This document shows, one piece after another, positions 1 through 64,000 of a DNA stretch of 64,000 bases. Origin of the DNA: a virus; the IMG/VR virus record IMGVR_UViG_3300044971_003100, positions 1 through 64,000 of that record; one strand, written 5' to 3'. Positions within the stretch are counted from its first letter, which is position 1. Each line of letters begins with the position of its first letter. The position numbers were made by a program, and so were the translations under genes. The notes below the pieces were generated by a model, which saw nothing but the letters and a program-made list of their open reading frames with translations, had not been told where the DNA came from and made no database searches.

Positions 1-219
1 CAGCGCCTGTTCCTTCAAGCTCGGCAGCTTGGGGCGGCGGGCAGAACGAAGATCTTCCATCCACTGAGGCTGGTTTTCCAGCCACTCACAGCACGCCGCC
101 AGCTCCTGGTCGGCGCCCCATTGGGCGACAATCACAAGGATCTCTTGATTGCTTAATGGCAGGTTGTTCCACTTATTTAACAGCTCGAGTGGTGGGGTAA
201 TCGGGTGTTGATTAGTCAT
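1..219 (-). CDS. Conserved small phage protein, C-terminus cut by window edge
   Basis: The frame is open from the ATG at 219 to the left edge, 73 codons with no stop. The N-terminus contains ITPPLELLNKWNNLP and later WGADQELAACCEWLE and RRPKLPSLKEQAL. This pattern (a PP-E-L start, a W-G-A-D helix, a PSLKEQAL segment) resembles a hypothetical protein I recall from marine Synechococcus phages. It is related to the protein at 1526..1813, which shares the PPRELLEQW start and SLKQRAL segment. Its ATG overlaps the stop of the upstream gene (ATGA), so the two are probably translated together. Function unknown. Confidence 0.8.
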   Translation of the reverse strand, partial: MTNQHPITPPLELLNKWNNLPLSNQEILVIVAQWGADQELAACCEWLENQPQWMEDLRSARRPKLPSLKEQAL

Positions 220-494
220 TTTTCATCCTCCAGATTGTTTTCAGCCCAGTCACCAAGGGTTGCTTTCAATGCTTGGTACTCACCCCAGCTAAATGACATA
301 CGTTGTTCACCAGCATTGGTACTAAGGTGTACATCAAAACCTTCACCGTTGTGCCATTCGGTTACTTCGATGAAGTCGTCTGACTTAGCAAGGTGGTCAT
401 ACTCTGCCAAAGAATCAAAACGTGCGTTGCGTCGGTATTCGTTTGGTGGCATTTGTTCATCTACAGAGAACAGGATCAGTGGTGTAACTTGCAT
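216..494 (-). CDS. Conserved acidic small protein
   Basis: 92 residues. The frame is open further upstream, but I chose the ATG at 494 because it overlaps the stop of the preceding short membrane peptide (TAATG). The core reads FDSLAEYDHLAKSDDFIEVTEWHNGEGFDVHLST, with a conserved-looking N-G-E-G-F-D motif and a second half with SFSWGEYQALKATL. This resembles short proteins of unknown function in cyanophages. It ends in an ATGA overlap with the next gene. Function unknown; could be structural or a small regulator. Confidence 0.8.
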   Translation of the reverse strand: MQVTPLILFSVDEQMPPNEYRRNARFDSLAEYDHLAKSDDFIEVTEWHNGEGFDVHLSTNAGEQRMSFSWGEYQALKATLGDWAENNLEDEK

Positions 495-562
495 TACTGA
501 GAAGCTTGCAGTAATGCAATGTACAACAAGAGCAAATAGAAGATCAGAAGCGAGGCATTCAT
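494..562 (-). CDS. 22-residue single-span membrane peptide
   Basis: A tiny frame whose ATG overlaps the ligase stop codon (ATGA) and whose TAA overlaps the start of the next gene (TAATG). The product is almost wholly hydrophobic (IFYLLLLYIALLQ), enough for one membrane span. The linkage at both ends is the main support; with only 22 codons, chance is possible. The downstream start could also be reached without this peptide being functional. Confidence 0.4.
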   Translation of the reverse strand: MNASLLIFYLLLLYIALLQASQ

Positions 563-1440
563 GACGAAATATCATCGCGATGGCGAAATCCCAGAAAAAC
601 AGGGTGTCGCGGCTTCTCCTTGACGCTAACGGGAAAATACTTGTACTTAACCATCATGCCAACGAATTCACCAGGATTGGACCAAATTTTAGCACGCATG
701 GCCTCATCGAGCCCTGTGCCGATACCAAACTCAACGCCATCTGCGTTACGCACGACCAACGTACCAGCAGTATTGGCACCAACTTTGCCGTCTTGACTGG
801 TAGAGCGCTTTGTGCGCCCAAACGCATCTTGCATGGCTTGGTTCATGTTGTGCTGCTTTTCCAGCACTCCGACCAGGATTGCTTCGTCATCAACAAAACG
901 CTTCACTTTCAGTAAAGTGTTCTCTTTGACCGTGGAGCGGCCAAACTTGTACCCTCCATCCGGGTCACGCACCATTACGCCCTCAAACCCCGCATCAAGG
1001 TAACGTTCTTCTACTGCTCGCAGCTCCTGTTCGTTGGCAACCAGTTCTGGCTTCAGGATGGTAATGAACTGCTCAGTTTCCAGTTCAACTAGCGCTGGAT
1101 CAGTGATCCGATCTCGATAGGGTGCTACGATATCGCTAAACGGGTCGACATAATCAAAAATCCAGCAATTGAAATCCGGCGTGCCATCGGTTGACATGAT
1201 TGCCGATGATGACGACTGGAACGTATCACCGCAAGTCAATTCGCCGTCAACGCCATCCGGCAAGCAGCTCCTCAGCGTGCTTTGCACGTAAGCATTACGG
1301 ATCGGCTTAAACGAACGACTCAGGGCAACACCGTCGACCATGACAAAACGGATGCCGTCAATCTTGGGAGTCGCCATATAAGGGAAACGCGCCTTGCAGG
1401 CGTCATAGGTTCCGGCGAGCATGGGCTTGGTGATCTGCAT
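559..1440 (-). CDS. ATP-dependent DNA ligase
   Basis: 293 residues, the size of small phage ligases of the T7 type. Near the N-terminus it has ATPKIDGIRF, the adenylation motif KxDG with Lys26 as the residue expected to carry AMP. Later motifs include DGELTC, FNCWIFDYV, EGVMVRD and ENTLLKVK, matching nucleotidyltransferase motifs III-V. The C-terminal part is a probable OB fold. It would seal nicks during replication and recombination. The frame runs upstream to 1503, but a promoter-like sequence at 1475..1503 would start the transcript near 1468, so I prefer the ATG at 1440. Confidence 0.93.
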   Translation of the reverse strand: MQITKPMLAGTYDACKARFPYMATPKIDGIRFVMVDGVALSRSFKPIRNAYVQSTLRSCLPDGVDGELTCGDTFQSSSSAIMSTDGTPDFNCWIFDYVDPFSDIVAPYRDRITDPALVELETEQFITILKPELVANEQELRAVEERYLDAGFEGVMVRDPDGGYKFGRSTVKENTLLKVKRFVDDEAILVGVLEKQHNMNQAMQDAFGRTKRSTSQDGKVGANTAGTLVVRNADGVEFGIGTGLDEAMRAKIWSNPGEFVGMMVKYKYFPVSVKEKPRHPVFLGFRHRDDISS

Positions 1441-1474
1441 GGCTAAGAGCCTGTTGGTGTCTAAGGACATATCT

Positions 1475-1503
1475 AAATTATCCGCTAGACACCCGCAGGT
1501 CAA
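1475..1503 (-). promoter_or_regulatory. Sigma70-like promoter before the ligase gene
   Basis: On the minus strand TTGACC (1503-1498) and TAATTT (1480-1475) are separated by 17 bp, a near-ideal spacing. It lies between the stop of the gene at 1526 and the ligase start. Inferred from sequence only. Confidence 0.45.
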
Positions 1504-1525
1504 TACCTAAAACCATTAGTATTGC

Positions 1526-1813
1526 TTATGTATTGTCTGGCAGACTCTCCAGGGCCTCCTCGATTACTTGAAATACGTCCTTGCCCACCCATGTCGATAC
1601 CACACCAAGGTTCCTGATGCGCTCCAGGCCCCTCAGGGCGCGTTGTTTCAGGCTATTGGGGTCAGGGCACAGTGCTGTGGCGAAACCCCACTCAGAGGCC
1701 TTCTGAGCGACGTGCTGGCATGCCTCCAGGGTCGTCAGCTTTTGATCGGCTTCTTCAACCCACTGCTCTAACAGTTCACGCGGGGGTTGGTTGAACTGGC
1801 GCTTGTTGGTCAA
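1526..1813 (-). CDS. Conserved small phage protein, paralog of the left-edge gene
   Basis: 95 residues. I chose the TTG start at 1813: it follows GGAGG with 5-nt spacing and overlaps the previous stop (TTGA). An ATG at 1825 in the same frame lacks a ribosome site. The product starts MTNKRQFNQPPRELLEQWVEE, aligned with the PP-E-L start of the protein at 1..219, and shares the SLKQRAL segment. Two related copies about 1.3 kb apart suggest duplication. Function unknown. Confidence 0.75.
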   Translation of the reverse strand: MTNKRQFNQPPRELLEQWVEEADQKLTTLEACQHVAQKASEWGFATALCPDPNSLKQRALRGLERIRNLGVVSTWVGKDVFQVIEEALESLPDNT

Positions 1814-2016
1814 GGTAGCCTCCATACGGACATACGAACATCGGCGCCACATGACGGGCACTGGTTAACGCGCCACTGGCCGATACATGGCATGCAAACA
1901 TGATCTGGATAATCAGCAAAAGGATACCAATCAAGCTGGTTCCTGATGTCCTTCCAGGCGGTGCAGCACACCGGAGTGACGATTGGCGCTCCATTCTCGT
2001 GAGGCGCTCGCGGCAT
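1810..2016 (-). CDS. Small zinc-binding-like protein
   Basis: 68 residues. The second half has CMPCIGQWRVNQCPSC, two CxxC pairs that could hold one zinc ion. The middle reads WKDIRNQLDWYPFADYPDHVC. I recall short cyanophage proteins of this type; role unknown. Start chosen at the ATG 4 nt after the upstream stop rather than the longer open frame. Ends in a TTGA overlap with the next gene. Confidence 0.75.
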   Translation of the reverse strand: MPRAPHENGAPIVTPVCCTAWKDIRNQLDWYPFADYPDHVCMPCIGQWRVNQCPSCGADVRMSVWRLP

Positions 2017-2020
2017 AGTT

Positions 2021-2191
2021 CTACTTAGAATCTGCCTTCTTTCTGATGGTGCGGGCCATGTGGTCGAGTTCATCTGGTGTGATCTTGGGTAAATTGTTCT
2101 TCCTTAGGGCTGTTGCCAAACGAAACAGAACGGCTGCGGATGTCATCATATCGTCTCGATTCAATCCAAGACGATTCGATTTACTCTTCAT
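2021..2191 (-). CDS. Small basic protein (56 aa)
   Basis: A short frame with ATG overlapping the upstream stop (TAATG). The product is lysine/arginine-rich with one amphipathic helix (AAVLFRLATALRKNN) and a PDELDHMARTIRKKA tail. It fits exactly in the spacing between its neighbours in a tightly packed operon. No known function. Confidence 0.7.
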   Translation of the reverse strand: MKSKSNRLGLNRDDMMTSAAVLFRLATALRKNNLPKITPDELDHMARTIRKKADSK

Positions 2192-2553
2192 TACTCACAA
2201 ACCAGTGCTTTTTCCGCTTCGTCACGCAAGTAACCGATCAAAACGCTTTTATCTATTTCATGCACAGGGAAATCCGATTCCATTCGATCGCAGAAAGCCG
2301 TGATCAGCGCGGAAAAGATTACATACGGCGGGCTGGTTCTGTCGATTGAGCTATAGGCTTCATGAAGTGAACGCCAAAGCGGTACATACGTCGACACGCC
2401 CCGGTCAAGAGTCTTGTGGTATCCCTCCAGGACTTGACGCGCATGATCGTCCCAAGAGTTTTCACCAACAGCATCAACTCCCAACAGTTTAAGTTCCAGG
2501 ACTTCAGCCAGTTCGTTGGCGAAGCCAGCGGCAACAAGTGTACTAGGGTTCAT
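2191..2553 (-). CDS. Hypothetical helical protein (120 aa)
   Basis: Mostly helical, acidic, no recognisable catalytic motif. Contains WDDHARQVLEGYHKTL and VLIGYLRDEAEKAL. Starts in an ATGA overlap with the gene at 2550 and ends in a TAATG overlap with the one at 2021, so it belongs to the same operon. Function unknown. Confidence 0.8.
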   Translation of the reverse strand: MNPSTLVAAGFANELAEVLELKLLGVDAVGENSWDDHARQVLEGYHKTLDRGVSTYVPLWRSLHEAYSSIDRTSPPYVIFSALITAFCDRMESDFPVHEIDKSVLIGYLRDEAEKALVCE

Positions 2554-2744
2554 TTTTTGAATGGTTTAGTTTGTTCAAGCTGTGAGTCAATCCAGTCGGC
2601 GCAGTCCTCCAGATTAAGGTCGCCTGGATCTGGATAAATCCTCAGTGTTGCGGACAGCGCCCTGAGTACAGCGATTGCCGTAGCGCGGGGACTGCGGTTG
2701 CCTGTTTCGATCAGGGCTGACGTGATCTCTACCAGGTTATCCAT
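2550..2744 (-). CDS. Hypothetical small protein (64 aa)
   Basis: Starts MDNLVEITSALIETGNRSPR, followed by a helix and LNLEDCADWIDSQLEQ. No family recognised. The ATGA overlap with the downstream gene supports its reality. Confidence 0.7.
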   Translation of the reverse strand: MDNLVEITSALIETGNRSPRATAIAVLRALSATLRIYPDPGDLNLEDCADWIDSQLEQTKPFKK

Positions 2745-2778
2745 TCATTTGTTGATCATTGCGAACATTGGACGGACC

Positions 2779-2967
2779 TTAGACGGTCACAAGCAAAATG
2801 GCAACCACAGAGGCCATTGGATACGTGCGCTTTACAATAAGCCACACTTCGTAGTAACTTGCAGCATTGACGTTCAGCTTAGACACCTCACCGTCCAAGC
2901 GATAGGTGGCTCGGTAGTCACTGTTTGGCTTGGCGGGCAGTACCTCGACTGGAGTCCTGGGGGTCAT
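2779..2967 (-). CDS. Hypothetical small protein with hydrophobic C-terminus
   Basis: 62 residues. The first 45 are polar; the last 11 (ASVVAILLVTV) are hydrophobic and could anchor it to a membrane. AGGATG at the start is a weak ribosome site. It is the first gene after an extended -10 promoter on the minus strand at 2997..3005 and so probably heads the operon running left. Confidence 0.6.
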   Translation of the reverse strand: MTPRTPVEVLPAKPNSDYRATYRLDGEVSKLNVNAASYYEVWLIVKRTYPMASVVAILLVTV

Positions 2968-2996
2968 CCTGCTGTAAAGTCAGAGTGCGATAACAA

Positions 2997-3005
2997 CTTA
3001 TACCA
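2997..3005 (-). promoter_or_regulatory. Extended -10 promoter (TGG TATAAG)
   Basis: Minus-strand TGG at 3005-3003 directly precedes TATAAG at 3002-2997. A TTGACA lies at 3022-3017, but only 14 bp away. Same motif type as at 3588, 6339, 7951 and 20798. Confidence 0.5.
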
Positions 3006-3054
3006 TCATCTCGTCCTGTCAAGCTAAGGTGAGCTTAATGGAACAATTCCTGTA

Positions 3055-3582
3055 ATGACGAAGACATTCTTAATCTCTGATACACATTTCGGGCATGGCG
3101 GCGTCTGCCGATTCACCAGGGACGACGGCTCCAAGCTCAGGCCCTGGGATGACGTAGATGAAATGAATGAAGCATTGATCGACAACTGGAACAACACCGT
3201 TAGCCCCAAGGATAAAGTTTACCACCTTGGAGACGTGGCTATTCCCAGGCGTGGACTGAAGTGTCTAGAAAGGCTGAATGGCAGGAAGATTCTAATCAGA
3301 GGAAATCATGATATTTTCAAGCTACAGGACTATGTGAAATATTTTGATGACATCAGAGGGTGTCATTACCTGGATCATTATGTCCTGACGCATATTCCTG
3401 TTCACACTTGTGGAGTCATCAGGTACAAGGGCAATATCCATGGACATTTACATTACCGACAAGTCTTGGATGAGAAAGATGAGCCCGATCTCAGATACAG
3501 ATGCGTATGCGTAGAACATACGGACTACAGGCCAATCGACTTTGAGCAAATCAGGTCTGAGATGGCAGTCAACGTGGACTGA
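3055..3582 (+). CDS. Calcineurin-like metallophosphoesterase
   Basis: 175 residues carrying the full set of metallophosphatase motifs: DTHFGH (residues 9-14), HLGDVA (about 58-63), RGNHD (about 81-85) and a late THIPVH and HGHLH. These Asp/His/Asn residues normally bind two metal ions that activate water to cleave phosphoesters. Close in size to single-domain phage phosphoesterases. The substrate cannot be told from sequence (cyclic nucleotide, nucleic acid or RNA end). It is the first plus-strand gene in the window, diverging from the gene at 2779, and an extended -10 promoter follows its stop. Confidence 0.92.
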   Translation: MTKTFLISDTHFGHGGVCRFTRDDGSKLRPWDDVDEMNEALIDNWNNTVSPKDKVYHLGDVAIPRRGLKCLERLNGRKILIRGNHDIFKLQDYVKYFDDIRGCHYLDHYVLTHIPVHTCGVIRYKGNIHGHLHYRQVLDEKDEPDLRYRCVCVEHTDYRPIDFEQIRSEMAVNVD

Positions 3583-3587
3583 CTTTG

Positions 3588-3596
3588 TGGTATACT
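3588..3596 (+). promoter_or_regulatory. Extended -10 promoter before the structured RNA region
   Basis: TGG (3588-3590) then TATACT (3591-3596) lies six bases after the phosphoesterase stop. No good -35. Transcription would start near 3603 and no long frame follows, so the transcript is expected to be non-coding. Confidence 0.55.
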
Positions 3597-3602
3597 GTTA
3601 GT

Positions 3603-4071
3603 GACAGAGGTTGGGCCACTGTCTGGTTACTTTTGTATCCGGTCACGCCCAATCCTTCTGTTAACCCCCCCACGCTGCTCTGTCGGCGGGGTGCAGTCAA
3701 CAGGAATGGGCACTGCGTCGATTCTGGATCGGAAATTTTCGATCGTTGTTGACCTGCGTGAAGTCCTGGGTTTCCAGGCCGGAGGGTTGATCACCTCCGC
3801 CCGTCTAGTCCACGGTTGAGCCCTCAACCCATTTGGCAAGCTCGACGGACTGCATACGGTTGACCAACCGTCCCGGACCCGGCAGGGCCCCTTAGGGAGA
3901 AGGTGCCCCTACGGATCGCAGGTTAGATCCGTTCAAACACCCTCTATGCTTAGCTCCAGGACGCTGGATGATGCACAAACAGGAGGGTCACTGCGTCTTG
4001 GTGTAAGGAACACGCCTGGCACATAGCCAGGAGATACCGCCCGATACGGTAAGACGCCCTGCCTGACTAAT
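3603..4071 (+). ncRNA. Candidate large structured non-coding RNA
   Basis: No convincing gene lies between 3583 and 4071, yet the stretch is packed with local hairpins: 3611-3616/3647-3652 with inner stem 3625-3630/3635-3640; 3727-3731/3740-3744; 3765-3769/3774-3778; 3780-3785/3794-3799; 3814-3819/3824-3829; 3856-3861/3866-3871; 3911-3917/3926-3932; 4001-4004/4010-4013; 4015-4020/4026-4031; 4035-4039/4047-4051. An extended -10 promoter sits just upstream and a tRNA gene just downstream. This arrangement recalls large ornate phage RNAs such as GOLLD and ROOL, which lie beside tRNAs; identity with them is only inferred. Alternative: decayed tRNA genes. Confidence 0.5.
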
Positions 4072-4145
4072 GGCTCAGTAGCTCAGTTGAATAGAGCAAC
4101 CGCCTTCTAAGCGGTCGGTCACAGGTTTGAGTCCTGTCTGAGTCG
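4072..4145 (+). tRNA. tRNA-Arg (anticodon TCT)
   Basis: 74-nt cloverleaf. Acceptor GGCTCAG pairs with CTGAGTC (one G-T), anticodon arm ACCGC-CTTCTAA-GCGGT gives TCT, T arm ACAGG-TTTGAGT-CCTGT. It reads AGA codons, which tRNA-carrying phages often supplement. No encoded CCA. Confidence 0.93.
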
Positions 4146-4146
4146 T

Positions 4147-4248
4147 CGCCCAGTCCGAACCAACTGGACAGGTCGGTACCTGGCTGATGCGTTGGACGCA
4201 ATGCTATATGACAGGACTACGATGCGGGTTCGATTCCCGTCTGGGCGC
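4147..4248 (+). tRNA. tRNA-like element, anticodon undetermined
   Basis: Acceptor CGCCCAG (4147-4153) pairs perfectly with CTGGGCG (4241-4247), and a normal T arm (GCGGG-TTCGATT-CCCGT) precedes it. A D-arm-like CCGA/TCGG with a long loop is possible. The middle is about 20 nt too long: CCTG near 4179 can pair with CAGG near 4212 as an anticodon stem, leaving a 29-nt loop with its own small hairpin. It may be a decayed tRNA, a tRNA carrying an insertion, or the 3' end of the structured RNA before it. Confidence 0.5.
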
Positions 4249-4321
4249 TGGTAATCTATGCTAGTTTGTCTGCAATGGCGTGGGCTATATTTATTGGGCC
4301 TTTAGGGCCTGGAAGCGTTCA

Positions 4322-4450
4322 ATGTTCCCGCCAATATATCTGCAAAATATCCACGACCCATCGGACCCAGAAGCCTGGAGCCAGCGCATTGAAGCATCCG
4401 CTTTCTGGGTTCAATTAAATCGTGGATACTATGAAACAAGGGGATTGTAA
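4322..4450 (+). CDS. Small hypothetical protein (42 aa)
   Basis: Starts MFPPIYLQNIHDPSDPEAWS after GGAAG. The rest (RIEASAFWVQLNRGYYETRGL) is an amphipathic helix with aromatic residues. The composition looks coding. The stretch from 4249 to 4577 otherwise holds only a possible promoter (TTGCTT 4517-4522, TAAGAT 4539-4544, spacing 16). Confidence 0.55.
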   Translation: MFPPIYLQNIHDPSDPEAWSQRIEASAFWVQLNRGYYETRGL

Positions 4451-4577
4451 CGTAATGCAACAGTTGCGCCTGATGTGGTGTGTCAATAAATTGTAACACT
4501 GTGGGCGGGCCGGGGGTTGCTTCTTTCCAGTATTCGTCTAAGATAGAAAAGCAGTGGGATACCCATTACCCGAAACC

Positions 4578-4976
4578 ATGGCCAGAGCAAGAGGAAGAGT
4601 TTCCATTCCCAAAGAAGACCGCATTTGGGACCTGAGGTGCCAAGGTTATGACTATGACAGCATAGCCAGGATTACAGACGTTTCGGCCAGCACTCCTGGC
4701 CGCGTTGTCAGACGTGTTATGCGTCGGCCACCCGTGAGCGTCGATCCAGTCAAGCGTGGACGCAAGCAAGGCTTTTTTAGCGATCGTCAGATTTACGAAA
4801 TTCGCCTAAGGGCCCGCTTGGGTGAAAAGCAGGGTGACATTGCCAAAGAGTTTGGCGTTGACACCACAGCGATCAACAAGATTTGTTGTTTCAGAACATA
4901 CATGGAGCCCTGTCAGGATCAAACCGTCGAGGGCTATAAGTTCAACTTCGGAAACAGGCTAACTAGGGTCGCTTAG
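4578..4976 (+). CDS. Double helix-turn-helix DNA-binding protein
   Basis: 132 residues from the ATG at 4578; a GTG at 4554 in frame is possible. Two helix-turn-helix-like units: IWDLRCQGYDYDSIARITDV in the first third and YEIRLRARLGEKQGDIAKEF followed by GVDTTAINKIC in the second. The second matches the repeat common in HNH-associated and phage regulatory proteins. The N-terminus is very basic (MARARGRVSIPKEDR). It probably binds DNA, perhaps as a regulator. Its end overlaps the convergent gene at 4973 by 4 bp. Confidence 0.75.
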   Translation: MARARGRVSIPKEDRIWDLRCQGYDYDSIARITDVSASTPGRVVRRVMRRPPVSVDPVKRGRKQGFFSDRQIYEIRLRARLGEKQGDIAKEFGVDTTAINKICCFRTYMEPCQDQTVEGYKFNFGNRLTRVA

Positions 4977-5347
4977 ATAAAAGCGTATTCTGCCCTGTAG
5001 CTCTCTTCTTCGGAAGCCCAATCATAAAGGCCCAAGTCGGTGAAAAGCTCTCTTGGGCCAATTTTTTCGACCAGTTGCCGAAGGCACGGAAATACCATCC
5101 AATTGAATTCGGCATATGCCAATCCGAACATTCCCTTTTCCGCGAGGAAAAAGCTGTCGGTTGTATACTTGTTGCGATGAACGCGAATGATTGCCGGATA
5201 GCAAACCTTGTTTTGTGATACGAATTTCCTGGCAGCCGTAACACCTTGGATGCCGTTGCCATCGATTTGATGGGTTGCGACAAAGCTCAGGATGCGTTGT
5301 CCCTGCAGGCGGCGGCGGCTTGAACGTGGCTTGATTGGACGGGGCAT
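4973..5347 (-). CDS. Hypothetical protein (124 aa)
   Basis: Basic N-terminus (MPRPIKPRSSRRRLQGQR), then a likely alpha/beta domain with FGLAYAEFNWMVFPCLRQLVEKIG and a YDWASEEESYRAEYAFI tail. No family recognised. Convergent with the helix-turn-helix gene. Confidence 0.75.
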   Translation of the reverse strand: MPRPIKPRSSRRRLQGQRILSFVATHQIDGNGIQGVTAARKFVSQNKVCYPAIIRVHRNKYTTDSFFLAEKGMFGLAYAEFNWMVFPCLRQLVEKIGPRELFTDLGLYDWASEEESYRAEYAFI

Positions 5348-5409
5348 TGTAGGTCGTAGGGCCTTAGGCGGACATTAGCCTGTCTGGTAGCAGCCGTCTA
5401 CAGGAGATC

Positions 5410-5502
5410 ATGGGACGAGGATATTGCAAAGACGACCCGGATCGGCTACAGTGTGACGGTTGCTGCTCCCTTAGCAATCTGGTGAATGCAGTCGACTCAT
5501 AA
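5410..5502 (+). CDS. Cysteine-rich 30-residue ORF running into tRNA-Met
   Basis: AGGAG lies 3 nt before the ATG at 5410. The product MGRGYCKDDPDRLQCDGCCS continues for ten more residues, with four cysteines. The stop (TAA 5500-5502) is formed by the anticodon loop region of tRNA-Met. The ribosome site and composition suggest a gene or gene remnant interrupted by the tRNA; chance is possible. Confidence 0.35.
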   Translation: MGRGYCKDDPDRLQCDGCCSLSNLVNAVDS

Positions 5503-5537
5503 TCGACCTTAGGCGTGTTCGATCCACGCAGGGAGCA
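5465..5537 (+). tRNA. tRNA-Met (anticodon CAT)
   Basis: 73-nt cloverleaf. Acceptor GCTCCCT/AGGGAGC, anticodon arm GTCGA-CTCATAA-TCGAC, T arm GCGTG-TTCGATC-CACGC, discriminator A. CAT could be elongator Met, initiator Met or Ile with modified C34; these cannot be told apart here. The first acceptor pair is G-C, unlike typical bacterial initiators. Confidence 0.93.
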
Positions 5538-5560
5538 CTTATTCGTTATAATGTGGATGT

Positions 5561-5634
5561 GCCCGGTTAGCCCAGCGGAAGAGGCAACGGATTTAAGCTC
5601 CGTTCAGCGTTGAGTTCGAATCTCACACCGGGTA
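5561..5634 (+). tRNA. tRNA-Leu (anticodon TAA) with short variable loop
   Basis: 74-nt cloverleaf. Acceptor GCCCGGT/ACCGGGT, anticodon arm ACGGA-TTTAAGC-TCCGT giving TAA, T arm TGAG-TTCGAAT-CTCA, discriminator A. Bacterial tRNA-Leu normally has a long variable arm; here it is about 7 nt. A TATAAT at 5547-5552 would start transcription just before the tRNA. Its last 12 bases overlap the antisense HNH gene. Confidence 0.88.
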
Positions 5635-5961
5635 TTTCAATTCGACCAATCCAGCGTGCAGCAATCTGTGGCAAACCGCACACAGTGCAACGCACTTGTT
5701 AATCTCTTGCACCAGTTTTTCATACCCAACTTTTCTCAGAGCGGTAGATACCGTAAACTCTTTACCTGTCGGATCAACATGATGTAGATCCATGGCTGCT
5801 GGGGGAAATGTCTGCTTACAGATCAGACATGGTCCACTCTTTGCTTCAAGTATTATCTGCTTTTTTGTCTTGAAGTATGGCAACGAGCTTTTAGTACGGC
5901 GATGGCGCCTTGCCCATTCAGTCTGATATTTCCTGTTCTTCTCCCTGTCTTTATACGGCAC
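5623..5961 (-). CDS. HNH endonuclease-like protein
   Basis: 112 residues. A basic N-terminus (YKDREKNRKYQTEWARRHRR) precedes a zinc-held HNH core: CLICKQTFPPAAMDLHHVDP, then CVALCAVCHRLLHAG. The four cysteines would bind a structural zinc and the HH pair plus late His form the nuclease site. Such free-standing nucleases are common homing or packaging-associated enzymes in phages. Its 3' end overlaps tRNA-Leu on the other strand, consistent with insertion beside a tRNA. Confidence 0.85.
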   Translation of the reverse strand: MPYKDREKNRKYQTEWARRHRRTKSSLPYFKTKKQIILEAKSGPCLICKQTFPPAAMDLHHVDPTGKEFTVSTALRKVGYEKLVQEINKCVALCAVCHRLLHAGLVELKYPV

Positions 5962-6029
5962 ATTCTAAGTGCATCTAAGGCAGTATAACGACGTATTCAG
6001 GCAATCTAAGGAATCGGATTCGTGATTCC

Positions 6030-6317
6030 ATGGCCAAAAAGAAAGATCCCCGTCTCGAAAAGGCTGGCGTAGATGGATACAACAAACCAAAAAGAACGCC
6101 AAATCATCCCAGCAAAAGTCATGTTGTCGTTGCCAAGGAAGGCGACAAGGTAAAACTAATTCGTTTTGGCGAACAAGGGGCTGATACCAAGCCACCTCGG
6201 ACGGGTGAATCGGCGGCCGACAAAGCAAAACGCGCTTCTTTTAAGGCACGTCATGCTAAAAATATTGCAAAAGGTAAGATGAGTCCGGCTTACTGGAGCG
6301 ATCGGGTTAAGTGGTGA
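6030..6317 (+). CDS. Conserved basic phage protein
   Basis: 95 residues, strongly basic: KKDPRLEKAGVDGYNKPKRT, then PSKSHVVVAKEGDKVKLIRFGEQ and ASFKARHAKNIAKGKMSPAY ending WSDRVKW. I recall this pattern from cyanophage and other aquatic phage proteins of unknown function. It could bind nucleic acid. Confidence 0.88.
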   Translation: MAKKKDPRLEKAGVDGYNKPKRTPNHPSKSHVVVAKEGDKVKLIRFGEQGADTKPPRTGESAADKAKRASFKARHAKNIAKGKMSPAYWSDRVKW

Positions 6318-6338
6318 CTACCGTCATAACGCAACCTG

Positions 6339-6347
6339 TGGTATACT
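6339..6347 (+). promoter_or_regulatory. Extended -10 promoter (TGG TATACT)
   Basis: TGG at 6339-6341 and TATACT at 6342-6347, inside a 12-base match (TGTGGTATACT context) to the promoter at 3588. It lies 21 bp before the zinc-ribbon gene at 6368. Confidence 0.55.
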
Positions 6348-6367
6348 AAGTAAAAGTATTACTCAGC

Positions 6368-6517
6368 ATGGCCAAATGGAATTACGTTGACGCAACTTGC
6401 CAGTGCGGTAAAAGTCGTCGCGTAAGAATTGATCAATTTCGCCGCAGCGGCGAAGTTTGGAAATGTCTCAGTTGTTCACGTAAAGGAATACCTTCGCATA
6501 AAAGGGGTTCGGAATAA
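6368..6517 (+). CDS. Zinc-ribbon-like small protein (49 aa)
   Basis: Two CxC/CxxC-type knuckles, CQCGKSRRVR and KCLSCSRKG, separated by 22 residues, typical of a small zinc ribbon. Basic overall; likely nucleic-acid or protein binding. It follows an extended -10 promoter and its stop lies within the open frame of the HNH gene that follows. Confidence 0.7.
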   Translation: MAKWNYVDATCQCGKSRRVRIDQFRRSGEVWKCLSCSRKGIPSHKRGSE

Positions 6518-6936
6518 AAAACGATGATACGCGTTATGGCTCATATAAAAGCTATAATACAGCAAAAAGACGTTGTAAAACCAACCATAAAGGCGCTTAC
6601 AAAGCCATTGAGTTTCGATTTACTTCTTTTGACGAATGGTTTAATGAGCTTGGCCCACGACCAAAAGGTATGTCAGTCGACAGAATCAACACTCGCGGTC
6701 ATTACGAGCCAGGCAACGTCAGATGGGCGACTATCGCAGAGCAATGTAGAAACAGAAATAGCAATGTGATTGTAGAATACAACGGAACACTAATGTGCAT
6801 GACAGATGCGGCAAAAGCATCTGAAATTCCCTATGGAACACTTGAAAAAAGGATTAAAGCGGGATGTCCGCAAAGTCATCTTTTCTTGAAAAAGAGATGG
6901 AGATACCGGAACGGAAGACTAGCAGATATTGATTAG
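6514..6936 (+). CDS. HNH homing endonuclease without a standard start codon
   Basis: The frame is open from 6502. In-frame sequence SFDEWFNELGPRPKGMSVDR followed by INTRGHYEPGNVRWATIAEQ is the typical HNH homing endonuclease core, then CRNRNSN and a C-terminal DNA-binding segment (MTDAAKASEIPYGTLEKRIK). The core begins well before the first ATG (6670), so a start there would remove part of the nuclease. No ATG, GTG or TTG lies upstream in frame; the ATA at 6514 is the position used here. It may start at ATA, be reached by a frame change from the zinc-ribbon gene, or be a 5'-truncated copy. Confidence 0.6.
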   Translation: MKNDDTRYGSYKSYNTAKRRCKTNHKGAYKAIEFRFTSFDEWFNELGPRPKGMSVDRINTRGHYEPGNVRWATIAEQCRNRNSNVIVEYNGTLMCMTDAAKASEIPYGTLEKRIKAGCPQSHLFLKKRWRYRNGRLADID

Positions 6937-6980
6937 TATATGGAAAACACATCCAGGTAATTGGAGCCGGAGCAACAGAG

Positions 6981-7160
6981 ATGACTGAGTTCCCGTGGGA
7001 TATTGCAATCGGATTAGGTATCGTATTACTGGGGACCTTGTTGACAATCGTGTGGGTCCTAGCTTACGATCACCTGGAGAACGCGAATGCCGTTAAGGAA
7101 GGGCACCAGTCAGAAAACGATCAGCAGCAACATCCGCACACTAATCAAGGAAGGCCGTGA
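6981..7160 (+). CDS. Single-span membrane protein (59 aa)
   Basis: Residues 7-28 ([20 protein letters not shown]) form one membrane helix; the tail is polar and Gln/His-rich. Weak ribosome site. Its last 74 bases are shared, in another frame, with the start of the basic protein at 7087. Function unknown; holin- or spanin-like roles are possible but unsupported. Confidence 0.6.
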
Positions 7161-7230
7161 CCCAAAACAAGCTCAAGCAATTGCTCTTAGTCAAGCCGCA
7201 TCTAGCAAAAAGAAAAAGCGCAAGCGGTAG
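7087..7230 (+). CDS. Conserved basic small protein (47 aa)
   Basis: [20 protein letters not shown], then [18 protein letters not shown] and a KKKKRKR tail. This matches a short phage protein family I recall (MPL-KGKS--I--NI--L--EG---KQAVAIAL). Overlaps the upstream membrane protein by 74 bp in another frame. Function unknown. Confidence 0.75.
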
Positions 7231-7243
7231 CATTGACGCGCTG

Positions 7244-7387
7244 ATGATATTGATGAGCATCAGCTACATTGCGGTACTGGTTCTGGTGCTGGCATTCCAG
7301 GATTTGTTAATCTACGGTCCCTCTGAACCATGCCCGTCGATTACTAAACCATTCGGCGAGTGTAATAGGATCCTGCGGGCCGACTAA
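7244..7387 (+). CDS. Possible small membrane protein (47 aa)
   Basis: From the ATG at 7244 the frame begins with one hydrophobic span (SYIAVLVLVLAFQDLLIYG) and then a polar tail with two cysteines. The last 80 bases overlap the better supported minus-strand gene at 7307, so the tail may be a shadow of that gene. Confidence 0.35.
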   Translation: MILMSISYIAVLVLVLAFQDLLIYGPSEPCPSITKPFGECNRILRAD

Positions 7388-7624
7388 ATGGTTACTTGGA
7401 TCTGGGTCGCCCAGGTCCAGGTCAGCCATAAAGGTATCCAGGTCACCCTGCTGAGCGTCTTTTGTCATCGATAGCCTGCGTGCCTTTCTAAGGGCAGTGG
7501 CGACAGTTGGATTTCTGTCGCCCAACTTTTGGATCCATGTTATGTCATTTAGCTCCACTGGAGCACCAACGCTGATGCGTTCGCATATGAACTGAACCCT
7601 TAGGCGCATTGACGTCGACAGCAT
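7307..7624 (-). CDS. Conserved cyanophage-like hypothetical protein
   Basis: 105 residues. MRLRVQFICERISVGAPVEL, DITWIQKLGDRNPTV, an arginine-rich helix, then LDTFMADLDLGDPDPSNHL. The DLGDPDPSNH motif and overall layout resemble small proteins I recall from marine Synechococcus phages. Start at 7624; an ATG at 7609 is also possible. Function unknown. Confidence 0.8.
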   Translation of the reverse strand: MLSTSMRLRVQFICERISVGAPVELNDITWIQKLGDRNPTVATALRKARRLSMTKDAQQGDLDTFMADLDLGDPDPSNHLVGPQDPITLAEWFSNRRAWFRGTVD

Positions 7625-7683
7625 GCTAAAGTGTCACACGCTCAACAGTATTCCATTTAATGGTCACAGTTTGACTGACCTGG

Positions 7684-7860
7684 CTAATCTTTACCTTGCT
7701 GGGCAAACAACCACCTGAGATAAGCGAACTTTTTTAACTTATCTTGTTTGATTACCCGCTCTTTGATCACAGCAAGCTCAGATACTGGCTCCTGCTGTGC
7801 GTCTTCGCCACCTGGAGCGCCAACAGTGTACTGGACTCCACGATAAGTAGCAATAGTCAT
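7684..7860 (-). CDS. Small protein with TYRGVQY motif (58 aa)
   Basis: AAGGAG lies 5 nt before the ATG. It starts MTIATYRGVQYTVGAP and ends in a helix, KERVIKQDKLKKFAYLRWLF. The TYRGV-Y opening is seen in small cyanobacterial proteins of the DUF4278 type, a further hint at a cyanobacterial host. Transcribed from the extended -10 promoter at 7951, about 85 nt upstream. Confidence 0.75.
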   Translation of the reverse strand: MTIATYRGVQYTVGAPGGEDAQQEPVSELAVIKERVIKQDKLKKFAYLRWLFAQQGKD

Positions 7861-7950
7861 GTGTCTCCTTAACTGGGTTAAAGAGCGTTCCTTCGGTGAT
7901 TACCTACTTCCGTCGTTTGCGGTTAAATACGCAAAAGATGAACGTACTTT

Positions 7951-7959
7951 AGTATACCA
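7951..7959 (-). promoter_or_regulatory. Extended -10 promoter (TGG TATACT)
   Basis: Minus-strand TGG at 7959-7957 followed by TATACT at 7956-7951, identical to the elements at 3588 and 6339. It faces the gene at 7684 with an ~85-nt leader containing an imperfect hairpin. Confidence 0.55.
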
Positions 7960-8011
7960 TGGGTAGAATATCAGTAATCACAGTAAATGCCATTTATCAG
8001 GAATATAACTA

Positions 8012-8266
8012 ATGACTGAATACAACGCATACGGGGAGCTGTACGACCAACGCCCAGAGCTGGTCATACATGAACGACTCAGGCACAGCGGCAGCGTGCG
8101 CGAGCTAGTCGAACTTGCCAGTCGCCAGAACTTCAAGGTTTACTTTGATCGCGGTCCACTACGTCAAGATGCAATGATAAAGTGGCACGAAGAAACTGGG
8201 CTTCGACCTGAAAGTCACTCGGTATCCTCAGCGCTGCGATACTTCAGGAGACCCTCCTCTTCGTGA
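8012..8266 (+). CDS. Hypothetical protein (84 aa)
   Basis: AGGA is about 9 nt upstream of the ATG. The product MTEYNAYGELYDQRPELVIH continues with RELVELASRQNFKVYFDRG and IKWHEETGLRPESHS. No known domain; the layout looks like a small alpha/beta protein. The 3' end overlaps the convergent gene at 8215 by 52 bp. Confidence 0.6.
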   Translation: MTEYNAYGELYDQRPELVIHERLRHSGSVRELVELASRQNFKVYFDRGPLRQDAMIKWHEETGLRPESHSVSSALRYFRRPSSS

Positions 8267-8451
8267 ATCCAGGTCTTCAGTTGCCCTACATAAGAACGCA
8301 GAAAGTTAGCCTGCTCGATGTGCCACGTGTTACCTGTCTTCAGGTATAGGTCAACATGGCTATCAATAGCCTTCAGGCAGTGATGGATAGGGGCGTTCCA
8401 CCGCTCCCTGATGGGGGTATCCCAGGTGCGTTTTGATGGTTGCGTGTCCAT
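8215..8451 (-). CDS. Conserved cyanophage-like hypothetical protein
   Basis: 78 residues: TWDTPIRERWNAPIHHCLKA, IDSHVDLYLKTGNTWHIEQA, NFLRSYVGQLKTWIHEEE. All helical and similar to short cyanophage proteins I recall with a W-x-x-P-I-R/W-x-x-P-I-H pattern. Function unknown. Confidence 0.8.
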   Translation of the reverse strand: MDTQPSKRTWDTPIRERWNAPIHHCLKAIDSHVDLYLKTGNTWHIEQANFLRSYVGQLKTWIHEEEGLLKYRSAEDTE

Positions 8452-8477
8452 ACAAAAGTTTACCTGAATGTTCGGGA

Positions 8478-8558
8478 CTAACTCCTGTTACTACCTCGGT
8501 GATCCAGCTCATACATTGCGGATATTTTCAGATCCTCCCAATCACTGGGAGGATTCAT
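8478..8558 (-). CDS. Possible small gene with uncertain start
   Basis: From the ATG at 8558 only 26 codons remain, but the frame is open and looks coding further upstream (IDPEIQDYPFSGLNRARS just before), where it overlaps the end of the gene at 8608. No ATG/GTG/TTG is available there; an ATT overlapping that gene's stop is a possible start. A 9-bp inverted repeat (ATCCTCCCA / TGGGAGGAT, 8532-8554) lies inside it without a T run. Confidence 0.35.
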   Translation of the reverse strand: MNPPSDWEDLKISAMYELDHRGSNRS

Positions 8559-8607
8559 GGACCTTGCTCTATTCAGACCAGAGAACGGGTAATCCTGAAT
8601 TTCTGGA

Positions 8608-9012
8608 TCAATCTTCAGACTGTTCAGTTGTTTCCTGAGTGCTTGAGTTCTCGGCTTCCTGAGCGTATATGATTTTTGCCTCATCCGCCATTTGCTTGTA
8701 TTCTGCCTGTATGTCCTCGTCATCTAATACAGTCTGATGACCATAAGATTCCAACAAGGCAAGGACCGCACCCACTAGCAAATTAGACTGATCCGGTCCA
8801 GCAAGAGTTATTTGCTGAACAGGTGAATCGGCAAAATCATGATCAACTGGAGTTTCCCAGATGTCTATGCCAAGAAATTCTCCATCATAAGATACCTCCA
8901 TCTTTCCCTTGTATTCAGCAAAGCCACCCGGCTCATTCACATCCTTAAGCTGAAACTTGTAGTCATCCAGGGTGATAACCATGCGTGACTCTTCGCTGAT
9001 TTCGTTAGACAT
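8608..9012 (-). CDS. Hypothetical acidic protein (134 aa)
   Basis: Acidic, with MVITLDDYKFQLKDVNEPGG and YDGEFLGIDIWETPVD in a likely beta-rich first half, then a helix (LLVGAVLALLESYGHQ) and a Glu/Thr-rich tail. The ATG at 9012 directly follows the T run of a terminator hairpin and has no ribosome site; an ATG at 8982 preceded by GAAGAG is an alternative start. Function unknown. Confidence 0.75.
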   Translation of the reverse strand: MSNEISEESRMVITLDDYKFQLKDVNEPGGFAEYKGKMEVSYDGEFLGIDIWETPVDHDFADSPVQQITLAGPDQSNLLVGAVLALLESYGHQTVLDDEDIQAEYKQMADEAKIIYAQEAENSSTQETTEQSED

Positions 9013-9039
9013 AAAAAAGCGCTAGCTCGTGGCCAGCGC
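9013..9039 (-). terminator. Intrinsic terminator flush with the next start codon
   Basis: Minus-strand stem 9039-9035/9023-9019 with an inner pairing GGC/GCT-like segment, followed by six T (9018-9013). The next base begins the ATG at 9012. Confidence 0.7.
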
Positions 9040-9099
9040 CAGTTTAGCACTCTCCTCACACACGGCAACCCCTTGCCGCGTGCTCAGCTTAGCGGATCA

Positions 9100-9537
9100 T
9101 CAGATGTTCACCCATGAATATCTGTAAATAATTGCATACACGTTTTTGGCGCTGCAATTATAGATGCGTCCAAGCTGATCTGCGGCGGCATTTTTGGAGC
9201 CGCAGGCTTTTACGGTTGCGTCCCAGTTTTGTCTGATCTCCCTAACGTCTTGTTCGTTCAATCGACGCTGAGGCACGCGCTTGGATCTGCCCGCGAGTGC
9301 CACTGATGCGGACTTCTCAATCAGTCCAACCACAGCTTGCTGGCGGCCCGTTGCGACTGGTGTCACGCTGACAGTGTTTGTGATCGCTTTTACTGGCGGG
9401 TGGGTTTCCGCGAATTTATCAGTACCGATCCTGATTTTCGTGACAACATCTCCTTGAGACAACCTTAGTACCAGGCCTGGGCCGGACAGACTGAGATCGC
9501 AGCTTGTTACGTCGCAGAAATCGAGGATTCGTTCCAT
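9100..9537 (-). CDS. Protein with C-terminal helix-turn-helix
   Basis: 145 residues. The N-terminal half is beta-rich (SCDLSLSGPGLVLRLSQGDV). The C-terminal half reads RRLNEQDVREIRQNWDATVK, then SKNAAADQLGRIYNCSAKNV and YAIIYRYSW, a helix-turn-helix repeat like those found near phage HNH nucleases. Probably DNA binding; could be a regulator. Confidence 0.75.
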   Translation of the reverse strand: MERILDFCDVTSCDLSLSGPGLVLRLSQGDVVTKIRIGTDKFAETHPPVKAITNTVSVTPVATGRQQAVVGLIEKSASVALAGRSKRVPQRRLNEQDVREIRQNWDATVKACGSKNAAADQLGRIYNCSAKNVYAIIYRYSWVNI

Positions 9538-9667
9538 GTCTTAATGATGGTAGTGGGATTTGATTGCATAACAACAGGTTGCTTACCTGTGTCTTAACCA
9601 TAGACCCTGATTTGTCATAGTGTCAAGACCTTCGGGATTTGTTCGGAATTGACCCAGGGCGCCTACG

Positions 9668-9691
9668 AGAAAACCTCCCAATGCGGGAGGT
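9668..9691 (-). terminator. Intrinsic terminator
   Basis: ACCTCCC (9673-9679) pairs with GGGAGGT (9685-9691) around a 5-nt loop, followed on the minus strand by TTTTCTC. It lies 35 bp after the gene at 9726. The rest of 9538-9725 shows nothing clear. Confidence 0.65.
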
Positions 9692-9725
9692 CTTACTGGG
9701 GCCCACCATGAGGTCAGTCCGAGTT

Positions 9726-9923
9726 TTATTCGATTTGCTCCGCTGCGTCCTTGAGTGCTTCGACGACGGCCGAGCGACCAAATCCGCAACCAATCAGAAA
9801 CGTAGCGATATTAGCAATAGAGTGATGAATAGTTGTATCAGCAAATCGCGTACAATTTACATTGCGACCAACGCGGTACTTGACAACAAAGCCATCTTTC
9901 TTGTGTTCAAGGTTGTTCGTCAT
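9726..9923 (-). CDS. Hypothetical small protein (65 aa)
   Basis: Start chosen at the ATG that overlaps the upstream stop (TAATG). Contains KDGFVVKYRVGRNVNCTRFA and a C-terminal helix FGRSAVVEALKDAAEQIE. Last gene of an operon ended by the terminator at 9668. Function unknown. Confidence 0.75.
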   Translation of the reverse strand: MTNNLEHKKDGFVVKYRVGRNVNCTRFADTTIHHSIANIATFLIGCGFGRSAVVEALKDAAEQIE

Positions 9924-10105
9924 TAGCAAGAGGGATCGCCCTTGCCGCACAGGCACCGGGCGCAAAGCTGGGTGAACCGCATCATCTTAGCAGGGTGAAC
10001 CGTGCTAGGCAGGTAACTGATCGCTGCCTTCAATACAATCAGCTCATCCCGCTCGTCTTGGGTCAGGTTATCGAGACACCAGGGTGTGGTTGAGGTAAAT
10101 TGCAT
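9923..10105 (-). CDS. Hypothetical small protein (60 aa)
   Basis: DERDELIVLKAAISYLPSTV, then HPAKMMRFTQLCARCLCGKG. Two CxC/CxxC-like cysteine pairs at the C-terminus could bind a metal. Its start lies within the preceding membrane-protein gene (38-bp overlap in another frame). Confidence 0.65.
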   Translation of the reverse strand: MQFTSTTPWCLDNLTQDERDELIVLKAAISYLPSTVHPAKMMRFTQLCARCLCGKGDPSC

Positions 10106-10217
10106 GGAAGATTCCGGTCAGGATTACCAAACCCAGAATACCAGACACGATGGCAACCCGAACCTCGTGGTTACGGATCTTAGCCTGGATTGTCTTTATG
10201 ATTTCTTCATCAGTCAT
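10068..10217 (-). CDS. Single-span membrane protein (49 aa)
   Basis: MTDEEIIKTIQAKIRNHEVR precedes one hydrophobic helix (VAIVSGILGLVILTGIFHAI). ATG overlaps the upstream stop as ATGA. A short charged N-terminus plus one span. Function unknown. Confidence 0.7.
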   Translation of the reverse strand: MTDEEIIKTIQAKIRNHEVRVAIVSGILGLVILTGIFHAIYLNHTLVSR

Positions 10218-10414
10218 ACCAGTCCCTCTAACCGATTCCTGATGGTTTCCAACAGTATCTTATCAACATTGCCATAGATCTCCTTGATGGCCACTTCGGC
10301 CATGACATATGTTGCCAGCGGTGGCTCCAATGGATCATTACTTGATCGGCAAACTTCCCACATCTTTCTTGCTACCTTTTCCCTGAGTTCAGGTATATGC
10401 AATGGTTTATCCAT
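10214..10414 (-). CDS. Hypothetical small protein (66 aa)
   Basis: Helical protein starting MDKPLHIPELREKVARKMWE and ending VDKILLETIRNRLEGLV. Starts 2 nt after the upstream stop. No family recognised. Confidence 0.75.
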   Translation of the reverse strand: MDKPLHIPELREKVARKMWEVCRSSNDPLEPPLATYVMAEVAIKEIYGNVDKILLETIRNRLEGLV

Positions 10415-10416
10415 TA

Positions 10417-10599
10417 TTACGACTTGGCAATAGATATTGATCCGTCTTCATTTTCGGTCCATATCAACTCATCGTCTTCATTCCACCCAAGTTGCCCTAT
10501 CAGATCATCCGAAAAGTTAAGAACAGCAAACTCTTCTCCATCCTGCTCTTCCCAGGAGAGCCAGCAATCATGACGACTTAAGCAGCTTCCGCCTGACAT
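10417..10599 (-). CDS. AbrB-like small phage protein (60 aa)
   Basis: C-terminal half LIGQLGWNEDDELIWTENED followed by GSISIAKS resembles the swapped-hairpin AbrB/MazE-type fold and short phage proteins with a GW--GD-L-W--N-DG motif. These often bind DNA as antitoxins or regulators; no toxin gene is next to it. Starts inside the end of the gene at 10578 (22-bp overlap). Confidence 0.65.
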   Translation of the reverse strand: MSGGSCLSRHDCWLSWEEQDGEEFAVLNFSDDLIGQLGWNEDDELIWTENEDGSISIAKS

Positions 10600-11072
10600 T
10601 TCAAGTCCTCAATTGGTTTCAGGTTTGATTGTGGGATGCTGTAACAGGGCCTTCCTGGGGCGTACTCTTTTATGCATTCCCTGGGGATCATGGAACCATG
10701 AATCCACCCATGGATAAATATACGCCTGTGTTGTATCGTAACTAGCACATAGGTCTTTTCAAGGTCGTCATCCAATTGTACCAATAAATCCCAGTGATGA
10801 CAGGGCCTGCACTTTACGTCGATCTTTCCAGGTAAATCAGACGACCCCCTGACAGGATTTGTATCCTGAAATACAAATTCTTCAAGTCCAAGGTAAATTG
10901 CTACCGCTAACTCTGCCCCAGCTCCTATTTTGTGCTTTTCTAGGGCCTCTGGGCCAGTTGCAGGCCCCTTGTTGCGACCTTTGCGCCCAAGCCTTTGATT
11001 AGAGTCTTGCCGCCTTGCGGCCTCTTCTAGAGCACGCTGGCGTTGCGCTGGTGTAAAGAAAAACTCGACCAT
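10578..11072 (-). CDS. Probable PD-(D/E)XK nuclease-like protein
   Basis: 164 residues. Glu-containing helix (GAGAELAVAIYLGLEEFVF) followed by SSDLPGKIDVKCRP, fitting the D...(D/E)xK active-site layout (SD, then IDVK). Family assignment rests on these residues only. The ATG at 11072 comes immediately after the T run of a strong terminator and no ribosome site is present, so its expression probably needs read-through or leaderless initiation. Confidence 0.6.
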   Translation of the reverse strand: MVEFFFTPAQRQRALEEAARRQDSNQRLGRKGRNKGPATGPEALEKHKIGAGAELAVAIYLGLEEFVFQDTNPVRGSSDLPGKIDVKCRPCHHWDLLVQLDDDLEKTYVLVTIQHRRIFIHGWIHGSMIPRECIKEYAPGRPCYSIPQSNLKPIEDLKCQAEAA

Positions 11073-11092
11073 AAAAAAGGGGGGAGCCCCCC
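11073..11092 (-). terminator. Strong intrinsic terminator flush with the next start codon
   Basis: CCCCCC (11087-11092) and GGGGGG (11079-11084) pair, followed on the minus strand by six T (11078-11073) and directly by the ATG at 11072. It ends the RlpA-like transcription unit. Confidence 0.8.
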
Positions 11093-11109
11093 ACATTAGC
11101 TGTTCAATG

Positions 11110-11478
11110 TCAAGCGAGCCGCGTATAACAGACCTTGGCGGTTCCCTGCGAGGGATTGGCCACCTTCAGGAAGGCGCCGTAGCTCAGATCTAGCCCACGA
11201 CCATGAACGTATGGGCCGCGATCATTGACACGAACTGTTACGGATTTACCTGTGTCAGCGTTGAAAACCAAGAGCATGGATCCGAATGGCAGGCGGGGAT
11301 GAGCCGTGGTGATGCCGTGTCCATTGAATCGTTCTCCATTAGCGGTTTTTTTACCATGAAAACCATCACCATGGCCATAGTAAGAGGCCGTAGTGCATTG
11401 CTTGTTGATTGCTTGTGCTGGATTGAATGACGAGAAGACCAGCGAAGCAACGCCAAGCAGACTGATTGTTTTAAGCAA
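11110..11478 (-). CDS. Secreted RlpA-like cell-wall protein
   Basis: 122 residues. A signal peptide (MLKTISLLGVASLVFSSFNPAQA) is followed by a double-psi beta-barrel typical of RlpA: ASYYGHGDGFHGKKTANGER, TTAHPRLPFGSMLLV, VRVNDRGPYVHGRGLDLSYG. RlpA proteins act in the periplasm on peptidoglycan; some are lytic transglycosylases. The VNDRGP and aspartate-bearing LDLS segments are intact. It lies downstream of several tiny membrane proteins, so it may help lysis or entry. Confidence 0.88.
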   Translation of the reverse strand: MLKTISLLGVASLVFSSFNPAQAINKQCTTASYYGHGDGFHGKKTANGERFNGHGITTAHPRLPFGSMLLVFNADTGKSVTVRVNDRGPYVHGRGLDLSYGAFLKVANPSQGTAKVCYTRLA

Positions 11479-11516
11479 TGATCGAAACAGAACTCTACAC
11501 TACTGCCACCCAGTAG

Positions 11517-11618
11517 TCAGGTCCAGAGATGATTGGAACCACTCAAAAAAAATGGTTGGTATTGACAGGCTACCGAAGCCCAACGATTTCTGTCTAAGGT
11601 GTCAGGTTTTGCTGACAT
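11517..11618 (-). CDS. Small hypothetical protein (33 aa)
   Basis: ATG overlaps the previous stop (TAATG). Product MSAKPDTLDRNRWASVACQY continues QPFFLSGSNHLWT. Its reality rests on the overlap chain. Unknown function. Confidence 0.45.
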   Translation of the reverse strand: MSAKPDTLDRNRWASVACQYQPFFLSGSNHLWT

Positions 11619-11746
11619 TAGTCGGTGTCGGTATGGTTTCTGTGGTCACGCAATACGCGAGAAGTAAACTTAATAGACAGATAGCCGGTCAACAGCACGA
11701 GCAAGATTGGGGCAAGCGAATACCAGAAAGATTCTAATGTTGTCAC
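11618..11746 (-). CDS. Tiny single-span membrane protein (42 aa)
   Basis: GTG start overlaps the upstream stop (GTGA). One hydrophobic helix (FWYSLAPILLVLLTGYLSI) is followed by a basic, polar tail. Second of two tiny membrane genes before the RlpA-like gene; a holin-like role is possible. Confidence 0.5.
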   Translation of the reverse strand: MTTLESFWYSLAPILLVLLTGYLSIKFTSRVLRDHRNHTDTD

Positions 11747-11838
11747 CGGTGTCCACCAAAGTAAAGAATCAGGAAGATAGCTATACCTGCCATTAGGGAC
11801 ATATTCAATGCGTAAAGTACAGCGTTCAGTTCTTCCAT
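11743..11838 (-). CDS. Tiny single-span membrane protein (31 aa)
   Basis: MEELNAVLYALNMSLMAGIA continues IFLILYFGGHR: one membrane helix with acidic N-terminus. It starts 13 bp inside the preceding gene and ends in a GTGA overlap with the next. Too short for certainty. Confidence 0.45.
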   Translation of the reverse strand: MEELNAVLYALNMSLMAGIAIFLILYFGGHR

Positions 11839-12008
11839 GAGTCGTCCAACTGAATAATGCTTTCGATTTCCTGGCCAGGCCAGTACTCTCTGGATGTTGC
11901 GTGTGCGTGTGTCATGCCACAGGCATACAGTACTCTAAAGGAGTCGTCCCTGTACAGCACTTTGTACATGTGCAAGGCCCTTGGGTAAGACTTTGTCGGT
12001 AACACCAT
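11826..12008 (-). CDS. Hypothetical small protein (60 aa)
   Basis: The likely core begins MYKVLYRDDSFRVLYACGMT; that ATG (11969), preceded by AAGGG, is an alternative start. Ends EIESIIQLDDSWKN. First gene of the run of tiny genes leading to the RlpA-like gene, after the terminator at 12071. Function unknown. Confidence 0.6.
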   Translation of the reverse strand: MVLPTKSYPRALHMYKVLYRDDSFRVLYACGMTHAHATSREYWPGQEIESIIQLDDSWKN

Positions 12009-12070
12009 CAGCAATTCTCTATGTAATATGAATGAGTGCAGACAGTTAGAGGCAGCAGATTAAGTTCCAA

Positions 12071-12103
12071 CAAAAAATAGGGACACAGCATGCTGATCCC
12101 TAT
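12071..12103 (-). terminator. Intrinsic terminator
   Basis: ATAGGGA (12077-12083) pairs with TCCCTAT (12097-12103), with an inner CAGC/GCTG stem, followed on the minus strand by six T. It ends the unit carrying the genes at 12180 and 12466. Confidence 0.75.
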
Positions 12104-12179
12104 TCCGTGTTGTTTGCCAATCGCAAGACTGATTGAGGTATCAACATTTGATCCGCTTGGGTAACGGATCAACAGTAGT

Positions 12180-12473
12180 TCAAGCAGTGTCCACTTTCCG
12201 AGCTTTCCCAGGTTCTTCGCAATTGTTCTTGTTCTTGCGTACCTTTCTGTTTTCACGAATCTTATCCCGGATTGCACCCCAGTTTAAGAGATGACCAAAG
12301 TCACGTGGTTCTGTTACCATAACATTTCGCTTAGCGCAGATGCCACAATTTCCCTCATGATAGGTAGCGCAATTGTCGGACGGACCAGTATAAGAACCAG
12401 AAGCGTACCATCTGCCATATTGGTGGCCACAATCATTGCAGATGTAGTCTGGGTACGGGATTTGCCTAGGCAT
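12180..12473 (-). CDS. Zinc-binding-like conserved phage protein
   Basis: 97 residues with ICNDCGHQYGRWYASGSYTG, then CATYHEGNCGICAKRNVM and TEPRDFGHL. Two cysteine pairs plus His suggest one or two zinc sites. The GRWY--G-YTG---HC-TYHEG-CG-C pattern is one I recall from cyanophages. The basic tail could bind nucleic acid. Starts inside the end of the gene at 12466 (8-bp overlap). Confidence 0.85.
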   Translation of the reverse strand: MPRQIPYPDYICNDCGHQYGRWYASGSYTGPSDNCATYHEGNCGICAKRNVMVTEPRDFGHLLNWGAIRDKIRENRKVRKNKNNCEEPGKARKVDTA

Positions 12474-13074
12474 TGCGAGAGGCCAGCCTTTTGTTTTTCT
12501 CGTAAGTCACGGTACCGCCAACCATCTTTTTCTTCATGATCTCCCAGTCTTGATTAACATCAGACGACTCGATCAACAGCTCGTCAGGATCCGACTTCAG
12601 GACAATGTTCCTGGCATGGCGCTGCCCAACGGGGGTCTTCTTTTCTCCTTTGCCAAAGAAGAAAGAACCACCGCCACTGGGATCCCTGAATATCCTGACC
12701 TTTTCGGGGATCACGCCATGCGTACCAAGGCAGTCAAGCAGACCATTCAGCCTTTCCACCGTTGTCTTCGTGGGGCAGCCATCCGCAGTAAAGGTGGTAC
12801 CAAGGGAGATTTGTGTATGAATAACCTCTTCGTCGGGCAAGGAGATGGACAGTGCAAGGATTGTCTCACCATGCAGTCGAACGAACAGGCTTTTGCTGCG
12901 CTTGTCTTCCTGTACGACATCAATGGTCGTATTGTGAATCGAAGTACGGTGCGCCTCCGACTTACCAAGCAGAAAGTCCTCAACCTCTCGGACGGCGAAC
13001 TGGGTCAGAGGACGGTTTGAACGCCTGACGGGTGCGCCACAAATTTCATCGGATGAAAGCGTGTCAATGGTCAT
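12466..13074 (-). CDS. Hypothetical protein (202 aa)
   Basis: A beta-rich middle (SLFVRLHGETILALSISLPD, EEVIHTQISLGTTFT) and a segment FRDPSGGGSFFFGKGEKKTP with many glycines and lysines. No known domain recognised. Start at 13074; no strong ribosome site. Function unknown. Confidence 0.8.
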   Translation of the reverse strand: MTIDTLSSDEICGAPVRRSNRPLTQFAVREVEDFLLGKSEAHRTSIHNTTIDVVQEDKRSKSLFVRLHGETILALSISLPDEEVIHTQISLGTTFTADGCPTKTTVERLNGLLDCLGTHGVIPEKVRIFRDPSGGGSFFFGKGEKKTPVGQRHARNIVLKSDPDELLIESSDVNQDWEIMKKKMVGGTVTYEKNKRLASRNA

Positions 13075-13143
13075 GGGGTCTTCCCTCTAGAACAGGCTCA
13101 ACATTAGCACGACTGGTCCCCTGTACGAAAATTGTTACAAATC

Positions 13144-13380
13144 TCAACAAGCACCAACAAGTGAACCTGGGTCGTTCACCATGGTCCACGCCACCTCACC
13201 GAAGTAGTCGTCATCGTCCAACCATTTCCGCGACTCCTCCAGCAGGAACTCAAGCTCGTCGAGGCAGCCAGCATTTTCTGCCAATCTGATCAGTTTTTGA
13301 TCGGGATTATCGTAAATGTTGGAGATAATTTGAGCAGCACGCTTTAGTCGGTTATAGCGATCGGCAACAGCGGCTTTCAT
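13144..13380 (-). CDS. Hypothetical helical protein (78 aa)
   Basis: Starts MKAAVADRYNRLKRAAQIIS; acidic second half LEFLLEESRKWLDDDDYFGE. No known family. A second in-frame ATG exists three codons upstream. Confidence 0.75.
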   Translation of the reverse strand: MKAAVADRYNRLKRAAQIISNIYDNPDQKLIRLAENAGCLDELEFLLEESRKWLDDDDYFGEVAWTMVNDPGSLVGAC

Positions 13381-13420
13381 GTTCGCCAAACCTGGCAGGT
13401 AACTGACACAGTATAGCTAT

Positions 13421-13579
13421 TCACTTAGCATCCTTTTCTCTTTTTATCTTTTCTACTGTTTCCTGGTAGCCGGGCGCCTCCAGGTTCGCCTTCCTTAGAA
13501 TACTTGTCCAGTTCTGACCTCTGAGAGGTCTGCTGGTAGTGATGGATACTCTTTGTTCGTTGGCTTTCTCGTTATCCAC
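13421..13579 (-). CDS. Small hypothetical protein, start uncertain
   Basis: The C-terminal part (WTSILRKANLEAPGYQETVE, KIKREKDAK) looks coding. Only the upstream portion overlaps the gene at 13495 in another frame. The GTG at 13579, preceded by AAGGA, is the start used here; a frame change from 13495 is another possibility. Confidence 0.5.
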   Translation of the reverse strand: MDNEKANEQRVSITTSRPLRGQNWTSILRKANLEAPGYQETVEKIKREKDAK

Positions 13580-13878
13580 CAATCCTTTTCCACTGGCGTC
13601 AACTTTCTGTTGTAAATTGTCAAGACCTGGGTCCATTGGTGTCCAGTCTGATCTGTTGCTATGACAGCATAGCTCGGACACCTGGACGCGGCTACATCTG
13701 GAACAAAGCGTCGACCTACTCGGTTCCAGCTCGGCTCCTTGCCCTTCCAGCTCAGGCGACAGCAGGGCCAGGGCAACTCTTCTCTGTCATACAAGCGACA
13801 GACCGGCCCTTGGATGCAGTACAGGAAGCTGCCACCAGGGGATCTGATGAATTTGCCGTTATTTAACGGATGATTCAC
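13495..13878 (-). CDS. Hypothetical cysteine- and tryptophan-rich protein
   Basis: 127 residues from a GTG that overlaps the upstream stop (GTGA). GSFLYCIQGPVCRLYDREEL, PWPCCRLSWKGKEPSWNRVG, then HQWTQVLTIYNRKLTP. Four cysteines in the first half. No family recognised. Confidence 0.7.
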   Translation of the reverse strand: MNHPLNNGKFIRSPGGSFLYCIQGPVCRLYDREELPWPCCRLSWKGKEPSWNRVGRRFVPDVAASRCPSYAVIATDQTGHQWTQVLTIYNRKLTPVEKDWWITRKPTNKEYPSLPADLSEVRTGQVF

Positions 13879-14087
13879 GTAGTCTTGAATCCGCTCAAGG
13901 AAATCAGTCTACCATTGATGTCTGCCGTGCAATCTTTGATTGCGTACTCGAATTCCTTAAGGACTGCGATCAGCTCTTCTGGTGAATCGAACTGCATCTC
14001 CGCAAACACAGGCTGGCTGCCATCTTCTCCTTGTTGCACGTAGGAATGGGCGTGCTCTTGCAGGAACTCGATACGAGCGATGACCAT
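13875..14087 (-). CDS. Hypothetical small protein (70 aa)
   Basis: Start at the ATG at 14087 (MVIARIEFLQEHAHSYVQQG); the longer frame would overlap the promoter at 14114. Contains FDSPEELIAVLKEFEYAIKD. Ends in a GTGA overlap with the next gene. Confidence 0.75.
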   Translation of the reverse strand: MVIARIEFLQEHAHSYVQQGEDGSQPVFAEMQFDSPEELIAVLKEFEYAIKDCTADINGRLISLSGFKTT

Positions 14088-14113
14088 GGGCCTGGTTTTC
14101 TGCCTTATATTCC

Positions 14114-14122
14114 AGTATAACA
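14114..14122 (-). promoter_or_regulatory. Extended -10 promoter (TGT TATACT)
   Basis: Minus-strand TGT at 14122-14120 followed by TATACT at 14119-14114, 27 bp before the start at 14087. Confidence 0.5.
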
Positions 14123-14152
14123 TTGAACTAAACAGACTCTTTAGTGGTTTAC

Positions 14153-15646
14153 CTAAGGATTTCGTGCCGGCGGTTCGGCTACCTGGGTTCGGTTATTGGC
14201 GGTTCTGATTGGCGGCAAACTATCGCTACCGCCGCTTGATGCGGCCTCCTCTTTCGAGATTCTGTTCATTTCCTCTTTGATCTTCATGTCTGGATCTAAA
14301 ATTCCACCACGCTGCAGCTCCGCAAGTACTGTCTGACCGCTAAGCAGTTTCGAGTTATACAGATTAACAAGTTGAGCGATGCCACTTGGATCAATGGGTC
14401 GATTTATCAAGCTATCGTTAAGTGCTATGCCAGATTCCGCCGTCAGTTTTGCTAGCTCCCCAGCATAGACAGCCCACAGTCGCATAACAGTGTTAAAGGA
14501 ACTGGTCTTATTGCGCACCAGAGATGCAACCTGTGACGCTATCTGAGAAGCCCTTAGTGATGCTTCTGTTGCCGTCTTGATATTTGCTCCATACAGGAAA
14601 TTGAGACCAGACCTGTCCATCAGGGCTTCCAGGTGCGTTACTTCCGCTTGATGGCGCTCAAGGCTGCGGCCAGTCGGCTCAGCAAAAGCGAATTCGCCGC
14701 CATCCGCTGGCAGGTCAACCGCAGTATTTGGCCCCAGGATCAGTGGTGCAGTGCGTCCGTCCGGGCCAACGGGGGCACCTTTTCTGACCGGCACCGGCAT
14801 GGCGCATTTATGCAGCAATTCCGTTAGGTCGGATCGCATTTGGTAGTGCTGAATGCTCAGTTCAGCAAGACCATTCATTGGTAAATCACCTTGAGCAAAT
14901 CTGCTAGTTGATGCGCCATACCATATCAACGGAACAACAGGTAGTGTCGTTGGCACGGAGCTGACCAGTGTCTGTCTCCATTTGCCATCTTTCTTTTCCA
15001 TCCTATATTCTTCTACAAGATTTGGCTTCAGTACATAGTAAACAGGCTCCAGCCTGACGCCAAACCCATCATCCATTGGCATCGACTTGATCTGGCGAAT
15101 TGTTGCATGCTGGATAAATTCGCGTCCGCCATTATAAGCAACAGACCAATTTATGACATCTTTTCTTTCTATCAAAATCACATAAGGCCTGCGGCCATCA
15201 CGCTGTTGATCCAAGAAATTCGATGTTTGGTCCTGCTCCGGCATCATATCAACCATCACGAAGACACCACCGTCCCGGATGGCTAATTCGTCACAGCGAT
15301 TCCAAAAACTCTGGATACTGGATCCTTGCAGGTCGATATTGCTTTCCGAATTGCTAAGACTGGGGGGCGCATCAACAAGTTGAAAGCGATTCAGCAGGCC
15401 CGCATATGCTCGGATCGAATCTCTGAAAATAGGCGTATAAGTAGACCTGTGCAGTCTGGCCTCGTAGGCTTTCTTGGGCTCAGCCGGTTCCTGTACCAGA
15501 TATTTAGGCTTAGCCGACCCCCTGCCGTTTGTATCCAACAAATTCCAACAATCTAGTGCCAGTTCCAGACCAGGCAGCAGATCAACCAGCTCTGGCCGGT
15601 GGTAGCTGACCAGTCCTGGATTGTCAGTTGGATGTACGACCTTCAT
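14153..15646 (-). CDS. Portal protein (DUF4055-like)
   Basis: 497 residues. The N-terminus (PGLVSYHRPELVDLLPGLEL, then ALDCWNLLDTNGRG) and KYLVQEPAEPKKAYEARLHR are typical of the DUF4055 portal family. A long helical C-terminal region (ATEASLRASQIASQVASLVR, MRLWAVYAGELAKLT) fits the portal stem and wing. The portal forms the dodecameric ring for DNA entry and tail joining. Unlike in most phages it is far from the terminase (8 kb) and capsid (35 kb) genes, behind ribonucleotide reductase. Confidence 0.9.
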   Translation of the reverse strand: MKVVHPTDNPGLVSYHRPELVDLLPGLELALDCWNLLDTNGRGSAKPKYLVQEPAEPKKAYEARLHRSTYTPIFRDSIRAYAGLLNRFQLVDAPPSLSNSESNIDLQGSSIQSFWNRCDELAIRDGGVFVMVDMMPEQDQTSNFLDQQRDGRRPYVILIERKDVINWSVAYNGGREFIQHATIRQIKSMPMDDGFGVRLEPVYYVLKPNLVEEYRMEKKDGKWRQTLVSSVPTTLPVVPLIWYGASTSRFAQGDLPMNGLAELSIQHYQMRSDLTELLHKCAMPVPVRKGAPVGPDGRTAPLILGPNTAVDLPADGGEFAFAEPTGRSLERHQAEVTHLEALMDRSGLNFLYGANIKTATEASLRASQIASQVASLVRNKTSSFNTVMRLWAVYAGELAKLTAESGIALNDSLINRPIDPSGIAQLVNLYNSKLLSGQTVLAELQRGGILDPDMKIKEEMNRISKEEAASSGGSDSLPPIRTANNRTQVAEPPARNP

Positions 15647-15717
15647 GGGGCATCGCGCCTAAAGTTCTGCCGGCGTCTCGCCTTTGGCTCCCCTAGGGTT
15701 CCAGGAATACTATGAAT

Positions 15718-16233
15718 TCAGGAAATAAATCCAAAAGCATTCACCTTAGAGGCGGTTACTTTGTTGTCGTTGTGATAATGCCCCTTTTGTGAGTACGGAA
15801 TCCGGCAGGGCTGATCCGTTTTCATAAATCTGAGCTGTCCAATCAACATGTCTTTTACCAAATACAGGGTCGTATATCGATTCACGTTAACCAACTCCAG
15901 CGTCACTTTTCCAGAAAACCCTGGATCGATGTAACCAGCAAGAACATGCTCGTAACCTTCACGAGCCCTGGAGGATTTCAGTTGAAATACCGCCTCCATA
16001 TCAGATGGAATATTTACCCACTCTTCAGTGCAACCAAGAATAAATTCACCCGGCGCCAGTGAATATGGTAAAGACTCCTCAATCCAACCACCTTCTGGTT
16101 GCTCTACTAGAATCGTCTCGCCGAGCCTTACATCATAAGAGGCAGGGTTCAACTGGCTGGCGTGAAAGGGTTCGATTAACACTTCCCTCGAAAGGCACAT
16201 GGACAGTATTTGAGAATCAACGATTGTGGACAT
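15718..16233 (-). CDS. dCTP deaminase-like nucleotide hydrolase
   Basis: 171 residues from the ATG at 16233, which overlaps the upstream gene by 17 bp. LNPASYDVRLGETILV, then VFQLKSSRAREGYEHVLAGY and IDPGFSGKVTLELVN are hallmark dCTP deaminase motifs (SS-AR-G and DPG(F)-G). The enzyme converts dCTP to dUTP, feeding thymidylate synthesis by the phage ThyX. A dUTPase activity is also possible in this superfamily. Confidence 0.88.
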   Translation of the reverse strand: MSTIVDSQILSMCLSREVLIEPFHASQLNPASYDVRLGETILVEQPEGGWIEESLPYSLAPGEFILGCTEEWVNIPSDMEAVFQLKSSRAREGYEHVLAGYIDPGFSGKVTLELVNVNRYTTLYLVKDMLIGQLRFMKTDQPCRIPYSQKGHYHNDNKVTASKVNAFGFIS

Positions 16234-16465
16234 TGTTGTACTGCTCTGGTGTAAGATAGAACCCGCTGCCAGTTTCTTTCTTTCTGGCGCGAGCAAGTGC
16301 ATCCCAAGCGCTTTGTATAGTGTCCAAGCGGTTTGAGTTCTCCTTGAACTTAATCCAGGTGATGTTGTAATAGCTTTTGAACAGATCCTGGAATATGCTC
16401 AGCTTTTCTTGAACCTCTGGGCCATAGTGACTATGATCCAGAGGTTCTTCAGAAGAAGAGATCAT
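16217..16465 (-). CDS. Hypothetical protein (82 aa)
   Basis: MISSSEEPLDHSHYGPEVQE, KLSIFQDLFKSYYNITWIKF, then ALARARKKETGSGFYLTPEQ. Start set after the promoter at 16471. The pattern is like small phage proteins next to dCTP deaminase, but I cannot name it. Confidence 0.75.
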   Translation of the reverse strand: MISSSEEPLDHSHYGPEVQEKLSIFQDLFKSYYNITWIKFKENSNRLDTIQSAWDALARARKKETGSGFYLTPEQYNNVHNR

Positions 16466-16470
16466 CTGAT

Positions 16471-16505
16471 GGGGCCGGATAGCCCAGTATAGCATCACCG
16501 GCCCC
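16471..16505 (-). promoter_or_regulatory. Extended -10 promoter inside an 8-bp inverted repeat
   Basis: GGGGCCGG (16471-16478) and CCGGCCCC (16498-16505) form a hairpin whose 19-nt loop holds TGC TATACT on the minus strand (16494-16486). It sits just after the ribonucleotide reductase stop. The repeat could be a weak terminator, an operator, or both. Confidence 0.5.
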
Positions 16506-16510
16506 TTGGA

Positions 16511-19500
16511 TCACTTGAGCAATCCAGCTTGATCAGAGTCTTTCTCTGATTCTGTTAAACACTTAGCTGAATCACAGCCAGCAGCACCTTTCAGTTCATA
16601 GTCCGCATTGTCGTATTTCTTCAATAGGTCAAGAAATGTAACATCTTCCGGCAGCATTGAGCGAACGATTTTCACCGTAGCCATGCGACGTTCGTACATC
16701 TGCTTGTCGATTGGTTCAAACGGCAATCGTGGGAATGTTTCGTTTGCATCGAACCTGGCAAGCAGAGCAGCCGAAATGTATCCACCATCCGACTGGATTG
16801 ACTGGTGGACTAAATTAGCCAGTTGGTCTATTTCGTCTTGACGAAACTCCAGGGTTGCGGATGTGTTGTGCTGGGTGTATTCTTTTTGAACCTGCATATA
16901 GAGTCCCCACTGAGCGCTAACTGGTAACTTGCTAAGGTCGAACTCATCGCAACCAGGTAAATTAGCCCACGATACTTCTGTGGGGATTTCAACCAACACT
17001 TCGCGAACCCTGGGATCGCTGATGTCATCAAGCAGGTTACCGTCTTCGTCCCTGGCGCTTTGTGCTGGAATTACGTTGTAGCCGTAATCACGCAATGCAC
17101 TGACCAGTGGATCATTTACGCCAAAGGTAATCCGGCGGATGAAGCGCTGTGCCTTCGGCGGATGCCAGCCGCTGCTAGCGCCGGTCAACAGGCTCTTGGA
17201 GCCAGCAGGTTGCACTGTGGTGAACCTGTTTGGGACACGAATACCGTGCTGCTCGCAGTAGTCCCTGACACCCTGCTCGGCAGCAATCCTCCAGCCCCTG
17301 AGGAATTTCTTTTCCCTGGCATCGTACTTCTTGCACTCAGCACCACCAGGGCGACCTTTCATCATCCACTTCAGCCAAGGGGCACCAAAAGCATGCACAA
17401 AAAAGTCAAACAGGCCAGTAAAACTGACGCCAACAATCGGATCGTTTTCACGGCTATAAGAAAGGCGCTCGGGGACAAATTTGTGTTGTAGCAGGGCCGC
17501 AACTTGCAGACCACCGGCATAGAATGCCTGACGTTGCAGCTCTGAATCACTTGGATCGATAGTATTCAGATGGACCTCACTGAGGTTACATACGTTGTCA
17601 CGCATAAGGATTTCACCGCACTGTGCCACTAACAAAAGTGCCCCAAGGGTAAAGGCATGACTTCCGGGTACGGTGCAGCAGTACACTTCTGGCGCTGTGT
17701 ACGCAAATTCAATGGAAGAGACAACATTGGATTTACTCTTTACAGAGTGGGAGGTCTCTCTGCCTGCAAAAGATTTAAGGCGTTCAAATCTTACCCGTCT
17801 AGCCAGAATAATAGAGTTATATTGAGAAATAGCAAGCCGGTAGGTGTCTTTAACTTGACATACTCCCCCTTTGTCTGGACCAAAATCTTTGATGCCACCT
17901 TCGCGAACCGGACCGATTTTTGAATTGATGCCCATGGTGCGCAGTAAGGCCACTAGTCCACGCAAGAATGGCAAACTTACGCTGGTAAGTTGATAAGAAA
18001 AACCCTTTTTGCTATCCATCGCAGTGCCATCTGCATCGAATAATCCGGCTATAAACTCACCTTTCGCCTCGTCTGTCCAATTAAGCACCTCGTCGGGAAA
18101 TGTGTGCTTATATTTGTAACACCATTGATTCATGTCTTCGCAAGTAGAAGACAGTCCACGGATGTAACCAGCCCCGGTCAGCACTTCTAGATCATCAAAT
18201 GCTCCAAGCTCAATGAGAGATGCACGTAATCGATCCGCGCAAACTTTTTTTGGTGCGTACACCTTACAGAAAGCGCCTTTCCCTTTATTTGACGTACCAT
18301 CTCCGATCAGGAAGCCCTTCAGGTATGCGCCCTTTGCGTTTACTGAACCCTTGACCGGTTCAATCGTAGCAGCCAGTAGCTCATTGCCGGGCTTCAGGTC
18401 CTTCAGTTCTCTTCTGGTTCCATCTTTCAGGATAAACTTGTGGTATTCAGTAGCTGTAATAACTGTCCCATCATGCAATATTACATTGTAAACATCTTGA
18501 TCATTAGCAGTAACCCGGAAATTGTCAATGACGCGCCACTCGTTCCCATCATGAATTTCAACAGTCTCGCCAACCAGTGATTCGATCGGGAAATAACCTT
18601 CCCTGGTCATCACAATAGTGCCCGGAGCAAAGCACGGATTAAGCCCGTACCTATCCATCCGATGCTGAATGATGCGTTCATCGGTTGGTTCACCAGCTTT
18701 TTCCGCTAGTTCGGTCAGCATCTGACGTGCATCATCCTGACTGCGCACGTACAAAGCAAGGAACCGCTTCTTTAGTTGTTCTGTATTCAACAGGTCGGCA
18801 TTTGCCCTGGCGATCGACTCTGGCACATACATGATGGCACCTTCGCCGGACCAAAACTGCTTTTCGATACTGGCCCTGATCGTTTTATGGTCAGGTTTCG
18901 CATGGAAGCACAGGGTGTGATTGGCCATCCTGAGTGCTTCTTTTTCGGGATCTACGCTCCAGTTGCCGTTTTCATCCTGCTTATACAGGCCATCTTTGGC
19001 CGAAGCGGCCTCATTGTCGCAGGACGAAAATTGGCGCATGCCGGCGCTGCGGCGGATGTTGCCGGCCACTACTGCACTGGCTGCTTCATCAATCAGCAAG
19101 CAGCACTCAATCGATGTCAGCTTGCGCCCCTTGGCCTTGCAGAGCACTTTTGCCGCCCGCTCAAACGTCTCCCGCAGCCGAACAGGGTTAGCAGTGCCAC
19201 CAAAGCCCTTGAGGGGTTCACCCGCCTGGCGGACGTGACTCAGATCCAGCACTATTTCGGCATCGCAGTGGACTGTGTCCTCTTCCTCGTCTTGAGCCGG
19301 GTACCCCATAGCTAGGGTAATTAAACCCTGGTAGGCACTAGCCCAGCCCTGACGGGAATCGCCAACCTTGATTGTGATGATTGGCTTTTCATCAACAATC
19401 CCAGTAAACCTGATGGTTGTATCTGCATCGCCACCCTTGATTCCTTCGTTGTTCCTGATATTGCTAATAGAAACTTTTCTTTGAATTGGCGGCATGTTGT

Positions 19501-19876
19501 TTACAACGTCTTCCTCCATGACGGCGCCAGTGCCTGTTCCCATCATGGCCAGCTCCATCAGCAAGCCAAACATCGAGGGATCGTTTGCGTGCATCGAGCA
19601 GCAGTTGTAGTACCCAGGGAAGTTCTCTTGCTTCTTGGACCACTCCGTACCTGCAACCCACAACGCACGCCCGCTAGGGAAGCATTGCTGTCTCAGTCCA
19701 GCTTCAATACATAGCGCCTTCTGCTCCTGAGTAAATTTACCTACCTCTGCGATGGCAGATATTGTACGCGTAATTGCCTCTTCAAAGTTTTCACGCGACC
19801 CGTCTGCCTTACGCCGGGAGTACGAACGATAGAAAACCGCAGGCCCAGAAGGAGCGAATTGACCGAATTCCGACAT
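16511..19876 (-). CDS. nrdJ: Class II (B12-dependent) ribonucleotide reductase with intein
   Basis: 1121 residues including a 338-residue intein. Extein motifs: FPSGRALWVAGTEW, GYYNCCSM, the split active-site motif NPC/GEILMRDNVCNLSEVHLN, a central GNIRRSAG, and a C-terminal pair CDSAKC for reduction by thioredoxin/glutaredoxin. This fits monomeric adenosylcobalamin-dependent reductase, the type common in cyanophages. It makes deoxynucleotides for replication; the phage glutaredoxin at 20526 is a likely partner. Start at the ATG at 19876; a TTG eleven codons upstream is less likely. Confidence 0.95.
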   Translation of the reverse strand: MSEFGQFAPSGPAVFYRSYSRRKADGSRENFEEAITRTISAIAEVGKFTQEQKALCIEAGLRQQCFPSGRALWVAGTEWSKKQENFPGYYNCCSMHANDPSMFGLLMELAMMGTGTGAVMEEDVVNNMPPIQRKVSISNIRNNEGIKGGDADTTIRFTGIVDEKPIITIKVGDSRQGWASAYQGLITLAMGYPAQDEEEDTVHCDAEIVLDLSHVRQAGEPLKGFGGTANPVRLRETFERAAKVLCKAKGRKLTSIECCLLIDEAASAVVAGNIRRSAGMRQFSSCDNEAASAKDGLYKQDENGNWSVDPEKEALRMANHTLCFHAKPDHKTIRASIEKQFWSGEGAIMYVPESIARANADLLNTEQLKKRFLALYVRSQDDARQMLTELAEKAGEPTDERIIQHRMDRYGLNPCFAPGTIVMTREGYFPIESLVGETVEIHDGNEWRVIDNFRVTANDQDVYNVILHDGTVITATEYHKFILKDGTRRELKDLKPGNELLAATIEPVKGSVNAKGAYLKGFLIGDGTSNKGKGAFCKVYAPKKVCADRLRASLIELGAFDDLEVLTGAGYIRGLSSTCEDMNQWCYKYKHTFPDEVLNWTDEAKGEFIAGLFDADGTAMDSKKGFSYQLTSVSLPFLRGLVALLRTMGINSKIGPVREGGIKDFGPDKGGVCQVKDTYRLAISQYNSIILARRVRFERLKSFAGRETSHSVKSKSNVVSSIEFAYTAPEVYCCTVPGSHAFTLGALLLVAQCGEILMRDNVCNLSEVHLNTIDPSDSELQRQAFYAGGLQVAALLQHKFVPERLSYSRENDPIVGVSFTGLFDFFVHAFGAPWLKWMMKGRPGGAECKKYDAREKKFLRGWRIAAEQGVRDYCEQHGIRVPNRFTTVQPAGSKSLLTGASSGWHPPKAQRFIRRITFGVNDPLVSALRDYGYNVIPAQSARDEDGNLLDDISDPRVREVLVEIPTEVSWANLPGCDEFDLSKLPVSAQWGLYMQVQKEYTQHNTSATLEFRQDEIDQLANLVHQSIQSDGGYISAALLARFDANETFPRLPFEPIDKQMYERRMATVKIVRSMLPEDVTFLDLLKKYDNADYELKGAAGCDSAKCLTESEKDSDQAGLLK
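17621..18634 (-). other. Intein with LAGLIDADG homing endonuclease
   Basis: 338 residues inserted in the reductase active-site motif between NP and CGEIL (residues 415-752). Begins CFAPGTIVMTREGYFPIESL, with the usual nucleophile Cys1. Two LAGLIDADG blocks, GAYLKGFLIGDG and GEFIAGLFDADG, mark a homing endonuclease. The C-terminal end reads SHAFTLGALLLVAQ before Cys+1: the last residue is Gln instead of Asn and the usual penultimate His is Ala, a noncanonical splice site. Confidence 0.92.
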
Positions 19877-19947
19877 GATTGAAATTAAAGGGACTTTAGA
19901 TTGCCGCAAGTGACGCGAAAATAGCCGTACTCAAGCCGTAAATCGAC

Positions 19948-20250
19948 TTAATCCAGCAACTCTTGATACGGATCCTGATGAAGCAAATCAGAGAGGCCCG
20001 GTATCACCCTGGCGGACTCAGAAAGTGTGCTTTTCTTTGATGCATCCAGTACGGTAGCTATTGTTAGCAGCGACCTGGAGTCTTGCGCCGAAGCAAGTAG
20101 CTCTCGTTTTACGCACACCCATTCCATTATATGGTTTTTGTGCATAAAATATAGCAAACTTACTGCATCTGCAAGTCTTCCTTCTGCTATGGCTTGCTTA
20201 GCAGCCACAGTAGATCTCCAGACCTGTTGTTTAGATACCGGATGCTCCAT
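19948..20250 (-). CDS. Hypothetical helical protein (100 aa)
   Basis: Helices AAKQAIAEGRLADAVSLLYF and RELLASAQDSRSLLTIATVL. No family recognised. It lies between the basic protein at 20254 and ribonucleotide reductase, with 71 bp before the latter. Confidence 0.75.
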   Translation of the reverse strand: MEHPVSKQQVWRSTVAAKQAIAEGRLADAVSLLYFMHKNHIMEWVCVKRELLASAQDSRSLLTIATVLDASKKSTLSESARVIPGLSDLLHQDPYQELLD

Positions 20251-20253
20251 TGC

Positions 20254-20397
20254 CTATCGCCCTTGACCACGGTAACGCTTGTGCCCTCTCTTGGGCTTAG
20301 ACCGGAGACCGGCGCCTTGTGCCGTCTTTTTCCCGATACGCTCCAACGGGCGATTGTTGCCGCTTAGTGTCTTTTTCACAGAGGGTGCCTTCGCCAT
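20254..20397 (-). CDS. Small basic conserved-looking protein (47 aa)
   Basis: MAKAPSVKKTLSGNNRPLER, IGKKTAQGAGLRSKPKRGHK, RYRGQGR: nearly one third Lys/Arg, likely nucleic-acid binding. Stops 3 nt before the next gene. Similar in style to the basic proteins at 37091 and 37264. The 128-bp stretch upstream (20398-20525) shows no clear gene. Confidence 0.7.
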   Translation of the reverse strand: MAKAPSVKKTLSGNNRPLERIGKKTAQGAGLRSKPKRGHKRYRGQGR

Positions 20398-20525
20398 GTT
20401 GGAGCGAACCAGGGAACGGTGCTGACGGGTCCATCTTAGTCATGACAACTCAAATTTGTTCGTAAGTTATCCATGCCTTAAGGATTTAACAGCAATCAAG
20501 CGTGGACGGAAATTCCGATCACGCC

Positions 20526-20756
20526 TCATAGCCCATCCTTGTACGAGTATTCGGCCAGCTCGGAAAAGCCACCTATCAACTCCGGGCCATCGTCTGTGAT
20601 TTTGTAGATACCAGGGAAAGTATCCCAGTCGGGCGCTTTCTCGTATTTCACCTGATACCTGACATTATAGTGATCAAATAATGCCTTTGCTTGATTGCAA
20701 TAAGGGCAACCAGCCAGTGTGTACATCAAGAATTGCGGTTTCCCTTCAGATGCCAT
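20526..20756 (-). CDS. Glutaredoxin
   Basis: 76 residues with the CPYC active site (AGCPYCNQAKALFDHYNV), a later FPGIYKI with the cis-proline region and a GG before the last helix (ELIGGFSELAEY). It carries electrons from glutathione; the likely client is the phage ribonucleotide reductase. Its start overlaps the primase end, and an extended -10 promoter lies 42 bp upstream inside the primase gene. Confidence 0.93.
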   Translation of the reverse strand: MASEGKPQFLMYTLAGCPYCNQAKALFDHYNVRYQVKYEKAPDWDTFPGIYKITDDGPELIGGFSELAEYSYKDGL

Positions 20757-22329
20757 TTACGACAAGCTCCTGCGACAAGATGTTCTTGATATGATCCATT
20801 ATACCAGAATCACTGTGTACCTTGATCGTCGGCATGGCTATCGATCTAAGTTGTCTCGTGTAATGCGGTTCCGAAACGCAGTACACCGCCAAAAGGGTTT
20901 CGACCATGCTTACGCCATCGCTGAAATCTTCGATTTCCCGCAACCTTTGCCATAACCACTTATGCGCGGGTGAATATAGTCTGTCCATCAGACCGACAAG
21001 ATCTGGCCTTAGTTCAGGGAAGTGAATGTACAACCTGAGCAGTCTTCGCTCTACCATCATCCTGGTCTCAAGTGGGCTTGGCTTCAGCCACCTTTTCCTG
21101 CTTTTTATCGTTGATGTATTCTTGAACCAATCTTTTGCAGTTTTTGCGGCTGACTCTGGGTCCTGCGATAGGGCCAGTGATGCTTTGTCGATATAATATT
21201 GCCTCAGGGTTGGGGAGTGTATCGATTCAACCAAGGCACGTATCCTGGCTTCTATCTCCGTGTATCGCGCAGTGTCTGACCTGTCTACAGATTTTAGCCA
21301 CACATCAAGCTGCCAGTCGAGCCACGGTTTTGCACTTTCAATTATGGAAAACAGGTCTAACCCGCTGTTGATACAGTCCTCTGGATCCTTGCCGTCCGGT
21401 AACTGTGCAACCGACAAGCTTAGATCACCGCGACATGCCATCGGACCGGCGGACTTAATAAACGCCTCCGTTGCCTTTAGGCCACCTTCATCTGCATCGA
21501 AACACAGTATGAATCTCTTTGTCCTTCTGGCTAGTCTATGCAGTATGGAATCACTTGGCGTCGCTGTACCCTGAAGGGCTACTACATTTTTGATGCCAAA
21601 TTGCCATAGTGATATTACATCAAAGTGACCTTCCACAAAAACAAGACTATCGGCTTCCCTGATGTGTTGAATAGCCCTGTGCTCATTGAACACTAGCTTT
21701 GATTTATCGAAATATTCACTGTTCTCAGAATTCTTGAACTTTGGCTTAACTGTATTGCTTGTGGCCCTACCGGCGAAACCGACCAGTGTACCAATGTGGT
21801 CGTGAATCGGTACAGTGATCCTATCGCCAAAAAATCCACGAGGACAATAACCAAGCTGAAAGTGCTTAGAAGTAGCTGGTTCTATGTCCCTGGCATCCAG
21901 AAAGTCTCGTATCCTTTGAGCCCTTGGGTCCTTCAGAAATCTGCGGTAAGATTCGTGTTCGGTTGTCAGTTGGTTCATCAACTGAACCTTTCGCCTTGCT
22001 TCCTTTAGCGCAAGTTCTGGATTCAGGTTTTCGTATATTACCTCTATGTTGTTGGAAATAGCTATCTTTTCTACCGCTTCCGCAAAAGACAGTCCAAGCT
22101 TTGCCTGGATGAAGCCTATACCATCATCACCCGTCTGGCAAACAAAGCAATAACACAGGCTTTTTTCATCGTTTATGGTTAACGATGGATTTCTGTCATT
22201 ATGCCAAGGGCATAATGTTATCGCTTCTTTTCCTATCTTTTTGTACTCTACATGCTGACTGTCTAGTACGTTTGTAATTGGTATATCTTTGACCGCCTTT
22301 ATTGTGTAATCACTAATTACAGATTTCAC
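20746..22329 (-). CDS. DNA primase (DnaG-type)
   Basis: 527 residues. N-terminal zinc finger with Cys40, His43, Cys61, Cys64; a catalytic Toprim core with FVEGHFDVISLW (Glu233) and FILCFDADEGG (Asp278, Asp280); FGDRITVPIHDHIGTLVGFA is the usual RNA-polymerase-like motif before the Toprim. C-terminal part helical. It makes RNA primers and probably works with the DnaB-like helicase at 32656. Confidence 0.95.
   Translation of the reverse strand: MKSVISDYTIKAVKDIPITNVLDSQHVEYKKIGKEAITLCPWHNDRNPSLTINDEKSLCYCFVCQTGDDGIGFIQAKLGLSFAEAVEKIAISNNIEVIYENLNPELALKEARRKVQLMNQLTTEHESYRRFLKDPRAQRIRDFLDARDIEPATSKHFQLGYCPRGFFGDRITVPIHDHIGTLVGFAGRATSNTVKPKFKNSENSEYFDKSKLVFNEHRAIQHIREADSLVFVEGHFDVISLWQFGIKNVVALQGTATPSDSILHRLARRTKRFILCFDADEGGLKATEAFIKSAGPMACRGDLSLSVAQLPDGKDPEDCINSGLDLFSIIESAKPWLDWQLDVWLKSVDRSDTARYTEIEARIRALVESIHSPTLRQYYIDKASLALSQDPESAAKTAKDWFKNTSTIKSRKRWLKPSPLETRMMVERRLLRLYIHFPELRPDLVGLMDRLYSPAHKWLWQRLREIEDFSDGVSMVETLLAVYCVSEPHYTRQLRSIAMPTIKVHSDSGIMDHIKNILSQELVVNGI
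20798..20806 (-). promoter_or_regulatory. Extended -10 promoter (TGG TATAAT)
   Basis: Minus-strand TGG at 20806-20804 and a perfect TATAAT at 20803-20798, inside the primase C-terminus and 42 bp before the glutaredoxin start. Confidence 0.5.
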
Positions 22330-22349
22330 AATGGCGCTGGGAACTGGCC

Positions 22350-23006
22350 TCAGTCTAGCCGGGTAACCGGGTCTGGTATTGATAATTTTTGTTGCCTCAG
22401 GCCACTGGTCATCGACGTGAACTGCCTGACCGGTGGCTTCGACAGGTCGCCCCTGCAGTAAGACGCCATAGAGTTGTAATCCTTGGTGGACAGCGCCTCA
22501 ACCATTTCCCTCGCCTTCTCTCGATAGTCTATTTTGAAGTCCATCTCTTCTGGCTCCAGCGGATCCGTTGGCATCGCTTGATCTTTTAGCTCAAGCGGCG
22601 GACCAGAGCATGCTGATCTGGTTTCCTGCCACTCTCCAAGCGATATACCTAGCTTTTCGGATATTGCTATGTCATTAGATCCATTGAATAGCAATCTGCG
22701 TCCTTTGACCCAATTCTCCCGCATGCGATGTGACAAACGCATTGCATAAGTGCGATCCCTTACCCAGTGCAAGATTTCGCCTCTTATTGTTGGCGTTGCT
22801 AAGCTAGAAAATTTGTAGCCCGATTCCGGGTCATACCGATGGCATGCCTTACATAAACCAAGGAATGCAGCACCCTCCAAGACCGAATATTCGATGCCTG
22901 TCGTCCTCTGAACACGCCAAGCTTCCCTTCTTGCCAGGTTTATATTCTCCGCAGCCATTTCTTGCTGCTCTGGTGTTAACTGGAAGCTTTGCGGTTTCTT
23001 TGCCAT
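22350..23006 (-). CDS. Sigma-70 family factor, short form
   Basis: 218 residues from the ATG at 23006. Region 2 is visible: LEGAAFLGLCKACHRYDPES, then GYKFSSLATPTIRGEILHWV and RDRTYAMRLSHRMRENW, ending in region 3-like helices. The expected region 4 helix-turn-helix is weak or absent. It resembles small alternative (SigF/SigB type) factors and could redirect host RNA polymerase. It follows the large terminase gene directly and precedes primase. Confidence 0.85.
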   Translation of the reverse strand: MAKKPQSFQLTPEQQEMAAENINLARREAWRVQRTTGIEYSVLEGAAFLGLCKACHRYDPESGYKFSSLATPTIRGEILHWVRDRTYAMRLSHRMRENWVKGRRLLFNGSNDIAISEKLGISLGEWQETRSACSGPPLELKDQAMPTDPLEPEEMDFKIDYREKAREMVEALSTKDYNSMASYCRGDLSKPPVRQFTSMTSGLRQQKLSIPDPVTRLD

Positions 23007-23010
23007 AACC

Positions 23011-24528
23011 TTAGTCAATCCTGTACGGTGTTGCCGGTAAGGCAGTTCCTCTCCCCCAGCTTACCTCAGTCATAACAGGAACAGTGCGCTGTGACATGTA
23101 GTTAATAGCCATGCCAATTGAGTCTATTATGTCATCATTTTTTGCGGCAGGAAACAGGCTGAATTCGTTCATAAATACGTCCAGCCAGGTGGCACTTGCT
23201 GGCAAATAGACATTACCAGCCTCTACTATTGGTACGATGCCAGCAGCACGAGCTACTTTTGATTTTTCTGGCTTGAAACCAATAAGGCCAGGTACTTTCT
23301 TTTGAAGTAACTGATATGCAGCATATCCAGAAGCAGCTAGCTCGATAACCGTTCCGCTTAACGCGTGCTTTTTGTACATCCTTGATATCATGCTGATAGT
23401 ACCAATAATGTCCAACTTCTCTCTGACCATATCCAGTACGTAGAAACTGTTACCAGCTTGTCCTACGATACTGCCAACGACATAGTCACTGGAGCTTGTA
23501 TTTGTAAAGGTACAGTCAACGCTAAGGATGACGCGCTGAAACTCAGGCAGTTCCTTAAGCTGGTCGTAATACTGCCACCAGCTCGGGTCAAACATGTTAC
23601 CGCCCTCTGGCGCCGGTCTTTGCTGAAACAAGGCTGCGAAATCCCTTGTGCCAATTGCTTCGCGGATGCGCTCATATTCGTCGATTCCATATCGCTGTGG
23701 ACATAATGCAAGGCCTGGCTCCTCTCGCCAATCAGTTATTATATTGCAGTGCTCCGGCAAAGGTGGCCTGGAGCCCGGATCCTCCGATATAGCGGGCAAA
23801 TCAAGAATTGTCCAGCCCTCTCGACCTTTCTCGGATACATTCATCTCTGATTCGATCAATCGTCCGATCAGGTCATTTTGACTCCATCTCGTCTGAATAA
23901 TGACAATCGAGCCGACATTTGGCTCAAGCCGTGTATACAGGGTTGACGTATACCAATCCCACAATTTTTCCATCACCCTGGGGCTGTCGGCATCTTCCCT
24001 GTTTTTGACAGGGTCATCGACGATCAACAGGTGACCCGATCGACCAGTAATAGCACCGCCAACACCCGCTGCCCACAAACCACCACCGCCCTGTGTTCCC
24101 CAGTCGTTGACAGCTTGCTTATACGGATCAAATGTGCCTCCAGCCTGCCTGTAGTAGTCCCGCGCTGACCTAGAGAAGCCCTCCGCAAGTTCAGCGCTAT
24201 AGGATACTAGGCCGACATACCTATCTGGGTGGGCCAGTAGATAAGCAGCAGGAAACAACTTAGAGGACAGGTACGACTTTCCAATACGTGGCGGCACCTG
24301 TATGATAAGCCTCTTGCATTTTCCATCGATGATGGCTTGCAATTGTTTTGTCAGTTCTGCGTGTACTTTGTAGAACTTGTAATTGGGAGATACTGATTTT
24401 ATGAATTGATGCAGGACTATTTGCTGCCCGCCTTCTTTCTTTTGGGTTTTCACCCTTCTTAACTCGCGAACCATCTCGCGATCTGAGCCAGCTTTTTCTA
24501 GGAATTGTTTGCCAGCTCTGGTAGCCAT
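23011..24528 (-). CDS. Terminase large subunit
   Basis: 505 residues. ATPase Walker A VPPRIGKS (78-85), Walker B LLIVDD (167-172), followed by motif III-like IIQTRWSQNDL. The C-terminal nuclease starts at ILSVDCTF (Asp338) and has KNDDIIDSIGMAI as a later acidic site. It pumps DNA into the capsid and cuts it. Next to the small subunit, with one gene between. Confidence 0.95.
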   Translation of the reverse strand: MATRAGKQFLEKAGSDREMVRELRRVKTQKKEGGQQIVLHQFIKSVSPNYKFYKVHAELTKQLQAIIDGKCKRLIIQVPPRIGKSYLSSKLFPAAYLLAHPDRYVGLVSYSAELAEGFSRSARDYYRQAGGTFDPYKQAVNDWGTQGGGGLWAAGVGGAITGRSGHLLIVDDPVKNREDADSPRVMEKLWDWYTSTLYTRLEPNVGSIVIIQTRWSQNDLIGRLIESEMNVSEKGREGWTILDLPAISEDPGSRPPLPEHCNIITDWREEPGLALCPQRYGIDEYERIREAIGTRDFAALFQQRPAPEGGNMFDPSWWQYYDQLKELPEFQRVILSVDCTFTNTSSSDYVVGSIVGQAGNSFYVLDMVREKLDIIGTISMISRMYKKHALSGTVIELAASGYAAYQLLQKKVPGLIGFKPEKSKVARAAGIVPIVEAGNVYLPASATWLDVFMNEFSLFPAAKNDDIIDSIGMAINYMSQRTVPVMTEVSWGRGTALPATPYRID

Positions 24529-24732
24529 CTATTCCTTGGGAAGGTGCTCTTTCTTTATTCTATCGTATTCCTCTTCGCCAATCACATCTTTACAGCCATT
24601 CAGTATTGAATCCAGGAAGTCCTTTTCGGTCCATGTATTGAAAACTGATGTAACTGGATGATTTTCGTCCCACTCAATTGTAATCGAGTCATCCTCGTTT
24701 ACCGTAACAAAAAGAGGGAAGTCTTCACTCAT
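24529..24732 (-). CDS. Hypothetical acidic protein (67 aa)
   Basis: MSEDFPLFVTVNEDDSITIE, then EKDFLDSILNGCKDVIGEEE. The ATG at 24732 overlaps the end of the small terminase gene by 8 bp and the stop abuts the large terminase start. Acidic; could be a small packaging or regulatory protein. Confidence 0.75.
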   Translation of the reverse strand: MSEDFPLFVTVNEDDSITIEWDENHPVTSVFNTWTEKDFLDSILNGCKDVIGEEEYDRIKKEHLPKE

Positions 24733-25363
24733 CGATTGGGATTTCGTAGGCGTCGACATCGGTTACATCCTCAACATTTGCTTTGGTCATCTCGGAATCA
24801 ACCATCTCAAGCATCTCATTGATGCCCAATGAGTTGGCCCAAGACTGGCGTGATTGCTCGCTTATGTTAGCAGCGGCACGCAACAAGCCCGAGACCAGTG
24901 CCATCGGCACCTCTTCGCCTTCGTCTTCCGCCTTTGCGATGCGCTTGCCAAGCACGCGCAACAGGTCTTCTGAAACGCGTGCCATCATCCTGGCTTGGCG
25001 TTCGGATGACTCCCTGAATTCTACGATTGCTTCCCTGTGGGTATTTTTCTGAAACTTCTCAGCTTCTTTCCATACAATAGCGAGTTGATCCTTGTCATAA
25101 GCCGCAGCACGGCGTTGCCAGTTGTAAGTTGAAGCCCATCTTGATAAAGATGGAGCGCAATGGCCGGTTACAGTTTCCAGGTCAGAGAATGCCCTGGTAC
25201 CTTGAAGCAACAGGAATTTCTGAAAGCAATTGAATTGGTCAGCACTTTCGTGGCGGCCAGCATCCTTGACACGATAGCCACGCCGAAACCCATAAATAGG
25301 GCCAGCGTCACCTTTTATTGGCTTAGATTCTGGCCAGTCGGACACTGGTTCTTTTTCATTCAT
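24725..25363 (-). CDS. Probable terminase small subunit
   Basis: 212 residues. The N-terminal part has a helix-turn-helix, DLETVTGHCAPSLSRWASTY, ending in NWQRRAAAYD, a signature of small terminase proteins. A long helical middle follows (AIVEFRESSERQARMMARVS). It would recognise the packaging site and load the large subunit. A TGG TACAAT element at 25383-25375 would start transcription within a few bases of the ATG. Confidence 0.8.
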   Translation of the reverse strand: MNEKEPVSDWPESKPIKGDAGPIYGFRRGYRVKDAGRHESADQFNCFQKFLLLQGTRAFSDLETVTGHCAPSLSRWASTYNWQRRAAAYDKDQLAIVWKEAEKFQKNTHREAIVEFRESSERQARMMARVSEDLLRVLGKRIAKAEDEGEEVPMALVSGLLRAAANISEQSRQSWANSLGINEMLEMVDSEMTKANVEDVTDVDAYEIPIDE

Positions 25364-25392
25364 CTGCGTAAACTATTGTACCAATACTGGTT

Positions 25393-26163
25393 TTACGGTG
25401 AAAGCCTGGCCTTGTGCAAGCGTTTCGCTTCATAATAACCCCACACAGATGGGGCCCAATCCCTCAGGATTGGTATAAACTGCTCACATAGTGCCTCGAT
25501 CTCCAGTTGTGCATCTAACTTGGATCTGAGATCCATGAAATGCAACACGGACCTCAGGTTAAATGATACAACAAAGTTTTGCCTGATGCCTTGAGGCAGG
25601 TAATCGCGAATGTGCTCTTCGGAGCAGCCATTTTTGTAATCTTTGGCGTAATCCTCGCAGGCAAGAATTATTTTGCCTCTTTTATCTTCAATGTTTTCTT
25701 TGGTCCACTCATACTTCTTGCCCTGTCGGTTTGTGTAAAGACCAGGCGGCCTGATGTAGAAGACGTCTTCCACATCAATTTCGCGGTCAGCGACCTTCAG
25801 GACACGCTTGCCGGTGTACCGCTGAGATTGAACATCCCACGAAGTGCCGATTCGATGCGTGCGTGCTTGCACTATGACATTGTGCACATAACCGGCACAA
25901 GACAGTGTTATCTGTGGGTGTTCCAGTGGGCCGTAGTGCCCCTTTTCGCCCGACAGCAAGTGGTCGACAATCCACTTACCAGCCTCTTCTCGTTTCAGGG
26001 GCTTGACCTCGTGGATGGGAACTTCGGAGTAATCATTCTTACCAGCCTGCCAGATCACCCTTTCGGGGTCGGCGTAGCAGTCCAGAACTTTTACCGTCAG
26101 CCTTTCGTCCAGGCCAAGAAGATCAGAGGCGCGAACTGGTCTGATGGTTTTTTCTGTGGCCAT
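25393..26163 (-). CDS. thyX: Flavin-dependent thymidylate synthase ThyX
   Basis: 256 residues from the ATG at 26163. Signature HYGPLEHPQITLSCAG and QARTHRIGTSWDVQSQRY (ThyX RHR motif variant, Arg-Thr-His-Arg), then DYLPQGIRQNFVVSFNLRSV. It makes dTMP from dUMP using FAD and methylene-tetrahydrofolate. Its presence with dCTP deaminase and class II ribonucleotide reductase gives the phage an own dTTP route, a common cyanophage trait. Confidence 0.95.
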   Translation of the reverse strand: MATEKTIRPVRASDLLGLDERLTVKVLDCYADPERVIWQAGKNDYSEVPIHEVKPLKREEAGKWIVDHLLSGEKGHYGPLEHPQITLSCAGYVHNVIVQARTHRIGTSWDVQSQRYTGKRVLKVADREIDVEDVFYIRPPGLYTNRQGKKYEWTKENIEDKRGKIILACEDYAKDYKNGCSEEHIRDYLPQGIRQNFVVSFNLRSVLHFMDLRSKLDAQLEIEALCEQFIPILRDWAPSVWGYYEAKRLHKARLSP

Positions 26164-26165
26164 GA

Positions 26166-26372
26166 TCACTTCTTACCGATAGAGGCTACTGCGTAAACGA
26201 TAAAGGCAAGGAGGGCCAGGGCCAGCACTATTGCCAGGGGCAGCCAGAATGGAGACAACACCCACACCCACGGCCAGTTAATGTAACCAGTCAGCTTCAA
26301 TCCAACAAACAGAACACCAAGCAGTGTGGTTCCACTGGCGCTACCTATGTTCACGCTTTGTTGATTGCTCAT
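26166..26372 (-). CDS. Two-span small membrane protein
   Basis: 68 residues: first hydrophobic stretch GTTLLGVLFVGLKLTGYI, then WPWVWVLSPFWLPLAIVLAL into a second. I recall similar W-rich short phage membrane proteins with the LKLTG--W-WWWVL-PFW motif. Function unknown; holin-like in size. Confidence 0.85.
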   Translation of the reverse strand: MSNQQSVNIGSASGTTLLGVLFVGLKLTGYINWPWVWVLSPFWLPLAIVLALALLAFIVYAVASIGKK

Positions 26373-27223
26373 CAGAACAAGTCCTCAAATTCGGGGCTGT
26401 AGGTCGAAACTGGTGAGCGGTACCAAGTTGGCAGGCTCAGTACATTATAGCAAACCTCTGGTCGAGGCCAATCCTTGGCATCTAAACACTTTTTTAACAA
26501 CTGCCGCGCTCGCTTGATCTGACGATTACCTTCGTCCATCATCTCATCCGAAATCTCAAACAGAGACAATGTCCACGGTTCCGTCCTTTCGATTGCGGCA
26601 AAAACAAACTTGCATGGTTTGTTATACGCAAGACTAGCGGCCTCTGCGTACCATGCCGACTGAAACAGATAATTCATGCCACCTACCAGCTTCTTAAGGA
26701 AGGTGCTGTATTCGACCGAATCGGTGCTCTTAAGATCCAGTATCATCAAATGATCACCCATGTCAACCAGTCTGTCAAGTCGCCCCTTACAGGGAATACC
26801 ATCCACTTCCCAGTAAATAGACAGCTCGTTGTATTTGCGATAATCGGGCTGGGATTGGTTAAACCACTCCAAGCGCAGCAATGATTCGGCCATGCCGTGA
26901 ACACTATCCCAAGCCTTTTCTTTTTCATTATTCGTCAGGATTGTTTTACCTTTCTGGCTTGCCTTCCATTCTTTTCCCTCCTTGGTGGCCAGGGAGATGT
27001 CTTCCGGTTTCAGGATGTAGCGACGATCAAATTCTTCCTTGCCCTCCAGGACCAGGCAATGCAGAGCAGAGCCGATCTCCATGTTAATAGTAGGAGCGAA
27101 CTTTCTCTTTTTGCCAGCCCTGTAATGAGCTGGACTTACTAAGATATTCTTAAGGTAGCTTTGGTTCTCTCCAAGCTCTCTGCGGTAGTCGGGGTCAGGC
27201 TGGTTGTAGGCTACCGTCGCCAT
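26372..27223 (-). CDS. RecE-like PD-(D/E)XK exonuclease
   Basis: 283 residues. GSALHCLVLEGKEEFD, then IPCKGRLDRLVDMGDHLMIL and DLKSTDS form the active site of the RecE/exonuclease VIII fold (H, D, D-x-K). It would chew 5' ends to give single strands for the annealing protein encoded at 30188. A TATAAT at about 27247 lies at the end of the upstream gene and could start its transcript. Confidence 0.88.
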   Translation of the reverse strand: MATVAYNQPDPDYRRELGENQSYLKNILVSPAHYRAGKKRKFAPTINMEIGSALHCLVLEGKEEFDRRYILKPEDISLATKEGKEWKASQKGKTILTNNEKEKAWDSVHGMAESLLRLEWFNQSQPDYRKYNELSIYWEVDGIPCKGRLDRLVDMGDHLMILDLKSTDSVEYSTFLKKLVGGMNYLFQSAWYAEAASLAYNKPCKFVFAAIERTEPWTLSLFEISDEMMDEGNRQIKRARQLLKKCLDAKDWPRPEVCYNVLSLPTWYRSPVSTYSPEFEDLF

Positions 27224-27245
27224 TGTGTGTTGCTTATAATCTACA

Positions 27246-27650
27246 TTATACGGACACGTGGTGAATGATTACGACCCATTCCGAATTAGCCTTGGCTGCC
27301 TTTTGCCATTCAATTGACAGCTTTGGTATTACGCTGACCCGATCATCGATCCACAGGATCCCCTGGGCGGCATCCATGAATGCCCCAGCTATGTTGTCCG
27401 TGTCTCCTCGACCTTCACCCCTGACGATCAGCTTCAGTGACACAGGACCCTCCAAGGGGCCGTACTCCCACTGCTCACGAATCAGCTTACGCATCTCCGC
27501 TTGCGCTAGCTTGTAGGCTGGCGGCATGAATGCGTGACCAGTTCTAGTTAACCTTGGACGTGCCTTTGAAAACAACGGCATCCTGATGACTAATACGTGA
27601 TCAGCCGAATCTATCGCCGGAAGTGTGCAGTTCAAGTACTTCTGCGTCAT
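27246..27650 (-). CDS. RusA-like Holliday junction resolvase
   Basis: 134 residues. RMPLFSKARPRLTRTGHAF is the RusA N-terminal strand and basic patch; GEGRGDTDNIAGAFMDAAQG and ILWIDDRVSVIPKLSIEW carry the conserved Asp residues (D-DN, D, DD). It would cut branched DNA during recombination or packaging. The start is uncertain; upstream codons overlap the gene at 27601. Confidence 0.85.
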   Translation of the reverse strand: MTQKYLNCTLPAIDSADHVLVIRMPLFSKARPRLTRTGHAFMPPAYKLAQAEMRKLIREQWEYGPLEGPVSLKLIVRGEGRGDTDNIAGAFMDAAQGILWIDDRVSVIPKLSIEWQKAAKANSEWVVIIHHVSV

Positions 27651-28044
27651 CTGAGCTAAGTGCATCCACTCGACGCCTGTCTTGAGTATTCCAGAATTCG
27701 GCCCAGCTCTTCATATATGGCTCAATATCAGAGCCATCCCACTGGTCAACCGGCGCCGGTTGAGCTGCTTTTGTGTTGCCATCTCTGGAGATGGATATTT
27801 TCAACAGAACGAGATAGCCAATCAGATCCTGCAAGACATCCTCATCTGTTGCCAGCAAACCAGCCCCCTTAGCAATGCGCGACAGTTTGTCATCTATCCT
27901 GACGCACAACTGCTCCGAAGTGTCCGCCTTGCTGAAGATCCTGGATGGATTCAGCGCAGAATCTCCGTACTTCTTGTTCTTTTGCAGCAACAAGTTTTTA
28001 ACATCATCGCAAACCCTAGAGATTTGCTGTTGTGTATCAGTCAT
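27601..28044 (-). CDS. Nucleotide-modification-associated domain 1-like protein
   Basis: 147 residues. LLLQKNKKYGDSALNPSRIF, then SKADTSEQLCVRIDDKLSRI and EDVLQDLIGYLVLLKI match the DUF1599/nucleotide modification associated domain family, all helical, with MazG-like features. It may act in nucleotide pools; function unknown. The Glu/Lys/Asp pattern typical of the family is present. Confidence 0.8.
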   Translation of the reverse strand: MTDTQQQISRVCDDVKNLLLQKNKKYGDSALNPSRIFSKADTSEQLCVRIDDKLSRIAKGAGLLATDEDVLQDLIGYLVLLKISISRDGNTKAAQPAPVDQWDGSDIEPYMKSWAEFWNTQDRRRVDALSSDDAEVLELHTSGDRFG

Positions 28045-28297
28045 TGCTTTCAGTTTGGCGAATCGACCTGGCATCAAATACGGTAATTGTTCGATTACCC
28101 ATCGTTAGCGTAACCTGGCAGTGATCCTGCTTGCTAGCTATAACGCGCCCAGTACTCCAGCCAGCTCCCAAGTAGACCTGAACCATCGTTCCTTTGCGAA
28201 AGATCGGCAAGGGAAAAGATGGCCCCGCCAGCCTTTTATGGTCAGGGACTGCCCTAGACTTTGACTTCTTGGTTGGTTGCGTAGTCTGGCTTGACAT
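28037..28297 (-). CDS. Small SH3/KOW-like protein
   Basis: 86 residues. Basic N-terminus, then FRKGTMVQVYLGAGWSTGRV, IASKQDHCQVTLTMGNRTIT: a short beta barrel. May bind nucleic acid or protein. The end overlaps the next gene by 8 bp and the start lies inside the end of the gene at 28254 (44-bp overlap). Confidence 0.75.
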   Translation of the reverse strand: MSSQTTQPTKKSKSRAVPDHKRLAGPSFPLPIFRKGTMVQVYLGAGWSTGRVIASKQDHCQVTLTMGNRTITVFDARSIRQTESND

Positions 28298-28733
28298 AGT
28301 CTGGGATACGGTTGAATCGCTTATTGGTTAACTCCATTATAAGATGCTGAGGCAACTTTGCTCCGGTGGCCGCAGCCCAGGAAATAATTGTAGAAATATT
28401 GTCCCCAGTTAGAACCCAGAAGTCTTGGCTTTCGTTGTATCGAAGAATACCTTCGCTGACAAAGTCGCCAAGTGCTTCGTCGATCAACTCTTCAAGTCTG
28501 GTATTTTCGCAGTAGTCTTCGTTGAACGGATCCCATCCACCAACTTTCAAGTCGCTGGTCGAACAATGGGGTACTAAACTAGCTTGAATTTCGTGGCGAC
28601 GTACGGCGCCGCGATGCAACAGTATTGCAATCACGTACGGCTTTACATTCGAAGCTAATAATATCGGCGTTTCATCCATCAGCAATCCACACGCCCCAGG
28701 CGCAATCTCATCGATTCTCGGCGACTGATACAT
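28254..28733 (-). CDS. Hypothetical protein, winged-helix-like
   Basis: 159 residues. Helical core with LLHRGAVRRHEIQASLV, then LEELIDEALGDFVSEGILRY and NESQDFWVLT, which could be a winged helix. Start at the ATG at 28733 after GGAG, right behind the T run of the terminator at 28743. Function unknown. Confidence 0.7.
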   Translation of the reverse strand: MYQSPRIDEIAPGACGLLMDETPILLASNVKPYVIAILLHRGAVRRHEIQASLVPHCSTSDLKVGGWDPFNEDYCENTRLEELIDEALGDFVSEGILRYNESQDFWVLTGDNISTIISWAAATGAKLPQHLIMELTNKRFNRIPDYVKPDYATNQEVKV

Positions 28734-28742
28734 GACTACTCC

Positions 28743-28771
28743 AAAAAGAAAACAGCCAGGCATAGCCTGGC
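28743..28771 (-). terminator. Intrinsic terminator after the SSB gene
   Basis: GCCAGGC (28755-28761) and GCCTGGC (28765-28771) pair around ATA, followed on the minus strand by TTTTCTTTTT, then GGAG and the next ATG. Confidence 0.8.
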
Positions 28772-28795
28772 CGTTGTGTCTAAGTCTAGGATACC

Positions 28796-29146
28796 TCAGA
28801 ACGGAACTTCCTGTTCCTCGCCTTTAGGTCGATCATCAAGGAAGGTAACGGAAGCATTCTTGATGTCCAGGAACAGCTTTTCGTTGTACATTCGTTGCAC
28901 AAGCTGACCGGAAACGCCAACCTTGTCGCCGCGCTGGATCCGTTGCATTACGATTTCAGCGGTCTTGCCTCGCACTTCGCATCGATAGAACTGTCCCTGA
29001 CGCTCAGAGCCAGGTTTCGTATAAACGTAAGCGCGGTCAGCGACGGAGAAACTGACAACAGGGTCGCCAGTCTCAAAGGTCTTCACGGTTACCGGCGATT
29101 CACCGGGGCGGCCAGTTACGGTTCCTGCAATACTAATGGTAGCCAT
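28796..29146 (-). CDS. ssb: Single-stranded DNA-binding protein
   Basis: 116 residues of OB fold: ATISIAGTVTGRPGES, VVSFSVADRAYVYTKPG, FYRCEVRGKTAEIVMQRI, then QRGDKVGVSGQLVQRMY. The tail GEEQEVPF is a bacterial SSB-type tip (E-x-PF). It coats single strands and would recruit replication partners. Its own promoter (TTTAAC at 29200-29195, TATAAT at 29176-29171, spacing 18) sits just upstream. Confidence 0.93.
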   Translation of the reverse strand: MATISIAGTVTGRPGESPVTVKTFETGDPVVSFSVADRAYVYTKPGSERQGQFYRCEVRGKTAEIVMQRIQRGDKVGVSGQLVQRMYNEKLFLDIKNASVTFLDDRPKGEEQEVPF

Positions 29147-29170
29147 CGTTTAAGTTGGGGCCTACAATAC

Positions 29171-29200
29171 ATTATATCGAGTTTTGGTGAACTGGTTAAA
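29171..29200 (-). promoter_or_regulatory. Sigma70-like promoter before ssb
   Basis: TTTAAC (29200-29195), 18-bp spacer, TATAAT (29176-29171), about 25 bp before the SSB start. Confidence 0.55.
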
Positions 29201-29212
29201 GTCCACCGGCAG

Positions 29213-30010
29213 CTATACCGCAGTGGCAATCAGCCTGAGTTTCTCAAGGGCAGTTTCACGCAAAGCAGCAACCTTTCCCCTGGAGATCGAATTGGCGTGC
29301 ATTATGTCTTTAACTTTCATCTCATCTATAAACAGGCTTTCCAGTACCTTGACCTGATCGTCACTTAGCCCTGCCGCCTGGATCAGGTCATCCATTTCAC
29401 ACGAAAAACGAGCCGTGCTTTCGGTGCTGGGCGGATACTTACTTTCTAGGCACTCAATGATCGAAATATCGCCATCTTCGCCTATTGGTGTATCGACAGA
29501 GATTACCGCTTGAGCGGAGCGCACAAGTCTTGTTAACGCTTCGCCCGCTTCGTGGCTTTTGTTTTTAACGAATCCGTACTTTTCAAAGGAATAGGCATCA
29601 CGACAGGCGTTTTCCGGTATATGAAATATACTAGACGCCTTGATCGCGTAACGACCGACAAAAGACCTGATCCAGTAGGTTGCGTATGTGGCAAAAGTAT
29701 AACCAGTTTCTGGGTCATACTTTTCTGCAGCCCTTATCAGGCCGAGCGCTCCTGTTTGCAGCAGATCGAGTGTCTCCGGGCCTCCCCATCCTTTCTTCAT
29801 CTTGCCGTCCATGTACAAATGGACCGACCTGATAACCAGTCTCAAGTTATGAGACACCAACTTGTTCACATAGAACTTATACTTTGGGCTCCCGACCTCG
29901 TGTGACTTAATCTTCTTTGCGATGATCAGCATTTCTTCTTTACTCAAGACCGGCTTACTGCCTGCGGCGTTCATCCAGGCAGTAATTTCGTTGCTCAAGC
30001 TTTTCGACAT
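29213..30010 (-). CDS. Sigma-70 family RNA polymerase sigma factor
   Basis: 265 residues. Region 2: LVSHNLRLVIRSVHLYMDGK, then LDLLQTGALGLIRAAEKYDP and ETGYTFATYATYWIRSFVGR. Region 3 follows (YAIKASSIFHIPENACRD). Region 4 helix-turn-helix: LSDDQVKVLESLFIDEMKVK, then ISRGKVAALRETALEKLRL. A full factor likely to direct middle or late transcription. Ends at 29213 before the SSB promoter. Confidence 0.93.
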   Translation of the reverse strand: MSKSLSNEITAWMNAAGSKPVLSKEEMLIIAKKIKSHEVGSPKYKFYVNKLVSHNLRLVIRSVHLYMDGKMKKGWGGPETLDLLQTGALGLIRAAEKYDPETGYTFATYATYWIRSFVGRYAIKASSIFHIPENACRDAYSFEKYGFVKNKSHEAGEALTRLVRSAQAVISVDTPIGEDGDISIIECLESKYPPSTESTARFSCEMDDLIQAAGLSDDQVKVLESLFIDEMKVKDIMHANSISRGKVAALRETALEKLRLIATAV

Positions 30011-30041
30011 TGGTCGGGAACAGTCAAGAGAATGATAGACG

Positions 30042-30068
30042 AGAAAAAGAGCCTGTCTAAGGCTCTTT
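30042..30068 (-). terminator. Intrinsic terminator with a stop codon in its loop
   Basis: AAAGAGCC (30046-30053) pairs with GGCTCTTT (30061-30068), 7-nt loop. On the minus strand it is followed by TTTTTCTC. The TAG that ends the -1-frame extension of the annealing protein lies in the loop (30059-30057). Confidence 0.8.
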
Positions 30069-30191
30069 ATAATCTCTTATGATCACACCATGGAATTCCT
30101 TTGCAAAGAACTGGGTTGCCCAGTCAATGAAGTCCACCTTGGTGCGTTGCTGCGGATCGTCGAGCCTTGGGAAGTGCTGAGCGTTCTTCAG
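30057..30191 (-). CDS. Extra frame after the annealing protein: -1 frameshift product or CTG-start gene
   Basis: A coding-looking frame (LKNAQHFPRLDDPQQRTKVD, FIDWATQFFAKEFHGVIIRD, YKEP) begins at a CTG overlapping the stop of the annealing protein gene (CTGA) and ends inside the terminator. No ATG is available. The frame is also open, with no stop, back to the A_AAA_AAG site at 30230-30224 in the annealing gene, so a -1 shift there would add 55 residues instead of the normal end. Confidence 0.5.
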   Translation of the reverse strand: MKNAQHFPRLDDPQQRTKVDFIDWATQFFAKEFHGVIIRDYKEP

Positions 30192-30961
30192 TACGCCTCT
30201 GGATTCGACTTCTGTGTGGGAGTCTTTTTTGCGGCCTTGGTGGGCTTCTCCTGTTGAGGCTGCGCCGATTCCTCGGGATTCGCCTTCTGGTTTTGCTCAA
30301 TCACCCATGCTTCTGTCTTGCTGGCAAGGGTTTTGATTCCTCCGGCGTAATTTGAGCCAATCACCTCAAGCAACTTATCCGCTGCCAGTGTGGACAGCCC
30401 CTTCTCCAGGCAGGCCTCCAGGAAGTCCTGCATAGTGGCTTGTTTTTCGGCCGCAAAGGCCTCTGCGGGGGCTGTAGGCGCAGTGGTGGCACGGATGCTG
30501 CTTACAGGGCTCACAGGGGCCGTAGCGTCGCTCTCAGAGGCCTGTGAGTAGCCGCTTTCCAGTGGCATCTTCGCCCACAGCTCAACCGCCAGGCCAAATG
30601 TCATAGCAGCAAGCATGCAGCCGCCACGGCGGTGCGTGTCGGTCACATCCCTGGCGGCAATCTTGTCAAACGGAATGGATCCGTTCCGGTTGTCCATGAT
30701 TGCCTGCGGCGCTGGAGCCAGACACGTGCCATCAACATGGCAGAACCGCAGCATCAGGTAACCGCCATTGCCGGGTGCCCGCCAGACAGCAGCTCCTTCC
30801 GGCGACAGGACCACGTCCAGGTACCAGCCGGGAGCATGCTCGTGCAGCAGGTTAAACGTCCGAGCCCAGTTGATATAACTTGCTTTGTAGCTGCCAGTTC
30901 CAATCGTCTCAACAAGATCCTTAGTTGCGACACCTGCGAGATTGGGGATACAGTCGGGCAT
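30188..30961 (-). CDS. Single-strand annealing protein (Sak/DUF1071-like)
   Basis: 257 residues. YINWARTFNLLHEHAPGWYL, PQAIMDNRNGSIPFDKIAAR, then DVTDTHRRGGCMLAAMTFGL and AVELWAKMPLESGY match DUF1071/Sak annealing proteins. After a Thr/Ala-rich linker comes a small helical domain and a Lys-rich tail with the slip site A_AAA_AAG (30230-30224). It would pair complementary strands exposed by the RecE-like exonuclease. Annotated here as the unshifted product. Confidence 0.85.
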   Translation of the reverse strand: MPDCIPNLAGVATKDLVETIGTGSYKASYINWARTFNLLHEHAPGWYLDVVLSPEGAAVWRAPGNGGYLMLRFCHVDGTCLAPAPQAIMDNRNGSIPFDKIAARDVTDTHRRGGCMLAAMTFGLAVELWAKMPLESGYSQASESDATAPVSPVSSIRATTAPTAPAEAFAAEKQATMQDFLEACLEKGLSTLAADKLLEVIGSNYAGGIKTLASKTEAWVIEQNQKANPEESAQPQQEKPTKAAKKTPTQKSNPEAY

Positions 30962-30984
30962 GACGATTTGTCAGATGATTCACC

Positions 30985-31320
30985 CTAGCGGTTTGTCCTG
31001 GCATTTAGCAACTCAAGGGCTTCTTTGATTTGGTCACGTTTTGTGAACTTTGATTTTCGCTGCGCCAGCCAGTCCCTGCTGGGCCCTTCTTTCGCCTTTG
31101 TAGCTGGCGAATTCAGCTCAGGATGTTCCTCTTGATACCGTTCGACCCAGAGATCAATCATCCATCGCTTGTACAACCCAAGCGGTCCAATCAGGCTCCA
31201 TGCCCATTTTTTTGTGCGTTTGCCGACCAGGACCATGCCAGCCAGGGATTCCCCGATTTCCAGCCACCCCTCCTCAAGGGCTGCCTGCTCTGCGGCTGTC
31301 AGTGGCTTGGTCTTTCCCAT
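30985..31320 (-). CDS. Hypothetical protein (111 aa)
   Basis: Basic, helical: LTAAEQAALEEGWLEIGESL, GKRTKKWAWSLIGPLGLYKR, then SRDWLAQRKSKFTKRDQIKE. Possibly nucleic-acid binding. First minus-strand gene left of the origin, diverging from the Rep-like gene. Confidence 0.75.
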   Translation of the reverse strand: MGKTKPLTAAEQAALEEGWLEIGESLAGMVLVGKRTKKWAWSLIGPLGLYKRWMIDLWVERYQEEHPELNSPATKAKEGPSRDWLAQRKSKFTKRDQIKEALELLNARTNR

Positions 31321-31358
31321 GTCACCACCATACCAACCCGCTCCAGCGCGTACGCGCT

Positions 31359-31448
31359 TTCTTTTCTTAATATTTTCTACTCTTTTATAGTAAGAAGTAA
31401 ACCTAAAACCGTAGACAAGTATCTTAAAGCTAAGAGTTTCTTTTTAAG
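31359..31448. other. AT-rich unwinding-type region of a putative replication origin
   Basis: About 90 bp, mostly T/A, between divergent genes and directly beside the iterons. Such a stretch is expected where an initiator melts DNA. No gene lies in 31321-31625 apart from shadows. Confidence 0.5.
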
Positions 31449-31449
31449 T

Positions 31450-31581
31450 GACGCATTTTGCAACGCGATCCCGTCTGGCATGTTGCAAAAAGCGTCAACC
31501 CGTGTTGTAAAAAGCGACAGCCTTTGTCGCACTATGCAACGTGTTTTTGTCGCAAAATGCAACGCTGTCGCAAAATGCAAC
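31450..31581. repeat. Six 15-bp iterons of a putative replication origin
   Basis: Copies of GTYGCAAAAWGCRNC: 31482-31496 (GTTGCAAAAAGCGTC), 31504-31518 (GTTGTAAAAAGCGAC), 31526-31540 (GTCGCACTATGCAAC), 31549-31563 and 31567-31581 (both GTCGCAAAATGCAAC), plus a reversed copy at 31450-31464. Centres are 21, 22, 23 and 18 bp apart, about two DNA turns. They lie just before a winged-helix Rep-like gene and a helicase gene, as in iteron plasmids and phage lambda. Confidence 0.7.
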
Positions 31582-31625
31582 CTGTTTTTGCAGTAACTCT
31601 TAACAAAGGTTCGTTGCCTGCCTTG

Positions 31626-32654
31626 ATGCCGGTCGCTAGTGTGGATACACAACTGCCCCCGCTCGTGAAGATCTCTGTCTCCAAGGACACGCCATGGGAA
31701 CCAGTTGTCTACGCAAAGGCGCCCTTGGAGCTGTTGTTGTGCGACGATCTGACGCCAAACAGCAAACTGCTCTGGATTGTTCTTGCTAACCAAGTGCAGT
31801 TTGGTCCGATCTGCAGGACAGTCCTTGATCGCAGGATAGGCATACACAGGGCGACCAGGATTCGTTGCATGGCCGACCTGAAAGAACTTGGCCTAGTGTC
31901 CGGTACTCCAGAACATATCATTCTACATGATCCAGTACCGATACTGCGCCGCCTAAGGGAAGTTGACGCGGAATCAAGGGCAATCGTAGAGCAACAGATG
32001 CTTCAGCCCTACGAGGAGGTAAAGAAGAAAGTCGCTCCACCAAAAGCGCAGGCAAATTACTTCGATGAAGCTACAAATGCGTGGAATGAATACAGACCAG
32101 TTAATTATGCGAAAATCAACAGACTTAGCGCTCAACTACTGAAAGCAGTGGATTTGCATATAAAAGCACTTGGGCACAAGTCGCATGACTACAAGGGGTT
32201 CTTCTCTGTGCTCAAGGCCGGAGTTGATCACTCCATTTTCTGGTCAAAAGAGAATACCAGTAAAACACTTCAAAGCATCGTTGGTATTGGCCAGCCTCAA
32301 ACTAAAAAGTATCAGAACGTCTACTCACTTTACAATGAAGGGTTGAACTACGAAAAGCCGCAAGCGGTAAAAGAAGAGGATCGCAGTGACGAAGTCATTA
32401 TCAAGGCAGCCATGAGAAGGACTATTGATGAATATGAAAATCTGCACTACATGTACTTCAATACATCAAGGACAGATCCAGGCAAGGAGCACGTGTTCAA
32501 CGATAGGATCATAGAAACAGAACAACGCATCCGTGACGCTGGCCTGGACCCCGCCAGATTCAGGATGAAATACCAGTTGACTTCATGGCCAACAGATGTA
32601 CCAGAGCCCGCAGATAGCCGCAAGGTTACCTGGATATACGACGACGAGCTGTGA
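31626..32654 (+). CDS. Winged-helix replication initiator-like protein
   Basis: 342 residues from the ATG at 31626, chosen because the longer frame runs through the iterons. The N-terminal winged helix (LTPNSKLLWIVLANQVQFGP, RRIGIHRATRIRCMADLKEL, GLVSG) is typical of plasmid Rep and phage O-like proteins. The rest is helical and charged. It probably binds the iterons and loads the DnaB-like helicase encoded 2 bp downstream. Could instead be a regulator binding the repeats. Confidence 0.75.
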   Translation: MPVASVDTQLPPLVKISVSKDTPWEPVVYAKAPLELLLCDDLTPNSKLLWIVLANQVQFGPICRTVLDRRIGIHRATRIRCMADLKELGLVSGTPEHIILHDPVPILRRLREVDAESRAIVEQQMLQPYEEVKKKVAPPKAQANYFDEATNAWNEYRPVNYAKINRLSAQLLKAVDLHIKALGHKSHDYKGFFSVLKAGVDHSIFWSKENTSKTLQSIVGIGQPQTKKYQNVYSLYNEGLNYEKPQAVKEEDRSDEVIIKAAMRRTIDEYENLHYMYFNTSRTDPGKEHVFNDRIIETEQRIRDAGLDPARFRMKYQLTSWPTDVPEPADSRKVTWIYDDEL

Positions 32655-32655
32655 C

Positions 32656-34425
32656 ATGACACTGCCCTATTATCTACAAAAGGCCGTTGACCTTGGCCTG
32701 CTTCAAACAGATGGCAGCAAAATAGTAAGCTGCATGACAAAGGCTGTTACATCTGCCATGGATGTAGCACGTATAGTCGACAAGCTGCAGCCAACCAGTA
32801 CACAAGAAAGGGAAGACACACTGACACAGGAAGCAGTTGTGCTAAGTCGCACCCTGTCCTCCCCATCTGGCCTGGCAAGAGAGCTTTGGGGTGAGCTGAG
32901 AACAGGATTTGGCATGGGACACGGTCAACTGGTGCCCATATCGCTGTGGTCAGATGATTGTTTCAAGGCAATTGCGAAAGAAATAGACCTGACCTTTACT
33001 GGCCAGCGATCTAATCAATTGATATCCAGGGAATCGCTGATCGCAAGTTACACAAACTTGAACGACGCCTCAAGGTCGGTGTCGATCATGGATTTCAACC
33101 AAACCATAACCCAGTTAGCCGATCCAGAATTGATCAATTGCTACGGTGACGTCAAGTCGGAGTGGCACACAGCTCTTGATGTGTTGAAGCAAGTGCGCGT
33201 CAGAGCCTTGTACCTAGAGACACTGCATGCAGCAAAGCAAAACATAAAGGCAGACACGAAACTTGAAGAGGCACTTGAATACCTGCAGCAACGTGCCATG
33301 GAGGGTGTTGGCATGATGCGTGGCAGCATTGGCAACCAAGGGCAGGCAGTGGGCCTGTTGGATGTAATCATCGGCGACCCCGGAGGGCAACGTCAAAACT
33401 GGATCGATCGTGTTTCCGCATTTTCTCAGTTGGCCAGACCGGCGTCTACTGGCATAGATGCAATCGACCTTGACATAGAGGGTGGCGTTGAGTACGCAAA
33501 ACCGAATAAGGCGTGCGGCGGCAGGTTGTTCACATTGGCCGCCAGGACCAGTATTGGTAAAACGCAAATTGGCTGCCAGATAGCAACTGCTTTGTGCAGC
33601 AAAGGGTTGACCGTTGGCTTCATATCGGCCGAGCTTGATTATACTCAGATTGAAGCTAGGCTGCTGTCGTCACTTAGCCGCAAGTTGCTTGGAAAACATG
33701 GTTATCACTGGCGGTCATCAGGCAATGGTGTTGGCTACGTGAGTATCGGCGAACTTCAGGTACCGAATCCCGAGGACAAAGAACAGATCACCAACTTGTT
33801 GGGTACACTGGCGTGCGAACTGCAGAATTGCGACGGGGAATTGATCATTGAAGCTCCCTGGGGTGCCTGCGTGGATACGGTGGTGAACTCGATGAGATCC
33901 ATGAAGGCCCGCAAGCCGGAACTCAGGGCCGTCGTACTGGACCACTTCCACGTACTGTCACGCCATAACAAGGCAGCCAGGGATGGTGCTGCCATGCTTG
34001 AGGAACGAGCTTATCGACTGATGACAGCAGCCAAGGAGCTGGACATTGATTTGTTCGTACTGGCGCAGATGAACACCGTTGGGATCAAGAGGGAACAGGA
34101 TGACATGAAGTCCCAGCCAAAGCCACCTGAGCTTGACCAGATTAGGGGTACGGACGCCTTGTCCCATGTATCGCATGCCGTATGGCTTGTTCGGAAGCAA
34201 CGCCAGGTAGAAGGAGAACCGTCAGATCAAAAGCTTGAGCTTTGGCATTCTAAGGTACGCGGCCGACAGGCGTTCTGGGAGGGATCGCCGCCACAAGAAC
34301 AAATCACAACAGTACAAGGATTTGTCCAAATGTCAGTCATTCAGTTGGATTATCACACCGCTAGTCTGAAGGCAGACGACACTATGCAGCATGTTAACGT
34401 GTTCAAAAGCTCGCGGTTTAAGTGA
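32656..34425 (+). CDS. DnaB-like replicative helicase
   Basis: 589 residues. Walker A AARTSIGKTQ (about 295-304), then ELDYTQIEARLLSSLS; Walker B LRAVVLDHFHVLSRHNK; IDLFVLAQMN and a late WHSKVRGR arginine finger region. The N-terminal 200 residues are helical. It would unwind DNA at the fork with the phage primase. Stop overlaps the next start (TGATG). Confidence 0.9.
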   Translation: MTLPYYLQKAVDLGLLQTDGSKIVSCMTKAVTSAMDVARIVDKLQPTSTQEREDTLTQEAVVLSRTLSSPSGLARELWGELRTGFGMGHGQLVPISLWSDDCFKAIAKEIDLTFTGQRSNQLISRESLIASYTNLNDASRSVSIMDFNQTITQLADPELINCYGDVKSEWHTALDVLKQVRVRALYLETLHAAKQNIKADTKLEEALEYLQQRAMEGVGMMRGSIGNQGQAVGLLDVIIGDPGGQRQNWIDRVSAFSQLARPASTGIDAIDLDIEGGVEYAKPNKACGGRLFTLAARTSIGKTQIGCQIATALCSKGLTVGFISAELDYTQIEARLLSSLSRKLLGKHGYHWRSSGNGVGYVSIGELQVPNPEDKEQITNLLGTLACELQNCDGELIIEAPWGACVDTVVNSMRSMKARKPELRAVVLDHFHVLSRHNKAARDGAAMLEERAYRLMTAAKELDIDLFVLAQMNTVGIKREQDDMKSQPKPPELDQIRGTDALSHVSHAVWLVRKQRQVEGEPSDQKLELWHSKVRGRQAFWEGSPPQEQITTVQGFVQMSVIQLDYHTASLKADDTMQHVNVFKSSRFK

Positions 34426-34913
34426 TGAAAAACATCATGTATGATATAATCGGCGACTTCGGCGAAGAGCTGATTCAGCTCCTGGAAACAGTGTTCAATT
34501 CACTGATCTCAGTGGTTTATTTTATAGCAAATTCCTCTTCTTCGTTGATAACCGCTGTCGGCAATAGCATTCTTGCAGCCATAGCAAATGTATTCAAGAT
34601 GTCGCTGTGGCTAATCGACAGGGACAGAGTAAGTCATACCGAGCTGGTGATTGATCAGTATGACATCAATACCGAGCTTGAAATACTGATGAATGTAAAC
34701 AGGGTCAAGGAAGACGCCCTGGAGCGTAAAACGTGGACCGGCAACCATTCTATGGCGCTGAACGAACTAAGCTCTAGGTTGTACAATGAGTGCAACTGGG
34801 ATGAAACTCGTATTCATCAATACATGAGAAATCTCGTTGAAGCTATCCCAGGATTGTCTTACGTTTCAGGTAACGACTCGGAGTCGGACGATTCCATAGA
34901 CCTGGAAGACTGA
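34425..34913 (+). CDS. Membrane protein with soluble tail (162 aa)
   Basis: Two hydrophobic stretches in the first 55 residues (LISVVYFIANSSSSLITAVG, SILAAIANVFKMSLWLI), then a polar helical domain with DETRIHQYMRNLVEAIPGLS and an acidic end. Third gene of the plus-strand operon. Function unknown. Its end overlaps the convergent gene at 34859 by 55 bp. Confidence 0.65.
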   Translation: MKNIMYDIIGDFGEELIQLLETVFNSLISVVYFIANSSSSLITAVGNSILAAIANVFKMSLWLIDRDRVSHTELVIDQYDINTELEILMNVNRVKEDALERKTWTGNHSMALNELSSRLYNECNWDETRIHQYMRNLVEAIPGLSYVSGNDSESDDSIDLED

Positions 34914-35122
34914 CTGTTTACCCAGTCCACTATGCCAGCGTGGCGGATGTACATGCCAACATAGGTTCCGCCGTATCTGAAGATTGGCCTGACATAGTAC
35001 ACCAGTTCTCCTGTTTCCGGGTGTATATGTTGCGTTGGCTGTAGCGCAGTTCCAGTCGACACGATTCGCGACCCGTCGAACATGTACCCAGGCAAGAAAG
35101 GTAGGACGAATTGCGATTTCAT
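34859..35122 (-). CDS. Hypothetical protein (87 aa)
   Basis: MKSQFVLPFLPGYMFDGSRI, then GTALQPTQHIHPETGELVYY and RYGGTYVGMYIRHAGIVDW: beta-rich. Starts in an ATGA overlap with the endolysin stop. Function unknown; may act in lysis given its position. Confidence 0.7.
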   Translation of the reverse strand: MKSQFVLPFLPGYMFDGSRIVSTGTALQPTQHIHPETGELVYYVRPIFRYGGTYVGMYIRHAGIVDWVNSQSSRSMESSDSESLPET

Positions 35123-36258
35123 TGTCTTTTGTTCTCGCTTAAATCCCAATACCAGCCGTCAGAACTGTTGCTGATTAGCCAGCGCTTCATCAAGTTCTTG
35201 CGGGTATATTTCTGTTGCTTGCCATCGGTTGGTCCAGCCAGTGGATATCCACCATTGATCAAATCTAGTTCACCGAATGGATCGTTTACATAGAAGTATT
35301 GGTCGTCATAAGCAGTAACAGTAACCCAATGTCCGCCACCAGTTGGATCTGTGATCGATCCTTTGTGCAATATTCCGATCGGAACTGGATAACCTGAATC
35401 CAGGATACGAATAAGGTCCTTTTCTGAGCCGTTCATGCGGAAGCTGTGTTTCAGCCCAAGGTTGTCTAGTGCCTTTTGATGTGCTGACTGGGATACCGTG
35501 TCGCCATACCTAAGCACAAGCCGCAGGTAATTGTCGTCATCAGTGATTAACTTTGGATTCAAGTACTTGATCACCATTGCAATAGCTGACGACTGGCACG
35601 ACCTTTCACCATGTCCAGTTTTGCTGTCGCGCTGATAGAAATATGGAACATTGGCTGGTTGCTTTTTACCGTCAATCGGCTTCTGGGTGACTGATGTCTG
35701 CCGGAACTCCTTAGCAAAAGCGAGCAATTGCTCCTTCGTTAGCGTTGCTTGCAGGTTCTGCCATGCCTTCCTTTGATGCGGCAGGCCCGTATCCCACTTG
35801 GCAGCCTCCGACAGGGAAATCGTCTGACTAGATTGCGTGGGAGCTTCCACGGGGGCGCTATTCTTGTTGATTATTTCGATCAACTTGTTTGCATACTTGG
35901 GATCAGTGGCATAGCCTTCGGATGCAAGCATCTTTGCAGCGCCCTTGAGGTCTTCTGCATTATTCACGCCTTTGTAGCCACGGAAATCTTTGTACCACCT
36001 GTCCACTAAGTATTTGATCGCCTCTGATAGATCATCAAAATCAGCAAACTCATCAACTAGCTTGATTTCTTTGTTATCGATAAATTCGGTGGTCTCGACA
36101 GACTGACCCTTGCCCTTTAGCCCAAATGGATTATTCTTGCCACTCATGGTTTTGCCCCAATTGCTTTCCAGGGCCCACTGAGCCGCAACAAGTTCGGGGT
36201 ATTTAGCGCCAGCTATACCAGCAAGTCTAGCAACTTCACCCCAGGTTGTGTAAGTCAT
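35119..36258 (-). CDS. Two-domain endolysin: glucosaminidase plus C39-like peptidase
   Basis: 379 residues. Domain 1 (1-130) is a glucosaminidase: AAQWALESNWGKTMSGKNNP with Glu31, then a helical fold ending with ATDPKYANKLIEII. A linker helix follows (LTKEQLLAFAKEFRQ). Domain 2 (200-375) is a C39-like papain-fold peptidase with CQSSAIAMV (Cys221), GGHWVTVTAY (His310) and VNDPFG (Asp326). It would cut both glycan and peptide bonds of peptidoglycan. Next to two holin-like genes. Confidence 0.93.
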   Translation of the reverse strand: MTYTTWGEVARLAGIAGAKYPELVAAQWALESNWGKTMSGKNNPFGLKGKGQSVETTEFIDNKEIKLVDEFADFDDLSEAIKYLVDRWYKDFRGYKGVNNAEDLKGAAKMLASEGYATDPKYANKLIEIINKNSAPVEAPTQSSQTISLSEAAKWDTGLPHQRKAWQNLQATLTKEQLLAFAKEFRQTSVTQKPIDGKKQPANVPYFYQRDSKTGHGERSCQSSAIAMVIKYLNPKLITDDDNYLRLVLRYGDTVSQSAHQKALDNLGLKHSFRMNGSEKDLIRILDSGYPVPIGILHKGSITDPTGGGHWVTVTAYDDQYFYVNDPFGELDLINGGYPLAGPTDGKQQKYTRKNLMKRWLISNSSDGWYWDLSENKRQ

Positions 36259-36286
36259 GCTTAACTATCTTGCGGGATAGTTTACC

Positions 36287-36577
36287 TTAAATCCTGTTGA
36301 TTATGGATGCCTTTGGCGGCAGGTCTTTTTGTTCAAATCTCATGTGGAAGCCGCTGCTGATTATATTTATCAGTATCGGTACAAGTGTACTTATGACGAC
36401 TGCCGCACCCATTGCCCACGCCATGCGGTTTTCTACTTTCGTCAGCCTTTCGAATGCAGTTTGCAGGTCGTTACGGTATTCAGTTGTCCTGGTAATCAGC
36501 GCATCTAGCTTACCCTCAAGCGTTCCCAGTTTGTGATATATCTCAATATGAGATACCGATGGTTCCTGAGGGTTCAT
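36287..36577 (-). CDS. XhlA/holin-like membrane protein
   Basis: 96 residues. A coiled-coil helix (LEGKLDALITRTTEYRNDLQ, TAFERLTKVENR) precedes a membrane span (AMGAAVVISTLVPILINIIS). This order is typical of hemolysin XhlA-like proteins that aid holin action. ATG overlaps the upstream stop as ATGA. Confidence 0.75.
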   Translation of the reverse strand: MNPQEPSVSHIEIYHKLGTLEGKLDALITRTTEYRNDLQTAFERLTKVENRMAWAMGAAVVISTLVPILINIISSGFHMRFEQKDLPPKASIINRI

Positions 36578-36870
36578 TGCCATGGGTCGACCATAATATC
36601 AGTCTTCCTATAATGAGCATGAATACTGATGGCGCCACCCAGCAATGCGGGGTCACCCGTCTGTATGCTCTTATCGATTTCATGTTCAATTATTGTTGGC
36701 TTTTCTGCTGGCTCATTCTGCTCCATCTCAGCCTTTACGCGGGCGATTTCCGCCGCCATGCGTGAGCTAAGTGTTTTGTAAAATACAGCTTTTTCAATCA
36801 GACGCTCGGCTTCCTCCCGTTCGCTGCGTGTAGAAAAGCGCAGCAGCCAACGTTCATCCGATCGGCTCAG
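36574..36870 (-). CDS. Hypothetical protein with a probable CTG start
   Basis: 98 residues from the CTG that overlaps the holin stop (CTGA), preceded by AAAGGA. SDERWLLRFSTRSEREEAER, LIEKAVFYKTLSSRMAAEIA, then a Glu-rich tail. The helix before the first ATG (36759) looks coding, so the gene likely starts earlier than that ATG. No ATG, GTG or TTG fits. Confidence 0.6.
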   Translation of the reverse strand: MSRSDERWLLRFSTRSEREEAERLIEKAVFYKTLSSRMAAEIARVKAEMEQNEPAEKPTIIEHEIDKSIQTGDPALLGGAISIHAHYRKTDIMVDPWQ

Positions 36871-37055
36871 TCCTTTGACAGGCGCGTAACAATACCAGCC
36901 AAGATCTCAAGGATGCGGTAGTATTTAGCCACCACATCATTGTCTTTCGGCGTTGGCGTGAGGTTTACGATTGCCAGGGCCGCCGCGTGAACAGCAAATA
37001 GTACACCGAGGATCTCGGGGCCGTTGGTCACGATAAAAGCGATGATTCCAGTCAT
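36867..37055 (-). CDS. Holin candidate (62 aa)
   Basis: MTGIIAFIVTNGPEILGVLF, AVHAAALAIVNLTPTPKDND, then AKYYRILEILAGIVTRLSKD. One strong span and a second amphipathic helix; ALAIVNLTPTP followed by a helix resembles holins of cyanophages I recall. Sits before the endolysin in transcription order. Confidence 0.8.
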   Translation of the reverse strand: MTGIIAFIVTNGPEILGVLFAVHAAALAIVNLTPTPKDNDVVAKYYRILEILAGIVTRLSKD

Positions 37056-37090
37056 GCTGCCACCCAATTCCGTTATTAGTTTGCCAGTTA

Positions 37091-37255
37091 CTAAGTTTTC
37101 TTCTTCTTTTTCTGTGATGTCTTTGCTGCAGCGCGAAAATCAGCAGCACTGGGGGCACCTTTGCTGCCGGGACGCCTCATTTTTTCGTCGCTTCCGTTTT
37201 CAATTCGATCCCGCTTGCGGCGGATGTTCTCATACAGTCCACGGGGCTTTGCCAT
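37091..37255 (-). CDS. Conserved basic phage protein (54 aa)
   Basis: MAKPRGLYENIRRKRDRIEN, then MRRPGSKGAPSAADFRAAAK and TSQKKKKKT. I recall this short family (M--PRGLYANI--KR-RI--GS-E-MR-PG-KGAP-A--F--AA) in many environmental phages. Possibly DNA or capsid binding. Confidence 0.85.
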   Translation of the reverse strand: MAKPRGLYENIRRKRDRIENGSDEKMRRPGSKGAPSAADFRAAAKTSQKKKKKT

Positions 37256-37263
37256 AACAGACC

Positions 37264-37560
37264 TCAGCGTTTTGATTTCTTGGTACCCTTGCCAGGCGCA
37301 AGGCGCTTGTTGTCACCGTGTCCGTTTCTGGCGCGGTTTGTCTTGGGGTTCTCCAGCTTGAACTTGCCATCGGTGGTATGGCTGACGTCAGGCCCTCCTT
37401 TGCCCATGATGCCGCGTGCGCGGCGTTCACGTGCCAGCTCGGCGCGATACTCCTTGCGATCGGGCTTGGCGTTACGCTTCTTATCATACGCCAGCTTCTT
37501 TTTATACGCCTCTGGGTTGTTGGCGTAAAAATCAGCGGTACTGCGTTTCTTGGCAGCCAT
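37264..37560 (-). CDS. Conserved basic phage protein (98 aa)
   Basis: AKKRSTADFYANNPEAYKKK, LAYDKKRNAKPDRKEYRAEL, ARERRARGIMGKGGPDVSHT, ending in RARNGHGDNKRLAPGKG. I recall this family (R--RG-MGKGGPD-SHT) in cyanophages next to lysis or structural genes. Nucleic-acid binding is likely. Confidence 0.85.
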   Translation of the reverse strand: MAAKKRSTADFYANNPEAYKKKLAYDKKRNAKPDRKEYRAELARERRARGIMGKGGPDVSHTTDGKFKLENPKTNRARNGHGDNKRLAPGKGTKKSKR

Positions 37561-37655
37561 TAGCGTTTACCCGATCCTTTTGGTTTTGCTTTGCCGCCTT
37601 TCTTCATCGGCTTCTTACCGTTGAACTGTTTAGCAATAGCCAACGGTAATGCCAT
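37560..37655 (-). CDS. Small basic protein (31 aa)
   Basis: MALPLAIAKQFNGKKPMKKG then GKAKPKGSGKR. Stop overlaps the next start (TAATG). Short, but in a row of similar basic genes. The frame is open upstream without a start. Confidence 0.5.
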   Translation of the reverse strand: MALPLAIAKQFNGKKPMKKGGKAKPKGSGKR

Positions 37656-37678
37656 GGCGACAGCAGCAAAATCTTTTA

Positions 37679-37885
37679 CTAGTGTTCCTGAAGATTCCGC
37701 AACTTACAGTTCAGAACCATCAAGGTTTCTTTGTCCTGGCTGATACCCCGGATCGCCCAGACTACCGTCACCAACAGGATCAGTAATGCTGCGATGTTGA
37801 ATTCGCGGCACAGCAGAAATAATGTCCTTGTCCAGATTCGTGCCGTCTTCCAGGATTCTGGGGCCTTCACTGTGGGTGAACTCAA
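37679..37885 (-). CDS. Possible membrane protein overlapping another frame
   Basis: TTG start overlaps the upstream stop (TTGA). SPTVKAPESWKTARIWTRTL, FLLCREFNIAALLILLVTVV, then WAIRGISQDKE: one hydrophobic helix. The frame at 37704 covers almost the same DNA; only one may be real. Confidence 0.45.
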   Translation of the reverse strand: MSSPTVKAPESWKTARIWTRTLFLLCREFNIAALLILLVTVVWAIRGISQDKETLMVLNCKLRNLQEH

Positions 37886-37889
37886 CCAT
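37704..37889 (-). CDS. Possible hydrophilic protein overlapping another frame
   Basis: ATG start overlaps the upstream gene by 8 bp. MVEFTHSEGPRILEDGTNLD, KDIISAVPRIQHRSITDPVG, DGSLGDPGYQPGQRNLDGSE. The ATG and the GDPGYQPG pattern favour it; the overlapping frame at 37679 favours the other. Confidence 0.45.
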   Translation of the reverse strand: MVEFTHSEGPRILEDGTNLDKDIISAVPRIQHRSITDPVGDGSLGDPGYQPGQRNLDGSEL

Positions 37890-38313
37890 TTTGTGCCGCC
37901 AGGCAGGCCTCGATGATGTCAGACTTTGTTGCATACTGCTTGAATTCGACGCCCTTGCTTTGAGCAAAGACAATCAGCTCTGCTTTTGTCATTTGATCAA
38001 TCCCCTTGACCTGTTCCTCCTCTTCGATTAGCTCTTCCTCGGTTGATTCAAATGGGATAGCTTCTTCGAGCGATTCGGGCACCGTGCTGGCGACATGCTC
38101 CGGTGCTAGAGCTTCTGGTTGCGAGGAGATTTCCTGCTCCTGTGTCCATCCATCGGCGATCAGTTCGCGCATATGCACCGTATAATATGCCGCCTTGCGG
38201 CGAGAGCCTTTCACAAAATAGACAGGCCGATTGTTAAGATGCATGACCGTAGCACGAACACTAGTATTATTCCTAGGCTCACGAGTTACCTGGCCTGAGT
38301 GATCTGATTGCAT
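37882..38313 (-). CDS. Protein with C-terminal SAP/HeH-like domain
   Basis: 143 residues from the ATG that follows the terminator T run. The N-terminal part has RPVYFVKGSRRKAAYYTVHM, the middle is Glu-rich (EEELIEEEEQVKG), the end is a small helix-extended-loop-helix: MTKAELIVFAQSKGVEFKQY, ATKSDIIEACLA. Such domains are found in phage structural and Rho-like proteins. Function unknown. Confidence 0.75.
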   Translation of the reverse strand: MQSDHSGQVTREPRNNTSVRATVMHLNNRPVYFVKGSRRKAAYYTVHMRELIADGWTQEQEISSQPEALAPEHVASTVPESLEEAIPFESTEEELIEEEEQVKGIDQMTKAELIVFAQSKGVEFKQYATKSDIIEACLAAQNG

Positions 38314-38314
38314 T

Positions 38315-38337
38315 AAAAAGCGCCCCCGGAGGGGCGC
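38315..38337 (-). terminator. Intrinsic terminator flush with the next start codon
   Basis: GCGCCCC (38320-38326) and GGGGCGC (38331-38337), loop CGGA, then five T on the minus strand and the ATG at 38313 one base later. Confidence 0.8.
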
Positions 38338-38354
38338 CATCCGCAACGGCATTA

Positions 38355-38705
38355 TCAGCCGACGTTGTCCACGGCGTCGATGTAGCAGGCAACCAGGGTT
38401 GCGGTGCCACCGAGATCGTAGTCAACGTTGTTGTTAGCGTCGCACAGCGAACCACGGATATGGGCGATGCCAACGCCGTTGACATCCAGGTCGTTGGCGT
38501 TGAAAACAACAGACTCACCACCCACGTTGACGGTGATCTTGTTGGTACCACCATTGTCAATGCCACCGGCACCGATAACCACCACGCGAATAGTTTTGAT
38601 GGTCTTCAGGTCGAGACCTGCGGCGGTCGGGGTGGCGGTCACTGCCATGGCAGCATCCAGGTCAAACTTCTCGCGGGGAAAAACACCAGTAGAACGTTGA
38701 GCCAT
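38355..38705 (-). CDS. Putative virion protein, tandem paralog A
   Basis: 116 residues. Shares the first 17 residues (MAQRSTGVFPREKFDLD) and the last seven (DAVDNVG) with the paralog at 38796, plus a middle core with VNGVGIAHIRGS. Beta-rich, Gly/Asn/Asp content typical of phage surface proteins; a capsid decoration or fibre base is possible. GGAGA lies before the ATG. Confidence 0.8.
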   Translation of the reverse strand: MAQRSTGVFPREKFDLDAAMAVTATPTAAGLDLKTIKTIRVVVIGAGGIDNGGTNKITVNVGGESVVFNANDLDVNGVGIAHIRGSLCDANNNVDYDLGGTATLVACYIDAVDNVG

Positions 38706-38747
38706 GATAATCTCCTAGAAAGAAAGAAAGGGAATGAAGGTAAACAG

Positions 38748-38779
38748 AATCCGCCTCGTGGAGTAGTGACGCGATTCCT
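38748..38779 (-). repeat. 32-bp leader repeat, copy 1
   Basis: Matches 39179-39210 at 30 of 32 positions. It lies in the 5' leader of paralog A and can form a small hairpin (AATCGC / GCGGATT). The similarity extends into the AATAGG segment before it. Confidence 0.75.
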
Positions 38780-38795
38780 AATTTAGAGTACCTAT

Positions 38796-39155
38796 TCAGC
38801 CGACGTTGTCGACAGCATCCAGGTAAACCGCCTCTGCGGAAGCTCCGTTGTAATAGTCCCACGATGTTCCGTTTTGGCCATCTTCGATGCTGGACCCACG
38901 AACGTGAGCAATTCCGACACCATTGGCGTCGATGTCTTCACCATAAAAGACCGTTTGCTTGCCGCCAGTGCTGACGCGGATGTAGCCGCCTTCACCGCCT
39001 TCTCCAAGACCGTCTGCCCCGAGGACAATAATCCTCCAGGTGTTAACGCTGTTCAGGGGGATCGGCGACTGCGTGGTGTTATCCCACTGCACTTCCATTG
39101 CGGAATCCAGGTCAAACTTTTCCCTGGGGAAGACACCGGTAGAGCGTTGAGCCAT
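38796..39155 (-). CDS. Putative virion protein, tandem paralog B
   Basis: 119 residues, paralog of the protein at 38355 with the same N- and C-terminal tags. Core: RIIVLGADGLGEGGEGGYIR, VSTGGKQTVFYGEDIDANGV, GIAHVRGSS. Beta-rich. Tandem duplication with diverged cores suggests two surface variants. Confidence 0.8.
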   Translation of the reverse strand: MAQRSTGVFPREKFDLDSAMEVQWDNTTQSPIPLNSVNTWRIIVLGADGLGEGGEGGYIRVSTGGKQTVFYGEDIDANGVGIAHVRGSSIEDGQNGTSWDYYNGASAEAVYLDAVDNVG

Positions 39156-39178
39156 GATAATTTCCTAGAATAGAACAA

Positions 39179-39210
39179 AATCCGCCCCGTGGAGTAGTGG
39201 CGCGATTCCT
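39179..39210 (-). repeat. 32-bp leader repeat, copy 2
   Basis: Second copy of the leader element, before paralog B. A TATAAC at about 39216 could be its -10. Confidence 0.75.
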
Positions 39211-39248
39211 GTTATATGCTTCCTATTTGAACAGCGCGTAAGGCGTTG

Positions 39249-39665
39249 TTACGAATGACTGAATAATCTATTGTCGCCGCCAAAATCAAGAAACAAGCTG
39301 TTGCCGCTATCGAGTGTTAAACTAGAACCGAAATCATACCACCCAATCAAGCGATCCTGATCGGAGCTGGAGTCATAAATCACAATATAGCGGAATGGCC
39401 CGCAGGTACCGGTGGCGGTAAATGTAACATCCGAAACAATTAACTTGTATGTACCACTGGTCTGACTGGAAGAAGTAACAGGTAAAGTTATTCCGCCGGC
39501 ATTGTATCCGCCACTTGGTGTAATCTCGGTAATATCAGAAAGTAGATTGTTTGATGTATTAGGGGCCGTGTTAGTAAAGGCCATCTTGATTACGGCCGTG
39601 GCAAAATTATGCTTGCCCTCGTAAACATTTTCCGCGAAACAATTGAACTTTTTGTAAGTGGCCAT
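39249..39665 (-). CDS. Phage virion structural protein
   Basis: 138 residues. MATYKKFNCFAENVYEGKHN, VIKMAFTNTAPNTSNNLLSD, GTYKLIVSDVTFTATGTCGP, FRYIVIYDSSSDQDRLIGWY match a common phage structural family (L-D-TEI--G-GY-AGG, then GPFRY--LY). It is related to the gene at 54053. Probably a fibre or neck-associated part. Confidence 0.82.
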   Translation of the reverse strand: MATYKKFNCFAENVYEGKHNFATAVIKMAFTNTAPNTSNNLLSDITEITPSGGYNAGGITLPVTSSSQTSGTYKLIVSDVTFTATGTCGPFRYIVIYDSSSDQDRLIGWYDFGSSLTLDSGNSLFLDFGGDNRLFSHS

Positions 39666-39671
39666 GGCGAT

Positions 39672-40466
39672 TTACACTAAAGGAAATGGTTCGGACGGTG
39701 GTGTGAACGTTCCCGTATAACGAGCTACGCCCTTGGTGATTCGAAACTCATCAATGTAGCCCTTGAAATTTTGTCCACTGGTGTGCGTCGAACTTGCGAT
39801 CCTTAATGCGTTCGAACTAGAATTTATGGAGCCGCCAATGGTAGCTGTTTTGTTTGATACGCCGTTTATGTAGCAAACTATATTAGAACCACTGCGCACA
39901 AATGCTACATGATTCCACTGCTGTTGAGGAAGATCAGTAGTGGAGAAATCACCAATGGAAATGTTGTTTATCCAGAGACCACCTCCACTGTGATATGGCC
40001 GGAACAACAGGCCGTTATGGTAATAACCAAGTTCAAAGACGGTCGGATATGAAGTCACTTGCGGACTGCTGCCCCACACCCAGCACTCTACTGTAAAATC
40101 TCCAGGAAAAGTAAAATCACTGGACCCACTGTATTCCAAGTAGGGACCACCGTTGGCAAAAAAGCTGGTGTCACCCTGTCTGGCTTGCGTATTTACAATA
40201 GTCGGACTGCCGACAAGTGTTGCGGTCTTGTTCCCTGAACTACGGTCTATGAAGGTACCGCTACCATTAGGGCCTTCCATGTCCAGCAGTAATACCACTG
40301 AACTAAAATAAGGATCTGGTGTTATGGCATCACTTGTCACCGCAGGGTTTGAACCCACCAGGGAATACGACCCAGGATCAAGCGCCAACCTGTACCTGTT
40401 TGTACGTTGAGCTTGGGGGCGACCTAGCGGGTATATCTGGCCAACAAGTGGAGTGTATGGTGCCAT
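39672..40466 (-). CDS. LamG/concanavalin-like fibre protein
   Basis: 264 residues. N-terminal VGQIYPLG and LALDPGSYSLVGSNPAVT segments, then a LamG-like jelly roll: VVLLLDMEGPNGSGTFIDRS, FTFPGDFTVECWVWGSSPQV, QWNHVAFVRSGSNIVCYING, FKGYIDEFRITKGVARYTG. Such domains bind sugars or proteins at the host surface. Confidence 0.88.
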   Translation of the reverse strand: MAPYTPLVGQIYPLGRPQAQRTNRYRLALDPGSYSLVGSNPAVTSDAITPDPYFSSVVLLLDMEGPNGSGTFIDRSSGNKTATLVGSPTIVNTQARQGDTSFFANGGPYLEYSGSSDFTFPGDFTVECWVWGSSPQVTSYPTVFELGYYHNGLLFRPYHSGGGLWINNISIGDFSTTDLPQQQWNHVAFVRSGSNIVCYINGVSNKTATIGGSINSSSNALRIASSTHTSGQNFKGYIDEFRITKGVARYTGTFTPPSEPFPLV

Positions 40467-40648
40467 CAGACTAATCCGAGGGGCCAGATCTGACCGACCA
40501 AGGGAAGTTCAGGGGGGGCACCCATTGTTATCTTGGTTGATAACGAGGCACTTATTGTCTTGACTCTGATCGCATTAACAGAAACTGCGGTCAGTTGGTT
40601 TGAGACATTCTGGTTAACGGATGGGCCGGAGATGTTGAATATCGCCAT
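40466..40648 (-). CDS. Small virion-associated protein (60 aa)
   Basis: MAIFNISGPSVNQNVSNQLT, then PPELPLVGQIWPLGLV. The VGQIWPLG end matches the VGQIYPLG start of the LamG protein, suggesting a shared anchor motif. Starts in a TGATG overlap. Confidence 0.7.
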   Translation of the reverse strand: MAIFNISGPSVNQNVSNQLTAVSVNAIRVKTISASLSTKITMGAPPELPLVGQIWPLGLV

Positions 40649-41694
40649 CACACCACCCTCGCCAGGAACACAGGTGAGGCCCCGTCATTAACGGCGCCAT
40701 TGTTTTCATAGGTTACGGTTTCCCATTCCTCGACACCCGAACTGACGACAAATGTATCAAGCAGGGTGATATTGTTATTGGCGTAGTGCATGTACATGCC
40801 AAAATCAGCAGCCAGTGGGGTCGATGCAAATGCCGACCACGGCACCCCCGAGCAAATTGGGACGTAGTCCGAGGTAAAGGCTGGGTTGGTGCTGGAAAAT
40901 CCTATGGGCAGGAGGGTGCAGGCGAGATAACCACTACCCATGTTTGAATAGTTAGGACCTGCCGAGTTATTCTGATACCCCAGGGCGCCATAAGAGTGGG
41001 TATAAAAGTTTATATTGTGGAAAATACCATTTCCGCTGCCACTGCCGGGACTTCCTCTTAGTGCGTAACCCGTAAGCAGTGATCTGCGTATGTTCTCGGG
41101 CATCCTGAAGCTTAAGAATCCACTCCTATTAGAGACGAAGGTATACAACTCGATAAATCCGCTGACAATTCCCTTGTTAAGATCCAGCCAAGAGTAGAGC
41201 GAGGTGTTTGCATGCAGTATGGTAAAGGGTCGGCTACGAGAAGTACCTGAGTGGTACAACATAAACCAACTCTGGTTAACATCAGCACCCGATGTATACC
41301 GAACGAGCCTTAACTCGGCTCCGGCGTTCGTGTTAAGCTCGATCCTGCTAGTAAACAGAAGGCTGCCTACGGTATAAACACTGTTGGGCAGTACGTGGTA
41401 ATCGAGAGACTGAGTTCCAGTGGGGACATGGTTGGTTGCATCCCACCCGCTGCACACAGACACCCCGACCCAGGTTGTCCCCTCAAAGTAAAAAACGTAG
41501 TAGGTTTTTCCGTAGGTCTTTGTGGGGTCGTAATCCACCTCCAGTACTCTGACCGGAAAATTATTTGAGTTGTTGAATGAGTCGTACCACTCGGTCATCA
41601 ACCCAGCGTCGATGAACGCCGACCGGTAAATACCAGTCAGTTGTGAGGCTGTCCAGCCTGCCGAGAGCGTGTAGGTTTGCTTGGTAACAGCCAT
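40648..41694 (-). CDS. Large virion/tail-fibre protein
   Basis: 348 residues. Beta-rich, aromatic (TYGKTYYVFYFEGTTWVGVS, FTILHANTSLYSWLDLNKGI, MHYANNNITLLDTFVVSSGV). No named domain. It lies between other fibre genes with 1-2 bp joints, so it is probably a surface protein. Confidence 0.75.
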   Translation of the reverse strand: MAVTKQTYTLSAGWTASQLTGIYRSAFIDAGLMTEWYDSFNNSNNFPVRVLEVDYDPTKTYGKTYYVFYFEGTTWVGVSVCSGWDATNHVPTGTQSLDYHVLPNSVYTVGSLLFTSRIELNTNAGAELRLVRYTSGADVNQSWFMLYHSGTSRSRPFTILHANTSLYSWLDLNKGIVSGFIELYTFVSNRSGFLSFRMPENIRRSLLTGYALRGSPGSGSGNGIFHNINFYTHSYGALGYQNNSAGPNYSNMGSGYLACTLLPIGFSSTNPAFTSDYVPICSGVPWSAFASTPLAADFGMYMHYANNNITLLDTFVVSSGVEEWETVTYENNGAVNDGASPVFLARVV

Positions 41695-41696
41695 GA

Positions 41697-42851
41697 TCAG
41701 GATTCCAGAGTCAGAACAGTAAAGTCGATTTCTATTGCCTGTGCAGAGTCATCCAGGTTTTTGACCCGCACATAAGCATTCCCAGATGTTCCCTGTACCA
41801 CTGGTACCGGGGAAAACCTGATGGTTTGAGGGGATGCAACAGTTGCCAATTCGGCATAGTAATCATTTCCCGACCCAGGAGGAATTCCCCCAGGGGCGGT
41901 TCTGGTATCGGCAGCTCTAGCGGTAGATGTTCCGTAAACACGAATCCATGCGGGCGTAGATGCGCCAATCGCCAGCAGGTTAAATACATTGCCACCCGCC
42001 AGGGTGATGTCATCGTAGTCCCCGGCAGCAAGTAGTGGCGTGGTATAAGACAGGGTTGTGGAGCCTAGCGATCCACCACCACCACCACCTCCTCCTCCAT
42101 CTTGGCCACGCGCCGCGAGCTTGGTCCAGAAAGTTCCCTCGGATGGCGTGTCACCGACGTTGCCACCATTGGCGTTGATCCGGTACCAGGTCTCCCCGTC
42201 ATAGGTCGCAACATCGCCGACTGCGTAGTCCAGGCCACCGTTATACGATCCCCGGAAGTTCCAGAGTGCGTCGGCACCTGGGTCGCCGGTCATACCAACG
42301 CCAGTTGCACCAACAGCGCCCGTAGCGCCAGTAACACCAGCAACACCCGTGGCACCAGTTACGCCGACGCCGGTAGCTCCGGTCACGCCAACGCCGGTTG
42401 CACCAGTGGGACCCGCGACGCCTGTAGCACCTGTAGTACCTTGAACACCTGTTGCTCCCGTAATTCCAACAACTCCTGTGGCACCTGTTATTCCTACACC
42501 TGTGGCACCTGTTGGTCCTGTGATTCCCACACCAGTGGCACCCGTGACTCCCGCTATGCCAGTAGCGCCAGCGTCACCCGTAACACCAGTGGCTCCAGTG
42601 ATACCAGTGGCACCGGTGACACCAGTAACGCCGGTCACGCCCACGTCGCCGGTAGGCCCGACAGAGCCGGTTGCCCCCTGGGCACCAGTAGACCCCATCA
42701 CGCCGGTTGCACCCTGTACGCCAGTGGGCCCAGAAGCACCCTGTGGGCCTTGCGGGCCAACGTCAGAAATCGTTACTGTTTCAACAACGGCATCAGCGCC
42801 AACTGCAACAGCAGCGACATTGGTGACAATTTGTACGGTAATATCGGGCAT
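41697..42851 (-). CDS. Collagen-like tail-fibre protein (384 aa)
   Basis: N-terminal [20 protein letters not shown], then about 150 residues of Gly-X-Y repeats ([19 protein letters not shown]), a [17 protein letters not shown] carbohydrate-binding-like patch with a Gly9 stretch, and a beta C-terminal domain. Threonine fills most Y positions. It would form a triple helix fibre shaft. Confidence 0.85.
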
Positions 42852-43183
42852 CAGCCTGCATCCTCTGGAGCGGTTAAACCAGGATCAATGGAAACAGAGC
42901 CTTCCAGCCAGTAATCCCTGCTGTTATCTGCGTATTCAACCATTAAATCCCAAACAGCTCCTTTCCTGAGTGGCGTCGTATCTTCCCAGCTTAGTGCCAT
43001 CAAAAACTCACCAGTGGCGGCATTCGTTATCGTTATTTCAAAATCAGCTATTTTCTTTCGTCTTTTTAGTGAGTCCCAGATCTGTGCGTAAACAGCATGG
43101 CCACTCAGGTCGATACCAAGAGTGATTTGGCGCTCAAAGGTTGCCCTTTGATGGACTGTAATATCGTATCGACCTGGAACCAC
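42851..43183 (-). CDS. Tail fibre-associated beta protein (110 aa)
   Basis: [40 protein letters not shown], then [20 protein letters not shown]: Ig-like, similar to small baseplate or fibre-attachment proteins I recall. Its stop overlaps the next start. Confidence 0.75.
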
Positions 43184-43244
43184 AGAAATATTTCAACTAG
43201 ATTAGTTTACCGTATAGCCAGTTACTTTCAATTCTAACCAGTAG

Positions 43245-44843
43245 TTATGGCTTTTTGAATATCATTGCATTTTGAACAAACCATCCCATATGGTAACCGT
43301 TTGATAAATACTCGATCATTTCAGTTTCAAGCTTTTCGTCACGCACAAGACCATTGGCTTCCAACAGTTCCTGCCAGAATTCCTTTGGTTGGCAGTTAAC
43401 ATGTCCGACGCCGCCTTGACCTGGGTGGGCTGCAGACCATATCAAGATACCCGGTCTCCTGACGCTATCGCATACAGAGCGAGCAACCTCTGCCGATAGT
43501 TCCTTGTCAATATGTTCGGCGACCTCAAGACATAGCACCAATTCTGCCGTCGCCTTGCTGTCAAACATGCTACGTCGATACAGATGCGGTATGCTGTCGA
43601 CGCGTTCATCGATATCAATACCAACGGCTTCCAATCCGAGATTACGAAGTGAGCGAACATACGTCCCTGGACCGCATCCAATATCCAGGCAATGGACTGG
43701 ACCGATGTTTTCTTTTATCCATGCCGCCAGGCGATCAGCAAAGGGCTTTTCTTCTGTTTCGATTTCCGTATAGTTGAAATAACTTACTTCGTACCATCCC
43801 TTACGATACAGATCATTTATTTGCCTGAAGATTTTGTCGTATTTGGCACCACACGCTTCCAGGCTGTATTTGGCACGGGCGGTATCGGCGATAAACTTCC
43901 TGTCCAGGTCGCCAACCGCATCGGCTGCTTCCAACCAGTCCTGCAGGGTGTGACAACGGAAACCCATCCCCGGCTGCACGGTTTCCGTCATCGCCCCGTA
44001 ATCCACTGAGATGACAGGCGTCCCACACAACATTGCCTCAACGGCCATGCCACAAAATGGCTCAGTAAATACCGTTGGTGCAAGCAGCGCCCTGGCACCA
44101 CCCAAGAAGTTACTGCGGGCACGACCACTCAGGGGGCCTTTGTATTCGATGTTGGGATGAGCCCACTTGTCTGGGCTCCCTTGGCCGTGCAGGACGATTG
44201 GATACCTCAGGTAGTCAGCCATGGCACGCAACGTATCCATGCCCTTCAGGCTGGTGATACGTCCCAAGAACGCGTAGTATTGACCAGGCTCGTAGTTCGG
44301 ATCCCAATCATCCAAGTCGTAGTAATTTGGTACAACCCATTCATAGTTGCGACCATTTCTGTTTTCCTTGCCCTGATGGTAGTGCATCCAGGCATAGCTT
44401 TCAAATATCCTGAAGCTGGATGGCATCAGCGTCGGATATCCAATACCGGTTTCTACATGTTGGTTATCGGGGAATTCTTCCATCAGGCGCTGGTGGGCGT
44501 GGCCAAACGGATGACACACGATGTCCTGAGGTTGAATGCGTTCCCTGAGTTCATCAACCAGGCGAGATTCAAAAGCAGTATGTCCAGCGCTTCCTATAGT
44601 GGCATCGTCGCCATAAAAGTCAGTTGACTTGCGTGATCCATACAGTGCATCAAACTCACTGGCATTCAGTATTTGCACGTGTTCGTCCGCCGTGCTTTCA
44701 CTGCCTTCGTTGCTGTATTCAATGACATGATGACCATATTTTTGCATCATCTTGGGAAAGCGCAGCGCTTTACCGGTAAAGGCGCAGTGGCTAAATGATG
44801 CTTTATGCTTGGTGTGGAATATGCCGACCAAATGTAAGCGCAT
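43245..44843 (-). CDS. Glycosyltransferase-methyltransferase fusion
   Basis: 532 residues. N-terminal ~340: GT4/GT-B glycosyltransferase with AFLGRITSLKGMDTLRAMAD and FTEPFCGMAVEAMLCGTPVI, then SVDYGAMTETV (nucleotide-sugar binding). C-terminal ~180: class I SAM methyltransferase with VHCLDIGCGPGTYVRSLRNL and ELVLCLEVAEHI. It may add a (methylated) sugar to a phage or host glycan, or to the Thr-rich fibres coded beside it. Fused single chain without frame break. Confidence 0.9.
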   Translation of the reverse strand: MRLHLVGIFHTKHKASFSHCAFTGKALRFPKMMQKYGHHVIEYSNEGSESTADEHVQILNASEFDALYGSRKSTDFYGDDATIGSAGHTAFESRLVDELRERIQPQDIVCHPFGHAHQRLMEEFPDNQHVETGIGYPTLMPSSFRIFESYAWMHYHQGKENRNGRNYEWVVPNYYDLDDWDPNYEPGQYYAFLGRITSLKGMDTLRAMADYLRYPIVLHGQGSPDKWAHPNIEYKGPLSGRARSNFLGGARALLAPTVFTEPFCGMAVEAMLCGTPVISVDYGAMTETVQPGMGFRCHTLQDWLEAADAVGDLDRKFIADTARAKYSLEACGAKYDKIFRQINDLYRKGWYEVSYFNYTEIETEEKPFADRLAAWIKENIGPVHCLDIGCGPGTYVRSLRNLGLEAVGIDIDERVDSIPHLYRRSMFDSKATAELVLCLEVAEHIDKELSAEVARSVCDSVRRPGILIWSAAHPGQGGVGHVNCQPKEFWQELLEANGLVRDEKLETEMIEYLSNGYHMGWFVQNAMIFKKP

Positions 44844-44934
44844 GCGCTGGTCTGAATCTGGTTACAGTGTAGCGGATGGCGACTATACTGCGGTAACTGG
44901 CTGTCACCGCAGTTTTTGCATCAGGCTTTCCGGC

Positions 44935-45879
44935 TTACCACGAGTGAATCAGCACTAGGCCGGGGCCGCCGTTGCCGCCCGCGCCACCGCCGCCTGTTGT
45001 TCCACCAGCGCCGCCACCGCCACCGCCGGAGCCAGGCCCGCCGGTGCCGCCGTGACCGCCGAGCGCATTGCCGCTATTGGAGCCGCCGCCACTTCCACCA
45101 CAAGACAGCAGGGGAGTATGTCGCCGGTGCCCAGGAGAGCCGTTGCCCGCGGTTGCGCCAGCGGCGCCTCCTGATAATGCTGTGAAAAGGATTAAAGTAT
45201 CAAATTGAAGGGAGGGCGCTGCGATAGCGCCGCCCGCGCCAGTTGAACCCCCACCTCCTCCAGCACCGCCAGATAAAAGTATCCCGGTTGTGGGATAGGT
45301 AATTGAGGCACCTGCTCCGTTAGCAACTGCGCCGCCTGCAGCACCATTCTGTCCAGCGAAGCTAGTAAAAATTCCTAGCGAGGCCATGCGGCAACTACCA
45401 GCTACCGTAATAGCGCTGCCCGCGCTGCCGCCGCCGCCGACAACTGTTGCACTTGCTGCGCCACCCGGACTTCCGTTATTCCCGACACAAACGTTGTAAA
45501 AAGCCGTATTGATGGGAGCTATGGAGACAATACTGTTCGAGCCATTTACTCCAGCATTACTGGTAGTTGTTGAAGACGCGCCTCCTCTTCCTCCAGCTCC
45601 AGGCTGAACGTACAAAATATCAGGCAATAGTGCGGCCGGAATTAGCGTGGTTGAAACGCTGCCACTTCCACCACCACCGCCTCCTCCCCTGGCGGTATTG
45701 GTAGCGCTTGGAAATCCACTGCTACCACCACCACCAGGGCCAATGCACATGATGTGAATCATGCTAATCCCGGCAGGTTTCTCCCAAGTCAGCCAGTTCT
45801 CGTTGGTAGTGTAAGAAGAACCCGGAAAAGCGCTCAAGTAACCTGTTTGAGCTTTTGGAATGTCAAATAGGTTGAGCAT
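44935..45879 (-). CDS. Glycine-rich tail adhesin-like protein
   Basis: 314 residues. N-terminal ENWLTWEKPAGISMIHIMCI leading into GPGGGGSSGF, a start common in phage Gly-rich fibre tips. The rest has runs of Gly (GGAGGGGGSTGAGGA, GSGGGGGGAGGTTGGG). Such proteins resemble T2-type receptor-binding adhesins with polyglycine helices. Likely host-contact part. Confidence 0.8.
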   Translation of the reverse strand: MLNLFDIPKAQTGYLSAFPGSSYTTNENWLTWEKPAGISMIHIMCIGPGGGGSSGFPSATNTARGGGGGGGSGSVSTTLIPAALLPDILYVQPGAGGRGGASSTTTSNAGVNGSNSIVSIAPINTAFYNVCVGNNGSPGGAASATVVGGGGSAGSAITVAGSCRMASLGIFTSFAGQNGAAGGAVANGAGASITYPTTGILLSGGAGGGGGSTGAGGAIAAPSLQFDTLILFTALSGGAAGATAGNGSPGHRRHTPLLSCGGSGGGSNSGNALGGHGGTGGPGSGGGGGGAGGTTGGGGAGGNGGPGLVLIHSW

Positions 45880-46331
45880 TAGTAGTTACCCCCGATTACA
45901 ACTGCGTGCCAGTTGGCGTTGGTGGTTTGAGCAACGGACTGGGTTACTAAGATGTACCTGCTGGTCGGGATTGCAAAATTCAAAGGAATTTCAATCGGGT
46001 ATGGTGCTGCTGTGACCAGCGTAATTGTTTGCGGTGCGGCATGGACTTGAGCGATCAAGTCAGTGTTGGCTGAAGTTGTCGCACCAGTGTTGATGGTGGA
46101 CAAATACACCTGCAATGTTGTGGCGACGGGAGAGATAACACCAGTGGTTGAAACGAAGGAGAAGCGGATCTTTTGCAGATAGGAGCCGTCTGCGCCGGAA
46201 GTGAACGCCAGGAAGCAGTTGGTCCCGATGGTGCCGGGGGCGCTGGTGTTGACGTTTGCAACCGTGTTTGTGATGTCAGCGCCTGAGACGTTGGGGGTCA
46301 GCGTCCAGATCGGTGAGGTGTTTGCGGCCAT
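45879..46331 (-). CDS. Virion structural protein (150 aa)
   Basis: Beta-rich, Thr/Asn-rich: TNCFLAFTSGADGSYLQKIR, FSFVSTTGVISPVATTLQVY, then YILVTQSVAQTTNANWHAVV. Seen as a fibre-associated part by context. Stop overlaps the next start. Confidence 0.75.
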   Translation of the reverse strand: MAANTSPIWTLTPNVSGADITNTVANVNTSAPGTIGTNCFLAFTSGADGSYLQKIRFSFVSTTGVISPVATTLQVYLSTINTGATTSANTDLIAQVHAAPQTITLVTAAPYPIEIPLNFAIPTSRYILVTQSVAQTTNANWHAVVIGGNY

Positions 46332-46349
46332 GATGACTACAGGCGGGGG

Positions 46350-48941
46350 TCAGGGCATTGCTGCACCGTACTGGGCAGCAAGAAGTCGGCCATAAACGAC
46401 CGGATTAACTGTTAATAACATACCATTACTTGAAATGGTAATATCTCCTTTATTGCCATCCGCTATGACGCCAGTGGGACCGGTAGCACCGCTTACGCCA
46501 ACAACACCCGTTGCTCCAGTGACTCCATCGACCCCTGTGGCGCCCGTTACACCAACAGCCCCAGTGGCGCCGGTAATGCCAACGACACCTGTAGCACCAG
46601 TTACGCCAACAACGCCGGTCGGTCCGGTCGCGCCAGAGACGCCAATTGCTCCGCTAGGACCAGTCGGTCCATCTACGCCAGTTGGACCAGTTGGGCCCCC
46701 TGGACCAGTCGCTCCAGTAATGCCAACAGGGCCAGTCGGTCCATCTACGCCAGTTGGACCAGTTGGGCCCTGGGGGCCCACATAGCCCAACGTAACAGCG
46801 GTCCTCCAGGAGCTAGGCGTTGTACCAGAATGCACAAAGTGTGCAGTTATATTGCTGCTGCTGGTGGTCTTTGCGTATACTTTTGTTACAATACGGTCGC
46901 TGGGGTCGATTACATTGGGCTGAGTGTTGACCAGGATTTCATTATAGTAACTGGCTGCAGTTGCATCAATCTCAGGTGAATCCAAATAGAATAACTGAGT
47001 TTCGGTGCCATTCGTAGCACGTCTGTAGACACGGAACACAAGCCGCGTGTCGCCATCGTTGCTCGATACATAGCCCCAAAAGCGAATCTCATACTCACCG
47101 GTTGGCAGTTCTTCGAGATCGGGGTCACCAACGGCGGTGGCAAACTCATTGATCAGTACCTCACCACTGGAGCTAGTGACAACAGCGGTCATATCATCTT
47201 GCGGCGCCGAATCGGGCGAATCTGGCTGCAATGTTTCATATCCACTGATATCAGAAGCTGCTTGCGCAAAATACCAAATTCTGCCACTTGCGCTGATACC
47301 AGCAACACCAGTTGGGCCAGTTGAGCCAATCGGACCGGTAGGGCCAGTGGGACCACTGGGACCGACAATGCCGGTGGCGCCGGACACGCCAACTACACCA
47401 GTGGCGCCAGTAATTCCAATTGGTCCAGTTGGACCCGTGGGGCCCGTAGGCCCGGTGGGGCCGCTTGGTCCTTCGATACCAGTGGCGCCAGTGATACCAA
47501 TAGGGCCTGTAGGGCCAGTTGGCCCAGTGGGTCCGCTGGGACCGACCACACCAGTAGCACCAGTGACACCAATGGGCCCAGTCGGTCCAGTTGGGCCACT
47601 TGCTCCAGTCGGACCATCCACTCCAGTTGGCCCGGTAATGCCAATCGGCCCAGTCGGGCCCACGGGTCCGGTAATACCTGTTGGTCCCTCGATGCCGGTA
47701 GGACCGGTCTCTCCGATGCCTGTTGCACCAGTGGCACCGATAGCACCGGTAGCGCCCACTGGACCCGTCGCACCCACCTGGCCGGTAATTGAAATACCTG
47801 CTTGCGTGTAACGCAGATCAGAGACACCCCTGAGCCTGGCGGCGATTGCGTTGCCGTATGCACCGCATTGATAGATCAGTTGATATAATGGTCTGAATTC
47901 AAGCGAAGGGAATCCCGTCAGGTTAAGCGTAGACCAGGTCTCGGTTTGAGCGGCAGCTAAGTTGTTGTGCTGCTCCTGACCAAGAATACAGACAACAGGG
48001 TGGTTTAAGTTGTTTGTAGCAATAACAAATACGCAGACATATTTGTTAGCAGCAACATCAACTGCGCTCCATGATCCACCAATCCCCTCTAGGTTATATT
48101 GTGGCCTGAGGGTACCAGCCTTCAGTGGATATTCAGAAGCGACATCAAGTGTCCACGAAGTAGCATTTCTCCATAAGACTGGGATCAGCGCGGGCCCCTG
48201 TAAATCTTGTTGCCATGTATTAGGAACAGGATCGGCGGAATGGGTGACATCTATTTCAATGTCTTCATCAAAAAATACTCCATTTTCCAGGCTGACTTGC
48301 GCATCTGCATTTATTGCACCGCCGCCAGTTACGGTGTAACTTACCAGCTCCAGCCCTCTTGCAAACGCAGCACCGCGTGTCCTGTGCAGGTATTCATGCG
48401 TCTGCCAGTCCAGCACAATGCCGTGACGCTCATCGCCAAAATATACAGCTTGGTTTGTATCGCCGTTCCAGTAAATGTAAGCCGTTGGCGCCTGGTATTC
48501 CAGATCAAAAAATGATGTCTGGTATTGCAGGTCACCATTTTCATCAAAATACACATAATACAGCCCAGTCGCATCAGGTATAGTTACAGTTTGCTCGCTG
48601 AAGTATGTGTGCTTGATGCCGCGACACCATACGTCAAATGATGCACTGGTCGGCTCAATTGTAAATACTCGCTCGCCGCTGTCAAATGAAATGTTGCTAT
48701 CTGCGCGATTGGCGTGACCCATCGGTTCGCCAGTTTGGTCAATGCCAATTATTTCACGCACCAAAGATGAACTGACGCCACCAGAAGCCAGTGTCAGGGC
48801 GCCATTCTCTTTTACATATAACGTATCTTGATCTTGCGCAAAACAAATTTCACCTTCCCAAAGATCCGCTACAGATGCCAACAGATCTGCATACAGACCA
48901 CGGGCAATTCTGATTGGATTTCTGGGCGAAGGCGTGGTCAT
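46350..48941 (-). CDS. Large collagen-like tail-fibre protein (863 aa)
   Basis: N-terminal [40 protein letters not shown] is a common fibre head (GE--F--D---LY-K) that attaches to the tail. Then a beta domain, two Gly-X-Y collagen blocks ([16 protein letters not shown]) and between them a beta domain ([20 protein letters not shown]). Threonine is frequent in Y positions. Likely the main long fibre. Confidence 0.9.
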
Positions 48942-48970
48942 ACTTTTCGTGAATCAGAATAGTTTTCCTG

Positions 48971-49804
48971 TTATTGACTGAAATCTCCACCATCGAACTG
49001 GCTGGAGTTATTGGTATCTGCTAGGCCAGTCGTGAAATCACCAGCATCAATATTGCCAAGGCCAGCTAACGCATCAATCAGGTTGACCCATTGGCCGTCT
49101 TGTCTGACGTAATAGTTACCGTCAATGGGCGCTTCTTCAATTCCGCCGCCCGTGCCACCGCCGCCTCCACCGGCTCGGATGATCTGCGGAACGAACCGAG
49201 CGACCCAGGAGGCGCCATCAAACATCAGGAACTGACCGCGTTGGGCGTCACTGGTGAAGACGTCTTTCAGGTCATTCAGTTCAGCTTCAGTCGCAATTAA
49301 GTCCTGGCCGTTGGCGCCATCCTTACCATTCTTGCCATCTTTGCCATCACGACCTGGTTTCCCGTCCTTGCCAGCCCTGCCGGGGCCAACAATCAGCATC
49401 CGATCTTCTATTGACTGCTTCAGCTCATCGAATCTTGCCTGCAGCAAAGCAAGCAGGCCTTGCTCGCGATTAACTTCTGGTACTGGTGCGGTTTCAGTAT
49501 TTGCAGACCTGAGCGTTGTTACGGTTGCCTTTATAACGATGCCATTATCAGTAACAGTAAATCCTGGCAGCAGTTTTTGTAGTTGCGCCAGGATTATATC
49601 CAGCGGTTCATTCGAAATATCAGCAATCCAAATATTCCAAGTAGCTTCGAAATCTGAAGTGGTTGGATATTTCCCAATGTAAATGATGGTATTATCAACA
49701 GTCTCGATCGGAGGCTTGGTTTCAACTATTTTTACGCGTGCCGATACCCGGATTACCGGATCACTGGAAACAATCCTAAGGATATCAGAAGACGATAAAA
49801 TCAC
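48971..49804 (-). CDS. Fibre protein with short collagen segment
   Basis: 277 residues from a GTG. SSDILRIVSSDPVIRVSARV, DFEATWNIWIADISNEPLDI, ILAQLQKLLPGFTV resemble an N-terminal domain I recall from cyanophages. Collagen part GKDGKPGRDGKDGKNGKDG, then a domain with DGNYYVRQDGQWVNL. Fibre or attachment role. Confidence 0.8.
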   Translation of the reverse strand: MILSSSDILRIVSSDPVIRVSARVKIVETKPPIETVDNTIIYIGKYPTTSDFEATWNIWIADISNEPLDIILAQLQKLLPGFTVTDNGIVIKATVTTLRSANTETAPVPEVNREQGLLALLQARFDELKQSIEDRMLIVGPGRAGKDGKPGRDGKDGKNGKDGANGQDLIATEAELNDLKDVFTSDAQRGQFLMFDGASWVARFVPQIIRAGGGGGGTGGGIEEAPIDGNYYVRQDGQWVNLIDALAGLGNIDAGDFTTGLADTNNSSQFDGGDFSQ

Positions 49805-49936
49805 TGAATTTGTTCATTCCAGTTAGTTTTCCGTTACGTGGCTCGACCAGATTAGTGTTCCTAGTTGTGGATTTGTCATACAACTAAACAGTGCCACCAG
49901 TGACTACCGATATTTCGCATGGATCAAGTAACTGGA

Positions 49937-49961
49937 CAAAAAAAAGGGGCCCTGCGGCCCC
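49937..49961 (-). terminator. Intrinsic terminator after the capsid gene
   Basis: GGGGCC (49946-49951) and GGCCCC (49956-49961), then eight or nine T on the minus strand. Confidence 0.85.
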
Positions 49962-49978
49962 CGGAAGCTTCGGTAAGA

Positions 49979-50881
49979 TCAGGACGCAAGCGAGGCAGTA
50001 GCGTCCACGTTGGCGAGACGGGCAGCGGCCCTACCATTGATTAAAGCAAGTCCGCAATACCATTCAACGCGAGTAACCAGAGTGGGCGAATCGGTCGCTT
50101 CACCAAGGTCACGCACCTGAGGGCCGCCGTTCTGCAGACCGGTCAGCAGATCGTTGCCGAAGGCCACCACGTAGATGGACTGATCGCTGGTGTCGCTATC
50201 CAGGATAGCAACGTTCTGGTGGTCGCGATCCAGTTCAAGCACCGGAATGCCACCGTAGAACAGTTGCTGATAGCCGAAGTCGTTGCGCTCGATGTCGATC
50301 TGACCGTTGGCGCGAGCCACCTTGCTCAGATGACGACGAGCGGACTTGGACATCACAAGGTACTTGGTGCCACCTTGTGCATCCACTGCGTCAATAGCTT
50401 CGTCCAGGGCGCCGGTGTCCAGAGCAGCGGGGGAAACGCCGTTGGCGATATACTGGCTGGAGCCAGCGGGCAGGCGGTTTGCCAGGCCATCGAACTCAGC
50501 GCCACTGGCGTTGGAGTCACCGTTGATGAACAGGCCTTCGAAGGCCAGGCGCATTGCGCGGGTCTTGGCTTGCACCTGATAGGCGCGAGCCTCGGGGCCC
50601 TCCAGGTCGACGATAGCGCGGTCAACCTTGATGTCACCACCGAACAGCTTCAGCGCTTCGCTGTGCTGCTTGACGGTGGCATAGCTTTCGGTATAACCAG
50701 CGTTAAACGTACGGAAACCCACGTCGCCGAGGGACTCCTCACGCTTCCAGAACAGACCGTTGCCCTGAACTTCACGGAACGGCAGGTTTTGCAGCAGGGG
50801 ACCAGCAGCAAGCTCGGTGATAATCGCGAGTTCCTGCGGGTTAGTAGAATGCTTCTTGGCTTCAGCAAGAGTTAATGCCAT
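49979..50881 (-). CDS. Major capsid protein
   Basis: 300 residues. MALTLAEAKKHSTNPQELAI, then ELAAGPLLQNLPFREVQGNG, FWKREESLGDVGFRTFNAGY, VDRAIVDLEGPEARAYQVQA. Pattern of an HK97-fold capsid: N-arm, E-loop, P-domain spine, A-domain. AGGA precedes the ATG and a strong terminator follows, as expected for the most made protein. Scaffold gene lies upstream. Confidence 0.9.
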   Translation of the reverse strand: MALTLAEAKKHSTNPQELAIITELAAGPLLQNLPFREVQGNGLFWKREESLGDVGFRTFNAGYTESYATVKQHSEALKLFGGDIKVDRAIVDLEGPEARAYQVQAKTRAMRLAFEGLFINGDSNASGAEFDGLANRLPAGSSQYIANGVSPAALDTGALDEAIDAVDAQGGTKYLVMSKSARRHLSKVARANGQIDIERNDFGYQQLFYGGIPVLELDRDHQNVAILDSDTSDQSIYVVAFGNDLLTGLQNGGPQVRDLGEATDSPTLVTRVEWYCGLALINGRAAARLANVDATASLAS

Positions 50882-51022
50882 GATTCCTATGGGGGTAGAT
50901 GAACGTAAACAGGAAAGGTAAATCGCTACATGAATGTCTCATCCATTAGCGCTAGACCCTCCCCGATAGGTCATCACAACCAACTCAGGGCTGGGTACTC
51001 AAACTTATGATACCTAAAAATT

Positions 51023-51048
51023 AAAAAAGGGCCAGCAAAAGCTGACCC
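51023..51048 (-). terminator. Intrinsic terminator after the scaffold gene
   Basis: GGGCCAGC (51029-51036) and GCTGACCC (51041-51048) with one mismatch, loop AAAA, then six T. The capsid gene therefore needs read-through or its own start. Confidence 0.75.
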
Positions 51049-51070
51049 ATTGTGTATATTTAGGCTTGAA

Positions 51071-51808
51071 TCAGCCAAATGCCTTCAGGAACAGCTCATC
51101 ACTGCTAAGCGCACTCAGGTCTTCACTGGTCATGCCATTCATGTCAGTGCCGCCGTAGCCGATACCAGCACCAGACCCCTTGGAGCCCTTGAAGAAGGTG
51201 CCATAGATTGGATGCGTTTTGAATCCACCCAGGTAGTCTTCAGGGTTGATGCGACGGCCGGACTCCTTGTCCAGGATCGGTACACCGTTGGAATCAACAA
51301 CAGTAATACTGTTGTCGGGCTCCAGGCGGAAGTGGCCACCGATTTGATTGGCCAACATGTCAAAAAATGACACGCCATCTGCCGAATCGGTGCGACCGCC
51401 AGCGGAGAAGAATACCTTCTCCAGTGAATAACGCTTACGGAACTCCAGCAGTTCCTTGTAGGCACCATCTCGCTGCTGGACAGCTTCCGCTGCCTGCTTG
51501 CCGTACTTTTCCTCCAGCAATGCCGTGCGCTCATCGGCCGCAGCCTTTTCACGCGCAGCGATAGCTGCTTCCTCCTGCAGTTTGCGGTATTCGTCTGGGT
51601 TGATTTGCGCAAACTTCTCCAGTTGGGCGCTTTTCTCTTTTACCTCTTTCTCGTAGATCTTGCGCGTTTCACGTTCGGATTTCAGCGCCTTCAGCAGGTT
51701 CTGAACTTCTTCTTCGGAATAACTGCGATCATCTGCGGCTTCCGTCGCTTTCTGCTCTTCCGTGTTATCTACACTCGTCTCAAGTGCATTGTTGTTGTCT
51801 TCGGGCAT
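51071..51808 (-). CDS. Capsid scaffolding protein
   Basis: 245 residues. Acidic N-terminus (EDNNNALETSVDNTEEQKAT), a long coiled coil (EEVQNLLKALKSERETRKIY, EKEVKEKSAQLEKFAQINPD), then a shorter globular tail (FFDMLANQIGGHFRLEPD). This order fits phage scaffold proteins directly upstream of the capsid gene. Transcribed from an extended -10 promoter at 51842. Confidence 0.85.
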   Translation of the reverse strand: MPEDNNNALETSVDNTEEQKATEAADDRSYSEEEVQNLLKALKSERETRKIYEKEVKEKSAQLEKFAQINPDEYRKLQEEAAIAAREKAAADERTALLEEKYGKQAAEAVQQRDGAYKELLEFRKRYSLEKVFFSAGGRTDSADGVSFFDMLANQIGGHFRLEPDNSITVVDSNGVPILDKESGRRINPEDYLGGFKTHPIYGTFFKGSKGSGAGIGYGGTDMNGMTSEDLSALSSDELFLKAFG

Positions 51809-51841
51809 TGTTACCAGGCATCACGCCATTTAGTGCCCGCT

Positions 51842-51850
51842 AGTATGCCA
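51842..51850 (-). promoter_or_regulatory. Extended -10 promoter (TGG CATACT)
   Basis: Minus-strand TGG 51850-51848, CATACT 51847-51842, about 34 bp before the scaffold start. Confidence 0.5.
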
Positions 51851-51854
51851 AGAA

Positions 51855-51989
51855 CTAGAACCTTTTAGCGATTTCTGCCGCTGTTTTTTTATTCAGTTGC
51901 TGTTGGTTGAATATATACCTGTTTACCTTTGTTTGCAATTGACTTTGGGTCAACAGATTAATTTTTTGGTAATCGTTTGGCAGTGGCAT
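51855..51989 (-). CDS. Small hypothetical protein (44 aa)
   Basis: GGAG lies 8 nt before the ATG. MPLPNDYQKINLLTQSQLQT, KVNRYIFNQQQLNKKTAAEI, AKRF: polar helix. Sits alone before the scaffold gene; the 213 bp upstream of it (51990-52202) show no clear gene. Could be an added head component. Confidence 0.65.
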   Translation of the reverse strand: MPLPNDYQKINLLTQSQLQTKVNRYIFNQQQLNKKTAAEIAKRF

Positions 51990-52202
51990 ACTGAACTCCA
52001 GCTATTATCAGTCTCTATATTATTCCTTGCATGATTAAGGTGTTGATGGCACCTGACGTAGTAGAGTTTCTGTCGTGAAGCATTTTGCTGGTGGGTCTAA
52101 TTTCCTGGCAAATATCAACCAGATCAAGCGAGGCGCCTTATCCTGTTAAATGTAAGAATTGATCCGTGCTTGTGCTTGGATTCAATGGGCCTGTCGCTAG
52201 GC

Positions 52203-53588
52203 TTACGCTAAGGATGTAAGGTCAGTTGGTGGGTTGAACGAGTTTCCGGTATAAAGTATCTTGTTCGTCCAGCGCAAGGCTTTCAAGGTTGACTTGCCGG
52301 GGTAACCTGTCGTAATCGAGCCACCCGAGCCGCTGGAGAGGACTCTGTTGGCATCGTCCATAAATAATTCTATATTGAAAAATCTGGATCGTCCATATTG
52401 TATTTCATCAGGCGGGAAGGTAATAGAGTCACTGATGTTGGTTACTCGCTCTCCATTGACGTAAGCTGTGGTGTACACGGGACCTTCATATTTCACAACA
52501 AAGGCAAAATGAATAAAGCTACCGTTCCGATACCAGTTTTTATCGCTTTTTGTACCCATTATGTAGCCATTAAACGTAGTGCCAACTCCGTTATCGTTAA
52601 GTTGATCAATTGCCTCCACATAGAACGATATACTGAAGGCATTTGCGGAGTTGTAACCGTACTCGTCAGAGGCGAAAACACTTGCAATGACCCTGGAATA
52701 GCCGACGCCCGTCTCGGAGGCTGCGAGTTTAACAATAAATTCAAGTGTGAAGCCTTTGCTGTTCGAGCTGCCTGGCACTGATCTAAGCGGTTCTCCAGAC
52801 GCATAAGTTAATTGAAAGCCTCCGCCTTGGGATTCAGTCCACTTTGTGCGTATCGCGCTGCCCGCAGCAATTAAGTGATGTAAATACAGAAACGAGACTT
52901 CACCGTCCGGCAGGTTGGACAGCGGATTCCTTGGGTAGGTCAAATAGCCGCCTTGGTAGCCGCCATCGCTAGAATAAAGAGGACGTGCGTCAACAATGGT
53001 GTTAGCGCCATCCGGTTGATAACCATCACCCCAGGCCACCGCCTGGCTGGTCACAAAGTTATTTGTATATCCTTTCACTCTGGCAAAAAAAGCCCCGTCT
53101 CTCATTAGTTCCGTGTGTGACAGCCCGTTGGACGAGCCTGACACGGGCGCAAACGGTCCCTGAATGGAAGTGTCAAATGTCAGGCCAGAGGGCAGCAAGA
53201 ATCCCAGTTCGCCGTCTCGTCGAGGCCCTGCTCCTATTTTGGATCCGCGATAAAAATCTTTTTTGGGGGCGCCAATATTTTGATTTGCCATGGACCCAGA
53301 TGATGTTGTCTGGGTTCGAAGGCTTGTATTTATTGTACTGGGTGTGCCGGTATTAACGCTGGGGCGTGATTGCGTTGGTGCTTGCGTTGGTGGAAATCCT
53401 GGGGGTGGCGCTACGGGGTAAGTCTGACCCAGTGTTTTATTTTTTGTTGCTATAGTTGTGCTGGCTGCATTCCTTACCGCAGTCGAATTATCCCTTCTGG
53501 TTATTTTTTGCCTGTTTGCTTTTACCAGTTGACGTGCTGATTCCAGTAAGCCATCAAAGTCAACATTGATATTCAGATTTAACGACAT
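52203..53588 (-). CDS. LamG-like tail-associated protein (461 aa)
   Basis: N-terminal helix (FDGLLESARQLVKANRQKIT), Pro/Thr-rich linker, then a jelly-roll-like domain: GFTLEFIVKLAASETGVGYS, FIHFAFVVKYEGPVYTTAYV, STLKALRWTNKILYTGNSF. The stop is followed by further open sequence in another frame (SLATGPLNPSTSTDQFLHLT), hinting at a former or shifted end. Probably a host-contact or tail-tip part. Confidence 0.78.
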   Translation of the reverse strand: MSLNLNINVDFDGLLESARQLVKANRQKITRRDNSTAVRNAASTTIATKNKTLGQTYPVAPPPGFPPTQAPTQSRPSVNTGTPSTINTSLRTQTTSSGSMANQNIGAPKKDFYRGSKIGAGPRRDGELGFLLPSGLTFDTSIQGPFAPVSGSSNGLSHTELMRDGAFFARVKGYTNNFVTSQAVAWGDGYQPDGANTIVDARPLYSSDGGYQGGYLTYPRNPLSNLPDGEVSFLYLHHLIAAGSAIRTKWTESQGGGFQLTYASGEPLRSVPGSSNSKGFTLEFIVKLAASETGVGYSRVIASVFASDEYGYNSANAFSISFYVEAIDQLNDNGVGTTFNGYIMGTKSDKNWYRNGSFIHFAFVVKYEGPVYTTAYVNGERVTNISDSITFPPDEIQYGRSRFFNIELFMDDANRVLSSGSGGSITTGYPGKSTLKALRWTNKILYTGNSFNPPTDLTSLA

Positions 53589-53992
53589 CAGTCGTCCTGC
53601 CTTAGGCTGATGCGGTAGGTTTGCGCTTGACCTGGTGTCAGCGAAATTGTCGGGTTTTCGGAAAGCATGCTGTGGATATATGTCTCACCAGTAAAATATA
53701 TAATGATCCTATCGTAACTTAACGGAGTTGTGTCGCATTCAAAGGCAGCATCAATATTTGGTATGACGTAAGAAGCCAATCCAGAGTTGTAGCTACCGGC
53801 CTGCACGGTCTGACTGAACCTGACGTAGCCACTCCCAGTCACTTCTGCCGTTTGCCAGTCGGCTACAGTGCTTTCTGCGGTGAAGCTGTTGCCACTCGAA
53901 TTGCATAACATTACATTGACTGTATTACCCTCAAGGCACAATTCCGCCTGTCTTTGCAGTTCTTTCGTGCTAATCAATGCGGATAATGCCAT
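53588..53992 (-). CDS. Virion structural protein (134 aa)
   Basis: MALSALISTKELQRQAELCL, VNVMLCNSSGNSFTAESTVA, TGSGYVRFSQTVQAGSYNSG. Similar layout to the structural proteins at 39249 and 54053. Shares one base with the next gene (TGATG). Confidence 0.75.
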   Translation of the reverse strand: MALSALISTKELQRQAELCLEGNTVNVMLCNSSGNSFTAESTVADWQTAEVTGSGYVRFSQTVQAGSYNSGLASYVIPNIDAAFECDTTPLSYDRIIIYFTGETYIHSMLSENPTISLTPGQAQTYRISLRQDD

Positions 53993-54052
53993 AATAACAA
54001 CAGAAGAAACGCCTGTACTGCTTAGCTATAATTCCTATATTTTGTAATCTCG

Positions 54053-54478
54053 TTACGGTGTATCCAGCACAATTATTCCATCTGGATCCCATTCGATGAG
54101 GAATGAACTTCCCGATGAAACTTCAATCGATGCTCCAAAATCGATATGCAGCAGTGGCGGGTTGGTATTTCCATTAGAGTAGTACAGAATAGCACTATCT
54201 GCGGTTATGCTGCCGCTGGTTACTGGCCATTCAACATCGTCAGCCAGGAACTTGGCGTTGTTCGTATTTACAGTCGTAATCGCTTTATTCATCAATTCTT
54301 GTCCGCCCGTCGTGTAGCCATTGCCGTCTGCCACCTCGGTCTTTGTTATATCAGCTAATGTTGCATCAGTTGCGTCAAATGTACTGCTGGCGCATAGCAT
54401 CAAATAATATGAGAATCCGTCAAGGTCAAGATCCATGACATATGAGCTGGTATGGTTATATAGAGATACGGTCGACAT
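54053..54478 (-). CDS. Virion structural protein (141 aa)
   Basis: FSYYLMLCASSTFDATDATL, ADITKTEVADGNGYTTGGQE, SAILYYSNGNTNPPLLHIDF. Same family as the protein at 39249 (DG-GYTTGG motif). Likely a tail-tip or fibre-related part. Confidence 0.78.
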   Translation of the reverse strand: MSTVSLYNHTSSYVMDLDLDGFSYYLMLCASSTFDATDATLADITKTEVADGNGYTTGGQELMNKAITTVNTNNAKFLADDVEWPVTSGSITADSAILYYSNGNTNPPLLHIDFGASIEVSSGSSFLIEWDPDGIIVLDTP

Positions 54479-54513
54479 TTTGTTGAAACGGCTTATCTAT
54501 GGTTCCAAATTTT

Positions 54514-57102
54514 CTATGGGCCCAACGGGGGTAATGCCGTTAGAGTGACTTGAACTGCACCAGCTTTTACCGGATGCAGCGTCGTCACCGGTGGTGCTGT
54601 TACGGTAATTTGAACTGCAGAGGTTTTTATCGGATGATTTACCGTGACAGGCAAAGCAGAAAGCCCGATTTGGACAGAATCCAACCTGAGCCCAATTACT
54701 GTAGTGGCCACAATCTCAGTATGGACTGGTACGCTTGCCTCGGTCAGCAAATTCAAAGAGTATTGAAATCTTGTAACGACTACTTTCGTTCTAGTTGAGG
54801 CTGTAATTGATATAATTTCCAGCCAACTAGGGGCAACATAAGGTACGGTTACCTGCCCGTCAACAGCAGGTGGCGTGCTTGGAAGTGACGTTATACCAGG
54901 AGCAACCGGGAACCAGAACTGTCCTGTTCCACCCACTGCGCCCCAGAATAGCCCATCGCTGCTGACAACAACTCCGCTACTGTCAATAGACCATGATGTA
55001 CCATTTAATCTGTACATCGCCGACAGACCATTGGCTTCGATGATTATCGGATCAAAAGGGTTGTTTGGCAATAATTCTGGAACTGTTGTTACATTTAGTC
55101 CCGACCTATTTGCCAGCAATAATCTGTTCTGTACGCGACCAAAAGTATTGGCTTTTGAGCCTGCCCCGGAACTTACCGAATAGTACTCATCACCTGATTT
55201 TATGAATCTATCATCTGGGGCATATGGCATACTGAATTCGGTAATTCGTTTTGCGCCATAGTTGCCGGAAATAAATTCTATTTCCGACACACCTTCTGTC
55301 CTGTAGTCTGCTGACGTTGCTGCATTGTCAGCAAAGCCTATTTTGCGTTCCTTTCTAGGTGAGGGTAGCCCAGGGGTTGGGTCAGGTGGTGGCTCGAGCG
55401 TTGCAGGCTTAGTAACATTAGCGGGTGCGGCATACCGGGTAAGTACACTGGTGGTTCTGGTGACATTACCTGTTGGGAAACTGCTCTTGTAGCTGATGCT
55501 GGTGGTCATATAGTCAAAAACAACCCCCGGCCTAGTGCCGCCAGCAGCGGTATACACGGATCTGTTGAAATAGTTAGACGCAGCCTGCGCGTTGTCGATT
55601 TTGCCAGAGTTTGAAGCCATGGCTGTAGCTATTTGTCCACTTATCGTTTGATGCCATAGCCTGTAATAATATGTATAAGTTGACTCAATACCAGCGGTAA
55701 CTTTCTTCACTGTAGTTACCTGTTCAACGGGAATCATGTCAGCGCCAAAACTCACATACGCGTATCCGTTCGTGACTGGATAGGCCCAGTCTAGGTTCAT
55801 CTCAGCAGCAACATGAGTTGAACTCTGGTACTTAATTTCGTTCTCTACTGAGTCGCCGTTGTCGAAATACTCAAATGTTTTTTGAACAATAGTTGGCGAA
55901 CCTCCACCCAGATTAGAGTTCGGTGGAGCAAGTCCTACGGATGCAGCCACATCGGCTATATTTTGAAACAACGAACTGGCAGTAATACCCAGGACATTTG
56001 TCGAAACAGTTCGCTCATATGTTTGCCTTTCGTTTTCGTAAGATATAGATCCGTCGCTTTGATTTTTAACTTGAACTGCTGAATAATTTTTCCTTGTTTC
56101 GGTAATGGGTGCATGCGTTGTGACTATTGTCACCGTTGATTCTTGCAACGTCCCAGGGTTTTGCTTGTAGTTATACACACCAAAGGCTGGAGCCCCCACC
56201 TCTGTGTTAGCTTCATTTCTGGCTACCAGTATTCTTTGGTAAGCGTCCCTAACTTCCGTGGTAAGTGTTTCTGGAGCTGTTTCATTTGCAATTGCCTGCG
56301 CGGCAAGTACTTCCGCCTCGGGAACTTTACTTGAAGGGTCTGGCGTCTCTGCAGGAACCTCCTGGCCAGCTTCGTTTATCTCGGTTTTTAATTCGGCTGA
56401 ATTAAACAGTTTCAATGTATTGTACTTTACGATTACGCCCTCGCCCGGAATTGCGCCGGAATTTATGCTGCCAATATCAATTACCTTATCTTCGGACAAC
56501 AGTGGACCGGTGCCACCTTCCTGAGATAAATCAATTATAACCAATTCGTCGTTCATGTTCAGGTATCCGCATTTTGACTCCGAATACAGCAAATCGCTCA
56601 AGATGTTGACATACCCTGAACTGAAGTCAAATGTTTCGATACTAAAGCTATTGGTCAATCCAGGATCGTTGAATGGAACTATTTCCAGGCCCGTTAGGCA
56701 CCTATAGGCAATAGAACTTGCGCTTATTGGTATCACAATGATATTCTTGTCTTCTTCGGTATAATTGCTATTTCTTGGATCGTTCAGTGCGCTCCATTCG
56801 ATTGGTTCCCTCGCATCCGACAGGAACGTCAGCAAACAACCCATTTGTACTTCTGTCGTCCTGCGATACGGATCAGCAAAACTGCTGAGCACCCGCATTT
56901 TGCGCGGAATACTCCTGGTTACACCGTCCTTTGTGTAATCAAAAGTAACAACAGTGCCGACAGGTGGTGTTATGAGTCCGTCTATCAGGCAACTGCCTTG
57001 CGTTTTGATCAATCCATTACCCTGGATGTAGTCATCACTCAGGCTAGCACTGATCACCTCACCCAAGCTGCATTCTACTGTTGCTCTAATGTCTAGAGTC
57101 AT
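54514..57102 (-). CDS. Large tail-tip/baseplate hub protein (862 aa)
   Basis: N-terminal beta domains (VVTFDYTKDGVTRSIPRKMR, TEVQMGCLLTFLSDAREPIE) with hub-like look; middle helical; C-terminal part with three short repeats beginning SVQIGLSALPVTVNHPIK, AVQITVTAPPVTTLHPVK and AVQVTLTALPPLGP. It follows the small tail protein at 57104, as expected for a tail tip. No named domain. Confidence 0.78.
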   Translation of the reverse strand: MTLDIRATVECSLGEVISASLSDDYIQGNGLIKTQGSCLIDGLITPPVGTVVTFDYTKDGVTRSIPRKMRVLSSFADPYRRTTEVQMGCLLTFLSDAREPIEWSALNDPRNSNYTEEDKNIIVIPISASSIAYRCLTGLEIVPFNDPGLTNSFSIETFDFSSGYVNILSDLLYSESKCGYLNMNDELVIIDLSQEGGTGPLLSEDKVIDIGSINSGAIPGEGVIVKYNTLKLFNSAELKTEINEAGQEVPAETPDPSSKVPEAEVLAAQAIANETAPETLTTEVRDAYQRILVARNEANTEVGAPAFGVYNYKQNPGTLQESTVTIVTTHAPITETRKNYSAVQVKNQSDGSISYENERQTYERTVSTNVLGITASSLFQNIADVAASVGLAPPNSNLGGGSPTIVQKTFEYFDNGDSVENEIKYQSSTHVAAEMNLDWAYPVTNGYAYVSFGADMIPVEQVTTVKKVTAGIESTYTYYYRLWHQTISGQIATAMASNSGKIDNAQAASNYFNRSVYTAAGGTRPGVVFDYMTTSISYKSSFPTGNVTRTTSVLTRYAAPANVTKPATLEPPPDPTPGLPSPRKERKIGFADNAATSADYRTEGVSEIEFISGNYGAKRITEFSMPYAPDDRFIKSGDEYYSVSSGAGSKANTFGRVQNRLLLANRSGLNVTTVPELLPNNPFDPIIIEANGLSAMYRLNGTSWSIDSSGVVVSSDGLFWGAVGGTGQFWFPVAPGITSLPSTPPAVDGQVTVPYVAPSWLEIISITASTRTKVVVTRFQYSLNLLTEASVPVHTEIVATTVIGLRLDSVQIGLSALPVTVNHPIKTSAVQITVTAPPVTTLHPVKAGAVQVTLTALPPLGP

Positions 57103-57103
57103 G

Positions 57104-57853
57104 TTACATCACCAGCCCAAGTTGAATCGACACCGTGTAAATATCCGCCGGACTTCCGCTGATTATCTTGCGCTCAGCCGTCGCAGTTGGTGGACTTATT
57201 GGAAAATAGCTGCCAGTAAGTGGTACTGCCACAATTTGACTTTCATACCAACTGCGTACATCATCCCAGCCTGCCAAATTTGTAGTTCCCTCGACGTCTT
57301 TTATTTTGTATACTGTCAAAGGGCCAGACAGGTAATGAGTACCGGCGGCCGTCAATTCCAGAGTCGGACCTGGACCATAGGTATCAACCGGTTTTGTTAA
57401 TGTTAAAGTCGTAGAGCCAAGCGTAATAGTACCAAAATCAGGCTTCAGTTCGCTCTGCCCTGACTCGTCTAATTGTTGCTTTAATATTACTTCTAAGGCT
57501 TGCCCTGCGTCTACTAGTTCGACATTTACAGACAGCCATGCACCCGCTTGCTCAGCACTTGGCGCACTGATAAACCAGCATTCAATATCAGTCCATGTCT
57601 GACCGCCTGGACCGGTACCACTGAAGCCAACGGTGCTACCGAGTACACCAGAGATGGCTGGATCCTGTTCGTCTATTCTGGTGTTGCGCCAAGTATCGTA
57701 AATATCTACGAGATCCAACCATTCACTAGGCGTAACCAGTCCGTTTATGCTGAATTTGCGCGAAGTGCGACCTACCAGAACCCCTTGATCGTCATACCCA
57801 AATGGCTGCGCCGTTAATTTATCTATGGTCAGACTGGAGATGGTTACGGTCAT
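57104..57853 (-). CDS. Distal tail-like protein (249 aa)
   Basis: SLTIDKLTAQPFGYDDQGVL, RKFSINGLVTPSEWLDLVDI, then beta-rich C-terminus. Between tape measure and tip protein, as with distal tail proteins. Stop is two bases before the tip gene. Confidence 0.78.
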   Translation of the reverse strand: MTVTISSLTIDKLTAQPFGYDDQGVLVGRTSRKFSINGLVTPSEWLDLVDIYDTWRNTRIDEQDPAISGVLGSTVGFSGTGPGGQTWTDIECWFISAPSAEQAGAWLSVNVELVDAGQALEVILKQQLDESGQSELKPDFGTITLGSTTLTLTKPVDTYGPGPTLELTAAGTHYLSGPLTVYKIKDVEGTTNLAGWDDVRSWYESQIVAVPLTGSYFPISPPTATAERKIISGSPADIYTVSIQLGLVM

Positions 57854-60800
57854 TACAGTCTCTGGTTTAAGGCGTCCAAGTAAGCTGTACTACCAGTATT
57901 CCTGACTTTTACATCAACGTTCCAGTTCTTTCTTGTTAATTCGTTTATGGCCATGGTTAGCTTGCCCAATTGCTGCGCTTGGGTCGCCTGGGACCGTGCC
58001 AAGTAACCGGTGTCCATATTCACGGCAATTGCCTTGACGGCATCGGAGACATTACGACTGCCGCCGGTGGCACGAGATGCCCTGTGCAGACGAGAAGAAG
58101 CGCCAGATGGCAACTTGATTCCACCTCGTGGGATGTCAAGCGCAGCAGTCAGATGTGCTGGTATGATCGTACCAGAAGTAGGCGGTCTCCATGTGCTGTT
58201 TTCCGGTCGGTTGATAACAGACAACCTGCCGCCAGCGGACAGGAACGATTCTTTTCCTAGTTCGTTTACTCGATACATTGTCCCAGCCGATACCGGACCG
58301 CCAGCCCATCTTGCGGGCACTCCACCCTCAACGCCAACTTTGACATTAACTGTTAAACCATCAAGCTCTAGTAACTTTGATCTGATACCATCGACAGCCC
58401 CCTCGGCCCCTAACATGCTGTCCCTGAATACGCTACTGTTTCTTGTTGCTGCACCAACGGATCCACCAATATCAGCACTAGCTATCAGGCCTGCACTGAT
58501 TGCCGCTCCCTCGAATGAGTCAGAAAGACCGGCCGCAGCATCTGTTGGTAGTTTAGATATTGAATCGGACAGGATGTTTGTGGCATCCTTGGTGGCGCTT
58601 ATGCTGTTAGTAAAGGGCTGAATAGACGAAGCCAGAGCACCGCCGACTGAACCAGTATTTGCAAGCTCTGCAGCAACATTAGATGCTTCTTCCTTAGAGT
58701 CCGAAAGAGTGGTTTTTAGTTCAGCCAAACGCTGAGTGTTAATAGCCTGGACTGCACTGCTGATACCACTGAACCCGGAAGAGGCTCTAGCGGCTTCCCC
58801 AGCAACCCCGCCAATGTCATCTCCCAGTTGGCCAATGCTGCTTCTTGCGCTGTCGTTGGATGATATAATGCTACCGGCTAAAGCGGCAGTAGCGCTGGTC
58901 GCTGCATTCGCGCCGGCCGAAACCCTGCTATAGGCTTCCGCAGAGCCCAGCACAGCGGCAGTAGCAGTGGCGGCGCTTGTTTGAATGCTGGAGCTAGCAG
59001 CCTGAACCGAGGCAGGGAGTTGTTTTATCTGATCGCCGACTTGAATAAAACCACTGGATACTGCCTGGGTGGCACTACTTATCAATCCCGTCGCTACTGC
59101 GGTTTGAGCTGTTGCTTTAGCTGTGTCAAGTTGTGCTACCTTAGATCTTAAGGTAGCCTCCTCGGTTTTTTGCTTTATCCCCAGTGTTTCAGTTTCTATT
59201 GATTGCGTTTGCCGCAATGAATTCAGCCTTGATTTTTCGGCGTTCAATATATCAAGCTGAAGGCCATAGTTTTCTTTCGCTAAATCAACATTACGCTGAT
59301 AACCTTGAAGCGCTTCACCCGAAACACCCCTGTTGACGGCTTTATTTCGCTCAGCTTCCGCTTGATTGATTACTTGCTGAGCTTCATTTAACTTAATATT
59401 TGCTTCGCGGACTTTGTTTTGAATATCTAGCGCGGCCTGCTGCTGCTTTAACCGCAGCACTTCTTGCTCTAGTTTTTGCGATTGACCAAGACTGTTCAGC
59501 CTATTGACCAACCCCGCACGTTCAACACTATCCGCCTGTTTCTTGAGTGCCTCAATTTCTTCTTCTTTTGCTTTTATTGCACCCGAGGAGGCCTCTCGGT
59601 CCTTCAATGTATCTAACTCATCCTTGGCGGCGGTAATTCGTGCTCCAATCTCAGCCTTTAGAATGTCATACCCTGATTCTATTAAATCCCGGCGAGCTTT
59701 GAATTGCTCAACCAATGCCTGCGCTTGACTTACGGCAGATTCCAGTTGCCCTTTACTTATGTCGTAATTGACTTTTATTCGGACTTCGGTTGGGTCTGAT
59801 TCAAGTAGCTTCAGCAAGCCTTCCAGGCTTTTAATTTGTGCCTCAGCCTCCTTGTAGCCCTTTGTTCCAATCGTTGCCTCTGCTTTTGTTGCCTTCAAGG
59901 TCTTGATTCGTTCCTGTAGCAACGCAAGACTTTGAGTGCCTATTTTTAATTCGTTGTCATTTACCTTTACGTTTATTCCTTTGTTTTCTGCTTCTTTTCT
60001 CAGCGCTTCTCTCTTGGCCTTAGCATCATCCAGCAGCTTGGATAATGACATCAATTGGCCCGCTTCTTGCCGAGAGAGTCCACCTCCACTGGATTTGGCT
60101 TCTTTCAGTTTTTCGGCCCTGAGTTGCCCCAGCTTTTGAATTACAACATCATATGATTTCACCTGAGCTTCCACCCTGGCTTTCAGTAATGCCGTCGCTC
60201 TCTCATCGGCGGTCTCGGAGTTGTAATCCTTCAGAGCCGTCGTTACTCTTCGGGCTTCAACATCTACTTCTTCTAGTTGAGTCTTTACCTGACCAATGTT
60301 ATTCCTTATGTCGGAGATGGTATCGGAATCGGTTTTATTAAATAGCGTGAAGCCAGGAATCACAATTCCAGCAATAATAAAAAGATTCCTCTTTAAGGAA
60401 TCGGTTTCTGCGATAGACTCTCGAAGATCCTGCTTAAAGGTTTCCGCCCCATCGGCAGTATTTTCTAGTGCCGTCTTTTGATTTGCCAGTTCTTGGTTTA
60501 TTGATTTTAAGCCTTCCTTCAGTGTATCACCCGTCTCCCAGGAGCTCTTTAGGGTTTTTTCATATGCAAGCCATGCGCCACCTGCGACAATGGCAGCAAC
60601 GCCCAACGCAGCTAGGCCCTTACCACCTAAGCCAGCAGCGGCAGCGGCGCCCTCAGTGGCATTAGCAGCAGCACTGGTGGCATTAGCAGCAGCACTGGTG
60701 GCCTGCGCTGCTGCACCTGCAGCTTTACCCTGCTGGCCTAGTTTGTTTCTTTGTTTGTCGCTGCTATTACTAAGCGCTTCTTGGGCGGCAACAGCATCAG

Positions 60801-62622
60801 CAAATGCCCCAGGTAAAACGCCCAGTATGTTAGAAAATTCATTGGTTGCACCCTTTGCCGCACCGGCTGCACCCTTCGTCTTTCCAAGCTGGAAGTTGAA
60901 TCCGCCAATACCATTGGCCAACCCCTTGAGGCCGTCAAGGAAGTTGCCCTTGAGTATATTTGTCAGACCAGTTACAGCAGCATTGAAGCCAGCTATGCCA
61001 CCAACAAGGGTCGATTTCAGTACAGTGCCGAACAATAGAGCCGATTGAGTAACGGCCTTGAAGCTAAGGGCAGCGGTAAGTAGTGTCCTGACAAGATTTG
61101 CGGCGATAACCACGCCAATAAGAGTTACAATAGGCTTGAAGCCAATTAACTTGCTAAGTAAGCTATCGACAACATTTATTACACCCAAGAATGGGTTAAG
61201 GAGGGATCCAACAATTGTTATCAGCTTCGTGATGGCTACAGTGGTGGTAGCAATGATAACAGCTAGGCTATTGAATACCGATATCAGGGTCTTGGTTACC
61301 TCTAGCTTTAATATGTCGGTAGTGAAATCTGTTACGGCGGCTTGAATAGCCAGAAATGAGCCCAGTAACGGCTTAAACAGATTAGCTAAACTCTCCAGGT
61401 TTAGTTGATTCAGCGTAGCGATTTGATTCTTAACCTGTTCAACTGTTACTGCATTCCTGAGCAATGCAACAGACGCGCTAAGTGCACTGTTGCCCAGGGC
61501 GCCAAAAGTTGACGAGGTTTTCCCCATCGCAGGCAGCACCTTGAGCAGCACATCGTTTGTTAATTCCCCATTCTTCACCATTTCGCCTAAGCCGGCTGTG
61601 GTTAATTTCAGCTTAGGATCTAGCTTGTTTAAGGCATTTACCAGGTCAATGCGAAACGCAGGGTCGGCTTCTGCTATTTGCTGGTTTAATTCTTCAGCCA
61701 TCAGCTTGCCTTTACCAAAGGCCTGGATGACGCCATTCATTATGCGCTGTGTTTTGTCAGCGCTAAGTCCAAAAACAGCAAATCTGCTTGACAAAGCAGC
61801 CACAATGCCAGACACATCGTTGATATTGCCGCCGGCGGCAACAACGGCTGGCGTTAACTGGGCGAAGCCCTCTCGGATTACATTAAGACTGGTGCCATAT
61901 GTCAGAGCAATCCTGGTTGAATCGCTGAAAACAGTGGCAACATCCGCTGGTCCTTGGCCAATACTTTTGAACAGCAGGTCAACTTGCTGTACTCTGCCCA
62001 GGGAATCAATAAAAGTATTAAATACGCCCTGTACTTGTCCAAATATAATAGACAAACTTTGGAACGTATTGACCAGGTCGCTTACCGCACGCCCGGCCGC
62101 CAGTAGTGGGCCCAGGTTCAGTTCCGCTTTAATGCGATCCCAGAAATTAGACGCTCCAGCTATGTTCAGTAAGCGGCTGAATTTTTCTACTTTGGCATTC
62201 GCATTCGCCCACTCTTGGTTTACAATGTTTACCCTTCGGCCAAGGCTGTCAGTGGCAGTTAACGTTGGCGATAGGGCGTCTCGCTGCTGTTTGTATGTGT
62301 TTACCAGCGCCCTGAGGTTTGTCAGGCTGCCCTTCTCTACGCCTTGAAGGCGCTCCGCTTTCTTCGCTAGCTCGTCTTGTAATGAACCAGTTTCCTGAAG
62401 GGAATAATTCCAACCCTTGAATACCTTATCTAGGTCCTCTCCCTCAAAGGCTGGTTTGATTACTAATTGAAGATTAGCCTTTTTTCCCGCTTTGTCACCA
62501 AGCGCATTAAGTAATGCGTCACGCGCTTCTGGACCCGCCTTTTCCAGTGCCTGGATAAGCCCAGCCGCTGCACCACGATCCTCTGTCTTTATGCCAAGGA
62601 CTATGGAATCGTTGGCAGCCAT
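57853..62622 (-). CDS. Tape measure protein (1589 aa)
   Basis: Longest gene. The N-terminal third holds a tape-measure domain: LFKSIGQGPADVATVFSDST, RIALTYGTSLNVIREGFAQL, QAFGKGKLMAEELNQQIAEA. Hydrophobic segments at about 450-560 and 650-700 may span the host membrane. Long coiled coils from about 770 to 1200. C-terminal GLTVNVKVGVEGGVPARWAG. It sets tail length (1589 residues would give about 240 nm at 0.15 nm each). No tail chaperone pair precedes it. Confidence 0.95.
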   Translation of the reverse strand: MAANDSIVLGIKTEDRGAAAGLIQALEKAGPEARDALLNALGDKAGKKANLQLVIKPAFEGEDLDKVFKGWNYSLQETGSLQDELAKKAERLQGVEKGSLTNLRALVNTYKQQRDALSPTLTATDSLGRRVNIVNQEWANANAKVEKFSRLLNIAGASNFWDRIKAELNLGPLLAAGRAVSDLVNTFQSLSIIFGQVQGVFNTFIDSLGRVQQVDLLFKSIGQGPADVATVFSDSTRIALTYGTSLNVIREGFAQLTPAVVAAGGNINDVSGIVAALSSRFAVFGLSADKTQRIMNGVIQAFGKGKLMAEELNQQIAEADPAFRIDLVNALNKLDPKLKLTTAGLGEMVKNGELTNDVLLKVLPAMGKTSSTFGALGNSALSASVALLRNAVTVEQVKNQIATLNQLNLESLANLFKPLLGSFLAIQAAVTDFTTDILKLEVTKTLISVFNSLAVIIATTTVAITKLITIVGSLLNPFLGVINVVDSLLSKLIGFKPIVTLIGVVIAANLVRTLLTAALSFKAVTQSALLFGTVLKSTLVGGIAGFNAAVTGLTNILKGNFLDGLKGLANGIGGFNFQLGKTKGAAGAAKGATNEFSNILGVLPGAFADAVAAQEALSNSSDKQRNKLGQQGKAAGAAAQATSAAANATSAAANATEGAAAAAGLGGKGLAALGVAAIVAGGAWLAYEKTLKSSWETGDTLKEGLKSINQELANQKTALENTADGAETFKQDLRESIAETDSLKRNLFIIAGIVIPGFTLFNKTDSDTISDIRNNIGQVKTQLEEVDVEARRVTTALKDYNSETADERATALLKARVEAQVKSYDVVIQKLGQLRAEKLKEAKSSGGGLSRQEAGQLMSLSKLLDDAKAKREALRKEAENKGINVKVNDNELKIGTQSLALLQERIKTLKATKAEATIGTKGYKEAEAQIKSLEGLLKLLESDPTEVRIKVNYDISKGQLESAVSQAQALVEQFKARRDLIESGYDILKAEIGARITAAKDELDTLKDREASSGAIKAKEEEIEALKKQADSVERAGLVNRLNSLGQSQKLEQEVLRLKQQQAALDIQNKVREANIKLNEAQQVINQAEAERNKAVNRGVSGEALQGYQRNVDLAKENYGLQLDILNAEKSRLNSLRQTQSIETETLGIKQKTEEATLRSKVAQLDTAKATAQTAVATGLISSATQAVSSGFIQVGDQIKQLPASVQAASSSIQTSAATATAAVLGSAEAYSRVSAGANAATSATAALAGSIISSNDSARSSIGQLGDDIGGVAGEAARASSGFSGISSAVQAINTQRLAELKTTLSDSKEEASNVAAELANTGSVGGALASSIQPFTNSISATKDATNILSDSISKLPTDAAAGLSDSFEGAAISAGLIASADIGGSVGAATRNSSVFRDSMLGAEGAVDGIRSKLLELDGLTVNVKVGVEGGVPARWAGGPVSAGTMYRVNELGKESFLSAGGRLSVINRPENSTWRPPTSGTIIPAHLTAALDIPRGGIKLPSGASSRLHRASRATGGSRNVSDAVKAIAVNMDTGYLARSQATQAQQLGKLTMAINELTRKNWNVDVKVRNTGSTAYLDALNQRL

Positions 62623-62689
62623 CAGCAGTTATACAATCCTATGTTTTATAGTGCCGATATCAAGCCAAAATAAACTGATATTTTACCAA

Positions 62690-62713
62690 TAAAAAGCCCC
62701 CCGTTAGGAGGGC
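62690..62713 (-). terminator. Intrinsic terminator after the tail tube gene
   Basis: GCCCCCC (62696-62702) and GGAGGGC (62707-62713), loop GTTA, one mismatch, then TTTTT on the minus strand. The 121 bp before the tape measure hold no gene. Confidence 0.75.
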
Positions 62714-62743
62714 CATTAAACAGACTGACCTCAGGCCTGTATA

Positions 62744-63409
62744 TCACGCATTGGCATCGATGTCGATGCGATAAGGGCCGTAACCCTGCACGGTTGCTTC
62801 CCAGGACACGATAGAACCGGCTTCAATCGATTCCGTGTAACCCTGGAGGGTGCCATAGCCATACACCGTCTCCTCGGTGCCTGTGGGGCCACGACGCACG
62901 AACTTCACACGCAGGCCGTCTGCCACCGTATTCTGTTCCGTCAGACGCAGGATCTGGTAGCCAGCGTCCTTGAAGTCGGCCACGCCAGATAGCGAAACGC
63001 TCCAGGTCTTGGAAGTAGCGATACTGACGTTGAAACCTTTGGTCTCAGAGTCGTAAGTAACGATATCCTCGGAGTTCGTATCAGTCTCCAGGCTGGCATT
63101 GGTCAGGCCATACAGACGCACGATTTCATCAGTGCCATCCATGGCGAATGCACTGCCTTCAACGGTGAAGATACCGTCAGAATAAGCGACGGTACTGTTG
63201 GCTGCCAGGACATTGGCATTGCTGGTGCCAAGATCGATGAAACCACCGCTGGCGCCAATACCGGTAGTAACGCCGGTGAAAGCCGTGTCAACAGAGGAAA
63301 GGGCCAGGGGTACCATGTACACATCGTACCCAAAAGCTGCACTATAATTAGCCAAGAGGGTCCTGCCGGAGATCATCCGGGGCGAAGGGACAATCCGGGG
63401 CAGTACCAC
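62744..63409 (-). CDS. Major tail tube protein
   Basis: 221 residues from a GTG at 63409 (an ATG at 63376 is possible). GIGASGGFIDLGTSNANVLA, TYDSETKGFNVSIATSKTWS, VSLSGVADFKDAGYQILRLT, then KFVRRGPTGTEETVYGYGTL: beta-sandwich typical of tail tube proteins, ending YGPYRIDIDANA. Directly before terminator and tape measure. Confidence 0.85.
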   Translation of the reverse strand: MVLPRIVPSPRMISGRTLLANYSAAFGYDVYMVPLALSSVDTAFTGVTTGIGASGGFIDLGTSNANVLAANSTVAYSDGIFTVEGSAFAMDGTDEIVRLYGLTNASLETDTNSEDIVTYDSETKGFNVSIATSKTWSVSLSGVADFKDAGYQILRLTEQNTVADGLRVKFVRRGPTGTEETVYGYGTLQGYTESIEAGSIVSWEATVQGYGPYRIDIDANA

Positions 63410-63424
63410 CCCGTTACCCTAGAG

Positions 63425-63478
63425 TTCCAAAATATGCTTGATTACTGGCGATTACGTGGTTAATTGTTGATTTTGGAA
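63425..63478. repeat. Spaced 9-bp inverted repeat before the tail tube gene
   Basis: TTCCAAAAT (63425-63433) and ATTTTGGAA (63470-63478), 36 bp apart, in the leader of the tail tube gene. May be an operator or a hairpin. Confidence 0.35.
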
Positions 63479-63492
63479 TACTAAGTGGTGTG

Positions 63493-63945
63493 CTATTGTG
63501 GAATCACAATAGAATTCTCAGGAATAGTAACCAAAATTTGTGTTAATGCTCTTAATTCCGATCCAACTGCGTCAATACTGGCTGGCGTAATTTCAATTGA
63601 TCGCGCACCACTGAATAGTTCAATCATGCGGCGCATTGCTGCTGTCAGTGTGCCGCCAGTTGCTCCTTCCCATGCTATTAAATAGCACTTCCATGTAACC
63701 AGGCTGGTCGATGCATCACTTATGTAATCAATTCGATTGATTGGACCGACGTCATGTATAACTACTTCCATGCCGTTGACTGATTTCAGACGTGGCAAGT
63801 CCTGACCGGGGCTTAAAATGCTGATGGAGTCAAGAGTTGTGTTGCTATTTGTGAACACATAGCTCCCAACATAGCTCATAAAAGTACTGTCACCAGTCAA
63901 GGTGTCGTATATCACCTCTGGTGATGTTACCAGTTGTTGCGTCAC
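63493..63945 (-). CDS. Tail completion/neck-like protein (150 aa)
   Basis: GTG start overlaps the upstream stop (GTGA). MTQQLVTSPEVIYDTLTGDS, FMSYVGSYVF, VTWKCYLIAWEGATGGTLTA, ELRALTQILVTIPENS: alpha/beta pattern of tail-terminator-like proteins. Position before the tube gene supports a neck role. Confidence 0.65.
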   Translation of the reverse strand: MTQQLVTSPEVIYDTLTGDSTFMSYVGSYVFTNSNTTLDSISILSPGQDLPRLKSVNGMEVVIHDVGPINRIDYISDASTSLVTWKCYLIAWEGATGGTLTAAMRRMIELFSGARSIEITPASIDAVGSELRALTQILVTIPENSIVIPQ

Positions 63946-64000
63946 TGCATATACCTATCGGGATGCTCTATGTTTCCTGTTCTGCAGTGGATTATTGGTT
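63942..64000 (-). CDS. C-terminus of a gene cut by the right edge
   Basis: Open frame from the edge to the TGA at 63942: PIIHCRTGNIEHPDRYMQ. By position a head-tail connector or other neck protein; too short to say more. Confidence 0.55.
   Translation of the reverse strand, partial: PIIHCRTGNIEHPDRYMQ

Follow-up and report, generated by a model that had tools for sequence, protein, structure and literature searches.

Positions 3588-4248 of the window, i.e. of the whole stretch of 64,000 nucleotides that was analysed (IMG/VR record IMGVR_UViG_3300044971_003100), form a non-coding stretch that is headed by a promoter and strongly folded; related stretches occur in dozens of uncultured phages. 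The locus is almost certainly a string of separate RNA modules, and it consists of modules exchanged between phages rather than of a single ornate RNA. We propose, with a probability of roughly 0.55, that it is a multi-target RNA anti-defence array made up of RNA mimics, namely an abiF antitoxin, tRNA-like elements and further modules.

Anatomy of the array and its relatives

The stretch begins with the extended -10 element TGG TATACT (3588-3596, plus strand), which was read from the sequence, whose spacing to the first module is kept in relatives, and from which a transcription start near 3603 is predicted. A general promoter scan did not list this site and, therefore, the element is weak by itself; in the window, the gap between the hexamer and the first module is 6 nt by our reading. 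Among the 33 arrays with a placeable first module A or C, a -10-like hexamer (agreeing with TATAAT at four or more of its six positions) ends 6, 7 or 9 nt 5' of that module in all 33, compared with a rate of 21% in shuffled sequence, and 24 of the 33 have TG at the extended position; these cases are not independent because the upstream sequences fall into related groups, and the other eight of the 41 arrays described below, including that of the window, lie outside the count. The promoter at the head of the stretch, which the initial annotation had reported, is thus found in register across the arrays examined.

The longest open reading frame inside 3597-4070 encodes at most 72 amino acids, and none larger occurs before the tRNA-Arg gene at 4071. 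The same segment has a folding energy of -199.2 kcal/mol (z -3.58), which was equalled by 0 of 100 dinucleotide shuffles, in agreement with the initial description of about 480 nt without a gene and densely folded. Moreover, because modules are inserted, deleted and reordered between relatives, a conserved reading frame is unlikely, and these sequence comparisons argue against one in the window stretch.

All modules of the window array lie on the plus strand. Module A (3603-3658) is a hairpin with an AGA bulge and an exchangeable tip (fold z -4.13). It is followed by module B (3670-3760), in which a hairpin with the loop TGCTCTGTCG precedes a second stem-loop; the stem of the latter is seen in the fold and by eye, and its inner part is swapped between arrays. 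Module D (3761-3802) comprises two short hairpins, module E (3803-3855) a hairpin GTCC..GGAC (fold z -2.04), and module F (3856-3878) the small hairpin ACGGTTGACCAACCG. Module G (3880-3936) comprises two hairpins with a weak fold (z -1.34) and was recognised by profile matches; a regular expression for G gave 3 of 41 arrays but missed the window's own copy. Next are module H (3936-3992), a candidate abiF-type antitoxin RNA with an enlarged apical hairpin, and module I (3993-4058), a tRNA-like element with the loop CACATAG. The array ends with tRNA-Arg (UCU; 4071-4147), called by ARAGORN and Rfam, and T2 (4147-4248), a second tRNA-like element that has relatives in other arrays; T2 and the tRNA-Arg call overlap by one base, 4147. 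The succession of a tRNA-Arg and a tRNA-like element had been noted before, and T2 indeed folds as a cloverleaf; module I had not been named.

Relatives were collected among contigs with the neighbouring phosphoesterase gene and among contigs with a 14-nt pattern, and compared by nhmmer; they range from near-identical (L002, L003) to distant (L108, L038). The matches listed from the 14-nt pattern scan of viral contigs were mostly unrelated, relatives included, and a pattern for the most constant hairpin (loop GCTCTGTCG) found 52 viral stretches. In total, 62 loci were pooled (L001 being that of the window), and 41 non-redundant arrays were left after dropping copies more than 95% alike. Annotated with profiles and regular expressions, these 41 arrays have 33 distinct module orders, a number that is approximate because mechanical annotation misses divergent copies, such as the window's G, and adds a few false ones; for instance, an A was placed beyond the end of L207. 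All 41 arrays contain module B, as follows from the way they were selected. Module H occurs in 36 of them, module A in 31 and module I in 27; D and C each occur in 21. Less common are E (11 arrays), T2 (eight) and F (four), and other modules are found in fewer. L299 has a tandem pair of module C (107-156). A tRNA-like element holds the last or next-to-last place in 34 of the 41 arrays, and the modules of any one array are all on one strand. Because the -10 element is in register and a tRNA-like element lies near the end, the string looks like one transcription unit, with its first bead at or near the predicted transcription start.

The array is neighboured by a phosphoesterase gene (3055-3582, plus strand; phrog_547, nearest solved relative 1xm7). 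In 38 of the 52 viral stretches of the hairpin-pattern scan, the array has a phosphoesterase gene next to it on the same strand, upstream in window-like phages and downstream in others, and several of the 14 stretches without the gene are cut short. In relatives, the gene is linked to the array, and it may or may not take part in array function.

Module H and orphan abiF RNAs in phages

The abiF RNA is the antitoxin of AbiF, a HEPN ribonuclease. In the window, module H aligns with the whole abiF RNA model RF03085 (model positions 1-37, window 3940-3988) at 16.5 bits (E 0.55), below the gathering cut-off of 37 bits, and the window's whole record has no abiF match at E<=0.01. By alignment and fold, it has the abiF architecture, i.e. 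a 6-bp outer stem, one unpaired base, a 3-bp inner stem and a 3' internal loop containing CAAA. Among 20 loci searched, three carry an abiF RNA above gathering (L108, 55.3 bits; L235, 49.9 bits; the isolate S-CREM1, 52.2 bits), and the copies in L108 and L235 occupy the same array slot as module H. Several of the 20 loci have a form with an enlarged apical hairpin that scores below gathering, and the window copy is of this form. Because it scores 16.5 bits while copies in the same slot pass the cut-off, we refer to the window copy as a divergent abiF-type RNA, and module H very probably belongs to this type.

Module H has both stems and the CAAA stretch in common with abiF RNA, and the flanks are often alike (AACACCC...GGGTCACT around module H, AACA..ACCCGCC...GGGTTACT in cyanobacterial plasmids). 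It differs in its enlarged apical hairpin and low score, and phage copies differ in that they were found without an AbiF gene and set among other modules. In an Acinetobacter plasmid (L375), an AbiF-linked RNA of 33.1 bits has an enlarged apical hairpin like that of the window copy. A GACG tetraloop, seen in the folds and otherwise by eye, is present both in the enlarged apical hairpin of H and in T2, where it lies in the middle arm.

When 12 records were searched, abiF RNA scored above the Rfam cut-off in five complete isolate genomes (Acj61, 58.0 bits; S-SZBM1, 55.7; S-CREM1, 52.2; Roseobacter phage CRP-143, 50.8; S-SRM01, 49.3); the cut-off was not passed in the window's record, S-EIV1, S-PM2, S-RIM32, S-RIM8, DSL-LC03 and sk1. 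Going by the title of a cited study, Lactococcus phage sk1 reportedly protects against AbiF, and no abiF RNA was found in it; its record (L401) has two Rfam tRNAs at 27505-27717 that are absent from its feature table. The array of L218 led to phage isolates by blastn. The same comparison of the window array with annotated phages and plasmids gave only tRNA-Arg or chance matches, and the arrays of L241 and L215 gave no phage match.

In contigs of T4-like cyanophages, module A, abiF RNA and tRNA-like elements sit between true tRNA genes, and the model of module A matches 15 of 20 phage records. Between tRNA-Pro and tRNA-Ala, S-SZBM1 carries, as judged by eye, an I-type hairpin, an L-type module, a tRNA-like element, module A and abiF RNA, and a largely unannotated gap in S-EIV1 holds module A, an enlarged H and two tRNA-like elements (order by eye). 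A copy of module A in S-CREM1 (L382, 1221-1275) lies just before tRNA-Ala, about 145 kb from the tRNA cluster with the abiF RNA. The abiF RNA itself also occurs with a single tRNA-like element (L282). In Acinetobacter phage Acj61 (L403, 1195-1235), a solitary abiF RNA lies in a gap beside a GIY-YIG homing endonuclease gene and is followed by a short T-run, and in Roseobacter phage CRP-143 (L404, 1202-1239) an abiF RNA separates the scaffolding gene from the capsid gene. At least 120 viral stretches were found with the abiF core, which is therefore common in viral contigs.

The AbiF domain Abi_2 (PF07751) was found in none of 46 records (the window, 43 other array contigs, S-CREM1 and S-EIV1), in none of 40 more contigs drawn from among those carrying the abiF core and in none of nine other phage records, i.e. 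in 0 of 95 records, many of which are fragments and not all of which carry abiF RNA. By comparison, the same search matched in four of five bacterial genomes. Complete isolate genomes are the stronger test, since contig fragments could hide a gene. The anatomy of the array and the state of its abiF RNA were computed: phage abiF RNA is an orphan, without a neighbouring AbiF toxin gene.

In bacteria, the RNA and the gene can occur together. In Picosynechococcus and Synechocystis plasmids (L371, L384, L385, L387), AbiF has the RNA just upstream, at 25.2-29.7 bits and thus below the cut-off; of six cyanobacterial AbiF loci that were read, L383 and L386 have no abiF match at E<=3. A Desulfuromonadaceae contig has an abiF RNA of 61.9 bits directly before a gene matching annotated Abi family proteins, and its 24-nt core is identical to the core of phage copies such as that of S-SZBM1. 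Directly after an AbiF-like gene in L260 lies an int-alpA RNA (4344-4415; RF02996, 42.4 bits).

tRNA-like elements and selection on RNA structure

Covariation was assessed in sets of sequences chosen by motif, with structures that we named, so that invariant loop bases were built in and variable stem positions were not; the pair counts cover modules A, B, H and I. In module A, 100% of 170 cells are paired compared with 87.4% after shuffling; in the first hairpin of module B, the corresponding values are 98.0% and 78.9%, and in module I 95.8% of 313 cells and 83.6% (17 distinct sequences in each case). Both partners have changed in 5 of the 10 pairs of A, in 5 of the 6 of B and in 11 of the 20 of I. 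Sliding the partner strands in A, B and I lowers pairing to 23-56%. For module H, counted within profile matches, the outer stem is 80.5% paired compared with 64.3% after shuffling (35 distinct stems); the inner stem has five distinct versions, all paired, and 80 of 2000 shuffles were as good. Covarying pairs among homologues of A, B, H and I bear out the earlier suggestion that a structured RNA is under selection beside the tRNA genes.

The acceptor, D, anticodon and T helices of a tRNA are present in module I, where all four covary, and in T2 by its fold. An RNAalifold consensus for module I has the D, anticodon and T stems and lacks the acceptor stem, and the window copy folded alone adopts a different minimum-energy fold. 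The cloverleaf of T2 is of modest stability (z -1.99; 8 of 200 shuffles were as good) and keeps the acceptor, D and T arms, whereas its middle arm is a long hairpin that replaces the anticodon arm. ARAGORN calls neither element in the window, yet it calls module I of several relatives as tRNA-Ile or tRNA-Met; likewise, in the long array of L216 Rfam identifies module I as a tRNA (32.6 bits), besides six sub-threshold matches.

Decoding tRNAs carry U33. Neither I nor T2 has U33 with a 7-nt decoding anticodon loop: in most copies of module I the loop is CANATAG, with A at position 33, and in others it is CATGG or a long hairpin, as in L048 (5695-5794). In some arrays, module A has the middle hairpin of module I at its tip. 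We infer that the tRNA-like beads can resemble a tRNA to processing enzymes or nucleases and are unlikely to decode. The possibility that the stretch is no more than several decayed tRNAs, which had been raised at the outset, does not fit these data: the tRNA-like elements number two, and in module I, the one whose pairs were counted, compensatory changes preserve the stems.

Function of the array and alternative explanations

The anti-defence array would work as follows. A sigma-70-type extended -10 promoter heads a string of modules that fold separately, and tRNA-like elements usually close the string; upon infection, the array would be transcribed and tRNA-processing enzymes would trim it at the tRNA-like elements. 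The abiF-type module would bind host AbiF and hold it inactive once infection upsets the host's antitoxin supply, and the tRNA-like and other modules would likewise act as bait for, or inhibitors of, tRNA-cutting or other RNA-binding defence proteins. Selection in an arms race would account for the gain, loss and swapping of modules.

Module H and its relatives are orphan copies in phages of a defence system's RNA, as a decoy would be. Given an abiF RNA in a phage without AbiF, use as a decoy is the simplest reading; moreover, the shuffling of many different beads, some of them tRNA-like, suits a set of decoys against varying host nucleases. Bacterial abiF RNA is described as neutralising AbiF in trans through direct binding, for which the stem is needed (PMC12373285), and by analogy module H would probably neutralise AbiF. 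For the other modules, we infer function with more reserve. That most of them are also decoys is a suggestion to which we give slightly less than even odds, and the extension that the beads each imitate the partner RNA of a distinct host defence enzyme, with modules A to G, K and L being antitoxin or guide RNAs of undiscovered systems, is more tentative still. Eight cyanobacterial plasmids, searched for a cellular source of A, B or C, gave only noise of 10-13.5 bits; in two phages, model A matched in both, and the matches were otherwise noise of the same 10-13.5 bits. Model A had no match in 297 genomes of one phylum, in a search run without a positive control.

There are precedents for phage RNAs that imitate defence RNAs. 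An RNA of phage PhiTE that imitates the ToxI antitoxin is reported to defeat ToxIN (PMC3475682); like module H, this pseudo-ToxI mimics the RNA antitoxin of an abortive-infection system, but as described there it has one target and consists of repeats of one unit, whereas the window array has many different modules and concerns another toxin family. Similarly, phage RNAs imitating CRISPR repeats (Racr) are reported to block CRISPR and are orphan defence-system RNAs often located just downstream of a predicted promoter (PMC10651486); according to this source they are solitary CRISPR-repeat units, whereas the window array has no CRISPR-type match in Rfam. If the proposal is true, the array would be an RNA-only counter-defence locus that disarms several defences at once, in contrast to the known phage RNA inhibitors of single systems (ToxIN, CRISPR); the other modules would be ready probes for RNA-controlled defence enzymes, and, if each bead does copy a different defence RNA, reading arrays would reveal undiscovered defence systems. 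Moreover, AbiF has been described as ancestral to Cas13 (PMC12737573), so that the array would bear on the arms race in which that lineage takes part. Among the matches listed for open-licence PMC papers, none described such an array, its shuffling or the anti-defence reading, and all three are apparently unreported; the abiF RNA of S-CREM1 is already known (PMC9964418; repeated in PMC12197685).

Alternatively, the modules could be a cluster of small RNAs and tRNA-like elements that regulates host or phage messages or aids translation, is transcribed and processed jointly with tRNAs, and has recruited the abiF-like module for a role unrelated to a toxin. Their position between true tRNA genes in T4-like cyanophages fits this explanation, as does the tRNA cluster of S-CREM1, in which manA and wcaG RNAs, structured RNAs of T4-like cyanophages that have been proposed as cis-regulators (PMC2864571), lie together with the abiF RNA; these belong to other families and have no match in the window. 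Fast shuffling, however, is unlike a stable regulator, only one module has a counterpart known from bacteria, which is an antitoxin RNA, and a module I that lacks U33 and whose loop can be replaced by a hairpin speaks against decoding. We therefore regard a regulatory or translational cluster as unlikely.

GOLLD and ROOL are structured phage RNAs found near tRNAs, and the initial annotation had taken the stretch for an RNA of this type or for a new class. At gathering, Rfam 15 identifies three tRNAs and one glutamine riboswitch in the whole window and nothing else, and at E<=10 it gives the tRNA and a single chance match in 3000-5000; thus, GOLLD, ROOL, HEARO and tmRNA, none of which is matched, are unsupported, and ARAGORN reported no tmRNA within the window. 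One large ornate RNA with exchangeable peripheral domains, serving as a scaffold or cage like GOLLD or ROOL, would explain several hundred nucleotides of dense structure beside tRNAs in phages and the large z-score of the fold. Unlike the one fold of GOLLD or ROOL, the array is modular and shuffled, with no constant core order in the 33 orders, and single modules occur alone, as do the abiF RNA with one tRNA-like element in L282 and the abiF RNA by itself in Acj61. On the basis of the Rfam result and the shuffling, we rejected a single large RNA, which is highly improbable; the proposal of a new class holds for a new RNA array, in the form of a shuffled string of modules and not of one ornate RNA.

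Finally, that the modules act as DNA, i.e. as mobile or recombination elements in which the hairpins are important in single-stranded DNA and the RNA-like look is secondary, would be in line with the quick turnover of order and content and with the tandem C of L299, but is scarcely credible given compensatory changes that include some G-U pairs, tRNA-like folds, a single strand per array and the -10 element in register.

Beyond the array, the window contains a glutamine riboswitch at 7882-7946 on the minus strand (RF01739, 51.3 bits), an element reported from other cyanophages as well (PMC9964418). Two further tRNA genes, tRNA-Met and tRNA-Leu, are located at 5465-5538 and 5560-5635.

Follow-up and report, generated by a model that had tools for sequence, protein, structure and literature searches.

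A conserved out-of-frame tail behind a viral Sak/Rad52-like annealing protein gene, probably reached by programmed -1 ribosomal frameshifting

The annealing-protein gene and its surroundings

The window, that is, the whole stretch of DNA analyzed here, is 64,000 nt long and represents most of a 65,809-base IMG/VR virus record. A gene for a Sak/Rad52-like single-strand annealing protein of 257 amino acids, assigned by profile matches, predicted structure and Foldseek, was found at 30188-30961 on the minus strand. The open reading frame terminates at TGA (30190-30188), and its 3' end reads GCC GCA AAA AAG ACT CCC ACA CAG AAG TCG AAT CCA GAG GCG TAC TGA. It is followed on the same strand by a terminator-like hairpin (30046-30068; 9 bp stem, 5 nt loop, then a T run; -14.7 kcal/mol, z -3.19) and by a sigma-70 family gene (29213-30010; PF04542, E 1.5e-10). 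The second gene downstream, also on the minus strand, encodes a single-strand DNA-binding protein (SSB; 28796-29146; PF00436, E 4e-12), a candidate partner of the annealing protein. A PD-(D/E)XK nuclease gene is located at 26372-27223; SSB and nuclease genes are thus both near the annealing gene. Relatives of the window include the Synechococcus siphophages S-CRES1-3 and S-CBS2, with the common gene order annealing protein, sigma factor, SSB, and the host of the virus probably belongs to the cyanobacteria.

A promoter-like element (TAGACA-16-TATCAT; 30032-30059, minus strand; matched by consensus only) lies ahead of the sigma gene and begins in the loop of the terminator. Judging from these motifs, the sigma gene of the phage seems to have a promoter that overlaps the terminator behind the annealing gene. 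The arrangement, with a -35-like TTGAC or TAGACA in the hairpin loop and a -10-like hexamer about 16 nt further on, occupies 30032-30068 (minus strand) in the window and recurs in L012, L016, L025 and other loci of the comparison described below. Elsewhere in the window, three tRNA genes were detected at 4071-5635 (Arg-TCT, Met-CAT and Leu-TAA, none for lysine). A large reductase-like open reading frame of 1132 amino acids (16511-19909, minus strand) includes a stretch, CFAPGTIVMTREGYFPIESL...VAQC, that by eye only resembles an intein.

Among PHROG profiles, the annealing protein matched phrog_21418 (E 8e-58; function unknown) and the SSAP profile phrog_3290 (E 5e-4). Its score against the Pfam Sak SSAP family (PF06378) was 16.4 bits (E 0.0066), under the curated cut-off of 22.3; it is therefore named here as Sak/Rad52-like and not as a member of the Pfam Sak family. 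An AlphaFold2 model built from 27 relatives, leaving out three phage-record rows, had a mean pLDDT of 73. In this model a confident N-terminal domain is followed by a disordered linker (134-172), a helical C-terminal domain (approximately 177-232) and a disordered end (232-257), in which the slip site described below sits. The best Foldseek matches of the model were Sak of phage 80alpha (8qe9/8pq8; E about 1e-4), followed by RAD52 structures, and the N-terminal domain is accordingly predicted to have a Rad52-like fold. The likeness to Sak80alpha and human RAD52 extends to the order of parts, namely an N-terminal annealing domain, a linker and a helical C-terminal domain. The C-terminal domain of Sak80alpha coordinates with SSB, and its rings contain 17-18 protomers (PMC11846896); a frameshift tail, however, is not reported for Sak80alpha in that paper.

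An earlier note on this DNA had proposed that an A_AAA_AAG slip site near the end of the gene could lead ribosomes into the -1 frame. The heptamer is present at 30230-30224 (minus strand) in phase with the 0 frame (GCA AAA AAG), eleven codons ahead of the stop. From 30296 onward the -1 frame stays open until it reaches a TAG at 30059-30057 (minus strand), which lies in the loop of the terminator hairpin, so that the frame does end inside the terminator as had been stated. The extension was said to add 55 residues. There are 55 codons after the shift (30060-30224, minus strand), mostly beyond the 0-frame stop, but 11 residues are replaced; the fusion would be 301 amino acids long, a net gain of 44. 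The frame was also said to lack ATG, GTG and TTG codons, which holds at and upstream of the overlap but not inside the tail, where two in-frame GTG codons occur (30137-30135 and 30086-30084). In the 44.9 kb of window genes we counted 24 in-frame X_XXY_YYZ heptamers; only for A_AAA_AAG does the -1 frame pass the end of its gene.

Conservation of the tail and of the heptamer

Five scans of viral contigs, together with the phage records, yielded 197 non-redundant loci. Of these, 66 have a tail homologous to the -1 extension behind the 0-frame stop; its frame is -1 in 17 loci (16 viral contigs and the window), +1 in 48 and 0 in one (L017, a weak case). Fusion of the tail in frame with the annealing protein was found in none of the tail-bearing loci and in none of the distant homologs; outside the tail-bearing clades, homologs end in unrelated sequences. 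Only two remote homologs were found in bacterial genomes, neither with a tail. At L017, the sole locus with a 0-frame tail, the sequence behind TGA (3727-3786; KHHLRSFISFFDGTLVTE) could reflect read-through, an assembly indel or decay.

Taken alone, the tail shows low sequence conservation. The differences between -1 tails fall at codon positions 1/2/3 in the numbers 58/44/97 (six disjoint pairs, p 1e-5), and those between +1 tails in the numbers 9/6/24 (seven disjoint pairs, p 8e-4). This codon-position pattern indicates that the tail is translated, and the earlier view that the -1 frame looks coding is borne out by it and by the conservation of the frame in relatives. Conserved elements are FPRL and ID.A..LA..F.G.[IV][IV].DY in the -1 tails (FPRL..IDWA...A..F.G.II.DY in the window) and L...FF.G..[IV] in the +1 tails. 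Two tails outside the training set of the tail profile, those of L236 and L238, matched it with E 5e-9 and 1e-7. No other open reading frame of the window or of the fetched loci matched the profile, and no convincing match of the tail to a known domain was obtained in Pfam, PHROG, PDB or phage records.

Conservation of the heptamer and of the -1 frame in homologs had been suggested as a check on the slip site. Every one of the 17 -1 loci has a canonical X_XXY_YYZ heptamer in phase and inside the overlap that is open in the -1 frame. It is A_AAA_AAG in the window, L005, L006, L008, L009, L010 and L014, C_CCA_AAG in L007, L011, L092 (twice), L093, L169, L172, L236 and L238, and C_CCT_TTT in L167 and L170. 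L236 and L238 joined the set after the rule had been noticed, and both obey it. Loss of the A run with retention of the frame had been named as an observation that would speak against the slip site. Such loss does occur, in all the loci listed with C_CCA_AAG or C_CCT_TTT, but each of these has one of the two other canonical heptamers in phase, so we regard it as turnover of the slip site, which supports frameshifting.

A canonical heptamer is present within the last 60 nt of the gene in 16 of the 17 -1 loci (that of L093 is at -61), compared to 3 of 48 +1 loci and 1 of 130 tail-less homologs. Synonymous recoding of the same peptides gave an expectation of 1.67 loci with a heptamer out of 17. 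The product of the per-locus chances is about 10^-17.7, a figure that overstates the case, the loci being related: in a maximum-likelihood protein tree the 17 loci form one group (support 95/77) and are hence non-independent. The heptamers are not one inherited word, since their distances from the stop vary from -10 to -61. On the tree the heptamer type changed at least five times, always between canonical types. That the word changes while the property stays is a stronger argument than the probability product. In L236 hardly any other upstream site is possible, for the -1 frame is open only from -28, three bases ahead of C_CCA_AAG (-25).

Frameshifting and competing explanations

We consider it very likely, from these comparisons, that programmed -1 ribosomal frameshifting gives a second, tailed annealing protein. 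Most ribosomes would terminate at TGA 30190-30188 and release the 257-amino-acid protein. A minority would slip one base back on A_AAA_AAG, where both tRNA-Lys could re-pair from AAA AAG to AAA AAA, and would read on to TAG 30059-30057. In the resulting 301-amino-acid form the disordered end would be swapped for the conserved tail, consisting of FPRL... and then the amphipathic ID.A..LA..F.G.II.DY. We infer that slippage would occur at a useful rate.

The most likely role of the tail would be that of a docking peptide, for example for SSB or the replication machinery, on an annealase expected to form Rad52-like rings. The tail comes after the C-terminal domain, the part of Sak80alpha that coordinates with SSB. 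In a ring of about 17-18 subunits, frameshifting of a few percent would give about one tail per ring.

No conserved stem or pseudoknot was found after the heptamer across the 17 -1 loci. The z-scores of folds in this region scatter around 0, with strong folds in L014, L236, L238 and L093; in the window z is -0.1 when a 5-nt spacer is skipped and the next 60 nt are folded, and -1.2 when the 85 nt that follow the heptamer are folded. About 7 of 17 loci have an SD-like element 7-10 nt ahead of the heptamer; that of the window is 17 nt away. The earlier note had mentioned the terminator as a stable hairpin further down. The hairpin is real (z -3.2), but it starts about 155 nt after the heptamer, too distant for the usual kind of frameshift stimulator. 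Bacteria that have a single tRNA-Lys slip very readily on A_AAA_AAG, and the host of this virus may differ in this respect. Low-level shifting with no strong stimulators is plausible, because A_AAA_AAG as well as C_CCA_AAG is described as highly prone to shifting in E. coli (PMC5009743).

Alternatively, ribosomes that terminate at the stop could reinitiate at a non-ATG codon that overlaps it, which is CTG in the window and TTG or GTG in some relatives, and the tail would then be a separate small protein. In every locus the two frames do overlap at the stop, a GTG overlaps or abuts the stop in L169, L172, L236 and L238, as does a TTG in L008, and in the window a weak AGAGG is found 4 nt before the CTG. 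Such coupling is indifferent to frame and could therefore cover the +1 clades too. Against it, L007, L010, L011, L092 and L014 have TTA or CTA where the start must be, and among the +1 loci 22 of 48 have no ATG, GTG or TTG, while those present in the others are at no conserved position. Since 10 of the 17 -1 loci have no ATG, GTG or TTG from -75 to +12, and thus no usable start codon, we judge a separate gene improbable. It also fails to predict heptamers in 17 of 17 loci or the opening of the -1 frame at the heptamer in L236. Homologs with the second frame as a separate, normally started gene, which had been proposed as counter-evidence to frameshifting, were not found; by lineage, the overlap codon is CTG, TTG, TTA, CTA, GTA or GTG.

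Transcriptional slippage on the A run, producing mRNAs with one base extra or missing, is another possibility; polymerase slippage is used in some dnaX and transposase genes (PMC5009743, PMC3711429). The window has six consecutive A residues, which is short for polymerase slippage, and 10 of 17 loci have C_CCA_AAG or C_CCT_TTT, with runs of three or four, and the same -1 tail. The site class common to all loci fits tandem tRNA slippage, and we regard slippage of the polymerase as highly improbable here. Equally improbable is an assembly error, or a stretch behind the stop that is open but not expressed, as might be supposed from the shortness of the tail and the metagenomic origin of the contigs: the tail is kept with codon periodicity in 17 non-redundant loci and occurs in a different frame in 48 others, three of the latter being the sequenced phage isolates S-CRES1, S-CRES3 and S-CBS2. 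Because every relative that needs a slip site has one, deliberate slippage is far more likely than chance.

Programmed -1 frameshifting is a mechanism of known kind. The E. coli dnaX gene (tau/gamma) resembles the annealing gene in its A_AAA_AAG heptamer, in giving two products with a common N-terminus and in its function in DNA metabolism. In dnaX, however, the shift yields the shorter product and is accompanied by an upstream SD element and a downstream hairpin, whereas in the annealing gene the product is longer and the search for conserved stimulators of this kind gave none. Most frameshift genes known from phages are structural (tail chaperones, capsids). The tail chaperone gene of lambda and its relatives (gpG/gpGT) likewise uses a -1 frameshift, but it serves tail morphogenesis, and its extension is longer than the annealing tail of about 40 residues. 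In some phages, genes of this type use -2 or +1 shifts instead (PMC5009743). Searches of the open-access literature gave nothing on frameshifting in annealing proteins or recombinases, and the passages found in one review and two frameshift-prediction papers do not mention it for a phage annealing protein.

If the frameshift is real, its conservation in a recombination protein would mean that these phages set the ratio of two annealase forms, and the effect of a minority of modified subunits on a Rad52-like ring could be tested cleanly. The annotation of the phage records examined here omits the tail, so that dozens of viral genomes, sequenced Synechococcus phages included, miss a conserved part of the protein.

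Sister clades with the tail in the +1 frame

In the 48 sister loci, which include Synechococcus phages, the same tail begins in the +1 frame at the 0-frame stop. L012, L016 and L025 belong to this set, as do the phage records OQ587941, OQ587939 and GU936714. The stop is TGA in 44 loci, TAG in 3 and TAA in 1. It is preceded by TGG in 32 loci and by TAY in 15, and the next base is T or C in 47. In several loci the +1 frame has been open for only 26 nt when the stop is reached, so the switch of frame must occur very near the stop. TTGAC was also observed behind the annealing stop in 41 of the 48 loci.

No slip codon common to the whole +1 group was found. Within one subclade, an invariant TTT C occurs between -15 and -30 in 12 loci, where Phe is otherwise encoded by TTT in half of the cases; it is absent from the larger S-CRES-like clade. 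In that subclade a P-site tRNA could possibly slip from UUU to UUC. If the +1 shift took place at UGG or UAY before UGA, ordinary re-pairing in the P site would not be available, and such a site would be unusual for +1 shifting in bacteria.

The same C-terminal extension is reached by -1 in some Listeria phages and by +1 in others (A118/A500 versus PSA; PMC5009743). These phages resemble the present ones in that relatives use both directions for one extension. They differ in that the proteins are structural (capsid/tail) and the +1 site is a proline codon; in the +1 relatives described here Trp or Tyr precedes UGA.

We tentatively suggest, with rather less than even confidence, that throughout a large family of viruses one conserved annealing-protein tail is kept out of frame, and that programmed recoding in both directions gives access to it. 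One clade would use -1 shifts at classical heptamers; its sisters would shift +1 at UGA or just ahead of it, at UGG_UGA_Y in the S-CRES/S-CBS2-like clade and possibly at UUU_C in another. The ratio of tailed to untailed subunits in annealase rings would then be the selected trait, and the sister arrangement would provide a natural comparison of -1 and +1 recoding leading to the same product.

In the phage record of S-CRES2 (L003; OQ587940.1, 3956-4651) the annealing gene is split into two annotated open reading frames (gp7 and gp8), while in the near twin S-CRES1 it is unsplit.
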